Of a stretch of 64,000 bases of DNA, positions 1 through 64,000 are shown piece after piece. The position numbers and the translations under genes were made by a program. The notes under the pieces were generated by a model. It had not been told where the DNA came from. It ran no database searches and was given only the letters and a program-made list of their open reading frames with translations. Source of the stretch: Candidatus Iainarchaeum sp. (GTDB lineage: Archaea; Iainarchaeota; Iainarchaeia; Iainarchaeales; GCA-2688035); assembly GCA_017610175.1 (NCBI GenBank), contig JAFCCO010000001.1:1-64000 (forward strand), written 5' to 3'. Position 1 is the first letter of the stretch; every line of letters begins with the position of its first letter.

Positions 1-1460
1 CCTTTTGGTCCTGCTGAGGCGTCTGAAACTTTTACCCAAAAGACAGGGGTTGCATTGTCACTTGAAGTATTGGAGGCGGGGTGTTTGTTGGAAAGTGTTG
101 GGGGTGTGTTTTCCACTGCAAAGCTTTTTGAGCTTGGCATTGTGTTTGAGTCGGTTCCGTCGTTTATTTCGATTGTTATCCAGTAGTTGTTGTCTGCTAT
201 GCTTGAAATGTTCCAGTCGTAACTGCAAACCATTCCTGTTTTGTTGTTTGTGTCGCATGAGCCGTGTCCTGCTTCTGTGCTTAAATTGATGTCTCCTGCT
301 ATTTTGTTTGTTTTTCCTCCGCTGCTTGTATCATACCATATGTTAAAGTTCAAATCGTTGCTTTCTGCGTCGGAAACTCTGAACTTTACTGTCAAATTGC
401 GGTCTCTGGCGTAAGAAAAAACAGGCAGCCCAGTATTGAAGTCCCAGCCGTCAACCTGCCAAACGTTCAGGTCTGGGGCTGTGTTTGCTTCTGTATAATA
501 AACAGTTATCCTAAAATGGTCTATATTAGCAATTCCATCGTCTTTTTTTTCTATCTCTGCTAAAATTCCATCAATAGTGCTCCCGGCAGGAATAGCAAAT
601 TCAAAATTAGTAGCTTTGAGATAATGACTACCGGCATACGATGTTCTTGCACTTGTCACCACTCCAAAAGCCACATCATTTATATTTTCTGCTGTCCAAT
701 CTTCACTCCACAAATCCTCTGCCCCACCATAAGATATATAAGTATCAGATGACGACCAATAATTAGTATCCCATTTACTTTCTTCTCCAATAGAACCATC
801 GGCTTTGACTATTTTTATTTGAACATCACAAACACTTGCCGGTCCTAAGTCTACAGTTGCATAAGCATTATTACTCGCTTTTGCATTATCAGGGTCACTC
901 CACGCTAAACCTCCGGGAGCATCATCATCTACCACTGTTCCTGGTGAATTTGGTCCTTCAGCATTAGGATCCACAACATAATCAAACTCAACCCCTGCAT
1001 TCTTAACTTTCAAATCAAAAACATCATAACTCTCGCCTTCTGGGAGATTAGTTAATAGAATTCTGTATTTTTTATCTTCATTGACATTTTCAAATTTTGT
1101 TATTAATTCATCGCTGTCTTGTGTATAAACTTCAATTTCTGCATCCTCGCCTGAAACAGAACGAGCATAGATTGTTATATCTCTTTTATTTGTTAAATTT
1201 CTCTCAAATGTAACCCTTACATACTGTTCTGGTGGGATTTCTTCGCTCCAGATTCCATCTCTTGCGTTGGTTTGTTCATAGACGTTGCCCACGGGGGTGT
1301 GGTTTTCATCCAAATGGGTGGCTCTTGTAATGGGGATTTTTCCAAAGCTGGGGCTCTGCCTTTTTTGGGGGAGTTCAATTGCATCTATGGCATTGCCGGT
1401 TGGTGAATTGAAGAAAAGCAATAAAAACAATGCCATAATTAACTGGTTTTTGTTATTCAA
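1..1460 (-). CDS. Partial large secreted/surface protein (N-terminal part; continues past window edge)
   Basis: Hand translation of the minus strand from TTG 1460 (or ATG 1436) stays open to base 1: signal peptide LIMALFLLLFFNSPTGNA, then a beta-rich, Asn/Thr/Asp-rich ectodomain. AGGGG lies just upstream of the TTG. Absent from the ORF track because there is no stop in the window. Confidence 0.8.
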   Translation of the reverse strand, partial: MNNKNQLIMALFLLLFFNSPTGNAIDAIELPQKRQSPSFGKIPITRATHLDENHTPVGNVYEQTNARDGIWSEEIPPEQYVRVTFERNLTNKRDITIYARSVSGEDAEIEVYTQDSDELITKFENVNEDKKYRILLTNLPEGESYDVFDLKVKNAGVEFDYVVDPNAEGPNSPGTVVDDDAPGGLAWSDPDNAKASNNAYATVDLGPASVCDVQIKIVKADGSIGEESKWDTNYWSSSDTYISYGGAEDLWSEDWTAENINDVAFGVVTSARTSYAGSHYLKATNFEFAIPAGSTIDGILAEIEKKDDGIANIDHFRITVYYTEANTAPDLNVWQVDGWDFNTGLPVFSYARDRNLTVKFRVSDAESNDLNFNIWYDTSSGGKTNKIAGDINLSTEAGHGSCDTNNKTGMVCSYDWNISSIADNNYWITIEINDGTDSNTMPSSKSFAVENTPPTLSNKHPASNTSSDNATPVFWVKVSDASAGPK

Positions 1461-1534
1461 TGAAAACCCCTTTTTATCCTGCAAATAAGGTAAATGTTAA
1501 TGAGTATCTTTCTAAATACAAAGGCACTCTTTTG

Positions 1535-1544
1535 TATATAAAGG
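1535..1544 (-). promoter_or_regulatory. TATA-like promoter for the surface protein gene
   Basis: Minus-strand CCTTTATATA flanked by GCAC/GTGC half-sites, upstream of the 1460 start. Confidence 0.4.
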
Positions 1545-1593
1545 TGCTTTTTTGATGTTTACTTTCCCTTTTTTTCAGATTGCTTTGGCGGAA

Positions 1594-1854
1594 TTATTTG
1601 AATTGTTTTTTTGTTGATTTGAGGTACGCGGTTACCAGATTGCTCCGCAAGTGCAGGGTTTTGTTTCCCATTTCTCCGTTTATTCTGATGCACTTTTTGC
1701 AAGTTTGAGTGAATCTAAAGTTATCCTCTTCGCTTGCATCAAGCATTGCTTTGTGCTTGTCACAAAGGTTCCATGCAACAGTTAGATTTTCTAATGCGTC
1801 AAGTTCCTTATTTGTAACTTGCAGTGCCACTTTAACCATGTTTTCAACCCGCAA
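1594..1854 (-). CDS. Small Cys/His-rich hypothetical protein (CxxH...CxxC), third gene of the MazEF-like operon
   Basis: 86 aa ORF starting 2 nt after the toxin stop; CDKH...CKKC pattern. Confidence 0.6.
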   Translation of the reverse strand: MRVENMVKVALQVTNKELDALENLTVAWNLCDKHKAMLDASEEDNFRFTQTCKKCIRINGEMGNKTLHLRSNLVTAYLKSTKKQFK

Positions 1855-1856
1855 TT

Positions 1857-2201
1857 TTATTCTAGCGCAAGACTTGTTTTTAGGGCTTCGTCTACTTTTT
1901 TCATTGTTTTTGGCTTTAGCATTCCAAGTTTCTTAATTACTCTGTGTTCGATGGAAACTGTTCTGAGTTGGTTCAACAGAATTGTGCTGTCTTTTGGTAG
2001 GTTGCTTTCCCCTTTTTGTGCCTGAACCGTGAACGGGTATTCTTTTTCGCTTTTTGAAGTTATTGCTGCAACGATTGTTGTGGGGCTTACTGTGTTGCCC
2101 AAATCGTTTTGGATAATTAGGCAAGGCCTGGTTTTTCCCTGTTCTGAGCCTTTTACTGGTTCCAGGGTGGCGAGGACAATATCGCCTCTTTTAATAATCA
2201 T
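1857..2201 (-). CDS. MazF/PemK-family toxin
   Basis: MIIKRGDIVLATLEPVKGSEQGKTRPCLIIQND is typical of PemK/MazF. Confidence 0.88.
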   Translation of the reverse strand: MIIKRGDIVLATLEPVKGSEQGKTRPCLIIQNDLGNTVSPTTIVAAITSKSEKEYPFTVQAQKGESNLPKDSTILLNQLRTVSIEHRVIKKLGMLKPKTMKKVDEALKTSLALE

Positions 2202-2457
2202 CTAGCATCTTGTCCGCTTCTTTGCTTGCATATTTCCATCCTTCTTCAATTTTAAGGTCTTGCTTTGCCATCTTCTTATACCCCTCAATCAGTAATTTTT
2301 CTTTTTCCTTTTTACTCAAAGCTTTCTCAACCACAATCTTACCGTCCTCTATCTTGACAATAACTTTGTCTTTTTTCTTCAGGTTTTCTTTTTCCCTGAT
2401 GATTTTGGGGATAGTTATTTGGCCTCTTTCACCGACAACGGTAACGCTTTCATACAT
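2191..2457 (-). CDS. AbrB/MazE-like antitoxin
   Basis: SpoVT-AbrB N-terminus (VTVVGERGQITIPKIIRE); overlaps the toxin start. Confidence 0.8.
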   Translation of the reverse strand: MYESVTVVGERGQITIPKIIREKENLKKKDKVIVKIEDGKIVVEKALSKKEKEKLLIEGYKKMAKQDLKIEEGWKYASKEADKMLDDY

Positions 2458-2617
2458 ACAATCACCAACGTAATTTTTACATATTAATTCATATCCAAAA
2501 CATATTTAAGGCTTGTGGTTATCATCACTGCTTGGGTGAAACTGTGGCTAAAGGGATTTCCTCTTGTATCTGAACCTTTATTTGAAAAACTCAAACTGAA
2601 CCACCTTCATTTAGGCT

Positions 2618-2728
2618 GAATTTTTTCTGGAAACGATTCGTGCACTGGAGGCATTAAATTTTTAGGCGCAGCCGACCCGGAGGGAAAAAGTTTAAGCCGA
2701 TCAGTGCACAAGTTGTAAGAAAAAATTC
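2618..2728. ncRNA. Candidate structured RNA (nested inverted repeats), strand undetermined
   Basis: Perfect 11-bp outer stem GAATTTTTTCT/AGAAAAAATTC, perfect 8-bp GTGCACTG/CAGTGCAC, then GGC/GCC and TTAAATTTTT/AAAAAGTTTAA nested in an intergenic gap. Confidence 0.5.
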
Positions 2729-2749
2729 GCTATGAGATGGTGAGGTTTT

Positions 2750-3736
2750 TCAAATCCAAGTAATGTCAACTTGGTCAGTGCGTTGTTTTGGTTTCACTTC
2801 ACTGTCTTCTAATTTCATTCTAATTCCGTTTTTATATTCTACCAATCCCAACCACGCTGGCAACAAACCATTATCAACACAAGCTGGCACAGGCGGAACA
2901 AACATTTCAGCCCCGCGCTCTTTGCACATTGTGTCCATCATTTCCCTCAAGGCCTTGCTTGCGGCAACCCCTCCTGTCAAAACAAGCTCGTTTTTTTCGG
3001 TGTGCGCAAGGGCCCTCTCGGTCACCTCTGTAAGCATTGCAAATGCGTTGTGCATCAGGCTGTATGCGAGGTCGATTGCATCCTCTTTTCCAATTTTTTG
3101 CTCGGCAGCGGTTTGCAGTCCTGAGAAAACCAAATCCATTCCCTTAACGGAGTAGGGAAGCTTTACAAGGTTCTTTTTTTTAAAATACATTTCGTCAATT
3201 TTTGGCCCTGCAGGAAAGCCAAGCCCTATTGCCCTTCCAAAACTGTCAAGCAGGTTTCCAATTCCCACATCGAGAGTTTCACCGTAAACCCTGTACCTGC
3301 CTGTTTCATACCCAATAATCTGCGTGTTTGCTCCGCTTGCATAGCACACTATTGGGTCCTTTGCCCCTGTAAGGGCCTTTGCAATTTCAATGTGTGCAAT
3401 GCAGTGGTTTACGCCAAGCAATTGCTTGTTGTGGGCTAGTGCAAGGCTGCGCGCAACCGCTGCGCCCACCTGCAAACAGGCCCCAAGCCCCGGGCCCTGC
3501 GAGTATGAAACAAGGCCAATGTCTTTTGGCTTTAGGCCTGCCGCTTCAAGCGCCCTCTTCAAAACCGCTGGCGCATTTTCAACGTGTGAGTCTGCCGCCT
3601 CCCTTGGCTTAATGCCGCCCTCCTGGGTGGTGAACGCCTTCTTTTCGTTGGCGAGGATATTGCACTCGCCCTTCTCGTTGGAAACAATTCCCACTCCAAA
3701 GGTGTGTGCTGTTGATTCGATTCCAAGGCAGATCAT
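2750..3736 (-). CDS. kae1: tRNA N6-threonylcarbamoyladenosine protein Kae1/TsaD
   Basis: MICLGIESTAHTFGVGIV..., HxxxH motif HCIAHIE; ATGA overlap with the upstream gene. Confidence 0.93.
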   Translation of the reverse strand: MICLGIESTAHTFGVGIVSNEKGECNILANEKKAFTTQEGGIKPREAADSHVENAPAVLKRALEAAGLKPKDIGLVSYSQGPGLGACLQVGAAVARSLALAHNKQLLGVNHCIAHIEIAKALTGAKDPIVCYASGANTQIIGYETGRYRVYGETLDVGIGNLLDSFGRAIGLGFPAGPKIDEMYFKKKNLVKLPYSVKGMDLVFSGLQTAAEQKIGKEDAIDLAYSLMHNAFAMLTEVTERALAHTEKNELVLTGGVAASKALREMMDTMCKERGAEMFVPPVPACVDNGLLPAWLGLVEYKNGIRMKLEDSEVKPKQRTDQVDITWI

Positions 3737-4377
3737 TTGGCCACTTCGCATTTGTTTCCTGTTTCAATTTCTTTTCCTAAAACCTTTTCAAGCTCTTGCT
3801 TTGGAATTTCTCCCCCGCGCAAAAGGATGTTGCTGAATGTGCAGTATATTGTGCTCGCCGGCTTTTTATCCATGTTGCCCGCATCCACTATTAAGTTAAC
3901 CTTTTCTCCAAACACGCGAATTGCTTCCTCTGCCGAATAGATTGCGGGTTTTCCATGAATGTTTGCGCTGGTCGCGGTTATTGCGTGCCCAAAGGAGCGG
4001 GCAAGTTTTGATGCAAACTCGTTGCTTGAAATTCTGAATGCAATTCCGTTTGTTGTGATGTTTGCAGGAACAATTTCCTTATGCCTGCTGATTAGTGTAA
4101 GCGGGCCTGGCATGAATTTGTGCACCAGTTCCCTTGAGCGCTCGTTCAGGTATGCAACCTGTTCCGCCTGCTTTTCTCCGGCAACGATTACGCTGATTGG
4201 TTTGTCGTGCGGCTGTTCCTTTGCTTTGTGGACCTTTTCAACGGCCTCTTCGTTCAAAGCGTCTGCTCCAACACCATAGCTTGTTTCGGTTGGGTAGATT
4301 ATTATTCCCCCATTTTTTAGCACGCGGACTGCGTCGCTTATTGCATTTTCATCCTCAACTTTCACAATTTTTGCCAC
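3733..4377 (-). CDS. Sua5/YciO/YrdC family L-threonylcarbamoyladenylate synthase
   Basis: GGIIIYPTETSYGVGADAL, ITATSANIHGKPAI. Confidence 0.9.
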   Translation of the reverse strand: MAKIVKVEDENAISDAVRVLKNGGIIIYPTETSYGVGADALNEEAVEKVHKAKEQPHDKPISVIVAGEKQAEQVAYLNERSRELVHKFMPGPLTLISRHKEIVPANITTNGIAFRISSNEFASKLARSFGHAITATSANIHGKPAIYSAEEAIRVFGEKVNLIVDAGNMDKKPASTIYCTFSNILLRGGEIPKQELEKVLGKEIETGNKCEVAK

Positions 4378-4941
4378 TCAAATTACTCCAAGTATTATGC
4401 TTAGTGCGAAAATATTGTAAAGAGTGTGTGCGGCAATTATTGGGAAAAGGTTTTGCCATCGCTTAAAAGCGTATGCAAGAATCAATCCAAGCAGGAACGC
4501 GCCTGCAACCTCCAAGTATGAGCCGTAGCTTGCGTGCATCGCGGCAAAAACAACGCTGGATCCAAGAATTCCTATTTTTGGGACAAGGAATCCGCGGAAC
4601 AAAACCTCTTCCGCGGCAACCCTTACTATCAGCAGGTATGCTAAAAATAGGGGGGCGGTGGCAACTATTTCGCTGAATTGCCCTGCAATCGGAGCCATAT
4701 CATTTACTTGAAAGAAGCTTGCTCCCTGTGCCAAGGCAACGCCCACAATTGCGATTGCAATAAATAGTGCGATTGCCTGTTTTGCAAATGCGCTTGGCTT
4801 GATTGCCTTAAGGCCAAGCTTTTCAAAAGCGATCCTTAGGTCTGAAAGCTTTGTTGGTTTTAGCCTTAGCTCAAGTATGAGCCATGAAAGTGGGGCTAGG
4901 AGTAGAAACGAGTCTGTCAGCAGGTTTGCTGCAATACTCAT
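4378..4941 (-). CDS. CPBP family intramembrane metalloprotease
   Basis: EEVLFRGF, FAAMHASYG and AAHTLYN motifs; multiple TM segments; ATGA overlap with S27ae. Confidence 0.82.
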   Translation of the reverse strand: MSIAANLLTDSFLLLAPLSWLILELRLKPTKLSDLRIAFEKLGLKAIKPSAFAKQAIALFIAIAIVGVALAQGASFFQVNDMAPIAGQFSEIVATAPLFLAYLLIVRVAAEEVLFRGFLVPKIGILGSSVVFAAMHASYGSYLEVAGAFLLGLILAYAFKRWQNLFPIIAAHTLYNIFALSIILGVI

Positions 4942-5147
4942 TGTTTCTTCCACTCGGTGTAAGAGCATTTACCGCATGAGAACCTGTTTTTGTGTTCTGC
5001 AAGGAATACCCCTCCCCCACACTTTGGGCATGATCTCCTTTCTTTGGTTGCGGTGTCTCCCTCAATCTTGTAGTAAGCGCCCTTCTTCATTTTCTCGTGC
5101 TTTTTTCTTACCTTTTTTCCCTTTCTTTCCTTTTGTTTTTTTGGCAT
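4938..5147 (-). CDS. rps27ae: Ribosomal protein S27ae
   Basis: C4 zinc ribbon CPKCGGGVFLAEHKNRFSCGKCSYTEW. Confidence 0.9.
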   Translation of the reverse strand: MPKKQKERKGKKVRKKHEKMKKGAYYKIEGDTATKERRSCPKCGGGVFLAEHKNRFSCGKCSYTEWKKQ

Positions 5148-5590
5148 TATTGCTCACCCTCTTTTTTCTCTTTTGCGGGCTCTTCCTTCTTCTCTTCTTC
5201 AGCAGGCTTTTCTTCGGCTTCTGCGGGCTTCTCAGCTGGAGCTTCTTCAGCCGGCTTTTCGGCTGGAGCGGCTTCGGTTGCTTTCTGTTTTGCTTCAGCT
5301 TCCTTGCCTTTCTTTACGCCCTTGTTTCTTCCAACCATGTAGTAAAGTTCTGTTTTTTCCGCATCTTCTTTTGATGCATAGATGTGGGCTTTTCCCTCAA
5401 TGTTTGTTGAGCCAAACCCGTGTGATATTTTGGAAATGATTACCTGTTCCGGCTTTTTGTTTTCCATTGCTGCAATCTTTTCCCTAAGTTCCTTCCTTGC
5501 AGGGGGAACTTTTGCATTCTCCACTGTAAATTCAAGCTCTGTTCTTTTGAGCAAAGTGTTTTCCTTCTTTCCTTTAATTGTCACTTCCAT
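5147..5590 (-). CDS. rps24e: Ribosomal protein S24e with acidic/KEA-rich C-terminal extension
   Basis: MEVTIKGKKENTLLKRTELEF... then AEKPAEEAPAEKPAEAEEK tail. Confidence 0.9.
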   Translation of the reverse strand: MEVTIKGKKENTLLKRTELEFTVENAKVPPARKELREKIAAMENKKPEQVIISKISHGFGSTNIEGKAHIYASKEDAEKTELYYMVGRNKGVKKGKEAEAKQKATEAAPAEKPAEEAPAEKPAEAEEKPAEEEKKEEPAKEKKEGEQ

Positions 5591-5616
5591 TGTATACCAC
5601 CTTTTTTTTGCAAATG

Positions 5617-5811
5617 TTATCTGCTTAACTGTAAAGCGTACTTTCCTGGAGTACTAATTCCCATTTTTTTTGCGATTTCGCTTTTTTCAGGGTCAACTAT
5701 TACCACATAGCCTCTCCAGAATGTCGTGAATGTGCTTCCCTTGCATATTGGGCATTCTTTTGCGTCGTCCACAATCTTTCTGCATGTTCTGCATGCTTTT
5801 TGCTTAGCCAT
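5617..5811 (-). CDS. spt4: Spt4 / RNAP subunit E''
   Basis: CRTCRKIVDDAKECPICKGSTFTTFWRGYVVIVDPEKSEIAKKMGI. Confidence 0.92.
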   Translation of the reverse strand: MAKQKACRTCRKIVDDAKECPICKGSTFTTFWRGYVVIVDPEKSEIAKKMGISTPGKYALQLSR

Positions 5812-5818
5812 TAACTAC

Positions 5819-6409
5819 CTACTCCTTTTTTTCCTTGCCTTCCTTTTTGGCTTTGGGTTCTGGCTTTTTCCTGTCTTCTTTCTTTGTCCAGCTTTCCTTT
5901 CCAAGGAACGGCTGCCTCATTGTAAGCCCTATTTTACTGTTCTGGATGTTTCCCTTTAGTGAGATTGTCACGATTCTTGTGAGAACGTCATCCTCCACAG
6001 TGAGCTTCTTTCCTGTTTTTTTGCCAACAAAGCCAGGCATTTTTGCGTCATAGTTAATAAAGTCGTCCATGATTTGACTCACGTGCACAAGTCCTTCAAC
6101 CGGGCTGATTCTTACAAACGCCCCGAATTCTGTTACCTCTGTTACTGTGCCTTCCACAATTTCGTGCATCTGTGGTTTGTACATTAGGAGCTCAAGGTCT
6201 GTTTCGTAGTATGCTGCGCCGTCTCCCAGCACAACTTTCCCCTCTCCGACTTCGCCGACACCTGTCACTGCTATAACAAGGCCAACGTCTTCATCCACAA
6301 TTCCTTCGTATTCTTCCTGCACAAGCTTGAGTATGCTCTCGTCAAGTTTTCCTCCAAATTCCTTTGGGGGGACTCTAACTTTTTCTTTTATTTTGATGAT
6401 TTTGTACAT
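5819..6409 (-). CDS. rpo7: RNAP subunit E' (Rpo7)
   Basis: MYKIIKIKEKVRVPP..., S1 domain EGTVTEVTEFGAFVRISPVEGLVHVSQI. Confidence 0.92.
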   Translation of the reverse strand: MYKIIKIKEKVRVPPKEFGGKLDESILKLVQEEYEGIVDEDVGLVIAVTGVGEVGEGKVVLGDGAAYYETDLELLMYKPQMHEIVEGTVTEVTEFGAFVRISPVEGLVHVSQIMDDFINYDAKMPGFVGKKTGKKLTVEDDVLTRIVTISLKGNIQNSKIGLTMRQPFLGKESWTKKEDRKKPEPKAKKEGKEKKE

Positions 6410-6419
6410 TTTAGCAACC

Positions 6420-6815
6420 TCACTCGATTTCAATCAATTTTTTGCTCCTGAGATAAATATTCTTTCCGGAAAGCATTTTTATTCTTTTTCTAAGCACTTT
6501 ATCGTTTGATGCGACGAAAAAACCCTGTTCTGCGAGTTTAACGAGTGCATCATCCGCTCTTTGCTCTGAACTTTCCACAACCTTTACTTTGTTTTTTTCT
6601 GCGAGCTCTTTTACAAGCCTAATTTCCTTTTCTTTTTTCTTTCCTTTCTTTGAAATTTCTTCCAGTTCTTTTAGAATACTTTCTGTTACAAAGAATTCAA
6701 CCCTGTTCCCAAACTTTTCGCGAACAAGCTCGAACACGTCAATTTTGAATTGCACAACGGCCAACAGCATGTTTGTGTCGAAAACGACTTTGCTATTGGA
6801 CGATGCCAAACGCAA
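6420..6815 (-). CDS. PIN domain (Fcf1/Nob1-like) protein
   Basis: VVFDTNMLL... FFVTESILKEL... DDALVKLAEQGFFVASNDKVLRKRI. Confidence 0.82.
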   Translation of the reverse strand: MRLASSNSKVVFDTNMLLAVVQFKIDVFELVREKFGNRVEFFVTESILKELEEISKKGKKKEKEIRLVKELAEKNKVKVVESSEQRADDALVKLAEQGFFVASNDKVLRKRIKMLSGKNIYLRSKKLIEIE

Positions 6816-8022
6816 CCAGCCTCCATCTTGTAGCTTCCTTTTTGCTTATTGCAACCTTCTGCCCTTTTTCAACAACAACACTGTTTCCGAGAACAGCCTC
6901 TAATTTGTTGTTTGCACTGGAGGTAACTGTTCCAATTAAAGGCATTGTTCCAACTGTCAGCACAATCTTTTCATTCATCTTTATTTCAGCGCTTCCTTTT
7001 CCCACAAGCCTTTCAATTGGCTGCACTTCAAGCTTAATTTTTGTTATTGGCTCCGGGACGTTTCCGGGGATTCCGATTACCTGGCCGCGCATTTTGTCGT
7101 TTTGGGTTATTGAGGGGTCAAGTTCTGTTCCAACCGCAATTAGGCCGCCTGCGTGCGCTTCCTTAATTTCCCCTGATGCGCATCCAAGGCTTACAATTTT
7201 TGTTTCAATCGGCTTTCCATCCACTCCGGGTGAGACAACTATCCTGTCGCCGACCTTTAATTTTCCCTGGTCAATTGAGCCTCCAAGAACGCCTCCCTTA
7301 AGCTCCGCCGGATTTACACCCGGTTTGTTTATGTCAAAGCTTCTTGCGCAGTGCATGTGAAGCGGTTTGTTCAATTCAAAGTTTGGTGTTGGGATTGCCG
7401 TGTTTATTGTTTCCATTAGCAGCTCCAGGTTTGTCCCAAAGTGCGCCGCTACCGGAATTATTGGCACGTTTTTGTATCCGTGCCCTTCAAGGAAATCGTT
7501 TATTTCTTTCATGCTTTCCATTGCCCTTTTTCTGCCAACAAGGTCTATCTTGTTTTGCGCAATCACAATGTTTTTCACGCCGGCTATTTTCAAAGCAACT
7601 AGGTGTTCTGTAGTTTGGGGTTGGGGGCATTTTTCGTTGGCCGCAATCACAAGTATTGCGCCGTGCATTAATGCCGCTCCGCTTAGCATTGTTGTCATCA
7701 GGGTCTCATGCCCTGGGGCGTCGACGAAACTTACAGTCCTAATCCTTTTTGCTTTCTTTCCGCAGTCAGGGCAAACGGCTTTGTTTGTGTATGTGTCTTT
7801 CTTTTTGCAGTCGCATGTGTAGAAGGTTACATCTGCGTAGCCAAGCCTGATTGAGATTCCTCTCTTTAGCTCTTCGCTGTGCGTATCGGTCCATTTCCCG
7901 GTCAGGGCCTGTGTGAGGCTTGTCTTCCCGTGGTCAACGTGCCCGATCATTCCTATGTTTAGGTCTGCCTGCACAGTCTTTGGCTTTTCGCTCTTCTTCT
8001 TTGTTTCCTTCTTCACAACCAT
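6793..8022 (-). CDS. eif2g: Translation initiation factor aIF2 gamma
   Basis: [43 protein letters not shown]. Confidence 0.95.
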   Translation of the reverse strand: MVVKKETKKKSEKPKTVQADLNIGMIGHVDHGKTSLTQALTGKWTDTHSEELKRGISIRLGYADVTFYTCDCKKKDTYTNKAVCPDCGKKAKRIRTVSFVDAPGHETLMTTMLSGAALMHGAILVIAANEKCPQPQTTEHLVALKIAGVKNIVIAQNKIDLVGRKRAMESMKEINDFLEGHGYKNVPIIPVAAHFGTNLELLMETINTAIPTPNFELNKPLHMHCARSFDINKPGVNPAELKGGVLGGSIDQGKLKVGDRIVVSPGVDGKPIETKIVSLGCASGEIKEAHAGGLIAVGTELDPSITQNDKMRGQVIGIPGNVPEPITKIKLEVQPIERLVGKGSAEIKMNEKIVLTVGTMPLIGTVTSSANNKLEAVLGNSVVVEKGQKVAISKKEATRWRLVAFGIVQ

Positions 8023-8037
8023 TGCTTTTACCTGTTT

Positions 8038-8529
8038 TTACTTTCTAACTTTTCCCTTTGCCGCCTTTGCGTCTCCGGCCATTTCAACGTTTCCAACGTT
8101 TTCAAGTGATTTTTTCACAAGCCTTTCTTTTGCTGACTCTTCCTTTTCCTTTGGAGCGGCTTCCTCTACTTTCTTGAAGTACTCATCAAGTGGCTTGTCT
8201 CCTGTTGTTGTCACTTTAACGTTTATTTGCATGGTTTCAGGGCTGATTGTGTCACCGCGAACGCTTTTTCTCTTTCGCTGGCCTTTCCTCTTTGGCTCGA
8301 ACCCAATGCCGCCTGCTAGCAGCATTTTCTTTCTTCCCGGGCCCTGAAGGCTTTTTCTCATTGGAAAGCCTTGCTTGTCGCTTCCACCTGTTATTTTTGC
8401 TTTGTAGCCTGTAAGCCCGATTAGGCCAAGGCCAACTTCTTCCCCAATTGTTCGGTTAAGGAAAACAGCTTCTTCTGTCTTTTTGCTGAATGCCTTGCCG
8501 CTTTTGGGGTCGGAAATCACTATATTCAT
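8038..8529 (-). CDS. rps6e: Ribosomal protein S6e
   Basis: MNIVISDPKSGKAFSKKTEE..., GSDKQGFPMRKSLQGPGRKK. Confidence 0.92.
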   Translation of the reverse strand: MNIVISDPKSGKAFSKKTEEAVFLNRTIGEEVGLGLIGLTGYKAKITGGSDKQGFPMRKSLQGPGRKKMLLAGGIGFEPKRKGQRKRKSVRGDTISPETMQINVKVTTTGDKPLDEYFKKVEEAAPKEKEESAKERLVKKSLENVGNVEMAGDAKAAKGKVRK

Positions 8530-10286
8530 TCGTCATCCGCCTCCTTATTTTTTTCAACAATGCTTTTAATCTCTCCAAGCAGTTCTTTTTCTTCCAGGTT
8601 AAGGGTTCCCTTAAGCTGTTCAATTTGAATGAACTGGGTTTTTGGAATCTGTGACAAAAGGACCTGGTTTTCTTCAAGGTTGCGTCCAACCACTCCCTTG
8701 TTAATGCTTACCGCAATCTCTTCTCCCTTAACTGCCTGCTTTATTGTTTCGTTCTTGCTTTGAATTGCAACTACCTTACCAATCACTTTTCCGTTTTCGT
8801 CCATTACGTTTATTCCTGACTTGAGTTTTCCTTCGAGAACTTTCACTCCGATTACAGCCGGCTTGCTGTTGTGGAATGTGCAGCCTGTAAGGAATCTCAT
8901 TTTAACGGGAAGTGTAAGTGCTGAAAGTTTTTCGTTTTTCTTTCTTTCCTTTGCTGCGTTTGCCCATTCGGAGTATTCTTCAAGCAGCTTGTATACAACG
9001 TTTCCTGAAAAGATAAGTACATTTCTTTTCTTTGCTTCCTCGGGAACATTGTTGTCTGCCTTTACTCCGAACCCGAAAATCACGCCCTTAAGTTCGTCTT
9101 TTTCGCGAACGCTAGCAGCTTCCATTACATCGTTTTTTGTGATGTCCCCGATGTCTGCCTTCTTTGCCTTAAGCCCTTCTTTGTCCAAAAGGACTGTGAG
9201 TGCTTCAAGCGAACCCAGTGTGTCTGCTTTGAGTACGGCTCCAACACTTTCTGTTTCAATCCTTATGCTTGCCATTTCCTGTTCAATTGCTTTTTCTTCC
9301 TCACCCGTTTTCACAACTGCAAGCGGGGCTCCTGAGAGTGCGTCTTCAAGCCCGGGCGCGGAAATTTTTATTCCCGATGCTGCGTGAACCTCTTTCACTG
9401 AGTTGAATTTGTCGCCTGATTCGCGCATTTCACGAAGCGGCTTTGGCTTGAGCAGGGCTCTCACCTTTGTTTTGATTACTCCGTTGCGCCCCCCAAGGAC
9501 TATTTCCTGGTTTGCTTTAATCATTCCGTCGTAAAGTATAACGTCAATTGTTTTTCCCAGCCCTCGCTCTTCGTTGATTTCGAGAATTGTTCCCTTGCCG
9601 GCGTCGTTTTCACTTATTTCTAAATTCTTTTTCAGGAATTTTTGGCTTAGGCCGCTGAGCAGTGTCAGAAGCTCAGGGATTCCTTCTCCTGTTTTTGCGC
9701 TGAGTGGCACAATGGGGACTTGTTTTGTGAAGTCTCCGCACCGATCAAACCTTTCTGATTGGAAACCGTGTTCGAAAATTTTTCCAATCAAAATGTAGAG
9801 TTTTTCATCAAGAAGTGCTTTTGCCCTTTCGTCCTGGTTTTGCAGGTTGGCTGAGAATTCCCCTTCCTTTGACTGCCAGCCTTGAACAAGGTCTATTTTG
9901 TTTGCCGCAATTATAAAGGGGGTTTTGAATGTTTTGAGTATTTCAAGCGCTTCGATTGTTTGGGGCTGCAGCCCTTGTGTAACGTCAACCACCAGCACTG
10001 CAAGATCTGCAATGCTGCCCCCTCTTTCGCGCAGTGAGGTAAATGCTTCGTGCCCAGGGGTGTCAATAAAGAGAAGCCCTGGGATTGAAACTTCAAAGCC
10101 GTATTTTTTGAGCAGGCCTGAGGCTATTTTCTCCACTATGTGAAACGGAACCTCTGTTGCACCGATGTGCTGTGTTATGGCTCCCGCTTCCTTTTTGGCT
10201 ATTCCTGTTCCGCGGATTTTGTCAAGCAACAGGGTTTTGCCGTGGTCGACATGCCCTAAAACTGTTATTATTGGCTGCCTAATCAT
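8526..10286 (-). CDS. infB: Translation initiation factor aIF5B (IF-2)
   Basis: MIRQPIITVLGHVDHGKTLLLDKIRGTGIAKKEAGAITQHIGATEVP; internal start chosen over the longer ORF. Confidence 0.94.
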   Translation of the reverse strand: MIRQPIITVLGHVDHGKTLLLDKIRGTGIAKKEAGAITQHIGATEVPFHIVEKIASGLLKKYGFEVSIPGLLFIDTPGHEAFTSLRERGGSIADLAVLVVDVTQGLQPQTIEALEILKTFKTPFIIAANKIDLVQGWQSKEGEFSANLQNQDERAKALLDEKLYILIGKIFEHGFQSERFDRCGDFTKQVPIVPLSAKTGEGIPELLTLLSGLSQKFLKKNLEISENDAGKGTILEINEERGLGKTIDVILYDGMIKANQEIVLGGRNGVIKTKVRALLKPKPLREMRESGDKFNSVKEVHAASGIKISAPGLEDALSGAPLAVVKTGEEEKAIEQEMASIRIETESVGAVLKADTLGSLEALTVLLDKEGLKAKKADIGDITKNDVMEAASVREKDELKGVIFGFGVKADNNVPEEAKKRNVLIFSGNVVYKLLEEYSEWANAAKERKKNEKLSALTLPVKMRFLTGCTFHNSKPAVIGVKVLEGKLKSGINVMDENGKVIGKVVAIQSKNETIKQAVKGEEIAVSINKGVVGRNLEENQVLLSQIPKTQFIQIEQLKGTLNLEEKELLGEIKSIVEKNKEADDE

Positions 10287-10296
10287 TCCGATTCCC

Positions 10297-10728
10297 TCAG
10301 TCAAGTCCTGTTGAACCAAAACCGCTTTCGTTCCTGCTTGTTTCATCAAGCTCTTCTACCTCGTTTAGTTCTGCCTTTTCAACTTTGTTGAATACCATTT
10401 GGGCTATTTTCTTTCCTTTTTCCACGGTGTATTTTTCCTTTCCGTGGTTTACAACTATTACCCCGATTTCTCCCCTGTAGCCTTCGTCCACTGTTCCAGG
10501 GGTGTTCAAAACCGTGATTCCGTGCTTGAGCGCGAGCCCGCTTTTTGGGCGGACCTGTGCTTCAAATCCTTTCGGGAGAGCAATTTTTATTCCGGTTGGA
10601 ATCAGTGCAATCTCCCCCACATCGATTTCCTTGGTTTCGTTGGCGTAGAGGTCTACTCCGGCGTCTCCCTCGTGGGCGTATGCCGGCATTACGACCTCTT
10701 TGTCCAACTTTTTAACCAATACTTTCAA
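10297..10728 (-). CDS. dut: dUTP diphosphatase
   Basis: GDAGVDLYA, RPKSGLA, GTVDEGYRGEIGV, GSTGLD motifs. Confidence 0.92.
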   Translation of the reverse strand: MKVLVKKLDKEVVMPAYAHEGDAGVDLYANETKEIDVGEIALIPTGIKIALPKGFEAQVRPKSGLALKHGITVLNTPGTVDEGYRGEIGVIVVNHGKEKYTVEKGKKIAQMVFNKVEKAELNEVEELDETSRNESGFGSTGLD

Positions 10729-10745
10729 TCAATGCACCTTTTTTT

Positions 10746-11219
10746 TTATTTCTCCAGGTATTGTTCGTCTTTGCTGTAAATCCAGTCAAAGTTCATCTTT
10801 GCGTATTCAAAGATTTCGTCTTCCTTGAAGAACCTGCTTATTTCTTCTTCAGCTATTTCAATGTCTTCGGATGCGTGCACAATGTTGTTCTGGTTGCTGA
10901 TACTGTAGTCGCCCCTTATTGTGCCTGGATTTGCTTCGCGTCCCTGTGTGGAACCCACCATTTTTCTTACGACATCGACCGCTTCTTTTCCGTAGAGAAC
11001 AACTGCAATTGACGGGATGCTTGACATGTAGCTTATTAGTTCTTTGAAGAACTTTTTGTCTTTGTGGTGTGCATAGTGCTCTTTTAGTGTGTATGGCTGA
11101 AGCATCACCATCTTCATGCCCAATATCTTAAGTCCCTTGTTTTCGAATTTCTTGATTACTTCTCCGACAAGTGACCTGTTCACCGCATCAGGCTTTATTA
11201 TTACCAATGTCCTTTGCAT
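10746..11219 (-). CDS. ndk: Nucleoside diphosphate kinase
   Basis: QRTLVIIKPDAVNRSLVGEVI..., NIVHASED. Confidence 0.94.
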   Translation of the reverse strand: MQRTLVIIKPDAVNRSLVGEVIKKFENKGLKILGMKMVMLQPYTLKEHYAHHKDKKFFKELISYMSSIPSIAVVLYGKEAVDVVRKMVGSTQGREANPGTIRGDYSISNQNNIVHASEDIEIAEEEISRFFKEDEIFEYAKMNFDWIYSKDEQYLEK

Positions 11220-11226
11220 TTTTCAA

Positions 11227-11472
11227 TCACCTTTTCTTCTTTTTCTTTCTGGTCCTTTTGACCTTTTGCCTTTTTGCACCGGATTTCTTTTCAGCGGCCT
11301 TTTCCTTATGATAGGTTTCGGTCCACTTTACCGCGTGCGGGCTTCTCTTCAGTTTGAGAGAATTCTTTTGGCATTTGTTTGAGCAGAAAAACAGTGCTGT
11401 ACCGTCCTTCTTTGCGAAAAGGGTACCCTCTCCTTTCTGCATCTGTGTTCCGCAAAATGAGCATTTTGGCAT
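11227..11472 (-). CDS. rpl24e: Ribosomal protein L24e
   Basis: CSFCGTQMQKGEGTLFAKKDGTALFFCSNKCQKN. Confidence 0.9.
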   Translation of the reverse strand: MPKCSFCGTQMQKGEGTLFAKKDGTALFFCSNKCQKNSLKLKRSPHAVKWTETYHKEKAAEKKSGAKRQKVKRTRKKKKKR

Positions 11473-11479
11473 TTTTTTA

Positions 11480-11686
11480 TCACCTTGTTTTAATTTCCTT
11501 GGCTTCCCTTTCCGTGCTCAGCAAAATTACGATGTCTTTAATCTGGACGTTTCCCTTAATGTTTCTTCTTTTAACTCGTCCCTTGTCTCTTCCGTCCAAA
11601 ACCTTGCATAGCACCTGCACGATTTCTCCGTGCACGCCGGTTCTTTTTATGATCTCAACAATTTCCGCAGGTGTTCCTTGTTCCAT
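11480..11686 (-). CDS. rps28e: Ribosomal protein S28e
   Basis: [50 protein letters not shown]. Confidence 0.9.
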
Positions 11687-11702
11687 TCAAAATCAACCCC
11701 GT

Positions 11703-12068
11703 TTACTTTGTAAGATCTGCCAGTTTTTTTGTTATTTCGGCAAGTTCTTTTTTAGCGTCGCCTTCCTCTGTAACTGCAATTGAAGCCGTACCAACACCTA
11801 TGCCTACTTTACCGCCTAGGTCCTTCTTTGTTTTTACGTAGCTGAAAGGAATGTTTTTTTCCTTGCAGATGAGTGGCAAGTGCATGACTATCTCTGCAGG
11901 CTCAACATCCTTTGCGATGAGAACAAGCTTTGCGTTGCCTCTTTCTATGGCTTTGGTTACTTCGTTAACGCCGATTCTTACTTTTCCCTTCTTCTTTGCT
12001 TTTTCTGCAAAGACCAGGGTTTCCTCTGCTAATGCGTCTGGTACTTCGAATTTTACATATTCCGCCAT
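11703..12068 (-). CDS. rpl7ae: Ribosomal protein L7Ae
   Basis: MAEYVKFEVPDALAEETLVFAEKAKKKGKVRIGVNEVTKAIERGNAKLVLIAKDVEP. Confidence 0.94.
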   Translation of the reverse strand: MAEYVKFEVPDALAEETLVFAEKAKKKGKVRIGVNEVTKAIERGNAKLVLIAKDVEPAEIVMHLPLICKEKNIPFSYVKTKKDLGGKVGIGVGTASIAVTEEGDAKKELAEITKKLADLTK

Positions 12069-12181
12069 TGGAACACCTCCTTGGCCCATTTAGTGGGGCT
12101 TCATCGTCATAGGCGAAAAAAAGTTTATTTTTTCTAAAATAATTGCCCTTGGGAATGTTTAAAAAGGTAATTAAACGGCTT

Positions 12182-13051
12182 TTAATGCAGTTTTTTTGCG
12201 TAATATGTAACTCTTTTCATTCCCTCGTTTGTGGGCACTGAAAGCCTTTCCCTGGCAAATCCGTTTCTTTCAGGAAATGTTTTGTAAAAGGCCTTTCTTG
12301 TTTCCGGCTGGATTGTTACCCCCGGTTTTTGGAAAAAAGGGTTGTTGCTTGGAAGTATTGCAAGCCTTTCAAACCCGAGTTTTCTGCACTGTGTTTCAAC
12401 CTCTTTCATCCATCTTTTGTACCAGCCGTCGTACCTTCTTTTGATGGCGCGCGCTTCGGCAATGCTCTTTGGGTCTTTTGTGTATTTTGTGCTTGTTATG
12501 CTGAAATATTCTGCCCTTATTTCAACCGCCTGAACAAACATTGTTGGTTTTTTTTCCCGCCCCACAAAGCTGGCTGTTCCCCCAATGTATCCGAGCGCTC
12601 CCCTTGCATCCATTACAAAGTCCTGCGGCCATCGGAGTGCGTCAAGCCAGGCAAGTTTTCCTGATTTTTTTATTTCTGCAGTTGTGGGGTATGCCATGAA
12701 CCTTACAGGCATGCCAATCATGTCCTTGAAGCCGTACATATGGTCTGCGGGCTCATAGGCATATAGCGGGTTCACTTCGCTGGAACCGTGTTCAATCCTT
12801 GACTTGCTTTTGTAGCCGATTACCGGCTCAAAAATAAGTTCAACCGCTCCTTTTTTCTTTCCCTGCCCCCAAACCATTTTTTTGCCCTTGAAGCCGTGCA
12901 CTGCTTTTAGCGCAATAGCAGTTCTTCTTCGCATTGATTCGCGAAACTTAGCGGGGAGCTTTTCAAGTTGTATTCCCCTGCGTTTCCTTAATATTGAGTC
13001 CCTTAGTTTCGGGTCGCGGAGAAACGGGTGCCTTTGCTTGCTTTTTGCCAT
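12182..13051 (-). CDS. Conserved-looking hypothetical protein, basic N-terminus
   Basis: 289 aa ORF with upstream spacing and composition consistent with coding; family not recognised. Confidence 0.75.
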   Translation of the reverse strand: MAKSKQRHPFLRDPKLRDSILRKRRGIQLEKLPAKFRESMRRRTAIALKAVHGFKGKKMVWGQGKKKGAVELIFEPVIGYKSKSRIEHGSSEVNPLYAYEPADHMYGFKDMIGMPVRFMAYPTTAEIKKSGKLAWLDALRWPQDFVMDARGALGYIGGTASFVGREKKPTMFVQAVEIRAEYFSITSTKYTKDPKSIAEARAIKRRYDGWYKRWMKEVETQCRKLGFERLAILPSNNPFFQKPGVTIQPETRKAFYKTFPERNGFARERLSVPTNEGMKRVTYYAKKLH

Positions 13052-13070
13052 GCGGTTTTACCTGAACCCA

Positions 13071-14744
13071 TTATTCGTTTGTAAAAATCAGTTTTGCCTT
13101 TTTTCCCTCAATTGATTCAATGCGGCAGAATCCGAACCGGTCAAAGTGGACAACGGTTCCTTCCTTTTCTTTCAGGATTTCTTCCCCTGCAAGGCCTGCA
13201 ATTCTGCTTGCGTCATCCATTAAAATTTCAATGTCTGCGCCCTCCAAAATCCACTGCATTATATGCTTTTTTCCGGGCAGTTCCCCAATGTATTCCGCAA
13301 ATGCCTGGAGTTCATCCTTTTTTGAAATTTTTACATCGTATGCGTTTCTGAGCCTGAAAACGTCCCCTTTCTTGAATTTCCCAAGTTCCTCTTTGTCAAC
13401 CAGGAACCTTTGCTCCCTTGCAAGCCGGAAAGTGTTTCCGTCAACCTCAACTTCCTTTTCAGGGGAGTGGCTTACATCAAGAATGATTGGTTCCCTGAAA
13501 AAGGCTATTCTCACAAGTTCTGTTCCAAGCGCGTCCTTGTTCAGGTCAGCCAGTCTTTTTCCGTCAATGCTTGCGTCAGAGCTTTTCACCCCAACCTCAA
13601 GTATTGCGTTGCGAAGAGCCTTTGCCTGGAAGCCGCGGCGCCGTAGAGCGCGAATTGTCCCCAGCCTTGGGTCATCCCAGCCTGAAAAGCTTCCTTCCTC
13701 AATTCCTGCCTTGATTTTGCTTGTGCTAAGTATTGTTTCTCCAAGTTTTATTCTCCCAAAGTGGAAGCTGTGGGGGTATTTCCACCCCAAATATTTGTAG
13801 AGGTATTCCTGCTTGGTTTGGTTTTGCTCGTGCTCTTGCCCGCGAAGAATCAGTGTCACTCCAAGTTCGTGGTCGTCTATTGCCGAGGCAAGGTTGTAGC
13901 TTGGCCACACAAACTTTCCCTTTGTTTTCGGGTTTGGGTGGATTGGGTTGTCCACAACTTTTGCGGCCCACCAGTCCCTTATGCTTGGGTCCGGATTTTT
14001 CAAATCTGTTTTAATTCGCAGAACCGCTTGCTTTTCCTTGAACTCGTTGGAAAACATTTTTGCAAGCCTTGCAGTTTGTTCTTTGGTTTCGAGCCCGCGG
14101 CAGGGGCAGGCCTGCTTTTTTCTTATTAGCGCGCGCCATTTTTCTGAGTCGCAGGTGCATACATATGCATTTCCCTGTTCGGTCACTTTTTTCATGTATT
14201 TGTAGTAAATTTCAAGCCGGTCTGAGGCAAAGTATGTTTCGCTTATGCTGCAGTCCAGCCATTCAAGGTCCTCTTTGAATATTTGTTCCGCGTTCTCAAT
14301 TGGCTTTTTTACCTTTGGATCAGTGTCGTCAAAGCGCAGAATCATCTTTCCGCTGTAAATTTTTGCAAATTCATCGCTTAAAATTGCGGCCCTTGCGTTT
14401 CCAAGGTGGAACGGCCCGTTCGGGTTTGGGGCGTATCTTGTTACAACCTGTTCTTTTTCTGCCCACTCAAGTGCGGGAAGGAACCCTTCTTTTTCTTTTG
14501 GCTTTAGTTCGTATCCCTTTTCCTCAAATGCCTTGAATTCCTTTTCAATTTCGGGCATTTTCATTGAGTTTACTTTTTTTACGGCATCAATCACCGAGGG
14601 CATTGCGTCTTTTATCTCAAGGTCTGGATTAAGCGCTTTTACTTTGCCAACAACAGCCCCAACACTTGCTTTTCCTGCGTGAAGTGCTGCGTTTTTTATC
14701 GCGTATTTGTATGCGTCTTCGTAGAAACCCATGGTTATCAACAA
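13071..14744 (-). CDS. gltX: Glutamyl-tRNA synthetase (archaeal type)
   Basis: VVTRYAPNPNGPFHLGNARAAILSDEFAK, class I HIGH-like HLGN, ILSTSKI KMSKS-like. Confidence 0.92.
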   Translation of the reverse strand: MLITMGFYEDAYKYAIKNAALHAGKASVGAVVGKVKALNPDLEIKDAMPSVIDAVKKVNSMKMPEIEKEFKAFEEKGYELKPKEKEGFLPALEWAEKEQVVTRYAPNPNGPFHLGNARAAILSDEFAKIYSGKMILRFDDTDPKVKKPIENAEQIFKEDLEWLDCSISETYFASDRLEIYYKYMKKVTEQGNAYVCTCDSEKWRALIRKKQACPCRGLETKEQTARLAKMFSNEFKEKQAVLRIKTDLKNPDPSIRDWWAAKVVDNPIHPNPKTKGKFVWPSYNLASAIDDHELGVTLILRGQEHEQNQTKQEYLYKYLGWKYPHSFHFGRIKLGETILSTSKIKAGIEEGSFSGWDDPRLGTIRALRRRGFQAKALRNAILEVGVKSSDASIDGKRLADLNKDALGTELVRIAFFREPIILDVSHSPEKEVEVDGNTFRLAREQRFLVDKEELGKFKKGDVFRLRNAYDVKISKKDELQAFAEYIGELPGKKHIMQWILEGADIEILMDDASRIAGLAGEEILKEKEGTVVHFDRFGFCRIESIEGKKAKLIFTNE

Positions 14745-14791
14745 AACATTTAAGGAAAAATCAGTATAAATTGGTTTGCTTTAGGGGCCTG

Positions 14792-15037
14792 TTACTTCTT
14801 CTTTTTGCTTGCCCTTATAATCTGCCTTATTCCTTTCGCCTGCTTTGTAAGTGCTTTACGTTCATCTCGAATTATGGATCTTTTTACTTTCTTCTGATGT
14901 TTAGCACTCATTAGTTTAAATGCGCTTTCAAATGCCTTCATTTGTTGGCTTTTCATAGCCCGTTCTGTCGCCAGCTTGTTTAGCCTTCTTCTTTTTTCAA
15001 GCAGCCCTGCTTTTGGTGCTTTTTTTGGCTTAGGCAT
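14792..15037 (-). CDS. Small Lys/Arg-rich hypothetical protein
   Basis: MPKPKKAPKAGLLEKRRRLNKLATERAMKSQQMKAFESAFKLM...; internal start chosen since the longer ORF overlaps the neighbouring gene. Confidence 0.6.
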   Translation of the reverse strand: MPKPKKAPKAGLLEKRRRLNKLATERAMKSQQMKAFESAFKLMSAKHQKKVKRSIIRDERKALTKQAKGIRQIIRASKKKK

Positions 15038-15791
15038 TTTTACCTGCTTTTTTTCCCTGGGGCCAGAGTTTGTCAAAGTAGTGTTTGAATGTGTCCGCAA
15101 TCGGCTTGTTGTCGTGCCATATTGCAAAGTGGTATTCAGGGCTTTCTTTTTTGAAGTCGCTGAGTGCAAGCACCACTTTTTTGTCGTCTATGATGAATGC
15201 GTTGAGCCCGTGCTCAAATTCTTTGAGTTCCTTTACGTTTTTCTTGACCGCGTTGTGCGGGAAAGCATTAAGCAGCTTTACTGTAACGTTGTTTGCCTTT
15301 GCTTTTGCAAGGGAATCCCCAAGCACGTTGTGCTTGTCCGTAATTTCTGAGAATGCAATAACATTGCTTTGTGCTTTTTCAATCTCTTGCCCGAGAATCT
15401 TTTCAAAGTCGCGTGCGTCTTTTACTTTCATGATGGTTTCGCCCTGCCTTGCGCCCCTCATTTTTTCAAGTGCTGAAAGTGAATTTGCAAATTCCTCTGC
15501 CTTGTCTTCGATTGCCTTAATCTCGTTTTTCTTCTCCCCAAGAAGCTGGTTGAATACTTTGCTTGCCTTGATTACGCGGTATTTTTTTGGCCGGCCCCGA
15601 ATCTCTATAACCAGGTTTTTCTTAACAAGCTTGTCGAGAACATCGTAGACCCTTGTTTTTGGGACCTGTGAAAGCCTGCTTATTTCGGGCGCTTCGCCCT
15701 CTTCAAGCCTGAATAGTGTGGAAAGGGTTTTTCCCTCGTACTCTGTTAGGCCAAGGCTTTCCAGCAATTCGTTTAGTCCGTCCATGCTCAA
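15030..15791 (-). CDS. TrmB-family transcriptional regulator
   Basis: LGLTEYEGKTLSTLFRLEEGEAPEISRLSQVPKTRVYDVLDKLVKKNLV winged-helix. Confidence 0.85.
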   Translation of the reverse strand: MSMDGLNELLESLGLTEYEGKTLSTLFRLEEGEAPEISRLSQVPKTRVYDVLDKLVKKNLVIEIRGRPKKYRVIKASKVFNQLLGEKKNEIKAIEDKAEEFANSLSALEKMRGARQGETIMKVKDARDFEKILGQEIEKAQSNVIAFSEITDKHNVLGDSLAKAKANNVTVKLLNAFPHNAVKKNVKELKEFEHGLNAFIIDDKKVVLALSDFKKESPEYHFAIWHDNKPIADTFKHYFDKLWPQGKKAGKNA

Positions 15792-15868
15792 AACAACTCA
15801 AATCTCTTCAATATAATATACCTTTTTAATCTATTTAAATTTACCTTATAATGTTAAAAAATGAGGAT

Positions 15869-16666
15869 TTACTCGAATTTTACCGCGGCATAGCCTACAA
15901 CATTCAATGTGTCGCCTGTTGTTTCTGCAGAGCTTGTGTATTCAATAAGCGTTCCCTTTTTCATGCCTGCCTTTTCTGCGAGAATCATTGCTGTTGTGAT
16001 TGGGGCAAAGCCGCATATGCTGAGGTTTTTTTCAACAACCTTTGAGTGAAATTCCTTCCAGTCCATTTTTTCGATGAATTTGATTGCTTCAAGGTCGCGT
16101 TCCTTGGCTTCTTCTTCCCCCAAAAAATGGGAGAAGTCACTGCTTGCTATTATGCACGTTTTTTGGCCTTTTGAGGCCTCAAAAAGTGCCTTTCCAAGCA
16201 ATTCAAGGCTTGCAAGATCGTACACGCCCACTGAAATGGGCAGTATTTTTGCGTTTGGGAAAAGCGTTTGGATGAATGGGATTTGCACTTCGCAGCTATG
16301 TTCCCCTATGTGTGCGAGGTCGTCTGCGTCAATTCCGAGTTTTGAGAGCAGTTTTTTTCTGAATTCGACATCAATCTCTGCTTTGCCCAGGGGGGTTTTC
16401 CAGTGGCTTGCATCGCTTATGCTGATTCTTTCCCCAAGGCCTGTGTGGTTAGGCCCGATAATTATGTATAAGCCTACCTGTTCCAGTGCCTTGAATGCGC
16501 GTGCCGCTATTCTTCCTGAATAGGCGTAGCCTGCGTGCGGTGAAATGATAAATCGGCTTTTCTTCCCTTTGCCTGCTTTTTCAAGAAAGCCGTTTAGTTC
16601 TGCTGCAAGCTCTTCCTTGTTTGCGGGGTAGAAGCTTCCTGCTACTGCTGCTTCCCTTGTTTTCAT
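15869..16666 (-). CDS. MEMO1/AmmeMemo family protein
   Basis: MKTREAAVAGSFYPANKEEL..., ISPHAGYAYSGRIAA. Confidence 0.92.
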   Translation of the reverse strand: MKTREAAVAGSFYPANKEELAAELNGFLEKAGKGKKSRFIISPHAGYAYSGRIAARAFKALEQVGLYIIIGPNHTGLGERISISDASHWKTPLGKAEIDVEFRKKLLSKLGIDADDLAHIGEHSCEVQIPFIQTLFPNAKILPISVGVYDLASLELLGKALFEASKGQKTCIIASSDFSHFLGEEEAKERDLEAIKFIEKMDWKEFHSKVVEKNLSICGFAPITTAMILAEKAGMKKGTLIEYTSSAETTGDTLNVVGYAAVKFE

Positions 16667-16693
16667 AAAAGTAGTTTGGGGGAAGGAGTTCTT

Positions 16694-17389
16694 TTATCTC
16701 CTTCTTTCTCGCCTAAAGCCGTCGTCCGAGCGCCTTCTTTGGAACCTGCCGCCTTCGCGCTGTTCGTCCCTGCTTTCTTCTTTGAGCTCGTATTCGAATT
16801 CCTCTATTGCTATTGAGAATTCATCGTCCTTCTTTATTTCGCCCTTGTGTTTCATGAATTCTCTTGCAAGAAGCCAGTATGTGAGTGCAAGGCTTTTTCT
16901 TCCCTTGTTGTTGATTGGAATTATTAGGTCAATGTCTTTGAGGGAGTTGTTTGTTGAGGCAAGGGCTATAACTGGAATGCGGAGCTTTACTGCTTCTGTT
17001 ACTGCCTGGCTGTCTGCCTCGGGGTCTGTAACTATTACAACTTCCGGCTCAATGAATTCTTTTCCAAGCGGGTTTGTGAATGTTCCCGGAACAAACCTTC
17101 CTTTTATCACTCTTGCCCCGATTGCTTTTGCAAATGCTTCCGCCGGCTTTTGCCCGTAAACACGCCTGCTTACAACAATTATTCTTGGGGCCTCATATCT
17201 TGAGATGAATTCTGCCGCAATCTGTATTCGTTTGTCTATGTTTTCAACGTCGAGAACGTTCAAGCCATCGTGCCTTTTTTTGAATATGTATCTCTTCATG
17301 TCTCCGGTTTTGAATTTTGTTCCGATGTGTGATCCTGTCTTCAGGTATCTGTCAAGTTCAACTAATGTGTTTTCTGCCATTTGAATCAT
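16694..17389 (-). CDS. rps2: Ribosomal protein S2 (Arg-rich tail)
   Basis: [51 protein letters not shown]. Confidence 0.93.
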
Positions 17390-17580
17390 TTCCGGTATTT
17401 CATTATGTCGTCGATTAAGTCTGCTTGCGTGAAAACCATTCTTCTGCAGCAGTATCTTGTTACTCCAAGGTCATCGAGGGCCTTTTCCGGCGACTCGCCG
17501 TTTTTTACCTTTTCTATGAATTGTTCATAGAGGCTTCCAATCACTTTTCCGCATGAAAAGCATCTTACAGGCACCATCAT
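17386..17580 (-). CDS. rpo10: RNAP subunit N (Rpo10)
   Basis: [20 protein letters not shown]..., [11 protein letters not shown]. Confidence 0.95.
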
Positions 17581-17600
17581 TTTTCATCACTCCGACAATT

Positions 17601-18041
17601 TTACCTTTTACTCTTTTGTTTCTTTGCACGAGCGCTTGTTCCAAGTGGTTTCTTTGCTTCCTTTCTTCTTGGGTCGTCCACTAAAAGCAATCTGTCGTAT
17701 CCTAAAAACGTTTCCTTAAGCTTTTTGTCTTTACTAAAGTCAACAAGTGCCTTTGCGATTGCGCTTCTTGCAGCAACTGCTTGGCCCATAAATCCGCCGC
17801 CGCTTATTTTAATGCTGATGTCTGCTTTTTCTGCGACATCTGGTGCGAGAATAATTGGCTCTTGGATAAATCTTTTTACTCGGGTAGGAGTTATTGTGTC
17901 AATGTTCATGTTGTTAATTTTTACCTTTCCTGTGCCCTTTTTGATTACCGCTCTTGCGACTGCGGTTTTCTTCTTGGACTTTGTGTTTAGCCCTGTTTTT
18001 CTCTTTCTTTTCTTTTTTACAACGGCAATTTCTTCAGCCAT
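17601..18041 (-). CDS. rps9: Ribosomal protein S9
   Basis: KKKTAVARAVIKKGTGKVKINN...GGGFMGQAVAARSAIAKALV. Confidence 0.92.
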   Translation of the reverse strand: MAEEIAVVKKKRKRKTGLNTKSKKKTAVARAVIKKGTGKVKINNMNIDTITPTRVKRFIQEPIILAPDVAEKADISIKISGGGFMGQAVAARSAIAKALVDFSKDKKLKETFLGYDRLLLVDDPRRKEAKKPLGTSARAKKQKSKR

Positions 18042-18042
18042 G

Positions 18043-18474
18043 TTACCACTTTGCTCCTAATAGTTTTGTGAGTTCTCCGAGGACAACATATCTTCTTGTC
18101 TCGTCCACTTTGAACTTTGAAAGGTCAACGACCTCTTGATCCTTATACTTTGCAGGTGTTCCGATAAAAACCTTTACCCTTGCAATCGCGTCCTTTCCTG
18201 TTTTTCTCTTGATTGGGACCATTCCCCTAATTGAGGATCTCATAACCCTGTCCGGCATTCTGCTGAACTTTGGGCCGTGCTCAGGGTTTCCCTTTACATT
18301 TCTGTCAAATTTTGTTTTGTATTTGTGAAGGAGGTCGTTTTTTGTTCCGGTGAGCACAACCTTTTCTGCGTTCACTACGACAACCTCTTCCTTTTCAAGC
18401 GCTTTTTTTGCACAGAATGAGGCCACTCGCCCCATAACCAGTCCGTCTGCGTTTACAAGAACCATTTTTTTCAC
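18043..18474 (-). CDS. rpl13: Ribosomal protein L13
   Basis: VNADGLVMGRVASFCAKKALEKEEVVVVNAEKVVLTG. Confidence 0.92.
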   Translation of the reverse strand: MKKMVLVNADGLVMGRVASFCAKKALEKEEVVVVNAEKVVLTGTKNDLLHKYKTKFDRNVKGNPEHGPKFSRMPDRVMRSSIRGMVPIKRKTGKDAIARVKVFIGTPAKYKDQEVVDLSKFKVDETRRYVVLGELTKLLGAKW

Positions 18475-18834
18475 CTAACAAATTATCACTACGTCGCTTG
18501 GCTTTATTTTCGCCTCAAGCGCTTCTGCAATTGACATTGCTTTTCCTTTCTCCAAAATTTTTGCCTTTGCCGATTCACTGTATTCGAGGGCTACAACATT
18601 TAATGCCTTTTCAACGTTTCCGAATCCAAGTACTTTGCCTGGGACCAGCAGGTATTTTTTGTCGCTTTTTATTGAACCAAGTTTCCAGAGGTTTACGGAT
18701 GCACGTCGCCTTCTTGGCTTTTTCAGCCTTTCAGCTATGTCTTTCCAAATTACTTTCTTTTCTTTTCTTGAGGTTTTCTCAAGCAGGGCAATTGCCTGTA
18801 ATACTTCTTCGTTTCTTGGTCCTCTTCCTTTCAC
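18475..18834 (-). CDS. rpl18e: Ribosomal protein L18e
   Basis: RRRASVNLWKLGSI..., VPGKVLGFGNVEKALNVVALEYSESAKAKI. Confidence 0.9.
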   Translation of the reverse strand: MKGRGPRNEEVLQAIALLEKTSRKEKKVIWKDIAERLKKPRRRRASVNLWKLGSIKSDKKYLLVPGKVLGFGNVEKALNVVALEYSESAKAKILEKGKAMSIAEALEAKIKPSDVVIIC

Positions 18835-18866
18835 TTCAAAACACCGCTTTTTTTTTCTTAATTCAT

Positions 18867-19006
18867 TGCAGGAGGGAGGATTCGAACCCCCGAAGGCACT
18901 AAGCCACAGGATCGCTCAACTTTCCCCTTCCGCTTAAATTTAATACAATAATTCTTTTGGAGATTGTTCTTAAGTCCCGCCCCTTTGGCCACTTGGGTAC
19001 TCCTGC
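18867..19006 (-). tRNA. tRNA-Leu(TAA) with a 56-nt intron (about 18913-18968) between positions 37 and 38
   Basis: Acceptor GCAGGAG/CTCCTGC, D-arm CCCAAGTGGCCAAAGGG, anticodon stem CGGGA/TCCTG, loop CTTAAG^A, type II variable arm, T-arm GGGGGTTCGAATCCTCC, discriminator A; mature length 84 nt. Confidence 0.92.
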
Positions 19007-19034
19007 ATTCCTCCTAAATAACATCATACTTAAT

Positions 19035-19628
19035 TCATTTAATTTTTTTCATTTCCTTTTCAAATGCAGTTGTTTTTTCCTGCAATAATTTTACCGCGCC
19101 GTCGAGAATTTCCTTGTTGCTTAAGCTTCCGCTTGATTCGAGCTCAAACTCATATGTTTCTGAATCCTTCTCGTCCTGTGTGAATGTGGCAATTGCCGGC
19201 TGCCACTTTACGTGTTCCCTTCCTGAAAGCATAACCGCATTCATTTCAAGCTTTACTTTCTGGTTCTTTCCAAGCTTAACAATTGGGATTTTCTTGTCCG
19301 CAATTTCAATCTTTGGGTCTGTGCTCTTCAAATCCTTTGAATAAACCATTGCAGGGCCTTCTTTTTCAAGAACGAGCTTTACTGACTCGCCTTTCTTGTA
19401 GCCTTTTACATCGGTTTTGACAGGGAGCATTCCAAGCCTGTGTGCAAGGAACTCATCAAACATCACCGAATCGTTTTCGTAGATTGAAACGTCCTCTATG
19501 CTAAGGCAAGGCACGTCCTGCATGATTGTTCTTCTAATTGCGTTTATGAATGCGCTGTCCACTCCCTTAATTTGGAGTTTGAGGACACCGTGTTCTTCGG
19601 AAACTTTTTTGACAGAAACCATAACCAT
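19035..19628 (-). CDS. rpo3: RNAP subunit D (Rpo3)
   Basis: FINAIRRTIMQDVPCLSIEDVSIYENDSVMFDEFLAHRLGMLPVKTD. Confidence 0.94.
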   Translation of the reverse strand: MVMVSVKKVSEEHGVLKLQIKGVDSAFINAIRRTIMQDVPCLSIEDVSIYENDSVMFDEFLAHRLGMLPVKTDVKGYKKGESVKLVLEKEGPAMVYSKDLKSTDPKIEIADKKIPIVKLGKNQKVKLEMNAVMLSGREHVKWQPAIATFTQDEKDSETYEFELESSGSLSNKEILDGAVKLLQEKTTAFEKEMKKIK

Positions 19629-19646
19629 TTTCTCCGTTAGTTTTTT

Positions 19647-20033
19647 TTATTTCTTCTTGCCCCTGAATTTCTTTTTTTTTCTGCATCCGTCGTGCGGGAT
19701 TGGGGTAACGTTTTCGATTGCTCTGATTATCAGCCCGTTTCTTGTAAGGCTTCGAATTGTGGCCTCACTTCCTGAACCTGGGCTGTTTGATTTATTTCCC
19801 CCTGTTCCTCTGACTTTTACGTTTACCTCGGTAATTCCCTTGTCTCTTGCTTTATCTGCAATAATTTCCGCTGCTTTCATTGCAGCGTAAGGGCTTCCTT
19901 CCTTGTGCTGTGCTTTTACAACCTCTCCGCCCGAAGACTTTGCGATTGTCTCAGCGCCTGTAAGGTCTGTAAGCAAAAGAATTGTGTTGTTGTGGGAGGC
20001 ATAAATGTGAACTATTCCCCTGTTGCTACTCAT
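19647..20033 (-). CDS. rps11: Ribosomal protein S11
   Basis: [36 protein letters not shown]. Confidence 0.94.
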
Positions 20034-20823
20034 CTGCCTTCACCTCTTTCTTTTTTTCTTCTTTGGCCGGTGTTTCAGCTTCGGTTTTAGCTTCTTCAAC
20101 AGCGGGCTTTTCTTCCTTTTTTTCCTCTACTGCTTTAGGCTTTTTCTCTGCGGCTTCTTCCTTCTTCTCTGTTTTGGTTTCTTCCACCGGAGCCTCAACT
20201 TTTGCCTTTTTTTCAGCTTCCTTTACTTCCTCTTTCTTTTCTTCTGCTGCTTTAGGCACCTTTTCTTCCGGCTTGGCAGCTGCACCCTTTGGAACAACGT
20301 CCTCAAATGCTTTTTTTGTTTCCTTAACCATTTTTGCCTGCACTTCCATTGGCTTTCCGTAGTATTTAATCTTGTTTTCCTGGTCTGCAAGAACCAAAAA
20401 GCTTGGTGCCGTAACTCTCTTGCCTTCAACTGCAATGTGCCCGTGCACAACGAACTGCCGTGCCTGTGTTGCTGTGTTTGCAAGGCCTTTTCTTAGGACT
20501 ATTGTTTGCAGTCTTCTTTCAAGGATGCTTTCTGTTGTAAGTGTCAGCACATCATCAAGTGTTGCGTTTCCTGTGAGCAGTCCAAGCCTTGCAAGGCTTC
20601 CCACAAGTTCCTGTTCCCTTCTCAAGCGCTCTTCAAGCGGCAGGGCAAGGAGCTTTCTTGCGTTTTCCCTTTTCTTTCTCAGAATGGTTTCAAATTTCCA
20701 GAGTTCCCTCTTGTTTTTGAGCCCGTACTTTTTGACTATTACCTTTTCAGTGCCAAGCCTTTCCTTGTCGTGCGGCTTCCTGGGTGTTTGGTATTGCTTT
20801 TTTGTTTTCTTTGGGTCTCCCAT
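20026..20823 (-). CDS. rps4: Ribosomal protein S4 with long KEA-rich C-terminal extension
   Basis: S4 domain [21 protein letters not shown] followed by about 90 aa low-complexity tail. Confidence 0.92.
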
Positions 20824-20835
20824 TCTTAATCACCG

Positions 20836-21363
20836 TTATTTCTTGTTGTCCTTTTTCCTAACTCCTACTGTGCCACCTTTTCCTCGGTGTGTGGACTTTG
20901 TTCTTTGTCCCCTTACCGGGAGGCCCCAACTGAGCCTTAGGCCGCGGTAGGATTTGATTTCGTTAAGCCTTTGCAAATCCTTTCTTTTTGCAAAATCAAG
21001 GTCTGCCATGATAACGTGCCTGTCTTGCCCGTCTTCAATGTCTTTTCTCCTGTTAAATGTCCAGCTTGGCAGATTGTGCTTGCCTGGGTTTTGCACGATG
21101 TCCTCAAGCTTTGAGTCCATTGATTCATCAAGCTTTCCAAGCAGTGTTTCCATTTTTGTCCCTGTTTCTTTTTCAAAAATAATTGCGGAGTTTCTTGCGG
21201 CCCTGTGGCTTATGCCTTTTATGCCCTGAAGTGCCCTGTGGATTGGAAGCTCTCCGTTGAGGTCCTTTCCGGATATTCTCACAATATACCTTAGGTCTGC
21301 CTTTGGTTCTGCGGGAGGTGCCGACGTTGGTTTTTCCTGTGTTTCCTTTTTATTTTCACTCAT
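20836..21363 (-). CDS. rps13: Ribosomal protein S13
   Basis: YIVRISGKDLNGELPIHRALQGIKGISHRAARNSAII..., SYRGLRLSWGLPVRGQRTKSTHR. Confidence 0.93.
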   Translation of the reverse strand: MSENKKETQEKPTSAPPAEPKADLRYIVRISGKDLNGELPIHRALQGIKGISHRAARNSAIIFEKETGTKMETLLGKLDESMDSKLEDIVQNPGKHNLPSWTFNRRKDIEDGQDRHVIMADLDFAKRKDLQRLNEIKSYRGLRLSWGLPVRGQRTKSTHRGKGGTVGVRKKDNKK

Positions 21364-21368
21364 TTAAA

Positions 21369-21596
21369 TCACTCTTTCAAAAGTTTTGCAATGTCCTTTT
21401 GGGTTGTGCTTTTGCTTACCTTAATTATTTTGTCAAGTGGCATCAAATGCTTGAGGTTGCATTGCTTTTTCTTAATTTTTTCTCCAATAATTGTTGCGAA
21501 GCTCTTTTTCTTGTCCAGCTCGAGGACTACAACTTTTTGTCCCGCGGTTCTTCCTGCGAGTTTAACGCAGACTGTTCCAATTTCGAGGCCGGTCAT
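21369..21596 (-). CDS. rpl14e: Ribosomal protein L14e
   Basis: LEIGTVCVKLAGRTAGQKVVVLE..., NLKHLMPLDKIIKV. Confidence 0.88.
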   Translation of the reverse strand: MTGLEIGTVCVKLAGRTAGQKVVVLELDKKKSFATIIGEKIKKKQCNLKHLMPLDKIIKVSKSTTQKDIAKLLKE

Positions 21597-21937
21597 TTAG
21601 CTTCCTCTTTTACATTCAAAAACTGTCTAATCTTGATTTCAACGTCTGAAACGTCCTTAAGTTTGTTTTCAACTTTTCCTCTTTCTTCAGCAACAATGCG
21701 CCTGCATTTTGTGCAAAGCACGCCTCCAAACGGAACGCTTGGCCTTTTCTTTGTTTTGCTGAGTTTTGAAACTTCTGAAACTTTTTTGCCGTGTGGGACT
21801 CCATGGAGCTCTGCTTTGCAGATGCCGCACTTGTGCTTTGCGGTCTTTTCCCTAACGTAGTACTCTTTGGTGCTTTTTACGACACGTCTTTTCTTCTTCT
21901 TTTTTGTTTTTTGCCCTGGAGAAACCATATTCAACAC
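21593..21937 (-). CDS. rpl34e: Ribosomal protein L34e
   Basis: CGICKAELHGVPHG... RPSVPFGGVLCTKCRRIV. Confidence 0.88.
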   Translation of the reverse strand: MLNMVSPGQKTKKKKKRRVVKSTKEYYVREKTAKHKCGICKAELHGVPHGKKVSEVSKLSKTKKRPSVPFGGVLCTKCRRIVAEERGKVENKLKDVSDVEIKIRQFLNVKEEAK

Positions 21938-21940
21938 GCT

Positions 21941-22408
21941 CTATTTTTCAAATTTCTTCATTGCAAAGTTTGCAATTATTCCAAGTGTAAGTGAACTGTA
22001 GATATACCACCAAAGCCAGCCGAGAGTCGATGTAATTTCAAAGCTGAAATCGCGGTGCACTACTGGCAGGGAAAAAGGCAGGTTAATCCATTCGCCGCCG
22101 TAGGTTGCCCCAAGAAACCAGAATACCCCGATGAATATTGGGAATGAAACAATCATGTGCTTCATTGTTCCCCTCATACTATCGTTCATGAGTTCCAGCA
22201 TTTCACCCTGGAGTTTTTCAACCTCGTCCTTGCTTTTCTTATCTTCTTTTCCCGACAGCTCTTTGATTCTTTTTTGCTGTTCTTTCATTTTTTCCTGATT
22301 TGCTTTCATTTTCTTTTTGTCAAGCAGCTTTTTTTGAAGGATTTGTGAGACTAGGACCATGGCAAGTGAAACCAATGTTATCTCCAGCATGATATTCTCC
22401 AAAAACAT
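21941..22408 (-). CDS. DUF106 / EMC3-YidC-like membrane protein
   Basis: Syntenic position downstream of secY; TM segments around a charged coiled coil. Confidence 0.8.
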   Translation of the reverse strand: MFLENIMLEITLVSLAMVLVSQILQKKLLDKKKMKANQEKMKEQQKRIKELSGKEDKKSKDEVEKLQGEMLELMNDSMRGTMKHMIVSFPIFIGVFWFLGATYGGEWINLPFSLPVVHRDFSFEITSTLGWLWWYIYSSLTLGIIANFAMKKFEK

Positions 22409-22515
22409 TCAAATTGCCTCCTTGAGGTTAGAAAACTCGTATTTTGAATAGCTTTCGCTAATATTAATTGTTGATGCAATGAAATATAAATGCTTTGATT
22501 GTCTCCCTATTCCGC

Positions 22516-23925
22516 TCATCTAAGCAGCCCCCCAAGCATTGGGTACATTGCTGCAAGCTGTTCTTTTGCAAGTTCTTCGTAGAGCCTGTAGATTATTCCA
22601 ACTGTGAGAAGAATTCCTGTCCCGCTTGCAAGCCCTCCGAGCGCCATGTTTCCAAGGCCTGCGAGAAGTCCTACAAAGATTGACCCCATTATAACAATTG
22701 TTGGGATATACCGGTCTAAAACTTTTTTAACTATTCTTGGGTCCCTTCTGAATCCCGGGATGTACATTCCGCTTCTCTGCAGTTGTTCTGCAACCGCTTC
22801 CGGGCTTTGGTTCCCCATTTGTACCCAGAACACTCCGAACACTATGCAGAATGCCACAAGGATAATTAGGTAGATCATTGCCTGGAACATCTGCGGAGCC
22901 ATTGAGGTTAGTGCAATTATTGGGCCTTCTGCCCCTATTCTTGTAAGCAGGTCAATGAACAGGTTGAACGGGCTGTTTGTTGCCCATGCAAGCCATCCCA
23001 TTATTTGCCCAAGAATTGGGATTCCGCCGGTAAGCTGTGACCACAGCTGTATGTTTACAAAAAGTGTCACCGCGAGAATTACCGGAATGTTTGAGACATA
23101 GAGCAGTTTTACCGGGAATCGCCCTCCTGTTCCGCGCCTTCCCATTGTTATTGGGATATTTACATGCATTCCCTCTGCGAAAACAATGATGAGGAAAATT
23201 ACCGCCGCTATAAGTATTGGAAGGAGCAGTATGAATTTTGCCCCGGTTGCAAGCGATGCGGCAAATTGCAGCAGTACCCCGCCCGGGTCTCCTATTCCAA
23301 TGGGCGGCCTGAATATCTGCCAGAAGAATGTTCCTGCCACTCCTCCTGCAATAAAGAGCCCTATTCCTGAGCCGACGCCGTATTTGGATACAAGCTCGTC
23401 CAGGTATAGTAATATTATGCTTCCAAGTGCCACCTGCAGTATGATTGGCAGTGCAAACGGAATTCTTTCGATAAGTGAGAGTGCAAAGAAGTCAACTCCG
23501 GCGGGAGTTGTGGGCAAGAGTGGGTTTCCTGCAATTACAAGTGCCGCCCCTTCAAAGAAGCAGAGTGCTATTGCAAAGAGTTTTTGTAATCCCTGAAATT
23601 TTGCCCTGTCGCTTGGGTTTGAAAGGTCAACTTTGATAAATTGCCCCCCAACAAGGAGCTGCAGGATAATTGATGCAAGCACGATTGGTCCGATTCCTGC
23701 GCTAATCAGGGTTCCCATGTTACTTGCGATAATTGTTTGCAGCTGTTCCCAGTATGCAAGTGTTTGCGGTTCAACACCTATTAGGGAAATGTTTCCCATC
23801 ACAAAAAACAGGATTAGGGCTATTGCGCTCCAAATAATTTTCTTGTCCAATGCAGGGGGCTTTTCCGGGGGCTTTATTTCCGGGAGCAACCTGCATATTG
23901 GCTCAAGTGCGGTGAGAAGGCTCAT
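22516..23925 (-). CDS. secY: Preprotein translocase SecY
   Basis: Ten-TM-like protein; VGSGIGLFIAGGV, NIPITMGRRGTGGRFPVKLLYVSNIPVIL. Confidence 0.95.
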   Translation of the reverse strand: MSLLTALEPICRLLPEIKPPEKPPALDKKIIWSAIALILFFVMGNISLIGVEPQTLAYWEQLQTIIASNMGTLISAGIGPIVLASIILQLLVGGQFIKVDLSNPSDRAKFQGLQKLFAIALCFFEGAALVIAGNPLLPTTPAGVDFFALSLIERIPFALPIILQVALGSIILLYLDELVSKYGVGSGIGLFIAGGVAGTFFWQIFRPPIGIGDPGGVLLQFAASLATGAKFILLLPILIAAVIFLIIVFAEGMHVNIPITMGRRGTGGRFPVKLLYVSNIPVILAVTLFVNIQLWSQLTGGIPILGQIMGWLAWATNSPFNLFIDLLTRIGAEGPIIALTSMAPQMFQAMIYLIILVAFCIVFGVFWVQMGNQSPEAVAEQLQRSGMYIPGFRRDPRIVKKVLDRYIPTIVIMGSIFVGLLAGLGNMALGGLASGTGILLTVGIIYRLYEELAKEQLAAMYPMLGGLLR

Positions 23926-24383
23926 TCAGTTTCTTCCTCCACGGCTTTCGCTTCCTCTTCTTCAAGCCCTGCAATTTTGGAACCGCTTTCACTGATTTTT
24001 TCAGCGGCTTTTTTGCTGGCTTTTACGTTTTCAAATGAAACTTTTGAAATGAGCTTTCCTCTTCCCACAATCTTTGCGACCCCTATTTTTTTGCCGTCAA
24101 TTTTGATTGTGGTTCCTTCCTTTTCCACTTTTCCCTGTGCAATCCATTTTGGAATGGATTGTTCTATCATGTCAAGGTTCATGGACGGGCCTACAGGTTT
24201 TCCAATTACTTTCTTTTTGTCCTGTCCGAATTCGCCCTGGTATTTTGTAAATTTGTGCTTGTGTGAACCTGCTCGGCCCCGGCCGCCTCTGCTGCCGGCT
24301 CCTCTTCGGTTCTTTGTGTCACCTTGCCCGTGGGTTCTTTCCCCTCGGACGGTATTTTTCTTCTTTCTTCTTCTCACAGTCAT
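23922..24383 (-). CDS. rpl15: Ribosomal protein L15
   Basis: GAGSRGGRGRAGSHKHKFTKY. Confidence 0.9.
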   Translation of the reverse strand: MTVRRRKKKNTVRGERTHGQGDTKNRRGAGSRGGRGRAGSHKHKFTKYQGEFGQDKKKVIGKPVGPSMNLDMIEQSIPKWIAQGKVEKEGTTIKIDGKKIGVAKIVGRGKLISKVSFENVKASKKAAEKISESGSKIAGLEEEEAKAVEEETE

Positions 24384-24395
24384 TTCGGAAACACC

Positions 24396-24857
24396 TTATA
24401 CCATTTTTTTAATCAAAATGTTAATGTCGTCTGCCCTGTAGCCAAGGGCTCCGCCCATTGAATAAATTTTCTTTATTCCTGCTCTTTCGTGCCCTTTTTT
24501 GGGCGGGCTGAGCCTCAGAACCGGTTTGAGTCCTGCTTTGTCAAGGGTTGTTTTTCCATCTATAAGCGCTTTTGCAAGCTCGTCGAATGAGCCAAAGCCT
24601 TTCTCTTTGAGAACTGTGTCTGTCACCCTTCTGTTTCCTGAGAGCCTTGCTCTTTTCTTGAGTGCAAGTGCAAGGGTTTTTTCATTCACTTCGCCCCAGG
24701 TTGCATATCCCTGAACTTTCTGAAGCATTGGTTTCTGTGCTTCTTTGAGCAGAACCATGTGGTTTCCCTTGAACAGCCTGAGCAGTTCAAGTGTCTTTCT
24801 GTTGTCCGGGTTTAGCCCGACACATCCTCTTATTCTAATTGCTGCAATCAGGCTCAT
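24396..24857 (-). CDS. rpl30: Ribosomal protein L30
   Basis: AAIRIRGCVGLNPDNRKTLELLRLFKGNHMVLL. Confidence 0.9.
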   Translation of the reverse strand: MSLIAAIRIRGCVGLNPDNRKTLELLRLFKGNHMVLLKEAQKPMLQKVQGYATWGEVNEKTLALALKKRARLSGNRRVTDTVLKEKGFGSFDELAKALIDGKTTLDKAGLKPVLRLSPPKKGHERAGIKKIYSMGGALGYRADDINILIKKMV

Positions 24858-25564
24858 CGTTTCTCCCTCTTTCTTATTATTGAGTTGCTTGCCTTCATCT
24901 TCATTGTGTTGCTGAGGGCGTCAATTGTTGCTCTGATAAAGTTGAGTTTTGTTGATGTGGCTCCGGTTACCTTGCACCATACATCGTTTACTCCTGCGAA
25001 TCTTAGAACATCCTTAATGTTGTCTCCTGCGACCAATCCAACGCCGCGTGGTGCGGGCATAAGTGTTATTTTGCATGCCGCGTTCTTTCCTGTTACTTTG
25101 AATGGAACAGAGTGCTGTGTGTTGCAGGTGCATTCCCAGCTTCCGCATCCTCTTGCTATTTGTGTGAGGTTCATTTTTGCGTTCTTTGCGGCTTTTTTAA
25201 CTGCAGGCCATTTTTCTGCATCTTTTGCCGTTCCAAGCCCTATGAGCCCGTTCCTGTTTCCTACCAAAACCGCTACGCGGAATGAAAATTTTCTTCCTGC
25301 CCTTACAACCCTTGTTGTTTTCTTTACATCAAGGAGTTTTTCTTCGAGCACAACCAGTGAATCTATAATTTCAGGTTCAAGGATTGGTTTGTTTTCTTTG
25401 AGTACGTCTTCAAGGGTGGTTATTTCTTTTGTCCGAACTTTCTTGCCAAGTTCTGTTTTTGGAACCCAATCCCTGAGTCCCTGTTCCCTTTCTTCTTCTG
25501 CCCTTCTTGCTTGTCTTGCAGCTCTTTCTTCAGCTGACAATTCTCTTCTTTTTCCAAAAGCCAT
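24854..25564 (-). CDS. rps5: Ribosomal protein S5
   Basis: RFSFRVAVLVGNRNGLIGLGTAKDAEKWPAVKKA-type core, PRGVGLVAGDNIKDVLRFAGV. Confidence 0.92.
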   Translation of the reverse strand: MAFGKRRELSAEERAARQARRAEEEREQGLRDWVPKTELGKKVRTKEITTLEDVLKENKPILEPEIIDSLVVLEEKLLDVKKTTRVVRAGRKFSFRVAVLVGNRNGLIGLGTAKDAEKWPAVKKAAKNAKMNLTQIARGCGSWECTCNTQHSVPFKVTGKNAACKITLMPAPRGVGLVAGDNIKDVLRFAGVNDVWCKVTGATSTKLNFIRATIDALSNTMKMKASNSIIRKREKR

Positions 25565-26145
25565 TACTTTTCCCCTTCCTTAGAAATTTTTTCTTTCACT
25601 TGCTCGAAGAGCTTTGTAAGTTCTTTTACGTTGATTCCTTTCTCGGTGTATTTTGAAAACTTTTTCTTGTAGTCTTCGTCCCCAAGTGTCTTTGCGTAAT
25701 CCTCAATGTGTTTTCCTGAAGCCCTTTCCTTGTTTGGAAGTGCTTTTGCATCGTGTTTTACATCAAGCCCGAATTCTACCGCTCCCTTAAGTGCGGCAAA
25801 CATTCTTGAACCGTGAACAGGTGTGCTAAAGCCAATGTCAAGGATTGCTTTTTCAACCCCTGCTTTTTTTCCCTTTGCTGCAATAAGGTAACCTGTGAGG
25901 TATGCGCTTGGAAGGTTTTTGTCCTCCTTCCAACCGAATGCTTTAAGCTGGTTGCTTGTTGCCTGTGCAATAATCTTGTCGCCTGCCGGCTCAAATGCAA
26001 TGAGCTGTGCAATTATTTGCGTGTTTGTTTTTCTAATGCACAGTCTTGGGGTTCCGCTTTTGACCATTGCCAGCCTTTTTGCGTAGTTGGTCTTGCCCTC
26101 CCTTCTTCGCCTGTAGGGCATTGTGTATGTAGCGTTTAGTTTCAT
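25564..26145 (-). CDS. rpl18: Ribosomal protein L18
   Basis: PYRRRREGKTNYAKRLAMVKSGTPRLCIRKTNTQIIAQLI. Confidence 0.92.
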   Translation of the reverse strand: MKLNATYTMPYRRRREGKTNYAKRLAMVKSGTPRLCIRKTNTQIIAQLIAFEPAGDKIIAQATSNQLKAFGWKEDKNLPSAYLTGYLIAAKGKKAGVEKAILDIGFSTPVHGSRMFAALKGAVEFGLDVKHDAKALPNKERASGKHIEDYAKTLGDEDYKKKFSKYTEKGINVKELTKLFEQVKEKISKEGEK

Positions 26146-26598
26146 TTATGCGGCCCCCTTTTTTCCTTCAACATATGCCTGGATATACTTCTTTCCCTTG
26201 AAGTAGTTTCCCTTAATCATTCTGTAGACCTTGCTGTAGCCTGCTTTCTTAACGGCCTCTGGGTCTTTTTCTTTGAGTTCTTTGATCATTTTTCTTTGTG
26301 CCCTTACTCTTGACATCCAGTTTTTCTTTTTTTGAGTGCGGGTTTTCTTTGTTCCCTTTCTCTTTCCACTGCCTGTTTTTCGGCCCTTTTTCTTCTTTTC
26401 CTTAAGTTTGCGTGTACGACCTTTGCTTTGGCTCTGTGGTTTTCTTTTCTTAATGATGCCTTCGGAAACAAGTTCTCTTACGTCTTCCTTTGTCATGACC
26501 TCTTTAATTCTTACGTTCTCATCTGGGTTAAACCAAACTCTTTGGAGTCCAACTCCCAGAACGTCTGCCGCAATTCTTCTTACTTTGATCAAGTCCAT
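26146..26598 (-). CDS. rpl19e: Ribosomal protein L19e
   Basis: RRIAADVLGVGLQRVWFNPDENVRIKEVMTKEDVREL. Confidence 0.92.
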   Translation of the reverse strand: MDLIKVRRIAADVLGVGLQRVWFNPDENVRIKEVMTKEDVRELVSEGIIKKRKPQSQSKGRTRKLKEKKKKGRKTGSGKRKGTKKTRTQKKKNWMSRVRAQRKMIKELKEKDPEAVKKAGYSKVYRMIKGNYFKGKKYIQAYVEGKKGAA

Positions 26599-26603
26599 TT
26601 AAT

Positions 26604-27197
26604 TCACCCGTTTAGCACAGGAAGCCCAAGCTTGCCTGCCTTTTCAACCAAAACCCCTTTTTTCTTCTTTCCAAGTGTTGCAGAGAACTTTACTGCTGCG
26701 TTTTTTAGCTCTGCTGCTTTTTCGAGCTCTGCGGCATTCCTTACAAGGACCTCGTTGAAACCGCTTGGATGTATTCCGCGCAGTCTCTTGTCTGTTCTGT
26801 ACCCTGTTTTTGGATAGAGTCCGTCTTCCTGCTTGAAGTAAATGTCAATTCCCCTTGGCTTTCTCCACTTTTGCCATTTCTTGTTGGAGATTCTTCTTAT
26901 TGATCTGTTTCCAAAGCGCCCTCTGAACATGCGCTTTTTCTTCAGCTTAATTTTTTCCGCAAGTGCCTTTACTTCCTTGCTCTTTGCAGCCTTTGCTTTT
27001 GCAGCAGGCTTTGCCGGTTTCTTTGGTGCTTTGGGCTTTTCCTTCTTAACGGCGGCTTTTGTTTCTGCCTTTGGCTTTGCTGCTCCCTTTGCCTCTTTTT
27101 TTGCAACAGGTTTCACTGTTTTTTTCTCAACAGCTTTTTTTGCCGCGGGCTTTGTTTCTGCCTTGACCTTTTTTTCCTCAGCTTTCTTTTCCGCCAT
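26604..27197 (-). CDS. rpl32e: Ribosomal protein L32e with KA-rich N-terminal extension
   Basis: C-terminal WRKPRGIDIYFKQEDGLYPKTGYRTDKRLRGIHPSGFNEVLVRN preceded by about 75 aa AK-rich segment. Confidence 0.9.
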   Translation of the reverse strand: MAEKKAEEKKVKAETKPAAKKAVEKKTVKPVAKKEAKGAAKPKAETKAAVKKEKPKAPKKPAKPAAKAKAAKSKEVKALAEKIKLKKKRMFRGRFGNRSIRRISNKKWQKWRKPRGIDIYFKQEDGLYPKTGYRTDKRLRGIHPSGFNEVLVRNAAELEKAAELKNAAVKFSATLGKKKKGVLVEKAGKLGLPVLNG

Positions 27198-27206
27198 TTA
27201 GTTCAC

Positions 27207-27746
27207 CTATTTTTTCCCCTTGTTAACAATGTATATTCCGTCCTGGTAAATTCTTCGGTCCTTTCCCCTTAAGCGTGTGGTCTGTTCAATGTTTCCGGCG
27301 GTTTGCCCAACGGCTTCTTTGTTGTGGCCTGTTAGTGTAACGTCTTTTCCTTTGACGGCTACGGTCACTCCGTTGACAATATTCGCAATCCTTGGCTTTT
27401 TCTCCCCTGTAAAATTGTTTATTTCAAGAATGTTTCCTTTTACTGCAACGTTCATTGGGAAGTGGCTGTATACAACGGTCATTTTGTATTCGTAACCATC
27501 TGTCACGCCCTTTGCCATGTTGCTTATGTGCCCCATGATTGTTTTCATGCTTTTAATGTACTTTTTGCTTGCCGGCTTTGCTTCAACTTCCACTCCGTTC
27601 TCAACTTTTTTGAAGCTAATGCCTCTTACGCTGAACTCGCGGACGTTTTCCTTGCCGTTGCCCTTGACGGTTATTTTGCCGCCTTCTACGGCAAATTCAA
27701 CAGCTTTTGGCATTGCAACAATTTCTTTTGTACTTTCCTTCAACAT
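27207..27746 (-). CDS. rpl6: Ribosomal protein L6
   Basis: KVTVKGNGKENVREFS-like core; MKTIMGHISNMAKGVTDGYEYKMTVVYSHFPMNV; start chosen after AAGGATTGATTGAA. Confidence 0.9.
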   Translation of the reverse strand: MLKESTKEIVAMPKAVEFAVEGGKITVKGNGKENVREFSVRGISFKKVENGVEVEAKPASKKYIKSMKTIMGHISNMAKGVTDGYEYKMTVVYSHFPMNVAVKGNILEINNFTGEKKPRIANIVNGVTVAVKGKDVTLTGHNKEAVGQTAGNIEQTTRLRGKDRRIYQDGIYIVNKGKK

Positions 27747-27759
27747 TTCAATCAATCCT

Positions 27760-28161
27760 TTAGTAAACATAAGCCAGAAGCCTTCCTCCAAGCCCCTTCT
27801 CCTTTGCTTCTGTGTGTGTCAAAACACCTTTTGGTGTGCTAACAACAAGCATTCCCACATCTTTTGACGGGAGGTATCTTTTCTCATACTTTTCAAACCC
27901 GCTTCTCTTCACAGCATATCTTGGCTTTATTGCGCGGCACTGGTTGATTTTTCCTGTAAGTTCAACCCTGTAAATGCCTTCTCTGCCGTCGTCTATGAAT
28001 TCAAACGTGTTTATGTATCCGTTTTTCTGCATTGCTTTAAGGATTTCCCCAAGCAACTTTGAGGCAGGCCTAAAAAAGCACTCGCCTTTTGAAGCCATGT
28101 CACTGTTTTTCAGCGTTATTAAAGCATCTGCAACCGGATCCATTCTAGTCATCTCATCCAT
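27760..28161 (-). CDS. rps8: Ribosomal protein S8
   Basis: [23 protein letters not shown]..., [26 protein letters not shown]. Confidence 0.93.
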
Positions 28162-28166
28162 CCCCT

Positions 28167-28316
28167 TTAATCATACTTCTTAAAACCAAGTTTTTCAGCA
28201 ATGTCTTTGAAGCATCTTCTGCAGGTCATAAGGCCGTACTTTCTGACTATTGCGTTTTTTGTACCGCATATTCTGCAAACTCTTTTCCTTTTCTCTTCCC
28301 TTATGTCGCGCTTCAT
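28167..28316 (-). CDS. rps14: Ribosomal protein S14 (zinc type), 49 aa; absent from the ORF track
   Basis: Hand translation [49 protein letters not shown]; CxxC...CxxC; syntenic between L5 and S8. Confidence 0.93.
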
Positions 28317-28831
28317 TCAACAACAACTCCGAACTGGTCTTTCACAAACGCGATTGCGTCTTCCTTTCTAATCATGTGTTTCTTTCCAACTGACTTTTTT
28401 CTGATTTTTCTTTTCTTAACCCTGTAACCGGGTTTTGTAAGTGTTATTACAACGTCAAGACCGCGAATTCCAAGTGTCGGGTCGTACTTGATTCCGGGAA
28501 TATCAATGTATTCGTGTATTCCAAATGCAAAGTTTCCCTGCAAATCAAAGTTTTTCTTCAGGAGCGTGTTGTCTTTTGCTTCAAGTGTTCTTTTAAGCAG
28601 GTCTTTTGCGTCCTGTCCCCTAAGGGTTGTTTTCAATCCGATGGGGAGCCCGGGCCTAATTTCCCACTTGGGCTGTTTGACCTTGCACTTGGTCTGCACG
28701 GCTTTGGTTCCTGTAATCTTTTCCATAATCTTCTGTGCGCGCTTCATTTCGTCGCCGCTCTGCCCGACACCCATGTTTACAGTGACCTTCTCGATTTTGA
28801 TCTGCTTCATTGGATTTATGTTTTCATCCAT
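28313..28831 (-). CDS. rpl5: Ribosomal protein L5
   Basis: [38 protein letters not shown]. Confidence 0.93.
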
Positions 28832-28834
28832 TTA

Positions 28835-29557
28835 TTACACCTTTAAGTTAATCTCCGGCTTTTCCTTGCCCACAACGAATACGTTTTTTGCAACGGTTAG
28901 GAAGCTGCTGTCCTTTTCCTCAAGCTCAACAAGCCTGGGCCTTTTCATTGTTCCTTTCACAACTTCTTTGACTTTTGCAAGTTCACTTGCGTGCTCTCCT
29001 GCAACAATGTAAACTGTACTGCCTTTTCCAAGCTTAAGTTCTTTGGTTATTTTTTGTTCAGGCAGTGTTATGAGTATTGAGTCCCCTGGAACAAGGTCTG
29101 TTTTCTTCTCGGAGATTGTCCTTCCATCATTTGTTTCAAGCTGGATTATTCCCTTTTTGCCAGCTCTCTTCCCTGTTATTTTTGAAAGCTTTACTTTTGC
29201 TTCTTTTTCATCTATTTCCTGAAGCTGGAATCTTCCTCTTGAATCAAGGACAAGCCTGTATGCTTTCTTTTGCTCTGGAAGTGAGATGACATCAAACAAT
29301 CCCACTGCAAATTTTGTTGATTTTCTGGAAACGCCGTTTACGAGAACTGCTTTTCTTGCGAGTGCAATCTTTACTTCCCTAAGGTTTACTGCAAGGCCAA
29401 GCTTGTCCCTTATAATCAATCCAAGCGGCATGCTTCCTGCTTTCTTATGCTGGCCTGCTTTTGTATTAAGTATCCATTTGTGCTTCTTTCTCTCGATCTT
29501 TATGACTCGGGGGGCACTAAGCCTTTTCTGGGTCTTGTCTTCACCCTTTCTTGCCAT
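28835..29557 (-). CDS. rps4e: Ribosomal protein S4e
   Basis: LGLIIRDKLGLAVNLREVKIALARKAVLVNGVSRKSTKFAVGLFDVISLP. Confidence 0.92.
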   Translation of the reverse strand: MARKGEDKTQKRLSAPRVIKIERKKHKWILNTKAGQHKKAGSMPLGLIIRDKLGLAVNLREVKIALARKAVLVNGVSRKSTKFAVGLFDVISLPEQKKAYRLVLDSRGRFQLQEIDEKEAKVKLSKITGKRAGKKGIIQLETNDGRTISEKKTDLVPGDSILITLPEQKITKELKLGKGSTVYIVAGEHASELAKVKEVVKGTMKRPRLVELEEKDSSFLTVAKNVFVVGKEKPEINLKV

Positions 29558-30071
29558 CTTTCTTCACCTTCTTGGTTTCCTTTTTTGTTTTTTCAGCCGT
29601 TGGCTTTTCCTTTTTAACTGCTTTTGCCGGTTTCTTTTCGGTCGTTGCTTTTGCTGCGGGCTTTTCTTCTTTCTTTGCCTTTTTTTCTGTTGATGCTTCC
29701 TTCTTTTCAGCCTTTATTCCTTTGCCCGCGCGTCTTGCGTCACTTTTGTCAATGTCTGTAATCATGAGATTTGATGCATGCAGCGGCAGGGCTTTTTCTG
29801 TCCCGTCCGCTTTCTTTATCATAAGCTTTTCGAGGAATACCTGCATTTTCATGTAGTTCACTGATGCGACCTTTGCTTCTGTTCCCTTGTGCTTTCCCCT
29901 CATTACTCTGACTTGGTCTCCCTTTCTTAGCGAGAGTGACCTTTTTCCAAGGCTTTTTCTAAGCGGCTTGCTTAGGGTTGCTGAGATGCTCTTTTGCCTT
30001 TTGTGCATTGGCATCTTGTGGAATGCTCTCCTCTGCTTTTTTGGCTTGCTTGATTCTACCATTTTAATCAA
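29541..30071 (-). CDS. rpl24: Ribosomal protein L24 with KEA-rich C-terminal extension
   Basis: GDQVRVMRGKHKGTEAKVASVNYMKMQVFLEKLMIKKADGTE then AK/EK repeats. Confidence 0.91.
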   Translation of the reverse strand: MIKMVESSKPKKQRRAFHKMPMHKRQKSISATLSKPLRKSLGKRSLSLRKGDQVRVMRGKHKGTEAKVASVNYMKMQVFLEKLMIKKADGTEKALPLHASNLMITDIDKSDARRAGKGIKAEKKEASTEKKAKKEEKPAAKATTEKKPAKAVKKEKPTAEKTKKETKKVKKDGKKG

Positions 30072-30076
30072 CCTTT

Positions 30077-30475
30077 TTAGATTACTGCGCTTGCAAGGCC
30101 CGCTATCTTTGGCCAGCGCTCTCCTACTTCCTTTGCAACTACTCCCTTTACTTCACTTGCTTTCGGGAGCCCTTTTTCGTCAACGAGCACAACTGCGTTG
30201 TCCTCAAACATTACTCTCATTCCGTCAGGCCTTCTGTACGCCTGTTTTACTCTTACGACTACAGCCCTTTCAACCTTTTTTCTAACGTCAGGCCGGCCTT
30301 TTTTTATGACTACATTAACCATGTCTGCAATTCCTGCTTTTGGAAGCATTCTTTTTCTTCCCTTAAAGCCGATAACCGAGATTATTTCAACCTCTTTTGC
30401 CCCGCTGTTGTCAGTGCAAAAGCACCTGCTTTTCTGCTGCAGGCTTTTGGTTACCTTGCTGCTAATCGCTTTCAT
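30077..30475 (-). CDS. rpl14: Ribosomal protein L14
   Basis: CTDNSGAKEVEIISVIGFKGRKRMLPKAGIADMVNVVIKKGRPD. Confidence 0.94.
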   Translation of the reverse strand: MKAISSKVTKSLQQKSRCFCTDNSGAKEVEIISVIGFKGRKRMLPKAGIADMVNVVIKKGRPDVRKKVERAVVVRVKQAYRRPDGMRVMFEDNAVVLVDEKGLPKASEVKGVVAKEVGERWPKIAGLASAVI

Positions 30476-30781
30476 TTACTTTTTCGCCTCTTCCTTTGTC
30501 AAAATTTTTACAACCACAAAATTTTTGGTTTTGCTAAGTTTCCTTGTTTCTCCAACTTCAACCATGTCGCCCTCTTTTGCGTTGATGCATTCGGGGTTGT
30601 GTGCATAAATTCTTGAGCTGCTTTTTTTGTACCTTTCGTACTTTCGAAGGTATCTTACGAGTGTTCTTTCAACCGTAACGGTTTTTGTTGGCTTTGCGCT
30701 TACAACTTTTCCCACAATCACGTTTCCCCTAACTTTGAGTGTTCCGTGTGTAGGGCAGTTTACATCCTTGCATGTGCTCAT
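30476..30781 (-). CDS. rps17: Ribosomal protein S17
   Basis: VGKVVSAKPTKTVTVERTLVRYLRKYERYKKSSSRIYAHNPECINAKEGD. Confidence 0.92.
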   Translation of the reverse strand: MSTCKDVNCPTHGTLKVRGNVIVGKVVSAKPTKTVTVERTLVRYLRKYERYKKSSSRIYAHNPECINAKEGDMVEVGETRKLSKTKNFVVVKILTKEEAKK

Positions 30782-31080
30782 AGCCTTTTCCTCCAAGCAA
30801 GCTTTATGCGGTCCTCAGGCCTTGCCACAATGTCTTTTCCGTTCATGACAAACCTTTCGTCCCCAAGCTCTACCTCGAAGAGGTTATTGTCTTTGGGAAC
30901 TCTTTTTAACCCGGCCTGGGTTTCCAGCATAATCAAATTTTTTGTTTCGTCCACAATCAATCCCTTCAATCCAATTCCTGATTTTCCTTTTCCTAATTCA
31001 ACCTTTGTTTTTAATCCAATCAATTCATGCCCGTAAATGTTCTCTTTTGTTATCCTGTAATTTTTTCCTTTAAGCATCAA
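30778..31080 (-). CDS. rnp1: Ribonuclease P protein component 1 (Rnp1/Rpp29)
   Basis: ELIGLKTKVE...GIGLKGLIVDETKNLIMLE; syntenic between S17 and SUI1. Confidence 0.88.
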   Translation of the reverse strand: MMLKGKNYRITKENIYGHELIGLKTKVELGKGKSGIGLKGLIVDETKNLIMLETQAGLKRVPKDNNLFEVELGDERFVMNGKDIVARPEDRIKLAWRKRL

Positions 31081-31372
31081 TCAATTCCTCTTTGAATCCT
31101 CTTTTTACCAGGAGTTCCTTCACCTTTTTTCGGTGTTCGCCTTGAAGTGTTATCTCACCGCTTTTTAGCGCACCGCCGCATGCAAGGGTCTTCTTCAAAT
31201 CCTTTAGGATTCCAAGGGGGTCCATGTCGCTTTCCAGTCCGCTTACGAGAGTAACAATTTTTCCAAAACGTCTCCTGTCAACTCTTATCTTAATTTTTTG
31301 CTCTTCCTTTGCAATCTCCTGGCAGACACACATGTCTTTTGGGAGACCACATTTAGGACAAGTTTCCTCCAT
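31070..31372 (-). CDS. SUI1/eIF1-like translation initiation factor
   Basis: Zn-binding N-terminus CPKCGLPKDMCVC; KIRVDRRRFGKIVTLVSGLESD...LKKTLACGGALK. Confidence 0.92.
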   Translation of the reverse strand: MEETCPKCGLPKDMCVCQEIAKEEQKIKIRVDRRRFGKIVTLVSGLESDMDPLGILKDLKKTLACGGALKSGEITLQGEHRKKVKELLVKRGFKEELIDA

Positions 31373-31382
31373 TTTGTAAGGG

Positions 31383-31607
31383 TCACCTCTTGGCTTTTGC
31401 CTTCTCCTTTGTTTGTTTTTTGTTCTTTTCGTTGATAACTGTTAAAATTTTTGCTATTGATTTTTTGACACTGTTAATTTTTCCCGGGTTTTCAGGGCGT
31501 GTTCCGCCTGCCACAAGGGCTTTTTCTTTTGCAAGCTCTGCCTTTAGCTCTACAACCTTTTCCTTGGCTGCTTCAACATCCATTGCCCTAATTTCCGCAA
31601 TCTTCAT
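31383..31607 (-). CDS. rpl29: Ribosomal protein L29
   Basis: ELKAELAKEKALVAGGTRPENPGKINSVKKSIAKILTV. Confidence 0.9.
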   Translation of the reverse strand: MKIAEIRAMDVEAAKEKVVELKAELAKEKALVAGGTRPENPGKINSVKKSIAKILTVINEKNKKQTKEKAKAKR

Positions 31608-31618
31608 TTAGAAAACCC

Positions 31619-32617
31619 CTACTTTTTCTCCTCTGTTTTCTTTTCTTCTTTCACTGTTTTTTCTTTTTTCTCGGTTTTTGCCTCTTTCTTCTCTTCTTTT
31701 GCTTCGGGTTTGGCAACTTCTTTTTTTTCTTCAGCCTTTTTCCCTTCCTTGGTTTCGGCTTTCTTTTCCTTCACAGGCTTTTCTTCTTTCTTTTCCTTTT
31801 TCTCAGCCTTCTCGTCCTTTGGCTTTTCCTTCTTATCCTCTGCCTTCTTCTCTTCCTTCACTGCCTTTTCTTTCTTCTCGGCTTTTGGCTTTTCTTCTTT
31901 GGCATTGGTTTCTTCCTTTTTTTCCTCTTTTGCCTCGGGCTTTGTTTCCTCGGTTGCTTCTGCCTTTGCTTCCTCAGCCAGCTTCTCCGCTTCCTCGGTT
32001 TCAACTGTGAGTGATGCGTTTATAATTTCCTCAATGTTAATCTTGTCCGGGAAGACCACGCCTGGCCTGATAATCCTAAGTTTTATTCCGATTGCTCCCG
32101 CCTTCGGATATGCGCTTGCCTTTGCGTAGTCAACGAGCTCGGTCTGGTTTCCGACCTTTTTCATGTAGCCCTCTGCGATTCTCTGCTTTCTTTTTCTTCC
32201 GCCTTTTCCTGCAAGCTTTCCTTTGAGCACGAGCTCAGCCCCCTGTGCCCCTGCGTCCATAATGTCCTTAACTGTTCTGAATGCAACGCTTCTCCAGCTA
32301 AATCCCCTTTCAAGCAGTGCAGCCATCTTGTTCACGATTGCTGTTGCGTTGAGTGAAGCGTGCGGCACTTCCTGAATTTCAAGCTGTGGGTTGTCTATTC
32401 CGAATTTTTTGCCAATTGTTTCTGTTAATTGCCTGATGTTCTGCCCCTCTTTTCCGATTGCAAGGCCCGGGCGCGCAACGTTGAGCACAATTCTTGTCAC
32501 CAGCGGGGTTTTGACTATTGCAAGGTCTGTGAATCCTGCCCTTTCAAGCTCTTTTTTGAGATAGTTCTCGAGCTCAACTTTTCTTATGCCCTGTTTTATG
32601 AAAAATCTTTCAATCAT
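31619..32617 (-). CDS. rps3: Ribosomal protein S3 with about 125 aa K/E-rich C-terminal extension
   Basis: KH domain RPGLAIGKEGQNIRQLTETIGKKFG; tail KEEKKEAKTEKKEKTVKEEKK. Confidence 0.93.
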   Translation of the reverse strand: MIERFFIKQGIRKVELENYLKKELERAGFTDLAIVKTPLVTRIVLNVARPGLAIGKEGQNIRQLTETIGKKFGIDNPQLEIQEVPHASLNATAIVNKMAALLERGFSWRSVAFRTVKDIMDAGAQGAELVLKGKLAGKGGRKRKQRIAEGYMKKVGNQTELVDYAKASAYPKAGAIGIKLRIIRPGVVFPDKINIEEIINASLTVETEEAEKLAEEAKAEATEETKPEAKEEKKEETNAKEEKPKAEKKEKAVKEEKKAEDKKEKPKDEKAEKKEKKEEKPVKEKKAETKEGKKAEEKKEVAKPEAKEEKKEAKTEKKEKTVKEEKKTEEKK

Positions 32618-33081
32618 TTTACTTCCCTCACAATGACCTCAATGTGTGTGGCCTTTCTCTTCCTTCTTTTTCCGGCAATTCTTCCCTTTGGCTGGAAACT
32701 GTATCTGGAAAAGCCCTGTGATGCAAACGTATGCACAATAAGCAGCTTTTCTGTGTCAAGCCCCTTAAAGTCTGCGTTTGATTTTACGCTTTCCAAAAGA
32801 CTGATGAATGCTGTGCACGGCTTTTTAGGGTATCTTCCCGATTTTACGCCGCTTTTGCTTTCTCCTTTTCGGTGTGCAACTTTTCTGTTGAACTTTTTCA
32901 ATGGCAGGAAATCCTCGTGCGCGAGAACTCTTTCAAGGAAGGCTTCTGCTTTGTTAAGCGGCTTTCCCCTGATTTCGCGGCAGATTTCCGTTGCATACTT
33001 TAGCGAGATATTGCTGTTTGCTGTAAAAGCCCTTGCTGTGCTTTCTCCTGCAATTTCCGCCTGGTATGTTTTTTTCACCAT
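32614..33081 (-). CDS. rpl22: Ribosomal protein L22
   Basis: SLKYATEICREIRGKPLNKAEAFLERVLAHEDFLP. Confidence 0.92.
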   Translation of the reverse strand: MVKKTYQAEIAGESTARAFTANSNISLKYATEICREIRGKPLNKAEAFLERVLAHEDFLPLKKFNRKVAHRKGESKSGVKSGRYPKKPCTAFISLLESVKSNADFKGLDTEKLLIVHTFASQGFSRYSFQPKGRIAGKRRKRKATHIEVIVREVK

Positions 33082-33085
33082 TTTA

Positions 33086-33493
33086 TCATCCTCTTGCTGT
33101 TATTGCTGTGCTGCTCTTTGTTGCGCCAATTCCTGCCTTTCCGTGCGAGAGCTTCTTCCTTGTAAGGGCCATTTCCCCAAGGTAGTGTCCGAGCATTTGT
33201 GGCATAATTTCAACGTTTTCAAAGCTGTGCCCGTTGTAAACAGCAAACTTCAATCCAATCATTGCTGGAATTATAACTGTGTCCCTTTTGTGTGTCCTAA
33301 TTGCTTTTGGCGGCTTCTCATTGCCAAGCTGTGCTCTTGATGCCTCAATTTTCTTCAGGAACTTTTTGTCAAAGCCCCTTTCAAGGCTTCTTCTTGCCCT
33401 TGCGTTTGCAAGTGCTGCAAATGCCTTGAGGTCCATTTGCTGCAGTTCCTCAATTGACTTTCCCATGAATGCGAATTCTTTTTTTGCCATCAA
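33086..33493 (-). CDS. rps19: Ribosomal protein S19
   Basis: RTHKRDTVIIPAMIGLKFAVYNGHSFENVEIMPQMLGHYLGEMALTRK. Confidence 0.93.
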   Translation of the reverse strand: MMAKKEFAFMGKSIEELQQMDLKAFAALANARARRSLERGFDKKFLKKIEASRAQLGNEKPPKAIRTHKRDTVIIPAMIGLKFAVYNGHSFENVEIMPQMLGHYLGEMALTRKKLSHGKAGIGATKSSTAITARG

Positions 33494-33499
33494 ACCACC

Positions 33500-34219
33500 T
33501 TACTTCTTTCTCCTTCCTGTTCTCCTTGATGCAATGTTTCCGACCTTTCTTCCCGGGTGTGCGTGCCTGCTTGTGCTCTTGCTTTTTCCTGCGTGATGCT
33601 GGCTTCCACCGAACGGGTGTGATCCTGCGTTCATTGCCACCCCCCTGTTGGTTGGGTATGGCCTTGACTTTGACTTCATCTGTCTCCATTTGTTTCCTGC
33701 TTTTACGAATGGCTTTTCTGTTCTGCCTCCGCCTGAAACACAGCCAATTGTTGCCCTTGCCCTAAGGTCAATTGGTTTTGTTTTTCCGCTTGGCATTTTT
33801 AAGTAAGCGCTTTTTGCGTCCTTTGTTGTGAGCAAAGCGTAAATTCCGCTTCCCCTTACAAAGCTTCCGCCGTCTCCTGGGATTTTTTCAACGTTGAAAA
33901 TCGGGCATCCCTCCGGGATGTTTGCAAGCGGGAGTGTGTTTCCGATTGCAATTGCTGCATCTTTTCCGTAGGTAATTTCCTGCCCAATCTTAATCCCTTC
34001 TGCCGCAACAACGTATTCTGAAGCGTTGTTTTCAAACAAAATTTCGGCTATAATTGTGTTTCTTCCGTTTTCCTTAATCAAGTTTACAACCTGGCCTTTT
34101 AGCGCTGCATTTTTCTGCAGGTCATCGTAACTAATGTAGTTTGAGTCAATCCCTTTTGCTTTGGCCCTGAAAGTGCTTCCGCCCTTTCCGCGTCTTTGGT
34201 GTTTTAGTCTGTCACCCAT
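33500..34219 (-). CDS. rpl2: Ribosomal protein L2
   Basis: RGKGGSTFRAKAKG..., GVAMNAGSHPFGGSQHHAGKSKSTSRHAHPGRKVG. Confidence 0.94.
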   Translation of the reverse strand: MGDRLKHQRRGKGGSTFRAKAKGIDSNYISYDDLQKNAALKGQVVNLIKENGRNTIIAEILFENNASEYVVAAEGIKIGQEITYGKDAAIAIGNTLPLANIPEGCPIFNVEKIPGDGGSFVRGSGIYALLTTKDAKSAYLKMPSGKTKPIDLRARATIGCVSGGGRTEKPFVKAGNKWRQMKSKSRPYPTNRGVAMNAGSHPFGGSQHHAGKSKSTSRHAHPGRKVGNIASRRTGRRKK

Positions 34220-34494
34220 TACAATACACCCAGTTTTGTTGCCAGTTCGTCTGCCTTAAACTTTTTGTTAATCTTTACAATTGCTTTCTTTCGTCCCTTT
34301 CTGTCGTTTAGGACCTGTATTCGGTCAACCTTTATTTCATAATTTTTTTCAACAGCGGCCTTAATATTGTCCTTGTTTGCCTTTGGGTTTACAATAAAGC
34401 ACATCTTGTTGTCTGATTCAATCATTCCGATTGCCTTTTCTGTAATCAATGGGTATAATACCACTTCATATGTTTCAAGCTTTTTCTGATTCAT
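34219..34494 (-). CDS. rpl23: Ribosomal protein L23
   Basis: VLYPLITEKAIGMIESDNKMCFIVNPKANKDNIKAAVEKNYEIKVDRI. Confidence 0.92.
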   Translation of the reverse strand: MNQKKLETYEVVLYPLITEKAIGMIESDNKMCFIVNPKANKDNIKAAVEKNYEIKVDRIQVLNDRKGRKKAIVKINKKFKADELATKLGVL

Positions 34495-35294
34495 GCCTTT
34501 TCACCAAAGTATTTTATTGCGTCCTCGGTCCAAACAACAAGCCTTCCTGGAACGCAGCCTGGTGCAAGAAGCTCTGTGTTCAGGCTTACTGCTGTGCTTA
34601 TGTCGACTCCTGGAATGTTTCTTGCCGCTTTGTAAATTTTTGAATTTTCTTTTGTAACTATGAGCACGCTTTTCTTCTGCTTTTTTGTTCTGCCCCTCTG
34701 CTTTCCCTTTCCGCTTCTTGGCCTGCATTTGTTTCTTGCGTTTTCAATGTCTGCTCCAAGGTTGAGTGCGTCAAGGACCTTGAGAATTTCCTTTGTTTTT
34801 GCAATTTCCTCGAATTTGTCCTCTACAACTATTGGAAGCTTTATTTTTCCGTCAACAACATGCCTTGCTTCCACAAGTGCCATGTTTGTGCTTGCCCCTA
34901 TTGCGCTGATTAATGCCTTCTTCTTTTCCTTTTTGTTAATCTCTTCTGCAATTATCTTCTCAGCCTTTGGAGGGTGTGCTCTTGCGCCTCCAACGGCCTG
35001 CGGGACACGCCCCACTCTCCCGTAAAGCAAGTGCTTTCTGTTCTTGAATCTTGGAAGCCTTGCTTTTCCAACGTTAATTGTTCTTTCAGAGCGGATTTTG
35101 TGCCTGTTTGACACTGCGACTGCCGTGTTGTCGCGCCCTGCCCTTGGGTTTGTTCCCTTTGGCTGCTTTTGCTTGCTCTGGCTGCTTAGAACAGCTCTTT
35201 TAATCAGTTCCTTGTTGAGGCTTGCTTCAAAGGCTTTTGGAAGCTCTATCTCTTTCTTTGCCTTGCCGTCTATTGTGTATACTGTGGCCTTCAT
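34491..35294 (-). CDS. rpl4: Ribosomal protein L4
   Basis: GTNPRAGRDNTAVAVSNRHKIRSERTINVGKARLPRFKNRKHLLYGRVGRVPQAVGGARAHPP. Confidence 0.93.
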   Translation of the reverse strand: MKATVYTIDGKAKKEIELPKAFEASLNKELIKRAVLSSQSKQKQPKGTNPRAGRDNTAVAVSNRHKIRSERTINVGKARLPRFKNRKHLLYGRVGRVPQAVGGARAHPPKAEKIIAEEINKKEKKKALISAIGASTNMALVEARHVVDGKIKLPIVVEDKFEEIAKTKEILKVLDALNLGADIENARNKCRPRSGKGKQRGRTKKQKKSVLIVTKENSKIYKAARNIPGVDISTAVSLNTELLAPGCVPGRLVVWTEDAIKYFGEKA

Positions 35295-36445
35295 TTCTTT
35301 TCACCCTTTACTGCCTCTGCAATCTCGTCAGCAACGCTTTTGGTTTCCTTTTTCTTTTCCTTTTCAAGCGTAACTTTTGAGGTTACCTTTTCCTCTAATC
35401 CAACAACCTGGCCCTTTACAGGCTTGGTTGCAATAAAGTCAATTCCTTCAATTTTGTGCTTTTCCCTTGAGATTTTCCTAATGTTCTTTCTCAATGCAAT
35501 TACCCTTTTTGCAGGACCTGGAACGCTTCCGCCAATTATTACATAGCTGTTCTTGACTGTTCCGTATTTTTTAAAGCCTTCTGCCGGATTGATTTCTTCC
35601 GGCTTGTCGCTGATTTTGATAATCTTTTTGTTGAGCTCTGTCCTGTTGTGGTATCCCATCTGCCCTGGCCTTGGAACCGTCCACATTACGGTGCTTGGGT
35701 TCCACGGGCCGATGCTTCCAACAACCCTTCTTTTCTTTGCTTTAGGGCGGTGGATTTTTACTCCAAACCTTTTTACAACACCCTGCATTCCCTTTCCTTT
35801 TGTGACACCCTTAACATCTATAAATTCAAATTCTTCGAAAACGTCTGTTACTGCGATATCGTTTCCAAGAAGTTCTTTTGCAGAAGCAAGTTGCTGTTCT
35901 GCGTTTCCTGAGAGCGCAATTTCGCTTACATCAGGGGTCTTTTTTGGCAGGCCTGCAAGTGCCGGCTGTGAGTGTGCAAGCAGTACAACGTAGGAGAGTT
36001 GGTCTTTAATAGCGTCAATGTCTTCAAAGCTCTTGGCTTTCTTTTCCTTTTTCTCTTTCTTTCCAACTTTCTTCTTAAAATTAGGCATTTTTCTAAGCAG
36101 GGCTTTTTCCTGCTTTTCCGCGTAAACGTCAATTGCTGCTGCGGTTCCGTATGCTTTCTCTGATTTTGTGTAGGCCCTTACCCCAAATATTTTCATTGGG
36201 GGAACCTCAACAACTGTTACAGGGATGTTAATGTCCTGCCCGAAAGTAACTCCTTTTTCGTGTGAGTTCTTTCCAATAATGTGGGTCATTCCAACTTTGT
36301 AACCCAAGAAATTAGCCGGCTTTGATTTTGTGCCGTCTTCAACAGTTTCGCTTTTAATTGAGCTAAAGCTAGGCCTTTCTCTCGCTGCCTTTTTGCGTGG
36401 GTAATACCCAAGGCTTCCCGCTCTTGGCTTGTGCTTTTTGGCCAT
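35291..36445 (-). CDS. rpl3: Ribosomal protein L3
   Basis: HKPRAGSLGYYPRKKAARERPSF..., GKGMQGVVKRFGVK, GQMGYHNRTELNKKI. Confidence 0.94.
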   Translation of the reverse strand: MAKKHKPRAGSLGYYPRKKAARERPSFSSIKSETVEDGTKSKPANFLGYKVGMTHIIGKNSHEKGVTFGQDINIPVTVVEVPPMKIFGVRAYTKSEKAYGTAAAIDVYAEKQEKALLRKMPNFKKKVGKKEKKEKKAKSFEDIDAIKDQLSYVVLLAHSQPALAGLPKKTPDVSEIALSGNAEQQLASAKELLGNDIAVTDVFEEFEFIDVKGVTKGKGMQGVVKRFGVKIHRPKAKKRRVVGSIGPWNPSTVMWTVPRPGQMGYHNRTELNKKIIKISDKPEEINPAEGFKKYGTVKNSYVIIGGSVPGPAKRVIALRKNIRKISREKHKIEGIDFIATKPVKGQVVGLEEKVTSKVTLEKEKKKETKSVADEIAEAVKGEKK

Positions 36446-36474
36446 TGACTCACCTAATGCTAAATTGCTTTATA

Positions 36475-36608
36475 CCCTACGGAAACACCAGTGTAGGGCA
36501 AAAATAGCCAACGAGGATAAAAATCGCTTATTGGCATTTACATCCATGCCGGTTCGGCGCAAATGCAGTGTGCAATATTACTATCTACCATCTGGAAAGC
36601 TTTAAAAA
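36475..36608 (-). promoter_or_regulatory. S10-operon promoter plus structured 5' leader candidate
   Basis: TATA-like CTTTTTAAAG (36600-36608) followed by hairpins GCATTT...AAATGC (36534-36566, inner GCCG-AAC-CGGC) and CCCTAC...GTAGGG (36475-36498) before the L3 ATG. Confidence 0.5.
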
Positions 36609-36612
36609 GGAA

Positions 36613-37068
36613 TCATTGGCGGCGTTTCCTGCGTTTTGAAAGCTCCCTATCGATTCCGCCGAGCTTCTTTCTCATCGGGATATCGTTGATGCTTTTTCCA
36701 AGTGCTTCCGCAGATTCATACTGTGGTTTTAGCCCTTCTGGGCCACGCCTGTCCTCTAAACCTGCTCTTCTTTCCCCTTTGCGCCTGTCTGTAAAGCAAA
36801 CTATTCCTTTATCTGTTTCAAGGTAATTGCTTATTTTTCTCTTGTCAATTTTTCCGTCTTTATATTGGACATGATAACAGCCGGCCTTTTCGTTCCAGGT
36901 AATTCTTGCGTCCTTTGGGGCAATCCACTCCGCTCTCCTGTCTTTCGAAGAAGCCCTTCTCTGGCTTTGGCGCCTTGCGGTTCCCGCTCTTCTGTCCTCA
37001 ATTCGCCTCACTTCAACAGGGGGGTGGGCGGTTTTGTCGATTATTTTGATTATGCGTTTTTTGGGCAT
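36613..37068 (-). CDS. Hypothetical protein with repeated RR/DRR dyad motifs
   Basis: RRIEDRRAGTARRQSQRRASSKDRR ... DRRKGERRAGLEDRR. Confidence 0.75.
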   Translation of the reverse strand: MPKKRIIKIIDKTAHPPVEVRRIEDRRAGTARRQSQRRASSKDRRAEWIAPKDARITWNEKAGCYHVQYKDGKIDKRKISNYLETDKGIVCFTDRRKGERRAGLEDRRGPEGLKPQYESAEALGKSINDIPMRKKLGGIDRELSKRRKRRQ

Positions 37069-37156
37069 GCTATTTAATTAGAGTTTTTGAAGTTTAAAAA
37101 TGCAGTATAGGGTGGACTTTTATGGGTGTTTTAGGGGGGTCTTTAGAATTGGAAAA

Positions 37157-37182
37157 AAAGAAATTGTCGGGGCTTTCGCCCC
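37157..37182 (-). terminator. GC hairpin with GAAA tetraloop followed by T-rich tract
   Basis: Minus strand GGGGC-GAAA-GCCCC then GACAATTTCTTTTTTTCC, downstream of the 37205 gene. Confidence 0.6.
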
Positions 37183-37204
37183 TTTTGTTTAACGGTTTTC
37201 TTCC

Positions 37205-37420
37205 TTATTTGAAGAAGTTGACTATTGAGTCAAAGCCGTTGCTCAGCATTTGCATTGGCTGTCTGTAGAAAGCAACTGGCTTTCTTGCTGAAACTCTTGC
37301 ATCAGCTCTTGCTCTGGCCTTAGGCTTTGCCCTGACTGTCTTTTTAGCCCTGACTCTGGTCGCAGGCTTTACCTTTACCCTGCCTTTCACTGTTTTCTTT
37401 GCTGCCATATAGTTTTTCAC
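37205..37420 (-). CDS. Small Ala/Lys/Arg-rich basic protein
   Basis: MAAKKTVKGRVKVKPATRVRAKKTVRAKPKARARADARVSARK... plus hydrophobic tail FDSIVNFFK. Confidence 0.65.
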   Translation of the reverse strand: MKNYMAAKKTVKGRVKVKPATRVRAKKTVRAKPKARARADARVSARKPVAFYRQPMQMLSNGFDSIVNFFK

Positions 37421-37464
37421 CTCGTTGGGAATTAATAAATAGAAAAAAAAGAGAAAAAGCTGAT

Positions 37465-38844
37465 TTACTGGACGCCTTTCCTCTGGTTTCTTGCCACAAC
37501 AAACGCGTATGCAATTATCAGCAATGCGACAACCATTAGCCCTGCAACCGTGTTTTGGTTTCCGAGAACTGCAAAGCCTGAGCCTGCAATTGCCCCGATT
37601 ATCTGCTGCTGGACTGTTTCCTCTTCCTCTGGTTCCTGGTTCTGCACTGGCTCTTCGTTTTGCTGTGTTTGCTGTGGAACTGTCTGCTGTACTGTTCCAA
37701 TAATTCTTGTGCTGTTCTTTGTGAGGCAGTTGCCTGCGTCAATTTCGTAGTATAGCGTGCTTGCGCTGTCTGCACTTACCTCAATTTGGTATGCGTTGCT
37801 CTTGAATCCTGAGGGGATTGAAAGCAACTGCGGCTCAACCCTTAAGCCGTTTCCGTAGAATCGAATGCTTGCCCTGAATGGGGTGTTGTTCTCAATTCTA
37901 AGTGAAACTTCTCCCCTTTCGTTGATTTCCTGTGTTGATGGTGCGGTGAAAATGAATCCGCTGCAGTAGGGGCTGTAAACCGGGAGTGAAGGGGTTGAGT
38001 CTATGAATGTAGCCTCTTCCTTTTCCTCAATGTTTACATAAAAGTCCCTTGCGTTCTGCTCAAGTGTGCATGTTGCTTCGTCTTGGAAATGGCCCCTTAC
38101 CTTAATGTATGCTTTTTCGCGGCCTTCCTCTGCGTCACTGTAAGCCTTTACTTCCACTCCAATTGTGCCCACGCTGTTTGAGTATATTGTTCTGTCATAT
38201 CCGTCGCTGTCTGACCTGATTTCTGAGCTGTTGTCGTATACGTCAACAAAGTCGATGTAGAATCTTTCATTTGCCCTGTTTTCGAGCGTAAATTCCTTGT
38301 TGACGGTTTTTCCTGCCTCAACCTTTACTGTGCTTGTTCCAAGCTCCAACTCATCACATTGTGGCCTGCCGTAAAAGTTGCCTTCCCCGTCGTTGTCCCA
38401 GTTGTCCTCTTCAACATCTATGTCAAAGTATTCCTTTCCGATTTCTGAGAAGCTGCAGTATTCGCCGTTTCCCTCAAATCTTCCCTTTAGTTCAATGCTT
38501 GCGTTAATTGTGTCGTCGTGGGTGAAGTTTTCGGTTTCAACCCTGATTCTGATTGTTTCCTCGTCATCCTCGTCAATTTCTGACGGGGTTCTGTTTACGC
38601 TGAGCCTGATTCTTGAATCGGCTGGCTCTTCGCTTAGCCTTACTGTTTCAACGTCAAAGTCCCTGTCCTCATAATTGTAAACTGTGAACTCAAAGTATTC
38701 CACTGTGTCCTCTGAAATAGTAATGTCCTCTGCATAAATTCTGATGTCTGAACAGTTTTCTCCTGAGGCACTCACGCCGCTTAAAAACAAGAGCAAAGTG
38801 AGCGCTATGATTGTGCGCTGAATAAGTTGGTTCATCATATTCAT
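37465..38844 (-). CDS. Secreted, C-terminally TM-anchored acidic surface protein with three Cys-containing modules
   Basis: Signal peptide TIIALTLLLFLSGVSA, D/E-rich ectodomain, PQQ/E-rich linker, C-terminal TM then RNQRKG. Confidence 0.85.
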   Translation of the reverse strand: MNMMNQLIQRTIIALTLLLFLSGVSASGENCSDIRIYAEDITISEDTVEYFEFTVYNYEDRDFDVETVRLSEEPADSRIRLSVNRTPSEIDEDDEETIRIRVETENFTHDDTINASIELKGRFEGNGEYCSFSEIGKEYFDIDVEEDNWDNDGEGNFYGRPQCDELELGTSTVKVEAGKTVNKEFTLENRANERFYIDFVDVYDNSSEIRSDSDGYDRTIYSNSVGTIGVEVKAYSDAEEGREKAYIKVRGHFQDEATCTLEQNARDFYVNIEEKEEATFIDSTPSLPVYSPYCSGFIFTAPSTQEINERGEVSLRIENNTPFRASIRFYGNGLRVEPQLLSIPSGFKSNAYQIEVSADSASTLYYEIDAGNCLTKNSTRIIGTVQQTVPQQTQQNEEPVQNQEPEEEETVQQQIIGAIAGSGFAVLGNQNTVAGLMVVALLIIAYAFVVARNQRKGVQ

Positions 38845-38860
38845 TTGTGCCCGAACTAGT

Positions 38861-38891
38861 ATTTAAAGGTTACTAATTCACGTAAATTAGT
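38861..38891 (-). promoter_or_regulatory. TATA box with adjacent 7-bp-arm dyad (operator candidate)
   Basis: ATTTAAA at 38861-38867; ACTAATT-cacgta-AATTAGT at 38872-38891 immediately upstream. Confidence 0.5.
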
Positions 38892-38901
38892 TAATTTAAG
38901 C

Positions 38902-38956
38902 CTGTTTTTTTGGGTTTTTGCCAGGGTGCTGCAACTGGCAGGCTCCCAAAAAACAG
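38902..38956 (-). terminator. Long intergenic hairpin downstream of rtcB
   Basis: CTGTTTTTTTGGG / CCCAAAAAACAG (12 bp, one bulge) enclosing TGCCAG/CTGGCA. Confidence 0.5.
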
Positions 38957-38964
38957 TGATTAAT

Positions 38965-40395
38965 TCAGCCCTTCATTACCGCAAGCGGAACGTGCTTTGA
39001 AACCTTTTTTCCAATCCCGCTTGCCTCAACACTTGCAATAACCTCTTCAACATCCTTGTATGCTTCAGGCATTTCCTCTGCAAGCCCTGACAACGACTTT
39101 CCCTTAATAATTTCTCCCTTTTCCTCAAGCTCTTTTTTTACCTGGTCGCCCCTCTTAAGTTTCATTGCAGCATGCCTTGACATTGTTCTCCCCGCCCCGT
39201 GCGCAACGCTTCCAAAGGTTTCCTTTAGCCCAGTTTGTGTCCCTACAAGAACGTAGGATGAGGTTCCCATCGTTCCTGGGATAAGTGCAGGGTGCCCTGT
39301 TTTCATGAATTCTGCTGGATTCTCTTCTCGCCCTGCCGGCATTGCCCTTGTTGCGCCCTTTCTGTGGACAAGGAGTTTTTTCTGCTCGCCGTTAATTTCA
39401 TGCATTTCCTCTTTTGCAACATTGTGGCATATGTCGTAGAGCAGTTCCATTCCAAGCGATTCAGCATCCCGCCCTATCACTTTCTCAAAGCTTTCTCTGA
39501 CCCAGTGCATTATCACCTGGCGGTTGCAGAAAGCGTAGTTTACGGCGCACTTCATTGCTTTGAGGTAATCCTGCCCTTCCTTGCTTTGGATTGGGGCACA
39601 GCAGAGCTGCTTGTCGGGAACGTTGATTCCGTACTTGTTCATCGCGCTAACCATTGTGTTCAGGTGGTCTGTTGCAACCTGGTGCCCGAAGCCGCGGCTT
39701 CCGCAGTGAATCATTATGGTAATCTGGCCCTGCTCCAGCCCGAATTTTTCCGCAATTTCCTTGTCAAATATGTCGCTTACTTTCTGGATTTCAAGGAAGT
39801 GGTTTCCTGAACCTAGCGTTCCAAACTGGGGCATTCCGCGGTGCAGTGCCTTGTCTGAAACCTTGGAGGCGTCAGCCCCGTCCATTTTCCCGTTTTCCTC
39901 GGTGTGCTTTAAATCGCGCTCCCATCCGTATCCGCGCTCAACAACGTAGGATGCTCCCTGCTCTAGAGCCTGCTTTAATTCATCTTCGCTGAGCCTTAGC
40001 TTGCTTTTTCCACCGACTCCTGCAGGGATTGCCCCGAACATTTCGTTTATCAGGTCCCGCAAATGAGGCTTGATTTCTTTTTCGGTTAAATTTGTTTTAA
40101 CCAAACGGACGCCGCAGTTTATGTCAAAACCAATGCCGCCAGGGCTAACAACTCCCTTTTCGTAATCGATTGCAGCAACCCCTCCTATGGGGAATCCGTA
40201 GCCCCAATGGCAGTCCGGGAGGGCTATGCTGTATTTTTGTATTCCTGGGAGGTAGGCAACGTTTTTTACCTGTTGAAGTGCGCCTGCTTCAATCTCGCTT
40301 GTAAGCTTTTCTGTCCCGTAAATTCTTGCCGGGACAAGCATTCCCTCTTCCTTGGGCAGTTCGAAAATAGCTTCGGAAATTTTTTTCATTTCCAT
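38965..40395 (-). CDS. rtcB: tRNA-splicing ligase RtcB (no intein seen)
   Basis: GGIGFDINCGVRLVKTNL, GSGNHFLEIQKV, IHCGSRGFGHQV, HGAGRTMSR motifs. Confidence 0.95.
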   Translation of the reverse strand: MEMKKISEAIFELPKEEGMLVPARIYGTEKLTSEIEAGALQQVKNVAYLPGIQKYSIALPDCHWGYGFPIGGVAAIDYEKGVVSPGGIGFDINCGVRLVKTNLTEKEIKPHLRDLINEMFGAIPAGVGGKSKLRLSEDELKQALEQGASYVVERGYGWERDLKHTEENGKMDGADASKVSDKALHRGMPQFGTLGSGNHFLEIQKVSDIFDKEIAEKFGLEQGQITIMIHCGSRGFGHQVATDHLNTMVSAMNKYGINVPDKQLCCAPIQSKEGQDYLKAMKCAVNYAFCNRQVIMHWVRESFEKVIGRDAESLGMELLYDICHNVAKEEMHEINGEQKKLLVHRKGATRAMPAGREENPAEFMKTGHPALIPGTMGTSSYVLVGTQTGLKETFGSVAHGAGRTMSRHAAMKLKRGDQVKKELEEKGEIIKGKSLSGLAEEMPEAYKDVEEVIASVEASGIGKKVSKHVPLAVMKG

Positions 40396-40407
40396 TTTTT
40401 TATCACC

Positions 40408-40830
40408 TTATATGTCAAGTAATACCCTCGAAACCCATTTATTTCCTTCTTTTTTGACGGAAAACTGGTTCCAGGTAACTGCCTTTATTTCCGAGCGGGG
40501 TTCGTGCCTTTCTGCGTCAAATTCCTCCCCCTCCAACTCTGCTTTTGCATAATTCCTGCCCTCGTCCAGCTCAAGAACCCTTATTTTGGAGAATGCGAGT
40601 TCTTTTGCGTGGAGTTCGAAGAGAATTGAATCCAATAAATTATGTAGAAGTTCCTCCGGGTTTTTGCCCTCTGCCTCTACTGTGAGCTTGGTTTTTCCCT
40701 CAACCTTTTCGGGGTTGTACATTACTGTGCACATTGCTTTTGCTGAGTTCTCAAAAAGTTCTGAAAGGTTTTCCCCGAATGCTTCAAATAGTGCGTCTGC
40801 AGTGTGTTCGAGGAACCTAAATCCTTTCAC
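40408..40830 (-). CDS. Archease
   Basis: FRFLEHTADALFEAFGENLSELFENSAKAM. Confidence 0.92.
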   Translation of the reverse strand: MKGFRFLEHTADALFEAFGENLSELFENSAKAMCTVMYNPEKVEGKTKLTVEAEGKNPEELLHNLLDSILFELHAKELAFSKIRVLELDEGRNYAKAELEGEEFDAERHEPRSEIKAVTWNQFSVKKEGNKWVSRVLLDI

Positions 40831-41702
40831 TACAGCACCCTTGAAAGGTCCATTATTTTTACATAGTCCTCAAGAGCTCTTTTTGTGTAGTCGTTGAGTT
40901 TCAGTTCCTTCAATGCAAGATTTGGCTTCATCCATTTGAATTCGGTGCCCTCTCGCTTGTCAAGCGTTACCTTTGTGTCCTTTGCCTTTGCAAGGTAGTC
41001 AATCATTACAAAGTGCTTTCTCTTGTGGAACTTTGTTGGAAAGATTGCGTCGTGCAGTGTAAAGAGTTTTTCATCGTGGATTTCCATTCCTGTTTCCTCT
41101 TTAACTTCCCTTCTCAAAGCATCAAGCCTTGTTTCGCCCTTTTCAATGTGCCCGCCTGGGACACTGTATAGGTCATTCCACTTCGGGCTCTTCATCAAAA
41201 AGATCTCGTTCTTTTCGTTAAAAATTAATGCTCCAACAACCGGTTCAGGAAAGCCCACTTCAATTGAGTCAATTTTTTCCACGCGATGTTTGTGCCTTTC
41301 GCCTTCTTTCTTTTCTCCGTGGAATGTGCTGTTCAAAAATATTTTCACAAGGTTTAGTGCGTCTCCCTTTTCAAGAACGCGTCCGCCCAGGCAAATCACG
41401 TTGGCGTTGTTGTGTTCCTTTGCGGCTTTTGCGGAGAACTCGTCCCATATTACCGCGGCGCGAATTCCTGCAACCTTGTTTGCTGCAATGCTCATCCCGA
41501 TTCCAGTGCCGCAGCAAAGTATTCCAACAGACTCCTTGTCATCTGCAACCTCTTTGGCCACTTTTTCTGCAAAATCAGGGTAGTCACAGCTTTCCTCCGA
41601 ACCGCATCCAAGGTCCTTTACTTTGTTGTCATTTTCAAGGCCTTTTTTGATGAACTCCTTGAGTTCAAATCCGCCGTGGTCTGATGCCAGTATTATATCC
41701 AT
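40830..41702 (-). CDS. Fusion: ribose-5-phosphate isomerase B (RpiB/LacAB) + Nudix hydrolase
   Basis: N-term ASDHGGFELKE...CCGTGIGMSIAANKVAGIRAA; C-term exact Nudix box GHIEKGETRLDALRREVKEETGM. Confidence 0.92.
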   Translation of the reverse strand: MDIILASDHGGFELKEFIKKGLENDNKVKDLGCGSEESCDYPDFAEKVAKEVADDKESVGILCCGTGIGMSIAANKVAGIRAAVIWDEFSAKAAKEHNNANVICLGGRVLEKGDALNLVKIFLNSTFHGEKKEGERHKHRVEKIDSIEVGFPEPVVGALIFNEKNEIFLMKSPKWNDLYSVPGGHIEKGETRLDALRREVKEETGMEIHDEKLFTLHDAIFPTKFHKRKHFVMIDYLAKAKDTKVTLDKREGTEFKWMKPNLALKELKLNDYTKRALEDYVKIMDLSRVL

Positions 41703-41778
41703 TTGGGGAACACCTTTTGAATTATTTTGTGCAAAGCGATGCTTAAAAATAAATGCGTTTTTGGGAGAAAAGGAGGGC

Positions 41779-42093
41779 TTATTCTTTGAGCTCTATTTCA
41801 ACGTGCACTGCTTCAGGGATTTCTACCCTCATTATTCTGCGAAGTGTCCTTTCGTCGGCTTCAATGTCCACAAGCCTTTTGTGTATGCGCAATTGCCACC
41901 TTTCGTAGGTTTCTGTTCCGCCTCCGCATGGGCTTTTTCTGGTTGGCACAATTAGTTTTTTGGTTGGGAGAGGTATTGCTCCTGAGTGCTTTACGCCTGT
42001 TCTTTCCGCAACCTCGAGAATTCTATTTGCAATCTCGGTTAATTGCTTGTAGTCCGGGCTTGTTAGCTTTATTCTTGCTTTTTGCATTTTCAA
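41779..42093 (-). CDS. rps10: Ribosomal protein S10
   Basis: [41 protein letters not shown]. Confidence 0.94.
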
Positions 42094-42131
42094 TACCTCT
42101 GCTTACCAAAATTTAAAAAAAATGGAAAATT

Positions 42132-42157
42132 GGAAAGCAATAACAACACTGCTTTCC
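42132..42157 (-). terminator. Hairpin + T-rich tract downstream of EF-1A
   Basis: Minus GGAAAGCA...TGCTTTCC (perfect 8 bp) then AATTTTCCATTTTTTTT. Confidence 0.6.
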
Positions 42158-42173
42158 TTTCCCTGTGTTCTAT

Positions 42174-43448
42174 TTATTTCTTTTCCCTTGGGGTTATTGA
42201 CAGTACAATTCCTGCTGCAACTGTCTGCCCCATGTCCCTTATTGCAAAGCGACCGAGCTGTGGGAATTTCTTGTATTCTTCAAGAACCACTGGCTTGGTT
42301 GGCACAATCTTTACGATTGCTGCGTCGCCTGTTTTCAGGAACTTAGGGTTTTCCTCTTTAACCTGCCCTGTCTTGGGGTCAAGTTTCTTCTGGATTTCAG
42401 TTATCGTGCATGACAACTGAGCTGTGTGCATGTGGAACACAGGTGTGTAGCCCACTGGGATTGCGGTCGGGTGTGACAATACAACAATTTGTGCTATAAA
42501 GTCCTTTACGATTGTTGGAGGGTCGCTCACGTGTCCGATTACGTCCCCTCTTGCAATGTCTCCCTTGCCAATTCCCCTTACGTTAAAGCCAACGTTGTCG
42601 CCTGGCTTTGCTTCGGGGAGCTGCTCGTGGTGCATTTCAATTGTTTTTACTTCGGTTGTTACGCCTGGCGGGTTAATTATTACCTTGTCGCCTGGCTTTA
42701 GGATTCCTGTCTCAACCCTTCCTACCGGGACAACTCCAACACCTTTGATGTTGTAAACGTCTTGGATTGGAAGCCTGAGTGGCTTGCCTGTTGGAAGCTC
42801 TGATGCTTTGAATTCGTCTAAAGCATCCATGAGTGTAGATCCTTTATGCCATGTCATCTTTTCACTTTTCTTGACGACATTGTCGCCAACCCAAGCCGAG
42901 ACCGGGATAAATTGGATCATGTTTTCCTTAAAGCCAACGCCTGTAAGGAGTTTTTTCATTGAGTCCTGGACTTCTTTGAATTTTGCCTCTTCGAAGTTGA
43001 CTTCGTCCATTTTGTTGATTGCGACGATTATCTGCTTCAGGCCCATGACCTGTGCAAGGAATGCGTGCTCCTTTGTCTGGGGCTGCACTCCCTCTTTAGC
43101 TGCAACAACCAAAACGGCTGCGTCAGCCTGTGAGGTTCCTGTAATCATGTTCTTTACAAAGTCTTTGTGTCCTGGGGCATCAATTATGGTAAAGTTGTTT
43201 TTCTTGCCCTCAAATCTCTTGTAGGCAACGTCGATTGTTACACCGCGCTCCCTTTCTTCCTTCAGGTTGTCCATTGCGTAAGCGAAGGCAAAGGTTCCTT
43301 TTCCCCTTTCCTGTGCTTCTGCTTCAAGCTTCCTGTACTCCTGCTCTGACAAAGCGCCCGAGTCGTAAAGGAGCCTTCCGACAAGTGTGCTTTTGCCGTG
43401 GTCGACGTGACCAATGAATACTAAGTTCAAGTGTGGTTTTTCTGCCAT
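42174..43448 (-). CDS. tuf: Elongation factor 1-alpha (aEF1A)
   Basis: [40 protein letters not shown]-type G domain. Confidence 0.95.
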
Positions 43449-43571
43449 TTCAATTACCTCCAATTATTAATTCGCCACCAATTCTTTCACTGGGGAAATT
43501 GGAAACCACTATTTATGATTTCCCCCCTGAAAACCTTTAAAAATCAATGCTTTAAGCCGTTTTAACCCTCT

Positions 43572-45764
43572 TTACTCCAGGAAAAAGTTGGCCGACTTAA
43601 CTGTCGAGTCCATGCCTTTTCTCTTTCTGACTTCCTCTGTCACCTGCTTTTGCAGTTCTTTTGGGAGTTGTTCGTAGCCTGCGTATTCCGCGGTCCAGAT
43701 TGCCCTTCCCTGGGTTGCTCCCCTAATGTCAGCAGAGAACCCAATGAGCTCTTTTACAGGTGCTTTGGCTATAATTATTGTTGTGTCGCCTTCAGTGTTC
43801 ATTTCAGTAATCTGGGTTCTTTTTGAGCCCAGTTCCTTTGTTACCGCACCCATGTAGTCCTGTGGGACCGAAATTGTCAGTGTTTGCTTTGGTTCCTTTA
43901 GGATTGGGTTTGCTGAAAGCATGCAGGCGTAAATTGTTCTTGTTGTCAGCGGGAGAATCTGTGCAGGCCCTCTGTGGATTGCGTCCTCGTGAAGGGTTGC
44001 GTCCTCAATGTACACAATAACTCCCATGCAATTTTCTTTTGCAAGTGGGCCGTTTTCCATTGCGTCGCTGAATCCCTGTATTACAAGTTCACGGATTTCG
44101 TGCAGTGCAACAATTCCCCTTGTTGTGTCAACAAGAAGGTTGTTGTTGTGCACAGCCCAGACCTTTCTTGATGTGTCCCGTCCAAATCCGCATTCTTCAA
44201 ATTGTGCAATCATTGCGGGGTCCTTTGGCTTTACTTTGCCCTGGATTTTCTTTTCCGCAAGTTTTTCAAACTGTTCCTGTGGCATGGGTTCAACGCTCAT
44301 TTTAAACTTGTTGTGCTTGTTTGGGCTTTTTCCCTCCAAAACCGGCGATTCTGCTGTTACGGTTTCCCTGTACACAACAATTGGCGGGCTCACGATGATT
44401 GGAATTTTGTGGTCGTGCTCAATTCTGTGCTGGGTAACTTCCAGGTGAAGCTCTCCCATTCCGGAAATAAGGTGTTCGCCTGTTTCCTGGTTTAAGCTGG
44501 CCACAACATTGGGGTCTTCTTTTGTAATTTGCCTGATAACTTCAATCAGTTTTGGCAAATCCTTTGTCTGCTTTGCTTCAACGCTTACGGTCATTACCGG
44601 TTCGGTTGAGCTCTTAAAGCTTTCAAACGGCAATATGTCCTGGCTTCCAAGTGTTTCTCCTGTAAAAACCTCTTTTAGGCCGACAATGCATGCAATGTTT
44701 CCCGCAGGCACCTCGTCAACAGTTACCCTTTCAGGGCCCATAAAGACTCCAACCTGCTGTATTGCAATTTCTTTCTTGCTTGTGATAAGTTTTACTTTAA
44801 GGCCTTGCTTCATTGTTCCTGAGTAAACACGGCCTGTTGCAATGTCTCCTGCGTGCGGGTCAACGCTGACATTCGTTACCATCATTGCAAATGGCCCTGT
44901 TTCATCGCATGTAAGCATTGCTTTTCCTGTTGCACTCTCTGCTTCCCCTTTCCAGATGTTTGGAATCCTGTATTTCTGTGCATCAATTGGGTTGGGGAGG
45001 TGGTTAATTACCATCTCAAGTATTGCTTTGTAAAGCGGGCTCTTTACTGCAAGCTCTTTTTGGGTGTCCTCTTTCATGTGCCTGTACACATCGGAGAAAC
45101 CGATTTTTGTTGCCTGCATCATGGGAACACTTACTGCCCAATTGTAGTATGCCGAACCAAATGCCACGCTTCCGTCTTCAACCTTAACGTTCCACTGTCC
45201 CTTTAATTTTTCAGGGGCGTTCTTGCTTATGAGGTTGTTTACTTTTGCAATTGTTTTGATAAATCTTTCCTGCATCTGCTTTTCGTCAAGCTGCAGTTCA
45301 CTAATTAGCCTGTCAACCTTGTTTATGAAAAGTGTTGGCTTTACGTTTTCCTTTAACGCCTGCCTGATAACTGTTTCTGTCTGGGGCATTGTTCCTTCCA
45401 CTGCGTCAACAACAACAATAACACCGTCAACGGCCCTCATTGCCCTGATGACGTCTCCGCCAAAGTCAACGTGTCCAGGGGTGTCAATTACGTTAATTAG
45501 GTATTTGTTGTCTTCGTATTCGTGAACAAGTGAAATGTTTGCCGCGTTGATTGTGATTCCTCTTTCCTGCTCAAGCTCGTATGAGTCCATGAAAAGCTGC
45601 TTTCCGGCAAGTTCTTTGCTGATTAATCCGGCTGCAGCAATGAGGTTGTCTGTCATTGTTGTTTTGCCGTGATCGATGTGTGCAACGATTCCGATGTTTC
45701 TGATATTTTTCCTGTTGCTCATAAGAGAGCTTGCAAGCTTAACCATTTCTTCTTTTCTGCCCAT
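43572..45764 (-). CDS. fusA: Elongation factor 2 (aEF2)
   Basis: IGIVAHIDHGKTTMTDNLIAAAG; diphthamide loop HEDAIHRGPAQILP. Confidence 0.95.
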   Translation of the reverse strand: MGRKEEMVKLASSLMSNRKNIRNIGIVAHIDHGKTTMTDNLIAAAGLISKELAGKQLFMDSYELEQERGITINAANISLVHEYEDNKYLINVIDTPGHVDFGGDVIRAMRAVDGVIVVVDAVEGTMPQTETVIRQALKENVKPTLFINKVDRLISELQLDEKQMQERFIKTIAKVNNLISKNAPEKLKGQWNVKVEDGSVAFGSAYYNWAVSVPMMQATKIGFSDVYRHMKEDTQKELAVKSPLYKAILEMVINHLPNPIDAQKYRIPNIWKGEAESATGKAMLTCDETGPFAMMVTNVSVDPHAGDIATGRVYSGTMKQGLKVKLITSKKEIAIQQVGVFMGPERVTVDEVPAGNIACIVGLKEVFTGETLGSQDILPFESFKSSTEPVMTVSVEAKQTKDLPKLIEVIRQITKEDPNVVASLNQETGEHLISGMGELHLEVTQHRIEHDHKIPIIVSPPIVVYRETVTAESPVLEGKSPNKHNKFKMSVEPMPQEQFEKLAEKKIQGKVKPKDPAMIAQFEECGFGRDTSRKVWAVHNNNLLVDTTRGIVALHEIRELVIQGFSDAMENGPLAKENCMGVIVYIEDATLHEDAIHRGPAQILPLTTRTIYACMLSANPILKEPKQTLTISVPQDYMGAVTKELGSKRTQITEMNTEGDTTIIIAKAPVKELIGFSADIRGATQGRAIWTAEYAGYEQLPKELQKQVTEEVRKRKGMDSTVKSANFFLE

Positions 45765-45775
45765 TAGATCACCTA

Positions 45776-46378
45776 TTATCTCGATGCTTTTGCTATCCTT
45801 TCAACTTCGTCTCTTCTTTTCACGCTAAAGCTCTTGTTGTCTTCCTTTGATGCAAGAATCAGTTCTTCTGCAAGAGCTGTTGGGGCGTCAAGTTTCTTGT
45901 TGAATGATGCTGCAAATCCTGAAATTGCGATATTTTTTAATGATTCGTCAACGCGTGTGAGTGGTGCAACGTCTACTGCCTGGCTGTAAACTATTCCGCC
46001 CTTCTTTACCCTTGTTACGTCCTCTCTTGGGGCTGCGTTTTCAATTGCTTTAACAAGGACCTGTAGAGGATTCTCGTTTGTTTTGGCTTCAATAATTTCA
46101 AATGCCTTTTCAACTATTTCCATAGCCTGAAGTTTTTTTCCGCAGCTTCCCCTTCCTCTTATATATTTTCCGGAGAGTTTTCTTTTTCCCTGGCCGCTTC
46201 TCATAATCTTGTTCACAAGCCTTTCAACGATGTTAATGTTTCCCTTGTCAAACCTTTTTTTTGCCTTTCGCCCGAATGTGTGGGGGAAGAGTTTTGAGTC
46301 AAGGCTTATGTATCTTGCAAGCCCGAGGTCTGAGATTTTTACCTCTGATGTGTCCCATTTGTCAAATGTCATGGTCAT
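45776..46378 (-). CDS. rps7: Ribosomal protein S7
   Basis: GRKAKKRFDKGNINIVERLVNKIMRSGQGKRKLSGK..., NAAPREDVTRVKKGGIVY. Confidence 0.93.
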   Translation of the reverse strand: MTMTFDKWDTSEVKISDLGLARYISLDSKLFPHTFGRKAKKRFDKGNINIVERLVNKIMRSGQGKRKLSGKYIRGRGSCGKKLQAMEIVEKAFEIIEAKTNENPLQVLVKAIENAAPREDVTRVKKGGIVYSQAVDVAPLTRVDESLKNIAISGFAASFNKKLDAPTALAEELILASKEDNKSFSVKRRDEVERIAKASR

Positions 46379-46383
46379 TTCAA

Positions 46384-46821
46384 TTACCTCTTAACCTTCT
46401 CCTTTCTTCCTGACCTAAGCATTTCAAGCGCCTGGTTGTTTACGTGGGTTACGCGGTATTTCACGCCCCAAAGGTCGCCGTATGGTCCCTTTTGGGCCCC
46501 ACCGATTCCTTCAACAATGACTTCGTCGTGCTCGTCGATAAATTTTATTGCGCCGTCCTTTGGTGCAAGTGCGGTTAGCTGCTTTCCGTTTTTGATAAGC
46601 TGTACCCTAACGCATTTTCTGATTCCTGAGTTTGGCTGCTTTGCAGTAACTCCCCTTTTCTCTGTGACAATTCCTCTTGCCTGGGGGGATCCCTCGAGCA
46701 GGTCGTACTTAATGTCAAGGCCCATTTTCTTTCTCTTGTATTTGGGCTTTTTCCATCTCCATTTCTTTCTGTCTTTCTCGAGTTGTCTTCCTGCGAATTC
46801 TCCTTTTGCCATAAAAATCAC
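46384..46821 (-). CDS. rps12: Ribosomal protein S12
   Basis: [44 protein letters not shown]. Confidence 0.94.
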
Positions 46822-47228
46822 TTCAACCTAACTTCTTCCAATCCATAGTTCCTTTGAGCTATTTCCTTAATCCTCTTAAATTTTCCCATTGCGGTCAAAA
46901 CTTTTCTTTTCTCTCCGGCTTCAAGCAAAACAATTGCTTTCTTTTTGCCTTCGCCTTTGAGTTCCACTCCTTTTACTTTGACAGTGTAGAGGGCTTTTTT
47001 GAAAAATTCGCCGACATTTTCGGTGTAACCGAGAATCTCAACATTTTTCCTGAGCTTTTCCTTCAATGCCTTAACATTGCTTGCGTTCTTTCCTATTGCC
47101 TTTCCAACGTCGCGCCCTTTCACAAGAAACACAATGTTATTGCCTTGGACAACAACATCCCTTGCAACAACACGTGTGGCGCTGTTGAAGGTATTCATGT
47201 AAAAAATTTCGTCACTGCCTATTTTCAT
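46818..47228 (-). CDS. nusA: NusA-like KH protein
   Basis: [39 protein letters not shown]. Confidence 0.9.
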
Positions 47229-47242
47229 GCCACTGTTTCCCT

Positions 47243-47548
47243 TTATTCTTTCGCTGCATCAAGCACTTTGCTTTTTCCCTGTTCTTCAATGCTTAGCACC
47301 GAAACAACGAAGGGTTTCCCGCAAACGCTTCCAAGCTGCAATCCACTGCCCTTGAATTCGTATACCGGAACTTTGCTCACCATGCAAACTTGCTTGATTC
47401 TTTCCTTAAGCTGTGACTGAGCGTTTCCGCTTATAATAATTAACTTAGCAACACCCTTTAAAACACTTTTCTCGGCTTGCTGATTGCCGAATGTGACTTT
47501 TCCTGTGTCAACCGCCCTTCTTATTTCCCTTGAAACGTCCATTTTCAT
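47243..47548 (-). CDS. rpl30e: Ribosomal protein L30e
   Basis: REIRRAVDTGKVTFGNQQAEKSVLKGVAKLIIISGNA. Confidence 0.92.
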   Translation of the reverse strand: MKMDVSREIRRAVDTGKVTFGNQQAEKSVLKGVAKLIIISGNAQSQLKERIKQVCMVSKVPVYEFKGSGLQLGSVCGKPFVVSVLSIEEQGKSKVLDAAKE

Positions 47549-47555
47549 CCCTCTG

Positions 47556-51448
<3,893 letters not shown>

Positions 51449-51460
51449 CCTTTTTTCACC

Positions 51461-53281
51461 TTAAGCCTTGTCTGTTATTCTTAGTTTTGGGAGTACTCCA
51501 AGTGCCTTGAGCTCGTCAAGCAAAAGTTTGAATCCGTAGCTCATTTCAACAGGGTATACTTTGCTTCCTCCGCAGAGTCCGCAGTATTTCCTGTTCCTTA
51601 TTTGGTCGTTTATTGCAATAATTCCGCATTTCTCGCACACAAGTTCTGTTACCTTGTCCGAGTCCTCGATAAACTTTTCGTGCAAAAGCATTGCTGCCCC
51701 GTGCCCTACAAGTGTTTCCCCTTCCATCTCTCCGAACCTTAGACCGCCCTCTTTTTCCTTTCCTTCGGTTGGCTGTCTTGTCAGTATCTGCACAGGCCCT
51801 CTTGATCTTGCCTGCATTTTGTGTGCAACAAGGTGGAACAGTCTCCTGTATGAGATAACGCCTGTGAAGATGGTTGCCTGAATCTTTTCGCCGGTTACTC
51901 CGTCATAAAAGACTTCCTTTCCGTCTCCTCTGAATCCGCGCTCTTCAAGCATTTTTTCAAGCTCTGCCTGCGGTGTTGAGCTGAATGGAGTTCCGTCTAC
52001 AATTTCTCCTTTTAAGCAGCCTGCTTTTCCGGCAAGCATTTCAAGCAAGTGCCCTATTGTCATTCTGCTTGGGATGCTGTGCGGGTTAATTATTAGGTCG
52101 GGTTTTATTCCCTCGGCTGTAAATGGCATGTCTACTTCAGGCGCAATTGCTCCAATTACTCCTTTCTGCCCGTGCCTTGAGCTGAATTTGTCTCCAACTT
52201 CCGGCTGCATTGTGCTTCTGATTTTAATCTTTGCAAGCATGTTTCCGTCTGCATTTTCTGTAACAACAACCTTGTCAACAACTCCGGGCTTTCCTTTTCT
52301 GGTTGTGACACTGCTTTCCCTTCTCTTTTCCTTAACTACGCCGAATTCTGAAATTTCCTCAAGGAATCTTGGGGGTGAGGTTCTGCCTATCACAATATCT
52401 TTTTCGTTGACTTGCTGTTCAAGCATCACGAGGCCGTCTGCACCAAGTTTCTTGTAGTACTCGTCTCCCAAATACCCTTCCGTTTCGTCGTTTGGTATCT
52501 CAAACTTATCTGTTTGCCCGCCTGGGTATCTCTGCTCGCTTGCCTCATACATTCTAAGGTAAGAGCTTCTTGCAAGCCCTCTTTGCACCGCTCCCTCGTT
52601 CAAAATAAGGGCATCGAGTGTGTTAAAGCCGTAGTATGGCATAATTGCAACAACAAAATTCTGCACCTGGGGCCTCTTGTCAAGCTCAAGCAGGTCCATT
52701 ATCTTTGTTTTGACAAGGTTTTTCTGCGGGTAGTGCAGTAAGTAGCCTTCGGTGTCTGTTCTCAAATTGTAGTTTGTTCCGCAGATTCCTATTGCCTGCT
52801 TGAACATTTTTGCCCCGTGCAGTGCCTTTCCCGCCATGTTGTGCTGCAGGTAAGGAATCATTGATGAAATTATGCTGAATATTCCTACTGCGTCAATTTC
52901 AAGGTGTGAGTGCTCTTTTGTGAGCTCGTCCTCACTAAGTGCGATTAGTGCGTTTTCCTCTTCCTCCGCATCAAGGTATTCGATTACCCCTTCTTTCAGG
53001 AGGTCTTCCCAGTGAAGCTTGCCCTCTTTTACTTTGTGGACCTGTTCTTCTGTGAGCTTTGACTTTCCGTTTTCAACAACCACAAGCGGCCTTTGCAATC
53101 GGCCTGCATCTGTGTTTATGTATAATTCGTTTGTGTCCTCGTGGAATGCAATGTTTACCTGCTTGTCAATTTTTCCGGTCCTTCTTGATTCCACAAGCTC
53201 TTGGTTAAGTTTTCCCGGCTGGTTGTGGAAACCTATAAGTCGTCCGTTAATGTAAATTTTTGCTTCTTTTTTTGCCGCCAT
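51461..53281 (-). CDS. rpo2C: RNAP subunit B' (Rpo2C), split B subunit
   Basis: VGDKFSSRHGQKGVIGAIAPEVDMPFTAEGIKPDLIINPHSIPSRMTIG. Confidence 0.96.
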   Translation of the reverse strand: MAAKKEAKIYINGRLIGFHNQPGKLNQELVESRRTGKIDKQVNIAFHEDTNELYINTDAGRLQRPLVVVENGKSKLTEEQVHKVKEGKLHWEDLLKEGVIEYLDAEEEENALIALSEDELTKEHSHLEIDAVGIFSIISSMIPYLQHNMAGKALHGAKMFKQAIGICGTNYNLRTDTEGYLLHYPQKNLVKTKIMDLLELDKRPQVQNFVVAIMPYYGFNTLDALILNEGAVQRGLARSSYLRMYEASEQRYPGGQTDKFEIPNDETEGYLGDEYYKKLGADGLVMLEQQVNEKDIVIGRTSPPRFLEEISEFGVVKEKRRESSVTTRKGKPGVVDKVVVTENADGNMLAKIKIRSTMQPEVGDKFSSRHGQKGVIGAIAPEVDMPFTAEGIKPDLIINPHSIPSRMTIGHLLEMLAGKAGCLKGEIVDGTPFSSTPQAELEKMLEERGFRGDGKEVFYDGVTGEKIQATIFTGVISYRRLFHLVAHKMQARSRGPVQILTRQPTEGKEKEGGLRFGEMEGETLVGHGAAMLLHEKFIEDSDKVTELVCEKCGIIAINDQIRNRKYCGLCGGSKVYPVEMSYGFKLLLDELKALGVLPKLRITDKA

Positions 53282-53290
53282 TTAATTCAC

Positions 53291-54757
53291 CTAAAGTTTC
53301 CTCAGCTTAACGCCTTTCTTGTTAAGAATTTCCTCAATTGGCGTTTCGTCGGTTTCTGTTGTTACCTCTGCAAGCATTGCGAGGTTTTTAACAAGTCCGC
53401 ACTGCGGCCCGTCTGGGGTTTCGATTGGCCCAAGCCTTCCCCAGTGTGTTCCGTGCACGTCCCTTGCTTCGTAAAGTTCCCTGTTCTTGTTCAGCGGGCT
53501 TTTAACCTTTCTCATGTCCGAAAGCGGGCTTAAGTAGTTAACCCTGTCCATAAACTTGCTTACTCCGGTTGAACGCCCAATCCAGTTTCCTGTGCTCATG
53601 GCAAACTTGATTCTTTCGCTTACGGCTCCAGGCCTTACAATTGTGCTGATGTTAAGTTTTCTTCTTCTTGTAACTGTTCTGTCAATCTGGAACCTTAAGT
53701 CCTTTATGAAATATTTGAAGCTGTATCTGAAAAGGTGCTCCATGAGCTTTCCGCTCAATTCAAGCCTTTTGTTGCTGTAGTGGTCCTTGTCGTCCGCTTC
53801 CCTGATTCCGTACGACCTTTCAATTGCCTTTGTTGCCATCATGACAAGGTAGTATGCTTTTGCAAGCCTAAATTCCTTTGTCTGCCCGATGTGCGGGAGC
53901 AGGAAAGCGTCAATTACTTCCTGTGCCCTCTTAAGCCTGTAATCAATTATCTGGCCTGGGGCAACGAATTTTCCAATCTTGTCAAGGGCCTCTTCCTCTG
54001 TTTTTACAAGGGTGTTTTCCCAGTTTACAAGAATATCGTTATGAACCTCTATTTCGTCAGGGAAAGCGCTCTGAATGTCCTTAATGCTCTTAAGCCCCAA
54101 GGCTTTTAGCAAAACAAACAGCATTAATTTTCTTGGGGAAGCAGGGAATGTAACGTTAAGAATTCCGTCATCCCTTCTTGAAACCCTTACTCGTCCCTTG
54201 AATGCTCCTTTTGTGGAAATTACCTCTGAAGCAACTCCCTTTACTTCCTTTGCAATCAGGACACGGTCAGATGCAAGAACTTCCTGAGTCATCAGGATTT
54301 TCTCCGAACCGTTTATGATAAAGTATCCGCCAACATCCATTGGGTCTTCACCAACTTCAATAAGCTCTTCATTTGATAATCCATTAAGCCAGCAAAGGTC
54401 GCTTTTGAGCATTAGTGGCATTTCCCCAATGCACGCTCTCCTAATGTCCTGCTCAACATCCCGCCTAAGCAGCCTCATTGTAATCCAGATGTCTCCGGCA
54501 TAGGTTCTGTTCCTAATCCTTGCTTCCATCGGGAAAATCATATCGCGCGGGGAGCCGTCGGCTTCTCTTATGCTTGGCTTTCTGATTTCAATGTCAGACA
54601 ATTCGATTTTAACTTCTTCAATTTTTGGGATTATTTCGTCGTTTTCTTCAACGATTTCCGGGAGCTTTTTTTCGATGAACTGGTTGAATGAGTCTATCTC
54701 CATTTGTGCAAAATCCTTGTCATGGAAATAGCTTTCAATTAATGGCCAACGATCCAA
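53291..54757 (-). CDS. rpo2N: RNAP subunit B'' (Rpo2N), split B subunit
   Basis: GGYFIINGSEKILMTQEVLASDR..., ARDVHGTHWGRLGPIETPDGPQCGLVKNLA. Confidence 0.96.
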   Translation of the reverse strand: MDRWPLIESYFHDKDFAQMEIDSFNQFIEKKLPEIVEENDEIIPKIEEVKIELSDIEIRKPSIREADGSPRDMIFPMEARIRNRTYAGDIWITMRLLRRDVEQDIRRACIGEMPLMLKSDLCWLNGLSNEELIEVGEDPMDVGGYFIINGSEKILMTQEVLASDRVLIAKEVKGVASEVISTKGAFKGRVRVSRRDDGILNVTFPASPRKLMLFVLLKALGLKSIKDIQSAFPDEIEVHNDILVNWENTLVKTEEEALDKIGKFVAPGQIIDYRLKRAQEVIDAFLLPHIGQTKEFRLAKAYYLVMMATKAIERSYGIREADDKDHYSNKRLELSGKLMEHLFRYSFKYFIKDLRFQIDRTVTRRRKLNISTIVRPGAVSERIKFAMSTGNWIGRSTGVSKFMDRVNYLSPLSDMRKVKSPLNKNRELYEARDVHGTHWGRLGPIETPDGPQCGLVKNLAMLAEVTTETDETPIEEILNKKGVKLRKL

Positions 54758-54773
54758 AAAAACTCAACCCCTT

Positions 54774-55016
54774 TTACCCTACAACCCTGTAGTAAATTGT
54801 TTTTCCCGCAGTCTGCGAGTTTCTTACAATCTTTACGATGTCGCCCCTCAAGGGCTTAAATTCCTTTATTGCAGGATCAGTTTTCGAAATAACCGGAAGC
54901 TGACCCGCTGTTATTACAAGTTCAGCGAGAATTTTTTCAGCCTGCTCTTTGGGAAGCAAATAATGCTTTGGAACCAAAAAATGGTCGTTTATCGAGAAAA
55001 CCAAGAATACACCCAC
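54774..55016 (-). CDS. rpo5: RNAP subunit H (Rpo5); GTG 55016 or downstream TTG start
   Basis: INDHFLVPKHYLL..., QLPVISKTDPAIKEFKPLRGDIVKIVRNSQTAGKTIYYRVV. Confidence 0.92.
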   Translation of the reverse strand: MGVFLVFSINDHFLVPKHYLLPKEQAEKILAELVITAGQLPVISKTDPAIKEFKPLRGDIVKIVRNSQTAGKTIYYRVVG

Positions 55017-55032
55017 TATCTAAATTAAAAAT

Positions 55033-55135
55033 GGCGATTTTTAATGCAAAAACGTGATTGGACAGGTAATCTCAACCATTTAAGTTTCAATTTAAGGCAT
55101 CAACTTAAAACAATCACGCGCATTAAAAAATCGCC
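55033..55135 (-). promoter_or_regulatory. Nested inverted repeat in the leader region of the RNAP operon
   Basis: GGCGATTTTTAATGC...CGTGATTG / CAATCACG...GCATTAAAAAATCGCC (about 23 paired positions) plus inner TTAAGTT/AACTTAA. Confidence 0.65.
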
Positions 55136-55192
55136 ACAAATACCTCTACTCAAGAGATTGTATTTAATATAATCTAAATCATAGAAAGCTTT

Positions 55193-55774
55193 TTAATGCT
55201 TTCTTGAACTTGGCTGTTTTCCCGCCCTTTTCTTCATCAATTCCTCAAAAAGGACCCTGGTTTCGGGGAGTTCAAGCCTTGCGTCGGCATATTCGTAGAA
55301 TTCCTCAAGGCTTAGCTCAAAGTTTCCCTTCTCCTCATACTCAACTGCCTGAAGGATTGCCTCAAGGCGGTCTAGCTCGTAAACAAGTTTTGCCTCTTTG
55401 CTTTCGCGGGCCTCATACTCTTCCCAAAGGGCTCTAATTTCTGAAGCGGTTTTTTCGTCAAGCATTCCACACAATTCATCCAACGCCTTTTCCTCGCGCT
55501 CTTTCTTTTCGTGGTTTGTGATTTTCTGCAGCTCTTCCTTAATTCTTGTGGCAACATCGCCGCAGATTGATTCAGGCAAGTCGTGCACCACGGCAAGCTT
55601 TACCGCCTTGCTTTCATCAAGCCCCATTTTCTTTGCAAAAGTGAGGGCCATTACGCTCAGCCTGAAAGAGTGCTCGGCAACGCTCTCCGCATTTTTAACG
55701 CCGCGGTCAACCCAGCCGCATCTCTTCTCTTCCTTGAGCTTTCCAACAGTTTGAAAAAATTTAATCAGGTCCAT
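55193..55774 (-). CDS. HD-domain hydrolase (YfbR/HDDC2-like 5'-nucleotidase)
   Basis: ESVAEHSFRLSVMALTFAKKMG...AVVHDLPESICGD. Confidence 0.9.
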   Translation of the reverse strand: MDLIKFFQTVGKLKEEKRCGWVDRGVKNAESVAEHSFRLSVMALTFAKKMGLDESKAVKLAVVHDLPESICGDVATRIKEELQKITNHEKKEREEKALDELCGMLDEKTASEIRALWEEYEARESKEAKLVYELDRLEAILQAVEYEEKGNFELSLEEFYEYADARLELPETRVLFEELMKKRAGKQPSSRKH

Positions 55775-55829
55775 TTAAGCAACTTCGATTGTTTTATATA
55801 TATATTAATCTATTAAAAGAAATGATTAT

Positions 55830-56900
55830 ATGGCTGAACCTTTTTTGGAAATTCTTTCACAGACCTATTTCGGGAACACTTTGCTGCAGTATGTTTATTT
55901 CCTGCTCACAATTGTCGTTTCATTTCTGGCGGGGAAAGTTGTCAGCTTTGTTATAAAGAACCATTTGCGAAGGCTAACCGAAAAGACAAAGACTGACGCA
56001 GATGACTTGCTGCTTGATATTATTGAAAAGCCAATTTGGATTATTGTTTTAATTGCGGGATTTGCGCTTGGCTTTCAGTTCCTTTCGGTCTCCCCTGAAA
56101 TTGGGTTCTTTTACTACAACACAATCAACGTTTTAACCGTTGTTGTGGTCACATGGGTGCTAATCAATTTTGTTGACAAGTTCATCCAGAGAATTCTCAA
56201 GCCGATTGTGAGCAAAACCGATTCAAAGCTTGACGACCAGCTCATTCCGGTTCTGTCAAAGATTACAAAGATTGCAATCCTGGTTCTTGCTCTGATAATT
56301 GTGGTAAGCAACTTTGGCTACGATGTCACCGCCCTTGTTGCCGGTCTTGGAATCGGTGGTCTTGCAATTGCGTTTGCAGCGCAGGAAACAATCTCCGACA
56401 TCTTCGGCGGTTTCTCAATTTTCACATCAAAGCCGTTTGTTGTGGGGGATTCAATCCAAATGGGTGATACGGTTGGGGAAGTAATAGAGGTTGGGCTAAG
56501 GCACACAAGAATCAGAAACCTTGACAAGAGAATTGTAATCGTTCCAAACAGTCAGGTTGCAAAAAGCGTGATAATTAACATTACTTCCGCCCCGCAAAGG
56601 AAATGCGTTTGGCATTTGGGTGTTACATATGACACAACGATTGCAAAGATTGGGAATGCAAAGAAGATTATTGTGGACGCAATCAACGCACATCCTGAGT
56701 GCGAGGACGACCCCATCGTTGAGTTTGAGGGGTTTGCCGACTCATCCCTTACAATTCTTGTGATTTTTTACACCAAGGAAAATGACTTTGGGCAGTTTGT
56801 TCGCGTGCGGGACTCAATTGGAATGCGAATAAAGAAAGAGTTTGAAAAGGCCAAGATAGAGTTTGCCTTCCCGACCCAGACAATTCATTTGGCAAAATAG
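55830..56900 (+). CDS. MscS-family mechanosensitive channel
   Basis: TM segments; GLGIGGLAIAFAAQETISDIFGGFSIFTSKPFVVGDSIQMGDTVGEV. Confidence 0.93.
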   Translation: MAEPFLEILSQTYFGNTLLQYVYFLLTIVVSFLAGKVVSFVIKNHLRRLTEKTKTDADDLLLDIIEKPIWIIVLIAGFALGFQFLSVSPEIGFFYYNTINVLTVVVVTWVLINFVDKFIQRILKPIVSKTDSKLDDQLIPVLSKITKIAILVLALIIVVSNFGYDVTALVAGLGIGGLAIAFAAQETISDIFGGFSIFTSKPFVVGDSIQMGDTVGEVIEVGLRHTRIRNLDKRIVIVPNSQVAKSVIINITSAPQRKCVWHLGVTYDTTIAKIGNAKKIIVDAINAHPECEDDPIVEFEGFADSSLTILVIFYTKENDFGQFVRVRDSIGMRIKKEFEKAKIEFAFPTQTIHLAK

Positions 56901-57116
56901 TCAGGCCTCAATATCTATGCCGCCGCGCTTTTTCGCTTCTTCAGCCCTTCTTTTAAGGTCTTCAGCGCGTTTAGCCTGCCGTTTTGCCAGCTGCTCTGCG
57001 GCCTCCTGCTCAGGGGTTTTTTTGCGAATTTTCTGAACCCTTTCAACAGGGGGAACCCTCTGTCCGATTCCAAGGGCTTTTGCAAGCCTTCTTCCAATGC
57101 GTGAAATGCGTGGCAT
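56901..57116 (-). CDS. Small basic coiled-coil-like hypothetical protein
   Basis: 71 aa, RVQKIRKKTPEQEAAEQLAKRQAKRAEDLKRRAEEAKKR; abuts the mscS stop. Confidence 0.6.
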   Translation of the reverse strand: MPRISRIGRRLAKALGIGQRVPPVERVQKIRKKTPEQEAAEQLAKRQAKRAEDLKRRAEEAKKRGGIDIEA

Positions 57117-57147
57117 AGTAGGCTATTGTTTTTCCCTGTTTTTAAGA

Positions 57148-57165
57148 TTTTGCCAGCCGGCAAAA
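57148..57165. promoter_or_regulatory. Perfect palindrome between divergent promoters
   Basis: TTTTGCC-AGCC-GGCAAAA between minus TATA (CTTAAAAA) and plus TATA-like (CCTTTTAT). Confidence 0.4.
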
Positions 57166-57198
57166 GCCTTTTATCCAAAGAAGCACTTATTTAGTTGA

Positions 57199-58137
57199 AT
57201 GGTTTTTTGGGCGATAGCGGTCTTTTTAGCCAGTGCTGCACTTATTGTCACAAGCAGCAAGTGGGTTGTGGACAATTCCCTTGGGTTAAGCAAGATTATC
57301 GGGGTTTCCACTTTTGCAATAGGCTTCATTATTCTTTCAATCTCAACTTCTCTCCCTGAACTCGCTGTTGCGCTGTTTTCATCGCTTGGAGGCACGCCCC
57401 AGCTTTCGCTTGGCACCATTTTTGGATCAAATGTTACAAACTTCACTTTGATTATTGCGGCAGTTGTCTTTTTTGGCGGGGAGATTTACCTCAAAAGCAA
57501 GGTTGTTCGTGAACTGCTTGAACTGCTTTTGATTACAACAATAGTTACTCTCTTTATTTTCTTCCAGGCAAGCATAACCTTTGTTCACGGGATAGTTTTC
57601 CTCGCATTCTTTGCACTGCTTGTGCGGCGCCTGTACAAGAAGGGCAGAATTCCTCCGGTGCTTATAAACGACTCCAAGCGCGGCAAGAAAAATGTTGCAG
57701 CAATGCTTCTCGCAGGCCTTGCAACTCTTGTTGCCGCAAGCTATTTCCTTGTTTCAAGCGCGGTGCAAATCTCCTCCACTCTCGGAATCGCGCAGACGGT
57801 TTTTGGGGCTGTTGCAATTGCGCTAAGCACCTCTCTCCCCGAGTTAAGTGTTGAAATCCGTGCAATAAAGCAAAAGGAGTATGCACTTGCAATGGGTGAC
57901 CTTTTTGGCTCGGCTGTTGCAAACATTACGCTTGTTCTTGGCTCGCTGATAATAATCAGCCCTGTTCCGCTTGACCCAAGCCCCTTGCTTGGAGCGGTTT
58001 TTGTTGTTCTGGCTGCGATGGCATTAATCTGGCTTTTTTTTGTGCGCAGGGGCAAGATTGGAAAAAAGGAAGCAGCATTGCTGTTCCTGCTTTACGCTGT
58101 GTTCGTGATTTACGAGCTTGGTTTTGTAATGCTGTAA
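57199..58137 (+). CDS. CaCA-family sodium/calcium exchanger
   Basis: Two alpha-repeats: GFIILSISTSLPELAVALFSSLGG...GTIFGSNVTN and VFGAVAIALSTSLPELSVEI...GDLFGSAVANI. Confidence 0.92.
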   Translation: MVFWAIAVFLASAALIVTSSKWVVDNSLGLSKIIGVSTFAIGFIILSISTSLPELAVALFSSLGGTPQLSLGTIFGSNVTNFTLIIAAVVFFGGEIYLKSKVVRELLELLLITTIVTLFIFFQASITFVHGIVFLAFFALLVRRLYKKGRIPPVLINDSKRGKKNVAAMLLAGLATLVAASYFLVSSAVQISSTLGIAQTVFGAVAIALSTSLPELSVEIRAIKQKEYALAMGDLFGSAVANITLVLGSLIIISPVPLDPSPLLGAVFVVLAAMALIWLFFVRRGKIGKKEAALLFLLYAVFVIYELGFVML

Positions 58138-58154
58138 AAAAAAAGAAAAAGGGG

Positions 58155-58180
58155 GAGAAAGTAAAAAAACTTACTTTCTC
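58155..58180. terminator. Bidirectional hairpin between convergent genes
   Basis: GAGAAAGTAA-aaaaac-TTACTTTCTC, perfect 10-bp stem overlapping the stop of the minus gene. Confidence 0.5.
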
Positions 58181-58842
58181 ATAATGAAGAATGCCGCCGC
58201 CCCAAGAACAATAACCACAACTGCAACGCCTACAATTATTGTTGTTGTGTCGGCATCAAACGAGCCTGTGCTTGCCGTTGTGGTTTCAACGAATGCTTCC
58301 TCTGGAAGACCCAGAACGTCAAACTTCACAAAGCCGTCTTCCTGCTCCTCGCCGCCCTCTTGCTTTACAAGGGTTCCGGGAAGCCTCACAAGATAGTTGT
58401 ATTCAAAGCCCATCATTTTGAGCTGTGCCAACTGTTCTGAACCCTCTGGAAGCTGTTCAGCCGACTCGGTTTGGTTTACTGACTCAAGCGCTTTCTTGAC
58501 ATCGATTCTGAATGTATCCCCATCAATTGTAATGGCTTCGGAATTGCTTCTGTCAAGTGTTCCGCTCAGGCTAAGCACCTTATCCTCAAATGTGCAAGTT
58601 ATGTTAGTCAGCTGAAGCGGGGAATCACCTGCCTGCATTTCCTCTGTCATTCCATCGCATGGATTTTCTTCCGCCATGTTTACTTCGGAGTCAGGGTCAT
58701 CCGGAATTGCTGACAAATCCATGATGAGTGACATGTCGGACATTCCGTTTGCCTTAATGTCCTCTTTTATTTCAATCTTAACGCAGCCGGAAAATACCAC
58801 TAATGCAATTAACAGCCCGGCAAGCAAAAATTTCTTATCCAA
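58171..58842 (-). CDS. Lipoprotein with C-terminal TM anchor
   Basis: Lipobox LVVFSGC at N-term; C-term TTTIIVGVAVVVIVLGAAAFFIMRK. Confidence 0.82.
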   Translation of the reverse strand: MDKKFLLAGLLIALVVFSGCVKIEIKEDIKANGMSDMSLIMDLSAIPDDPDSEVNMAEENPCDGMTEEMQAGDSPLQLTNITCTFEDKVLSLSGTLDRSNSEAITIDGDTFRIDVKKALESVNQTESAEQLPEGSEQLAQLKMMGFEYNYLVRLPGTLVKQEGGEEQEDGFVKFDVLGLPEEAFVETTTASTGSFDADTTTIIVGVAVVVIVLGAAAFFIMRK

Positions 58843-59053
58843 ATTAATTCACCTCACAAATAAATTTACTGTAATCAAAAGGCGTTAACTGTATTTAAAT
58901 GTTGGTTAAGAAAGAGAGCGTCCCAACCTGCTCTGTTATTATTGTTATTATTATTATATTTTTATTATGCACAAGAAAAAACGAAACAAAACAAAAAACA
59001 GAAAAACAAAATACTGAAGATAATCTAATTTATCCTAAATAGAAAATATTAAG

Positions 59054-59125
59054 CGCCCTAGCCGGGAATCGAACCCGAGTCACAGCCTCGACAGGGCCGT
59101 ATCCTAACCTCTAGACTACTAGGGC
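59054..59125 (-). tRNA. tRNA-Asp(GTC)
   Basis: GCCCTAG...CTAGGGC acceptor, anticodon arm CGGCC-CTGTCGA-GGCTG, T-arm CGGGTTCGATTCCCG, discriminator G. Confidence 0.94.
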
Positions 59126-59180
59126 AAAAAATTCGTTTTACCTAATTCAATTGGGGGCAGCAAGGTTTAAAAAACTAAAT

Positions 59181-59909
59181 TCATGGCGTCTCTGCGACAA
59201 AGTAAAGCTCTTCACTGCTGCGGGAGGGTTCTCCAAATACCGCATCAAAGACGCGCACGTTCACAAAGCCTGCCTTTGAAAGGTTTTTTGTGACAATTGC
59301 CCGTGTGTAAGGCCTTTGCGCAACGGTTTCCTCTGTTCGCTTGAACCGCTCCCTTCCAAGCGCCGTGAAAACGGACATTTTGATTTCAAGCATTCCTTTG
59401 CGAAAAAAGTTTTCCCACACAAAAAAGTTTTTTCCAACGCGCCCGGCATACGGTTCCTCAAGCGAAATGTGCTGCATGTACTTCTTTGTGTAAATTTGGA
59501 AAATGAACTTTCCTTTTTTTCCAAGCAAATGGTGTACTGAAGAAAAGGCCTGAAGCAGGTTTTTTTCTTTCAGCAGGTGGTTTAGGCAGTCCCCGCTCAC
59601 AACAACGTCAAATTTTTCCTTTTCCTTGAAGCACTCGATTTTGCTGCATTCAAATTTAACTTTCAGCCCTGCTTTTGTTGCCTTCTTCTTTGCGATTGCA
59701 AGCATTTCTTTTGAGGAGTCAACCCCCTTAATCTGGAAACCGTGCCACGCAAGGGGGATTGTGTACTTTCCGGTTCCGCATCCAATGTCAAGAACCCTTG
59801 CATTCTTCTTTCTTGCAAACTTTTTTACAAATGAAAGAAAACGAATAGACGGGTCAATGGCTTCGTCGTAAACCAATGCAAAGCTTTTGTACAAATTTGG
59901 CTTGCCCAT
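59181..59909 (-). CDS. SAM-dependent class I methyltransferase
   Basis: ARVLDIGCGTGKYTIPLAWHGFQIKGVDSSKEMLAIAKKKA. Confidence 0.9.
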   Translation of the reverse strand: MGKPNLYKSFALVYDEAIDPSIRFLSFVKKFARKKNARVLDIGCGTGKYTIPLAWHGFQIKGVDSSKEMLAIAKKKATKAGLKVKFECSKIECFKEKEKFDVVVSGDCLNHLLKEKNLLQAFSSVHHLLGKKGKFIFQIYTKKYMQHISLEEPYAGRVGKNFFVWENFFRKGMLEIKMSVFTALGRERFKRTEETVAQRPYTRAIVTKNLSKAGFVNVRVFDAVFGEPSRSSEELYFVAETP

Positions 59910-59997
59910 TCAAATCTCGAAGCAGAACGATTTTATTAATCCTTTCACTTGCCGGGTTTTTGGGAGATTTAAAAGAAGTTTTGTGCATGTATTGTGC

Positions 59998-60543
59998 ATG
60001 GAAAAAGGCTTGCTCACGGCTTTTTCTGCGGCTATTTTGTTTGTTTTATTAGCCGGCTGTGTGGGTGGGCTGTCAACCGGGGTTAAGCCATTGAATGGAG
60101 GGAGTTTAATGAAAATTGAAAGTACCGATTTTAAGACGGGGGCAGCAATTCCAGCAGAATTTACGTGTGACGGGCAGAACCTGAATCCGGAGCTTCATTG
60201 GGAGGGAGCCCCTGCAGAAACAAAGAGCTTTGCGCTTACCGTGCGCGATCCGGATGCCCCAAGTGGAACTTTTGACCACTGGCTGGTGTGCAACATTCCT
60301 GCAGGCGTTTCATCGATTGCAAAGGAAGCGGGTGCTCCAGCCGGCTCAAAGCAGGTTCCAAACGATTTTGGAAAGCAGGATTATGGAGGCCCGTGCCCGC
60401 CAAGCGGAACACACAGGTATTTTTTCAGGCTTTACGCGCTTAGCGTTGAATCAATTGACTGCTCAAATAAAGACGAGCTTTTTGTTGCACTTTCGAAGAA
60501 CAAGATTGCTGAAGCGGAATTGATGGGAACTTTTGCACGCTAG
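59998..60543 (+). CDS. YbhB/YbcL (PEBP/RKIP-like) lipoprotein
   Basis: Lipobox FVLLAGC; NLNPELHWEGAPAETKSFALTVRDPDAPSGTFDHWLVCNIP. Confidence 0.92.
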   Translation: MEKGLLTAFSAAILFVLLAGCVGGLSTGVKPLNGGSLMKIESTDFKTGAAIPAEFTCDGQNLNPELHWEGAPAETKSFALTVRDPDAPSGTFDHWLVCNIPAGVSSIAKEAGAPAGSKQVPNDFGKQDYGGPCPPSGTHRYFFRLYALSVESIDCSNKDELFVALSKNKIAEAELMGTFAR

Positions 60544-61247
60544 TAGCCTGCAAAGTTTTCAAGCACAATGCGTTCCTTTGGAATGAAGAGTTCTTCCACT
60601 GCAATTTTTTCCATTACTTCGTTGAACTTTGGCGGGCCCACAATGTAGAAGATTGTGTCCTCCAGGTCGCCTGAATAGTTCTTAACCATTTCTGCAGTAA
60701 TAAAACCGGTTTCTCCCTTCCACTGCGCTTTCTCTTCATTGGTTAGGTTGGTTAGTGTATTGATTACTTTCAGGCTCACAATTTTTTTCTCAAGCTCGTC
60801 AAGCTCTTTTCTGAAAACAATTCTTTCCTCGTTTCTGTTGCTGTAGAACAGAACCATTCCGTGCTCTTCTCCCTCATCCGCAACATACTCAAGCATGCTT
60901 CTAACGGGGGTTAGCCCAATTCCGCCTGTGAGGAAAACAATTTTTGAATCCCCTGCCTTTTTCAGCGTGAATTCACCCATTGGCTGGGGCAATTCAAATT
61001 CGTGCCCTGGCTTAAGTGAGTTGAGCGCCTGCTTGTAGTCTGAGTCGGAGATTATTGTTGTGAACTCCACATTTTCTCTCGTTGGGGAATTTGAGAAAGA
61101 AAAGTGCTTTGTGAACTTTTTTCCATCCAACTCAAAGTTGAAGAAACAGAACTGGCCTGCAATAAATTCAATTTTTTTCTCAGGCTGCAGTATGAATGTC
61201 TTAATTCCCGGTGACTCCTCTCTTTTTTCCACAAGAGCTGCTTTCAT
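60540..61247 (-). CDS. FAD/NAD(P)-binding ferredoxin reductase-like oxidoreductase
   Basis: HFSFSNSPT, IVFLTGGIGLTPVRSMLEYV, FYIVGPPKFNEVM. Confidence 0.88.
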   Translation of the reverse strand: MKAALVEKREESPGIKTFILQPEKKIEFIAGQFCFFNFELDGKKFTKHFSFSNSPTRENVEFTTIISDSDYKQALNSLKPGHEFELPQPMGEFTLKKAGDSKIVFLTGGIGLTPVRSMLEYVADEGEEHGMVLFYSNRNEERIVFRKELDELEKKIVSLKVINTLTNLTNEEKAQWKGETGFITAEMVKNYSGDLEDTIFYIVGPPKFNEVMEKIAVEELFIPKERIVLENFAGY

Positions 61248-61315
61248 TTCAATTACTTAAACGCTTTTGATTGTTTTATTTCTTTCCCTTGCATAAAGGG
61301 GCGGTTTAAGCAAGC

Positions 61316-61567
61316 TCATTTCTTGTAAATATTCTTTCTGTGTGAAACCTTTAGCACAAGGATGATTAGTTTTTTTTGTTCAATGTCAGCTATTGCCCTG
61401 TAGTGGCCAATTCTCAGGTTGTAGGCTTCCTCTCCCACCAGCTTTTTGAAGTGGGTTTCCGGCCGGATTCTTGCCCTCTCCAAAGCTGAAACAATTCGTT
61501 CCTGCTGGCTTTTTTCGAGTTTTTTGAGCTGGCGCTCTGCTTTGTTGGAGATAACAATGCTGTACAT
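61316..61567 (-). CDS. RelE/ParE-family toxin
   Basis: YSIVISNKAERQLKKLEKSQQERIVSAL...LRIGHYRAIADIEQKKLIILVLKVSHRKNIYKK. Confidence 0.9.
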   Translation of the reverse strand: MYSIVISNKAERQLKKLEKSQQERIVSALERARIRPETHFKKLVGEEAYNLRIGHYRAIADIEQKKLIILVLKVSHRKNIYKK

Positions 61568-61792
61568 TTACAAACCCAACTCTTTCTTTACCTGTGCGAG
61601 AGTTTTAACCTTGCCTTCCTTGAATTCCTTCCTTGCTTCTTCGATATCCCTTTTGGTTTCCTCTGAAATTTCCATTGTGTCCTCCAGCAAATCCCAGATT
61701 ACTTCTTCATAGCTTTCTTTGCTGCTGAACTTGCGATCCTGCAGCTTCTTGCGCAGTTCTTTGCTAATCTGAATGGTTGTTTCCATAGCCAC
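61568..61792 (-). CDS. Antitoxin for the RelE-like toxin
   Basis: TTIQISKELRKKLQDRKFSSKESYEEVIWDLLE; adjacent to the toxin. Confidence 0.83.
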   Translation of the reverse strand: MAMETTIQISKELRKKLQDRKFSSKESYEEVIWDLLEDTMEISEETKRDIEEARKEFKEGKVKTLAQVKKELGL

Positions 61793-61824
61793 TATATAAG
61801 TTGTTATAGTTTATAATCTTTTCT

Positions 61825-62952
61825 TTAATTTGCCCACTCTGCCATTCTTGCCTGCTTCAGGCCAGAGGCCTGAATAAATGGCCCTGCCCTTGCCATTATT
61901 GCCCCTGCCCGCTTCAAATCCATTTCCTCAATCTTTTTCTTGTGCTTCCGCAGCTGCAGAATCTTGTCCGCACTAACCGGCCCTATTCCCGGAACATGCA
62001 GGAGCTCTTCTTTGCTTGCGCAATTAATGTCAACAGGGAATCTGTTTGGATTGTTTAGTGCAACCGCAAACTTTACGTCCTTCACATTTCCAAAATTTTC
62101 CTCTTCGTTTAAGGCTAATTTCAATTCCTTCAGCCTGTAACCGTATACACGGAGCAGCCAGTCGCTTTGGTAGAAACGATGCTCCCTTGACGGCTCTTCC
62201 GCTTCCCTGCCCTCAAGCCCTGTTCCCTCAATGGGCTGGAAGGCAGAGAAATATGTGCGGTAGAGCTGTGTTTCATGGTAGAGCCTATCCATTTTACCAA
62301 GTATTTCCAAATCCGTTTCGCCCGCCGCCCCCAGAAGGAACTGGGTGGTAAAGCTTCGAAGAAGCCCCTTGCGCTTTATTTCGTTTATCCAGCGAAACCT
62401 TTTCTCCAAGTCGTTTGAATAATCCTTTGTGCTGCCAAGCAACTGCATTCTGCTACTGCTTGTTGCCTCCAAATTCAGTGACATTCTTGTTGCAAGCCCT
62501 GCCATTTCGTACACTAGGTGCTTTGACATCGTGGGCAAAACTTTCAAATGAATGTATCCCTTAAATTTGAATTTGTTCCGCAAAATTTTTGCACTTTCAA
62601 TCATTTTTTCGGCAGTTCTGTCAGCTTCCCCTGTTATTGCGGAACTTAGGAAAAGCCCGGCTACCTGCCCTGCCCTGTAAAGTGAGTTAAAGCTTTTTGC
62701 AACCTCGCCGGGGGCGAGTTCTGCTTTTCCCTTTGAACAGCTGCTGTTAACGCAGTACTTGCAGTCGTGAATGCAGGCATTGCTTTGCAGCACTTTCATT
62801 AACCTGCATTGCTCCGCGGTATTTGAGCAGTCGTGCACAAAGTTTGAGTATGAGGCGGGAATTTTGCTTTTGCGAAGGCTCTTTCTTTTATCGCCTCCGC
62901 ATGAATCCCATGAAGCGGCAGAGCCAAGCTTCTGCAGTTTTTCAAGAAGCAT
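61825..62952 (-). CDS. Putative DNA modification/repair radical SAM protein with C-terminal helix-hairpin-helix
   Basis: CIHDCKYC (CX3CX2C); C-term LLHVPGIGPVSADKILQLRK. Confidence 0.85.
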   Translation of the reverse strand: MLLEKLQKLGSAASWDSCGGDKRKSLRKSKIPASYSNFVHDCSNTAEQCRLMKVLQSNACIHDCKYCVNSSCSKGKAELAPGEVAKSFNSLYRAGQVAGLFLSSAITGEADRTAEKMIESAKILRNKFKFKGYIHLKVLPTMSKHLVYEMAGLATRMSLNLEATSSSRMQLLGSTKDYSNDLEKRFRWINEIKRKGLLRSFTTQFLLGAAGETDLEILGKMDRLYHETQLYRTYFSAFQPIEGTGLEGREAEEPSREHRFYQSDWLLRVYGYRLKELKLALNEEENFGNVKDVKFAVALNNPNRFPVDINCASKEELLHVPGIGPVSADKILQLRKHKKKIEEMDLKRAGAIMARAGPFIQASGLKQARMAEWAN

Positions 62953-62994
62953 GCAATAATGTGGGGTTGGCTTGGGGTATTGATTTGGATGGAG

Positions 62995-64000
62995 TTACTT
63001 TCCGGTATTCCGCTGATTGCCGATTACAATCCTCGCATCAACCGCGTAAAGTTTTCCCTTTGAAACAATTATTGGGTTCAAATCGATTTCCTGAATTTCC
63101 GGAAAGTCCAGCACAAACTGTGAGAATGCGATGAGAATCTTTTCAAGTTCAAGAAGGTTTATTTTGAACTTTTTCCTGTAGCCTGCGAGAAGTTTGTAGA
63201 CCTTTGTTCTCCGGATAATGTTTTTTGCAAGGGTCTGGTTTAGGGGGGGCAATCCTATGCTCTTGTCCTGGAATAGCTCTGTTGCAACCCCCCCCATTCC
63301 GAACAGAATTACCGGCCCGAACACCGAGTCATTTTTTGACCCAAGGATTAATTCAAGGCTTCCTGCAACCATTTTTTGCACGCTAACCCCTCTGATTTTT
63401 GCATTGGGGGCTGCCTTTCTTGCATTGGAAGTAATTTTTTTGAACGCATTTTGCACTTCTTTTTCTGAAGCAAGGTTTAGGGAAACCGCGTTTGCATCTG
63501 TTTTGTGCGTAATTTCGTCCGAAACGACCTTCAGTGCGATTGGGAATCCAAGCAGGCGTGCCTGCTTTACAGCGTCCTTTGCATTTGCTGCAAACACTGT
63601 TTTGTTTACGGGAATTCCGTACTCTTCCAGAATCTCTTTTGAGTCAACCTCATCCAGCACACGGTTTTTTCTCGCAAGGTTTTTATCAAAGATTGCGCGA
63701 ATCCTTTTCTTGCTTGGTTTTGAGCCGAGTTCAATTTCCTTTGGTTTCTCGTAAAGGTTTGCGATATTTTCCCTGTAGGAATTCATGTAGCTGAAAACCC
63801 TCACCGCTTTTTCAGGGGTCCTGTAGGATGGCAGGCCTTTTTTTCTGAGAACCTCGCGTGCGGGCTCAACAAATGATTCCCCCATCCAGCATCCGAGAAC
63901 GGTTTTCTTGCTCTTCTCCGCCTGCTCTGCAACAATCTTTGCAACCTCTGCGGGCCTTGTTATTGCCTGCGGGCTAAGGATTACAATTACCCCGTCCACG
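62995..64000 (-). CDS. ADP-forming acyl-CoA/acetate-CoA synthetase, partial (5' end outside window)
   Basis: ATP-grasp region EYGIPVNKTVFAANAKDAVKQARLLGFPIALKVVSDEITHKTDANAV, QKMVAGSLELILGSKNDSVFGPVILFGMGG. Confidence 0.88.
   Translation of the reverse strand, partial: VDGVIVILSPQAITRPAEVAKIVAEQAEKSKKTVLGCWMGESFVEPAREVLRKKGLPSYRTPEKAVRVFSYMNSYRENIANLYEKPKEIELGSKPSKKRIRAIFDKNLARKNRVLDEVDSKEILEEYGIPVNKTVFAANAKDAVKQARLLGFPIALKVVSDEITHKTDANAVSLNLASEKEVQNAFKKITSNARKAAPNAKIRGVSVQKMVAGSLELILGSKNDSVFGPVILFGMGGVATELFQDKSIGLPPLNQTLAKNIIRRTKVYKLLAGYRKKFKINLLELEKILIAFSQFVLDFPEIQEIDLNPIIVSKGKLYAVDARIVIGNQRNTGK

Follow-up and report, generated by a model that had tools for sequence, protein, structure and literature searches.

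The palindrome at the end of kae1

The window, by which we mean the whole 64,000-nucleotide stretch of DNA analyzed here, comes from an archaeal genome of 1.24 Mb. On its minus strand, a kae1 gene is followed by a long palindrome, the remnant of a small open reading frame (mini-ORF) and a mazE/PemK toxin-antitoxin pair (Table 1). The distance from the kae1 stop codon to the mazE start is 292 bp, in agreement with the 290-bp gap in which the original prediction had placed a nested structure.

Table 1. Features of the kae1 locus in the window
Feature	Position	Strand	Basis
Inner palindrome, type-1 stem with double-hairpin apex, 111 nt	2618-2728	none	z-scores, covariance-model match, family covariation
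Left half of near-invariant core, GGAGGCATTAAA	2647-2658	+	alignment of 92 copies
Right half of near-invariant core, TTTAAGCCGA	2691-2700	+	family alignment
Apical mini-hairpin GGC-GCA-GCC	2665-2673	+	RNA fold
Apical mini-hairpin CCC-GGA-GGG	2676-2684	+	RNA fold
Outer arm, mini-ORF side; altered Shine-Dalgarno GAAGGTGG on minus	2601-2617	none	sequence
Outer arm, kae1 side; TGA is the kae1 stop (2750-2752); TGAAAAACCTCACC on minus	2729-2752	none	sequence
kae1 (TsaD family), last residues QRTDQVDITWI	2750-3751	-	Pfam TsaD, E 5.6e-75; C-terminal comparison
Mini-ORF remnant, 36 codons, TTG start, (M)SFSNKGSDTRGNPFSHSF...	~2484-2594	-	family comparison
MazE-like antitoxin	2191-2457	-	Pfam
PemK/MazF toxin	1857-2201	-	Pfam

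RNA folding of positions 2600 to 2745 gave -54.9 kcal/mol for the plus strand (z-score -6.23) and -45.9 kcal/mol for the minus strand (z-score -5.36), and on each strand 0 of 200 shuffled sequences folded as well. The predicted plus-strand fold includes the 11-bp stem GAATTTTTTCT/AGAAAAAATTC, the stem GTGCACTG/CAGTGCAC, a purine internal loop beside GGC/GCC, an A/T stem and the two apical mini-hairpins. The nested pairings of the original prediction are thus present in this fold, and the z-scores, together with the family covariation described below, bear out its view that so much pairing exceeds chance and that the element has been selected. Pairing also extends past the borders of the inner palindrome, with approximately 2602-2610 facing 2732-2742. 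The structure had further been described as having no coding explanation; the structure is real, but the gap also holds the minus-strand mini-ORF remnant and is therefore not free of coding sequence.

An Rfam scan of the window found no family at the palindrome, the sole match being a tRNA elsewhere in the window. The best Rfam match at the palindrome site scored 18.6 bits, below the gathering threshold of 110, and a tRNA/tmRNA search found none at this site. The suggestion of a k-turn-like motif bound by L7Ae is not supported by the other copies, most of which have a symmetric GGA/GAG 3x3 loop without a 3-nt bulge. By inspection, the loop of the window copy and of other copies with the same stem type is GGA/GA(U or AC), also lacking the 3-nt bulge. 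An archaeal bulge-helix-bulge intron was set aside, since on inspection the consensus structure has no two opposite 3-nt bulges 4 bp apart.

Copies of the palindrome and their covariation

We found a second copy of the palindrome by DNA search, 89 kb from the window copy on the same contig, and a third by its core pattern on another contig. The core pattern, GGNGGCATTAAA...TTTAAGCC, occurs at 37 places in 17 of the 18 genomes of the window's family, and its reversed control gave 0 matches in the same 18 genomes. A stricter pattern found 50 loci in a collection of 85,462 species genomes, most of them named Diapherotrites or ainarchaeum. One match in Bacillota (L088) was excluded as chance, its fold being unrelated to that of the other copies. 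A covariance model of 21 other copies, with the window excluded, matched the window copy at 59 bits (E 1.9e-11). Across the phylum Diapherotrites, covariance-model matches lie at about 90 places in 36 of 92 genomes, the window included, and many near-identical copies stand at different cassettes of one genome. The palindrome family has hitherto had no name and is known so far only from Diapherotrites. Several element-bearing records (JAFCCG, JAFCBY, JAFCCH and DAOWAC) bear the labels Chloroflexi, Falkowbacteria, Thaumarchaeota and Chloroflexota; they correspond to genomes that group with Diapherotrites and fall into the window's family in the taxonomy applied, and the labels are probably wrong. 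A viral origin was rejected, since the core pattern had no match in the IMG/VR contigs.

When 21 copies were aligned with the window left out, 96.4% of the cells paired and 8 pairs had changed on both sides, a kind of count that kinship among the copies inflates. The covariation score of this alignment was 0.209 vs 0.074 for shuffled alignments, and 0 of 500 shuffles reached it. An enlarged alignment, which was fitted to the covariance model and includes 4 reverse-strand or duplicate rows, gave double changes in 30 of 36 pairs (18.6 when shuffled) and in 389 cells (86.6 when shuffled). Its score was 0.358 vs 0.107 for shuffled alignments, with 0 of 500 shuffles as high, and the signal was lost when partner columns were slid by 1 to 3. 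Because of the model fitting and the 4 additional rows, the 21-copy alignment is the cleaner test. Compensatory covariation in relatives, which the original prediction had itself named as its test, was therefore found.

The middle stem occurs in two types, GTGCGTT/AACGCAC and GCGAATTTT/AAAATTCG. Since these types misalign, RNAalifold recovered only part of the structure when run on 51 copies aligned with MAFFT; this consensus was superseded by the type-2 alignment and the covariance model. The ATTAAA/TTTAA pairs are invariant across the 92 aligned copies, single cells excepted, and the unpaired GGA/GAG loop and a bulged A are also conserved among copies. The apex is variable: most copies have a single extension, while a double hairpin is found in the window copy, L038, L054, L058, L092 and others. 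Apex sequences are common to a lineage across different sites. In the alignments, the ends of the palindrome are GAATTTTTTC/GAAAAAATTC and CACCTCC/GGAGGTG. In many copies GAG-TTTTT terminates both arms, in opposite directions.

Cassettes and their insertion sites

Read in the sense of the window's minus strand, the copies show the order palindrome, Shine-Dalgarno sequence (SD), conserved mini-ORF and cargo. A mini-ORF with an SD stands behind the palindrome in 79 of 87 copies; it is about 30 to 50 codons long and falls into two main sequence families. The start of the next ORF lies within 8 nt of the mini-ORF stop, mostly as ATGA, in 67 of 75 copies vs 190 of 600 control positions (32%). Among the copies with a longer ORF behind, a single homology cluster holds this ORF in 67 of 81, and Pfam found LAGLIDADG domains in the cluster members tested (L003, L142, L053 and L097). 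The same palindrome and mini-ORF also precede an antirestriction protein resembling ArdC (L092; L210 has a homologue) and DNA methyltransferases (L198 and L202). In non-endonuclease cassettes (L092, L197, L198, L200, L202, L204 and L210), the mini-ORF is followed by a conserved protein of about 66 residues (MKVKEITVSVSQKxNTGNYSSKGFGLSATAEL...), which matched no Pfam family; the mini-ORF products matched none in Pfam or PHROGs. Among the cassettes examined, the only recombinase found was the LAGLIDADG enzyme. Some copies also carry a second small ORF whose product, by eye, appears to span the membrane.

The cassettes adjoin or enter tRNA genes, kae1, metG and a lonB with a putative split intein. 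Among the 18 kae1 loci of the window's family, only one (G009) has a cassette at the window's kae1 site, with an intact LAGLIDADG ORF of 392 residues; the other kae1 loci with readable downstream sequence have none. In G009, kae1 ends in KERTDQVNITWI followed by TGA at the cassette border, and PKQRTDDVEVNWL with a stop codon stands just after the endonuclease stop. The latter sequence matches the kae1 end of G001 (MPKQRTDDIEVNWL and stop), which is an empty site. Insertion of the cassette therefore took place inside the end of kae1, for which the cassette brings a replacement.

The kae1 gene of the window has the cassette-borne type of end, as in G009, and positions 2729-2752, which recur as border sequence in G009, are probably the upstream border of a cassette. 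Searched with tblastn, the window held no trace of the G009 endonuclease. The SD is altered and the outer arm partly decayed. In the mini-ORF remnant, the N-terminal half matches the first mini-ORF family (family a; the G009 homologue reads MSFSNKVSDERGNPFSYGFSLAEIAKNLKDEWVL), while the C-terminal half has been replaced and coupling to the downstream ORF is lost. A 15-bp stretch of the remnant, GTTTCACCCAAGCAG, resembles the native kae1 end of G009, GTTTTACCCAAACAG, and is suggestive of a leftover of the native end; it also resembles mini-ORF sequence. From these sequence features, we take the window copy to be an endonuclease-less relic of a cassette inserted at the kae1 end. The mazE/PemK pair lies directly behind the relic, in the position of the relatives' endonuclease, and may be cargo, a later insertion or an old neighbour. 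The palindrome at this site is of type 1 in the window and type 2 in G009, and palindromes are therefore exchangeable there.

The closest described elements are the mORFs of fungal mitochondria, in which an endonuclease ORF, usually LAGLIDADG, sits in a conserved gene (atp6 of Allomyces; atp6, atp9, cox2 and nad3 of Glomus), brings a substitute C-terminal end and leaves the native end downstream (PMC3630166). The G009 cassette has the same anatomy when its sequence is set against the empty G001 site, with a substitute end and the native end past the endonuclease. An endonuclease ORF of a homing family is likewise present in L003, L142, L053 and L097 and absent from the window copy. The logic of the mobile element, endonuclease plus replacement gene end, was already known from fungal mitochondria. 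The cassettes differ from mORFs in being archaeal, in including a palindromic leader that covaries and a mini-ORF coupled to the cargo, in often neighbouring tRNA genes and in having other types of cargo. The literature searched, which was incomplete, contained no report of gene-end-replacing endonuclease elements in archaea; nor did it describe a conserved palindromic leader linked to cassettes of this kind, or the present palindrome in Diapherotrites.

At lonB, seven loci (L040, L045, L065, L077, L098, L196 and L211) have the N-terminal part of LonB, with an intein-like end, immediately ahead of the palindrome. In L045, L065 and L211, the C-terminal part of LonB lies downstream of the endonuclease and opens with the intein C-terminal motif GHVYNVTTETGNLFVEDILVHN, followed by SGGLGT. 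The arrangement suggests a natural split intein; the Pfam match to the intein N-domain is weak (E 0.0036). The palindrome is of type 1 in L040 and L045 and of type 2 in L065. Fractured genes are known in which an endonuclease lies between the halves of a split intein, and the lonB cassette lies likewise between the N-domain and C-domain halves. It differs in that its endonuclease is LAGLIDADG and that a palindrome and a mini-ORF are included. Odd gene structures of Diapherotrites, among them the split lonB and the second 3' end of a kae1, are accounted for by the cassettes.

In many copies the end of the endonuclease ORF abuts a tRNA gene or lies within one (Thr, Ile, Val, Leu, Pro or Arg). 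A tRNA lies downstream in 31 of the 67 copies with 2 kb of downstream sequence vs upstream in 9 of 70. Where cassettes stand at tRNA sites, a blastn search of their upstream ends for fragments of tRNA gave mostly chance-level matches. In one cassette, L097 (AR10), a tRNA 5' half, GGGCCTATGGTCTACCGGTATGA, stands at the upstream border and by eye resembles the downstream tRNA-Val, where a full tRNA-Val-like gene with an intron-like insert is seen; the half tRNA is possibly a target duplication, and is no more than suggestive of a substitute and a native end at tRNA sites. In L044 and L053, the end of the endonuclease overlaps, by eye, the start of metG in another frame, and a reading from ...GKPHL to GHAYEK... 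requires a one-base shift.

Role of the palindrome in the cassette

The meaning of the structure thus differs from that first suggested: it is the end module of a mobile selfish cassette rather than a k-turn RNA, and the window copy is a relic. We are highly confident that the palindrome forms the leader at the upstream end of selfish cassettes that make up one family and whose usual cargo is a LAGLIDADG homing endonuclease. In 77 of 85 copies the outer pairing takes in the SD, and the two arms of a copy score 24.15 with each other vs 18.10 (sd 0.42, maximum 19.13) when arms are dealt among copies. Burial of the SD by the outer arms and the stop-start overlap with the cargo form the layout of a translational lock.

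In the mechanism that we propose, the active form would be the cassette-sense transcript, in which the outer arms pair the SD of the mini-ORF with an anti-SD-like arm. With the SD buried, ribosomes would seldom start at the mini-ORF, and since the cargo would be translationally coupled to the mini-ORF, the output of nuclease would stay low. The conserved inner core may be the site to which a ligand or protein binds and by which the lock is held or opened. As an explanation of the element overall, we consider this leader model the best one and give it an even chance; the throttling mechanism, in which a cis leader holds down the mini-ORF and its coupled cargo, is plausible but tentative. The idea that SD burial and stop-start overlap quiet a selfish nuclease in a small genome is testable, and about 90 natural variants make the palindrome suited to compensatory-mutation tests.

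SD-sequestering leaders with a coupled leader ORF form a general class, and the palindrome resembles them in that a small ORF, coupled to the main gene, has its SD hidden in the outer stem. Both the paired SD (77 of 85 copies) and the coupled cargo (67 of 75) were found, while the excess of G-U over A-C wobbles that marks selection on one strand was not. In the window copy, the SD arm has decayed and the ORF is uncoupled. The palindrome differs from the class in its long, near-invariant core, which is common to unrelated cargo, and the regulation proposed here is read from the layout.

Wobbles of any kind are very few in the palindrome helices, and they numbered 30 G-U vs 28 A-C in the model pairs and 44 G-U vs 42 A-C in individual folds. 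In the tRNA acceptor stems of the same loci, used as a control, there were 25 G-U vs 3 A-C. Because an RNA acting as a single strand should show a bias, its absence counts against an RNA-only role. The arms thus seem to be held to Watson-Crick pairing on both strands, as would fit a hairpin or cruciform in DNA, a structure that transcripts of both strands form, or repeated copying of one arm from the other. Two further observations count against the leader model. In 41 of 51 copies, the strand that folds more stably is the one opposite the cassette sense. Of the copies in the first set, only about one-third have a same-strand gene directly before them, so cassette-sense transcription across the palindrome is not certain everywhere.

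A role at the DNA level would explain the missing bias and the few wobbles, which differ clearly from those of the tRNA stems. Here the palindrome, folded into a hairpin or cruciform where the cassette begins upstream, would aid mobility as the substrate of a hairpin- or junction-cleaving enzyme or through pairing of ends in repair, and the pairing would be retained since the DNA folds or since one arm is copied from the other in replication. The palindrome does stand at the cassette border and reach it, and its type varies at one site, at kae1 (window and G009) as at lonB. However, such a role does not require the SD burial and stop-start coupling, the retained GGA/GAG loop and bulged A would both be erased by arm copying, and the LAGLIDADG enzyme is the only recombinase in the cassettes examined. 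This explanation is a strong rival to the leader model, although in our view the less likely of the two.

The ends of the arms suggest another role, that of a two-way insulator or terminator which halts transcription from both sides and so shields host gene and cassette from one another. GAG-TTTTT at both arm ends in opposite directions fits this role; a need to fold on both strands would account for the missing wobble bias, and the palindrome lies directly behind host stop codons at the window, lonB and other sites. On the other hand, the T-run is weak (TTTT or less) in cassettes with the second mini-ORF family (family b), the near-invariant core is left unexplained, and some copies have divergent genes on either side (rpiA in the case of L003). 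We regard a terminator as improbable. A stand-alone structured RNA made from the plus strand, opposite to the cassette, and binding protein through its tandem G-A loop would suit the purine GGA/GAG loop and the more stable fold of that strand in 41 of 51 copies, but it is highly improbable and was set aside mainly for the missing wobble bias toward that strand and the constant link of most copies to a cassette, and it also matches no Rfam family and occurs as many near-identical copies per genome at different cassettes instead of one gene.

Integron attC sites carry R''/R' boxes (RYYYAAC/GTTRRRY) at their ends and have an associated IntI. The likeness to them lies in an imperfect palindrome with conserved pairing, asymmetric unpaired bases, a variable apex and exchangeable cargo nearby, whereas no R-box or L-box was seen here by eye, the cargo examined includes no integrase, and the core is near-invariant. 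HEARO and omega RNAs are RNA motifs upstream of nuclease genes, and they too are conserved structures beside nuclease genes of mobile elements; the palindrome differs in having neither an Rfam match nor a strand bias. LAGLIDADG enzymes are not known to be RNA-guided. The double-hairpin elements of Allomyces mitochondrial DNA are small mobile hairpin elements. The window apex is also a double hairpin, but the palindrome is attached to a cassette, has a near-invariant core and gives no sign of moving alone.

We tentatively suggest that selfish cargo of unrelated kinds, from homing endonucleases and restriction-modification-type DNA methyltransferases to antirestriction of the ArdC type and perhaps MazEF, could stand under a single palindromic control module that defines a new class of archaeal mobile cassette. 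Such a cassette would insert into conserved genes, re-supply the displaced gene end and lock its cargo through an SD-burying hairpin with a specifically recognized core.

A second conserved motif, ACCGGAAACCC-CTCTTTCCAAG-GC-TTTAAA, was also seen before the body of the endonuclease, for example in L003, L048 and L070. This motif carries a small hairpin that appears to covary.

Follow-up and report, generated by a model that had tools for sequence, protein, structure and literature searches.

An archaeal ribose-5-phosphate isomerase B (RpiB) and a Nudix hydrolase domain are joined in one protein in Candidatus Iainarchaeum sp. The fusion is encoded in a 64,000-nucleotide stretch of DNA, the whole of which is called here the window, by a single 290-aa frame (40830-41702, minus strand) that begins with ATG and contains no internal stops. 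The presence of RpiB, Nudix and motif matches in one open reading frame is far beyond chance, and very probably the fusion is real and both of its halves are catalytic, as judged from their conserved residues. The best explanation, offered tentatively and at somewhat less than even probability, is a two-domain housekeeping enzyme in which a phosphopentose released by the Nudix half would be handled by the RpiB half. We place high confidence in the fusion and little in the proposed coupling. The features of the gene are the following:

40830..41702, minus strand: RpiB-Nudix fusion open reading frame, 290 aa
41271..41696, minus strand: RpiB (LacAB_rpiB) domain, residues 3-144 (PF02502, E 2.4e-54; aligns with the solved RpiBs 1o1x and 3he8)
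41475..41513, minus strand: RpiB active-site motif CGTGIGMSIAANK, residues 64-76, conserved in fusions and relatives
41244..41270, minus strand: short interdomain junction, residues 145-153, without a conserved internal start codon
40890..41243, minus strand: Nudix domain, residues 154-271 (PF00293, E 3e-21; domain-alone model, pLDDT 91)
41085..41153, minus strand: Nudix box GHIEKGETRLDALRREVKEETGM, residues 184-206 (motif match)
41037..41039, minus strand: X-loop proline P222, 16 residues after the Nudix box, a trait reported for ADP-ribose pyrophosphatases (PMC6856373)

The RpiB half scores 183.5 bits against PF02502 (curated cut-off 24.7) and 150.8 against TIGR01120 (cut-off 138.65). The segments SDHGG, DYPDF, CGTGIGMSIAANK, HNNAN and GERHKHRV all align with those of the solved RpiBs, and residues D8, H9, C64, G65, H97, R136 and R140 are invariant or nearly so in the alignment. 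C64, H97, R136 and R140 presumably represent the catalytic cysteine of the CGTG motif, the histidine of HNxxN and the phosphate-binding arginines. Compared with known RpiBs (PF02502; 1o1x, 3he8), the whole domain is present and the CGTG, HNNAN and RH..R segments align; the differences are the attached Nudix domain, the extra residues before GERHKHRV and the presence of RpiA in the same genome. Regarding the Nudix half, GHIEKGETRLDALRREVKEETGM is an exact match to GX5EX7REUXEEXGU; in two other fusions the box departs from this consensus at the last Gly only, and the Nudix glutamates are retained in all 12 aligned sequences. Structural conclusions were drawn from the model of the Nudix domain alone, which has a pLDDT of 91.1 and matches solved Nudix structures with probability 1.00. 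The full-length model, built on a thin alignment and mostly below pLDDT 50 in the Nudix half, was set aside. Like other Nudix hydrolases (PF00293; nearest solved structure 4kyx), this half has an intact box, the Nudix fold and the X-loop proline, and unlike them it is carried on an RpiB protein. The preliminary description of one 290-aa frame with an RpiB active site and a perfect Nudix box is thus confirmed, as both domains were matched and the box is exact.

Among the 18 genomes of the family that were searched, full-length fusions occur in five, belonging to four genera, with 69-75% identity to the window protein, and they form a single clade in a five-marker tree (SH-aLRT 100). No other full-length RpiB-Nudix match was found among 389 archaeal genomes, in which separate RpiB and Nudix relatives are widespread; the search for this architecture across genomes therefore restricts it to one clade. 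Since the same full-length frame is open and uninterrupted in five separate assemblies, an assembly join or frameshift, named beforehand as a possible source of error, is ruled out; the other concern, inactive sites in relatives, did not materialize, the active-site motifs of both halves being retained. A separate Nudix protein made from an internal start was also rejected, since the junction region has no conserved start-like codon and, in one fusion genome (G001), none at all. Purifying selection appears to act on each half, with rough dN/dS ratios of about 0.09 (RpiB half; dN 0.11, dS 1.25) and 0.07 (Nudix half; dN 0.12, dS 1.74) for genomes G009 and G010, the sole pair in which dS could be estimated for both halves. 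These ratios are rough because dS values are high, dS being high or saturated in every pair. A scan of a genome contig collection returned only one distant Nudix match, no plasmid record spanned 80% of the query, and viral contigs matched Nudix relatives. The literature search found no paper on an RpiB-Nudix fusion. As far as the searches reached (389 archaeal genomes and papers), the architecture is new and its component enzymes are known.

The simplest account of the fusion is the joining of operon neighbours. Genomes G003 and G005, both from another genus of the family, have RpiB and Nudix as separate genes at the same locus, in the order S10-RpiB-Nudix-archease-RtcB (the G005 contig starting at RpiB), and the RpiB stop is 29 bp from the Nudix start in both; therefore the fusion most likely represents such neighbours joined together. 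Four further genomes (G004, G007, G008 and G012) have archease directly after RpiB, and two of these (G004 and G007) carry the orthologous Nudix gene elsewhere. A tree test of a single origin, in which the RpiB-linked Nudix domains were constrained together, gave a p-AU of 0.53; these domains may have arisen once or more than once. According to this account, a single in-frame joining of adjacent rpiB and Nudix hydrolase genes would have taken place in the ancestor of the four genera, at the end of the str operon, resulting in the order S12-S7-EF2-EF1A-S10-[RpiB-Nudix]-archease-RtcB. What is probably the unfused precursor survives in a different genus of the same family.

The genes surrounding the fusion in the window are:

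40408..40830, minus strand: archease gene, one base of which also belongs to the stop codon of the fusion
38965..40395, minus strand: RtcB RNA ligase gene (family match)
41779..42093, minus strand: ribosomal protein S10 gene, closing the str operon (identified by its sequence and its position after EF-1alpha; order conserved in relatives)
42174..43463, minus strand: EF-1alpha gene (sequence and gene order)
43572..45764, minus strand: EF-2 gene (sequence and gene order)

The upstream side of the fusion comprises S10, EF-1alpha, EF-2, S7 and S12, that is, the str operon, all named by sequence and order and not by family search. The archease gene starts with GTG, one base being common to the fusion stop codon, and these two codons overlap or adjoin in each of the five genomes with the fusion. 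This suggests translational coupling of the fusion with archease, which by itself is no demonstration of a shared function. RpiB closes the str operon in some families. In three families (f1, f5 and f16) archease is its immediate neighbour, and the two are about 1.4 kb apart in G019. In several other families RpiB is found beside PCNA and primase genes (one locus, L115, was confirmed with Pfam), and at locus L107 archease-RtcB follows S10 with no intervening RpiB. Archease-RtcB is an operon already known from diverse bacteria and archaea (PMC3973293); the window resembles this tRNA splicing operon in the adjacency of the two genes and differs in that they follow S10 and the rpiB(-Nudix) gene, the tie to RpiB being positional. 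No Rfam match was obtained within 38800-43600. Of the RNA-repair link proposed at the outset, the overlap with archease and the proximity to RtcB stand; nothing beyond position was added to them, and RpiB elsewhere lies beside PCNA and primase genes.

Other observations were made at these loci. In G001, an intein is present in the RtcB next to the fusion (L038:4324-7272; 982 aa; Pfam Intein_splicing, E 4e-15), and in G002 the fusion and RtcB are separated by an opposite-strand frame with a LAGLIDADG_3 domain (L037:5716-6606). In G030, a nucleotidyltransferase and HEPN pair, a known toxin-antitoxin layout, separates RpiB from archease and is encoded on the other strand (L103:3271-4079). In G045 (L115:3176-7629) and at similar loci of several families, RpiB has two PCNA genes and the primase genes as its flanking neighbours, a conserved setting for a sugar-phosphate isomerase. 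Downstream of RtcB, the window encodes a 459-aa protein (37465-38844) with no Pfam or NCBIfam match and with homologues at the same place in relatives. The protein at 61825-62952 of the window resembles TIGR03916, a putative DNA modification/repair radical SAM family (E 2.7e-80, below the cut-off), and downstream of the window there are genes similar to a membrane-bound hydrogenase or complex I module (L057:4070-8115; Complex1_49kDa, NiFeSe_Hases, Proton_antipo_M).

The preliminary description regarded RpiB as unusual in this organism, a view that did not hold. By our own count, RpiB is matched in 45 of the 87 genomes of the phylum, about half, and RpiA exceeds its cut-off in 39 of those 45, so RpiB accompanies RpiA instead of replacing it. 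RpiA is also encoded on the same contig as the fusion (G000:C13:91025-91516), which rules out the fused RpiB as the sole isomerase. A second RpiB is located between transketolase and ribulose-phosphate 3-epimerase in an operon-like run (G000:C8 / L050:11496-14430). The presence of transketolase and the epimerase in the genome was counted in favour of a pentose phosphate explanation. RpiA and the second RpiB can cover the isomerisation of ribose-5-phosphate, and the fused RpiB may therefore have another substrate. The histidine of HNNAN is kept in the fused RpiB, while the transketolase-linked copy has Asp there; the str-linked RpiBs of the family contain an insertion of 4-5 residues preceding the GERHKxRV segment. 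The RpiB half probably isomerises ribose-5-phosphate. Concerning Hps/Phi, the PHI model gave sub-cut-off matches only. The fusion is comparable to the archaeal pentose-phosphate fusions Hps-Phi and G6pd-Pgd, also made of archaeal sugar-phosphate enzymes, from which it differs in its partners; the word Nudix is absent from the main text of the survey that describes them (PMC11237513).

The substrate of the Nudix half can be approached through the X-loop. A proline 16 residues after the Nudix box is given in one study as the mark of ADP-ribose pyrophosphatases (PMC6856373), and by our count P222 is at this position; in another study the numbering starts at the box Gly, and P222 would then be one residue off (PMC10663502). 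The proline is present in all seven RpiB-linked Nudix domains versus three (G013, G140 and G152) of the 19 unlinked orthologues that could be read at this position (six from the family and 13 from wider genomes), counts that are not independent, as the sequences are related by descent. Its presence in every RpiB-linked domain makes an ADP-ribose coupling possible. Among solved relatives, the profile comparison ranks 4kyx first, a protein named ADP-ribose pyrophosphatase; the top fold matches are of mixed specificity (NudI, an Ap6A hydrolase, 4kyx and NUDX1), and Ap6A/Ap4A hydrolases are among the closest solved proteins overall. Family searches of the 18 family genomes, several of them incomplete assemblies, found neither Sir2 nor KptA, and both were discarded as suppliers of ADP-ribose derivatives; two of the 18 have Macro, the window genome not being one of them. 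The mixed specificity of the solved relatives and these absences, which rest on family searches, argue against the ADP-ribose coupling. In G016, the unlinked Nudix gene is immediately preceded by that of a thiamine-pyrophosphate oxidoreductase subunit (L052:6091-8124) that contains an intein (Intein_splicing, E 1e-14); in relatives this subunit has about 308-313 aa.

On this basis, the predicted reaction of the RpiB half is the interconversion of ribose-5-phosphate and ribulose-5-phosphate (or of a similar sugar phosphate), and that of the Nudix half is the hydrolysis of a nucleoside-diphosphate-linked compound. The latter reaction would release a phosphopentose, ADP-ribose being the best candidate substrate, and the RpiB half would pass it on to the non-oxidative pentose phosphate pathway. 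A route from ADP-ribose to ribose-5-phosphate and ribulose-5-phosphate through the two predicted enzyme halves is plausible. That the Nudix product actually feeds the RpiB half is possible and rather doubtful, and it is unlikely that the protein is a single-chain salvage enzyme whose Nudix half splits ADP-ribose into AMP and ribose-5-phosphate and hands this sugar phosphate directly to the RpiB site for conversion into ribulose-5-phosphate.

The fusion could also be an accident of adjacency, in which the intervening stop and start were lost between RpiB and a house-cleaning Nudix hydrolase of (d)NTP or ApnA type, with neither a shared substrate nor channelling. This possibility, to which we give a little under an even chance, agrees with the separate adjacent genes of G003 and G005, with NudI and ApnA hydrolases among the nearest folds and with the failure to find Sir2 and KptA in the family. 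The orthologous Nudix genes of other family members, located elsewhere by unrelated genes such as that of the thiamine-pyrophosphate oxidoreductase subunit, also fit with it. However, an accident does not easily account for an X-loop proline common to the RpiB-linked Nudix domains and absent from most unlinked ones, or for the retention of the fused form across four genera.

In another scenario, improbable in our opinion, RpiA would supply the ribose-5-phosphate isomerase, the RpiB half would act on a different sugar phosphate (e.g., allose-6-phosphate-like) and the Nudix half on a related nucleotide sugar. The frequent company of RpiA in RpiB-bearing genomes of the phylum (39 of 45) and the insertion before GERHKxRV in the str-linked RpiBs point in this direction, but the canonical motifs align with solved RpiBs, it is the fused RpiB that keeps the HNNAN histidine replaced by Asp in the transketolase-linked copy, and no pathway for another sugar was identified. 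A role in RNA repair or tRNA splicing together with archease and RtcB, for example in the removal of ADP-ribose caps or nucleotide by-products, is highly improbable. In favour of such a role, the removal of ADP-ribose caps from RNA is described for a Nudix protein of archaea (PMC10663502), the archease start overlaps or touches the fusion stop in every fusion genome, and the RpiB-archease order recurs in two other families of the order. Nonetheless, RpiB stands beside PCNA and primase genes in other families, archease-RtcB follows S10 without RpiB at L107, KptA was not found in the family, and archease-RtcB is already an operon by itself in diverse bacteria and archaea (PMC3973293).

The fusion is a minor variation on known enzymes. 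Whether the joining of two genes is the sign of a common pathway, here one in which the breakdown of ADP-ribose would supply pentose phosphates, can be tested on it in a simple way. Coupling of the two sites would be a pointer to an archaeal route of ADP-ribose salvage; without coupling, the protein would exemplify fusion by operon adjacency.
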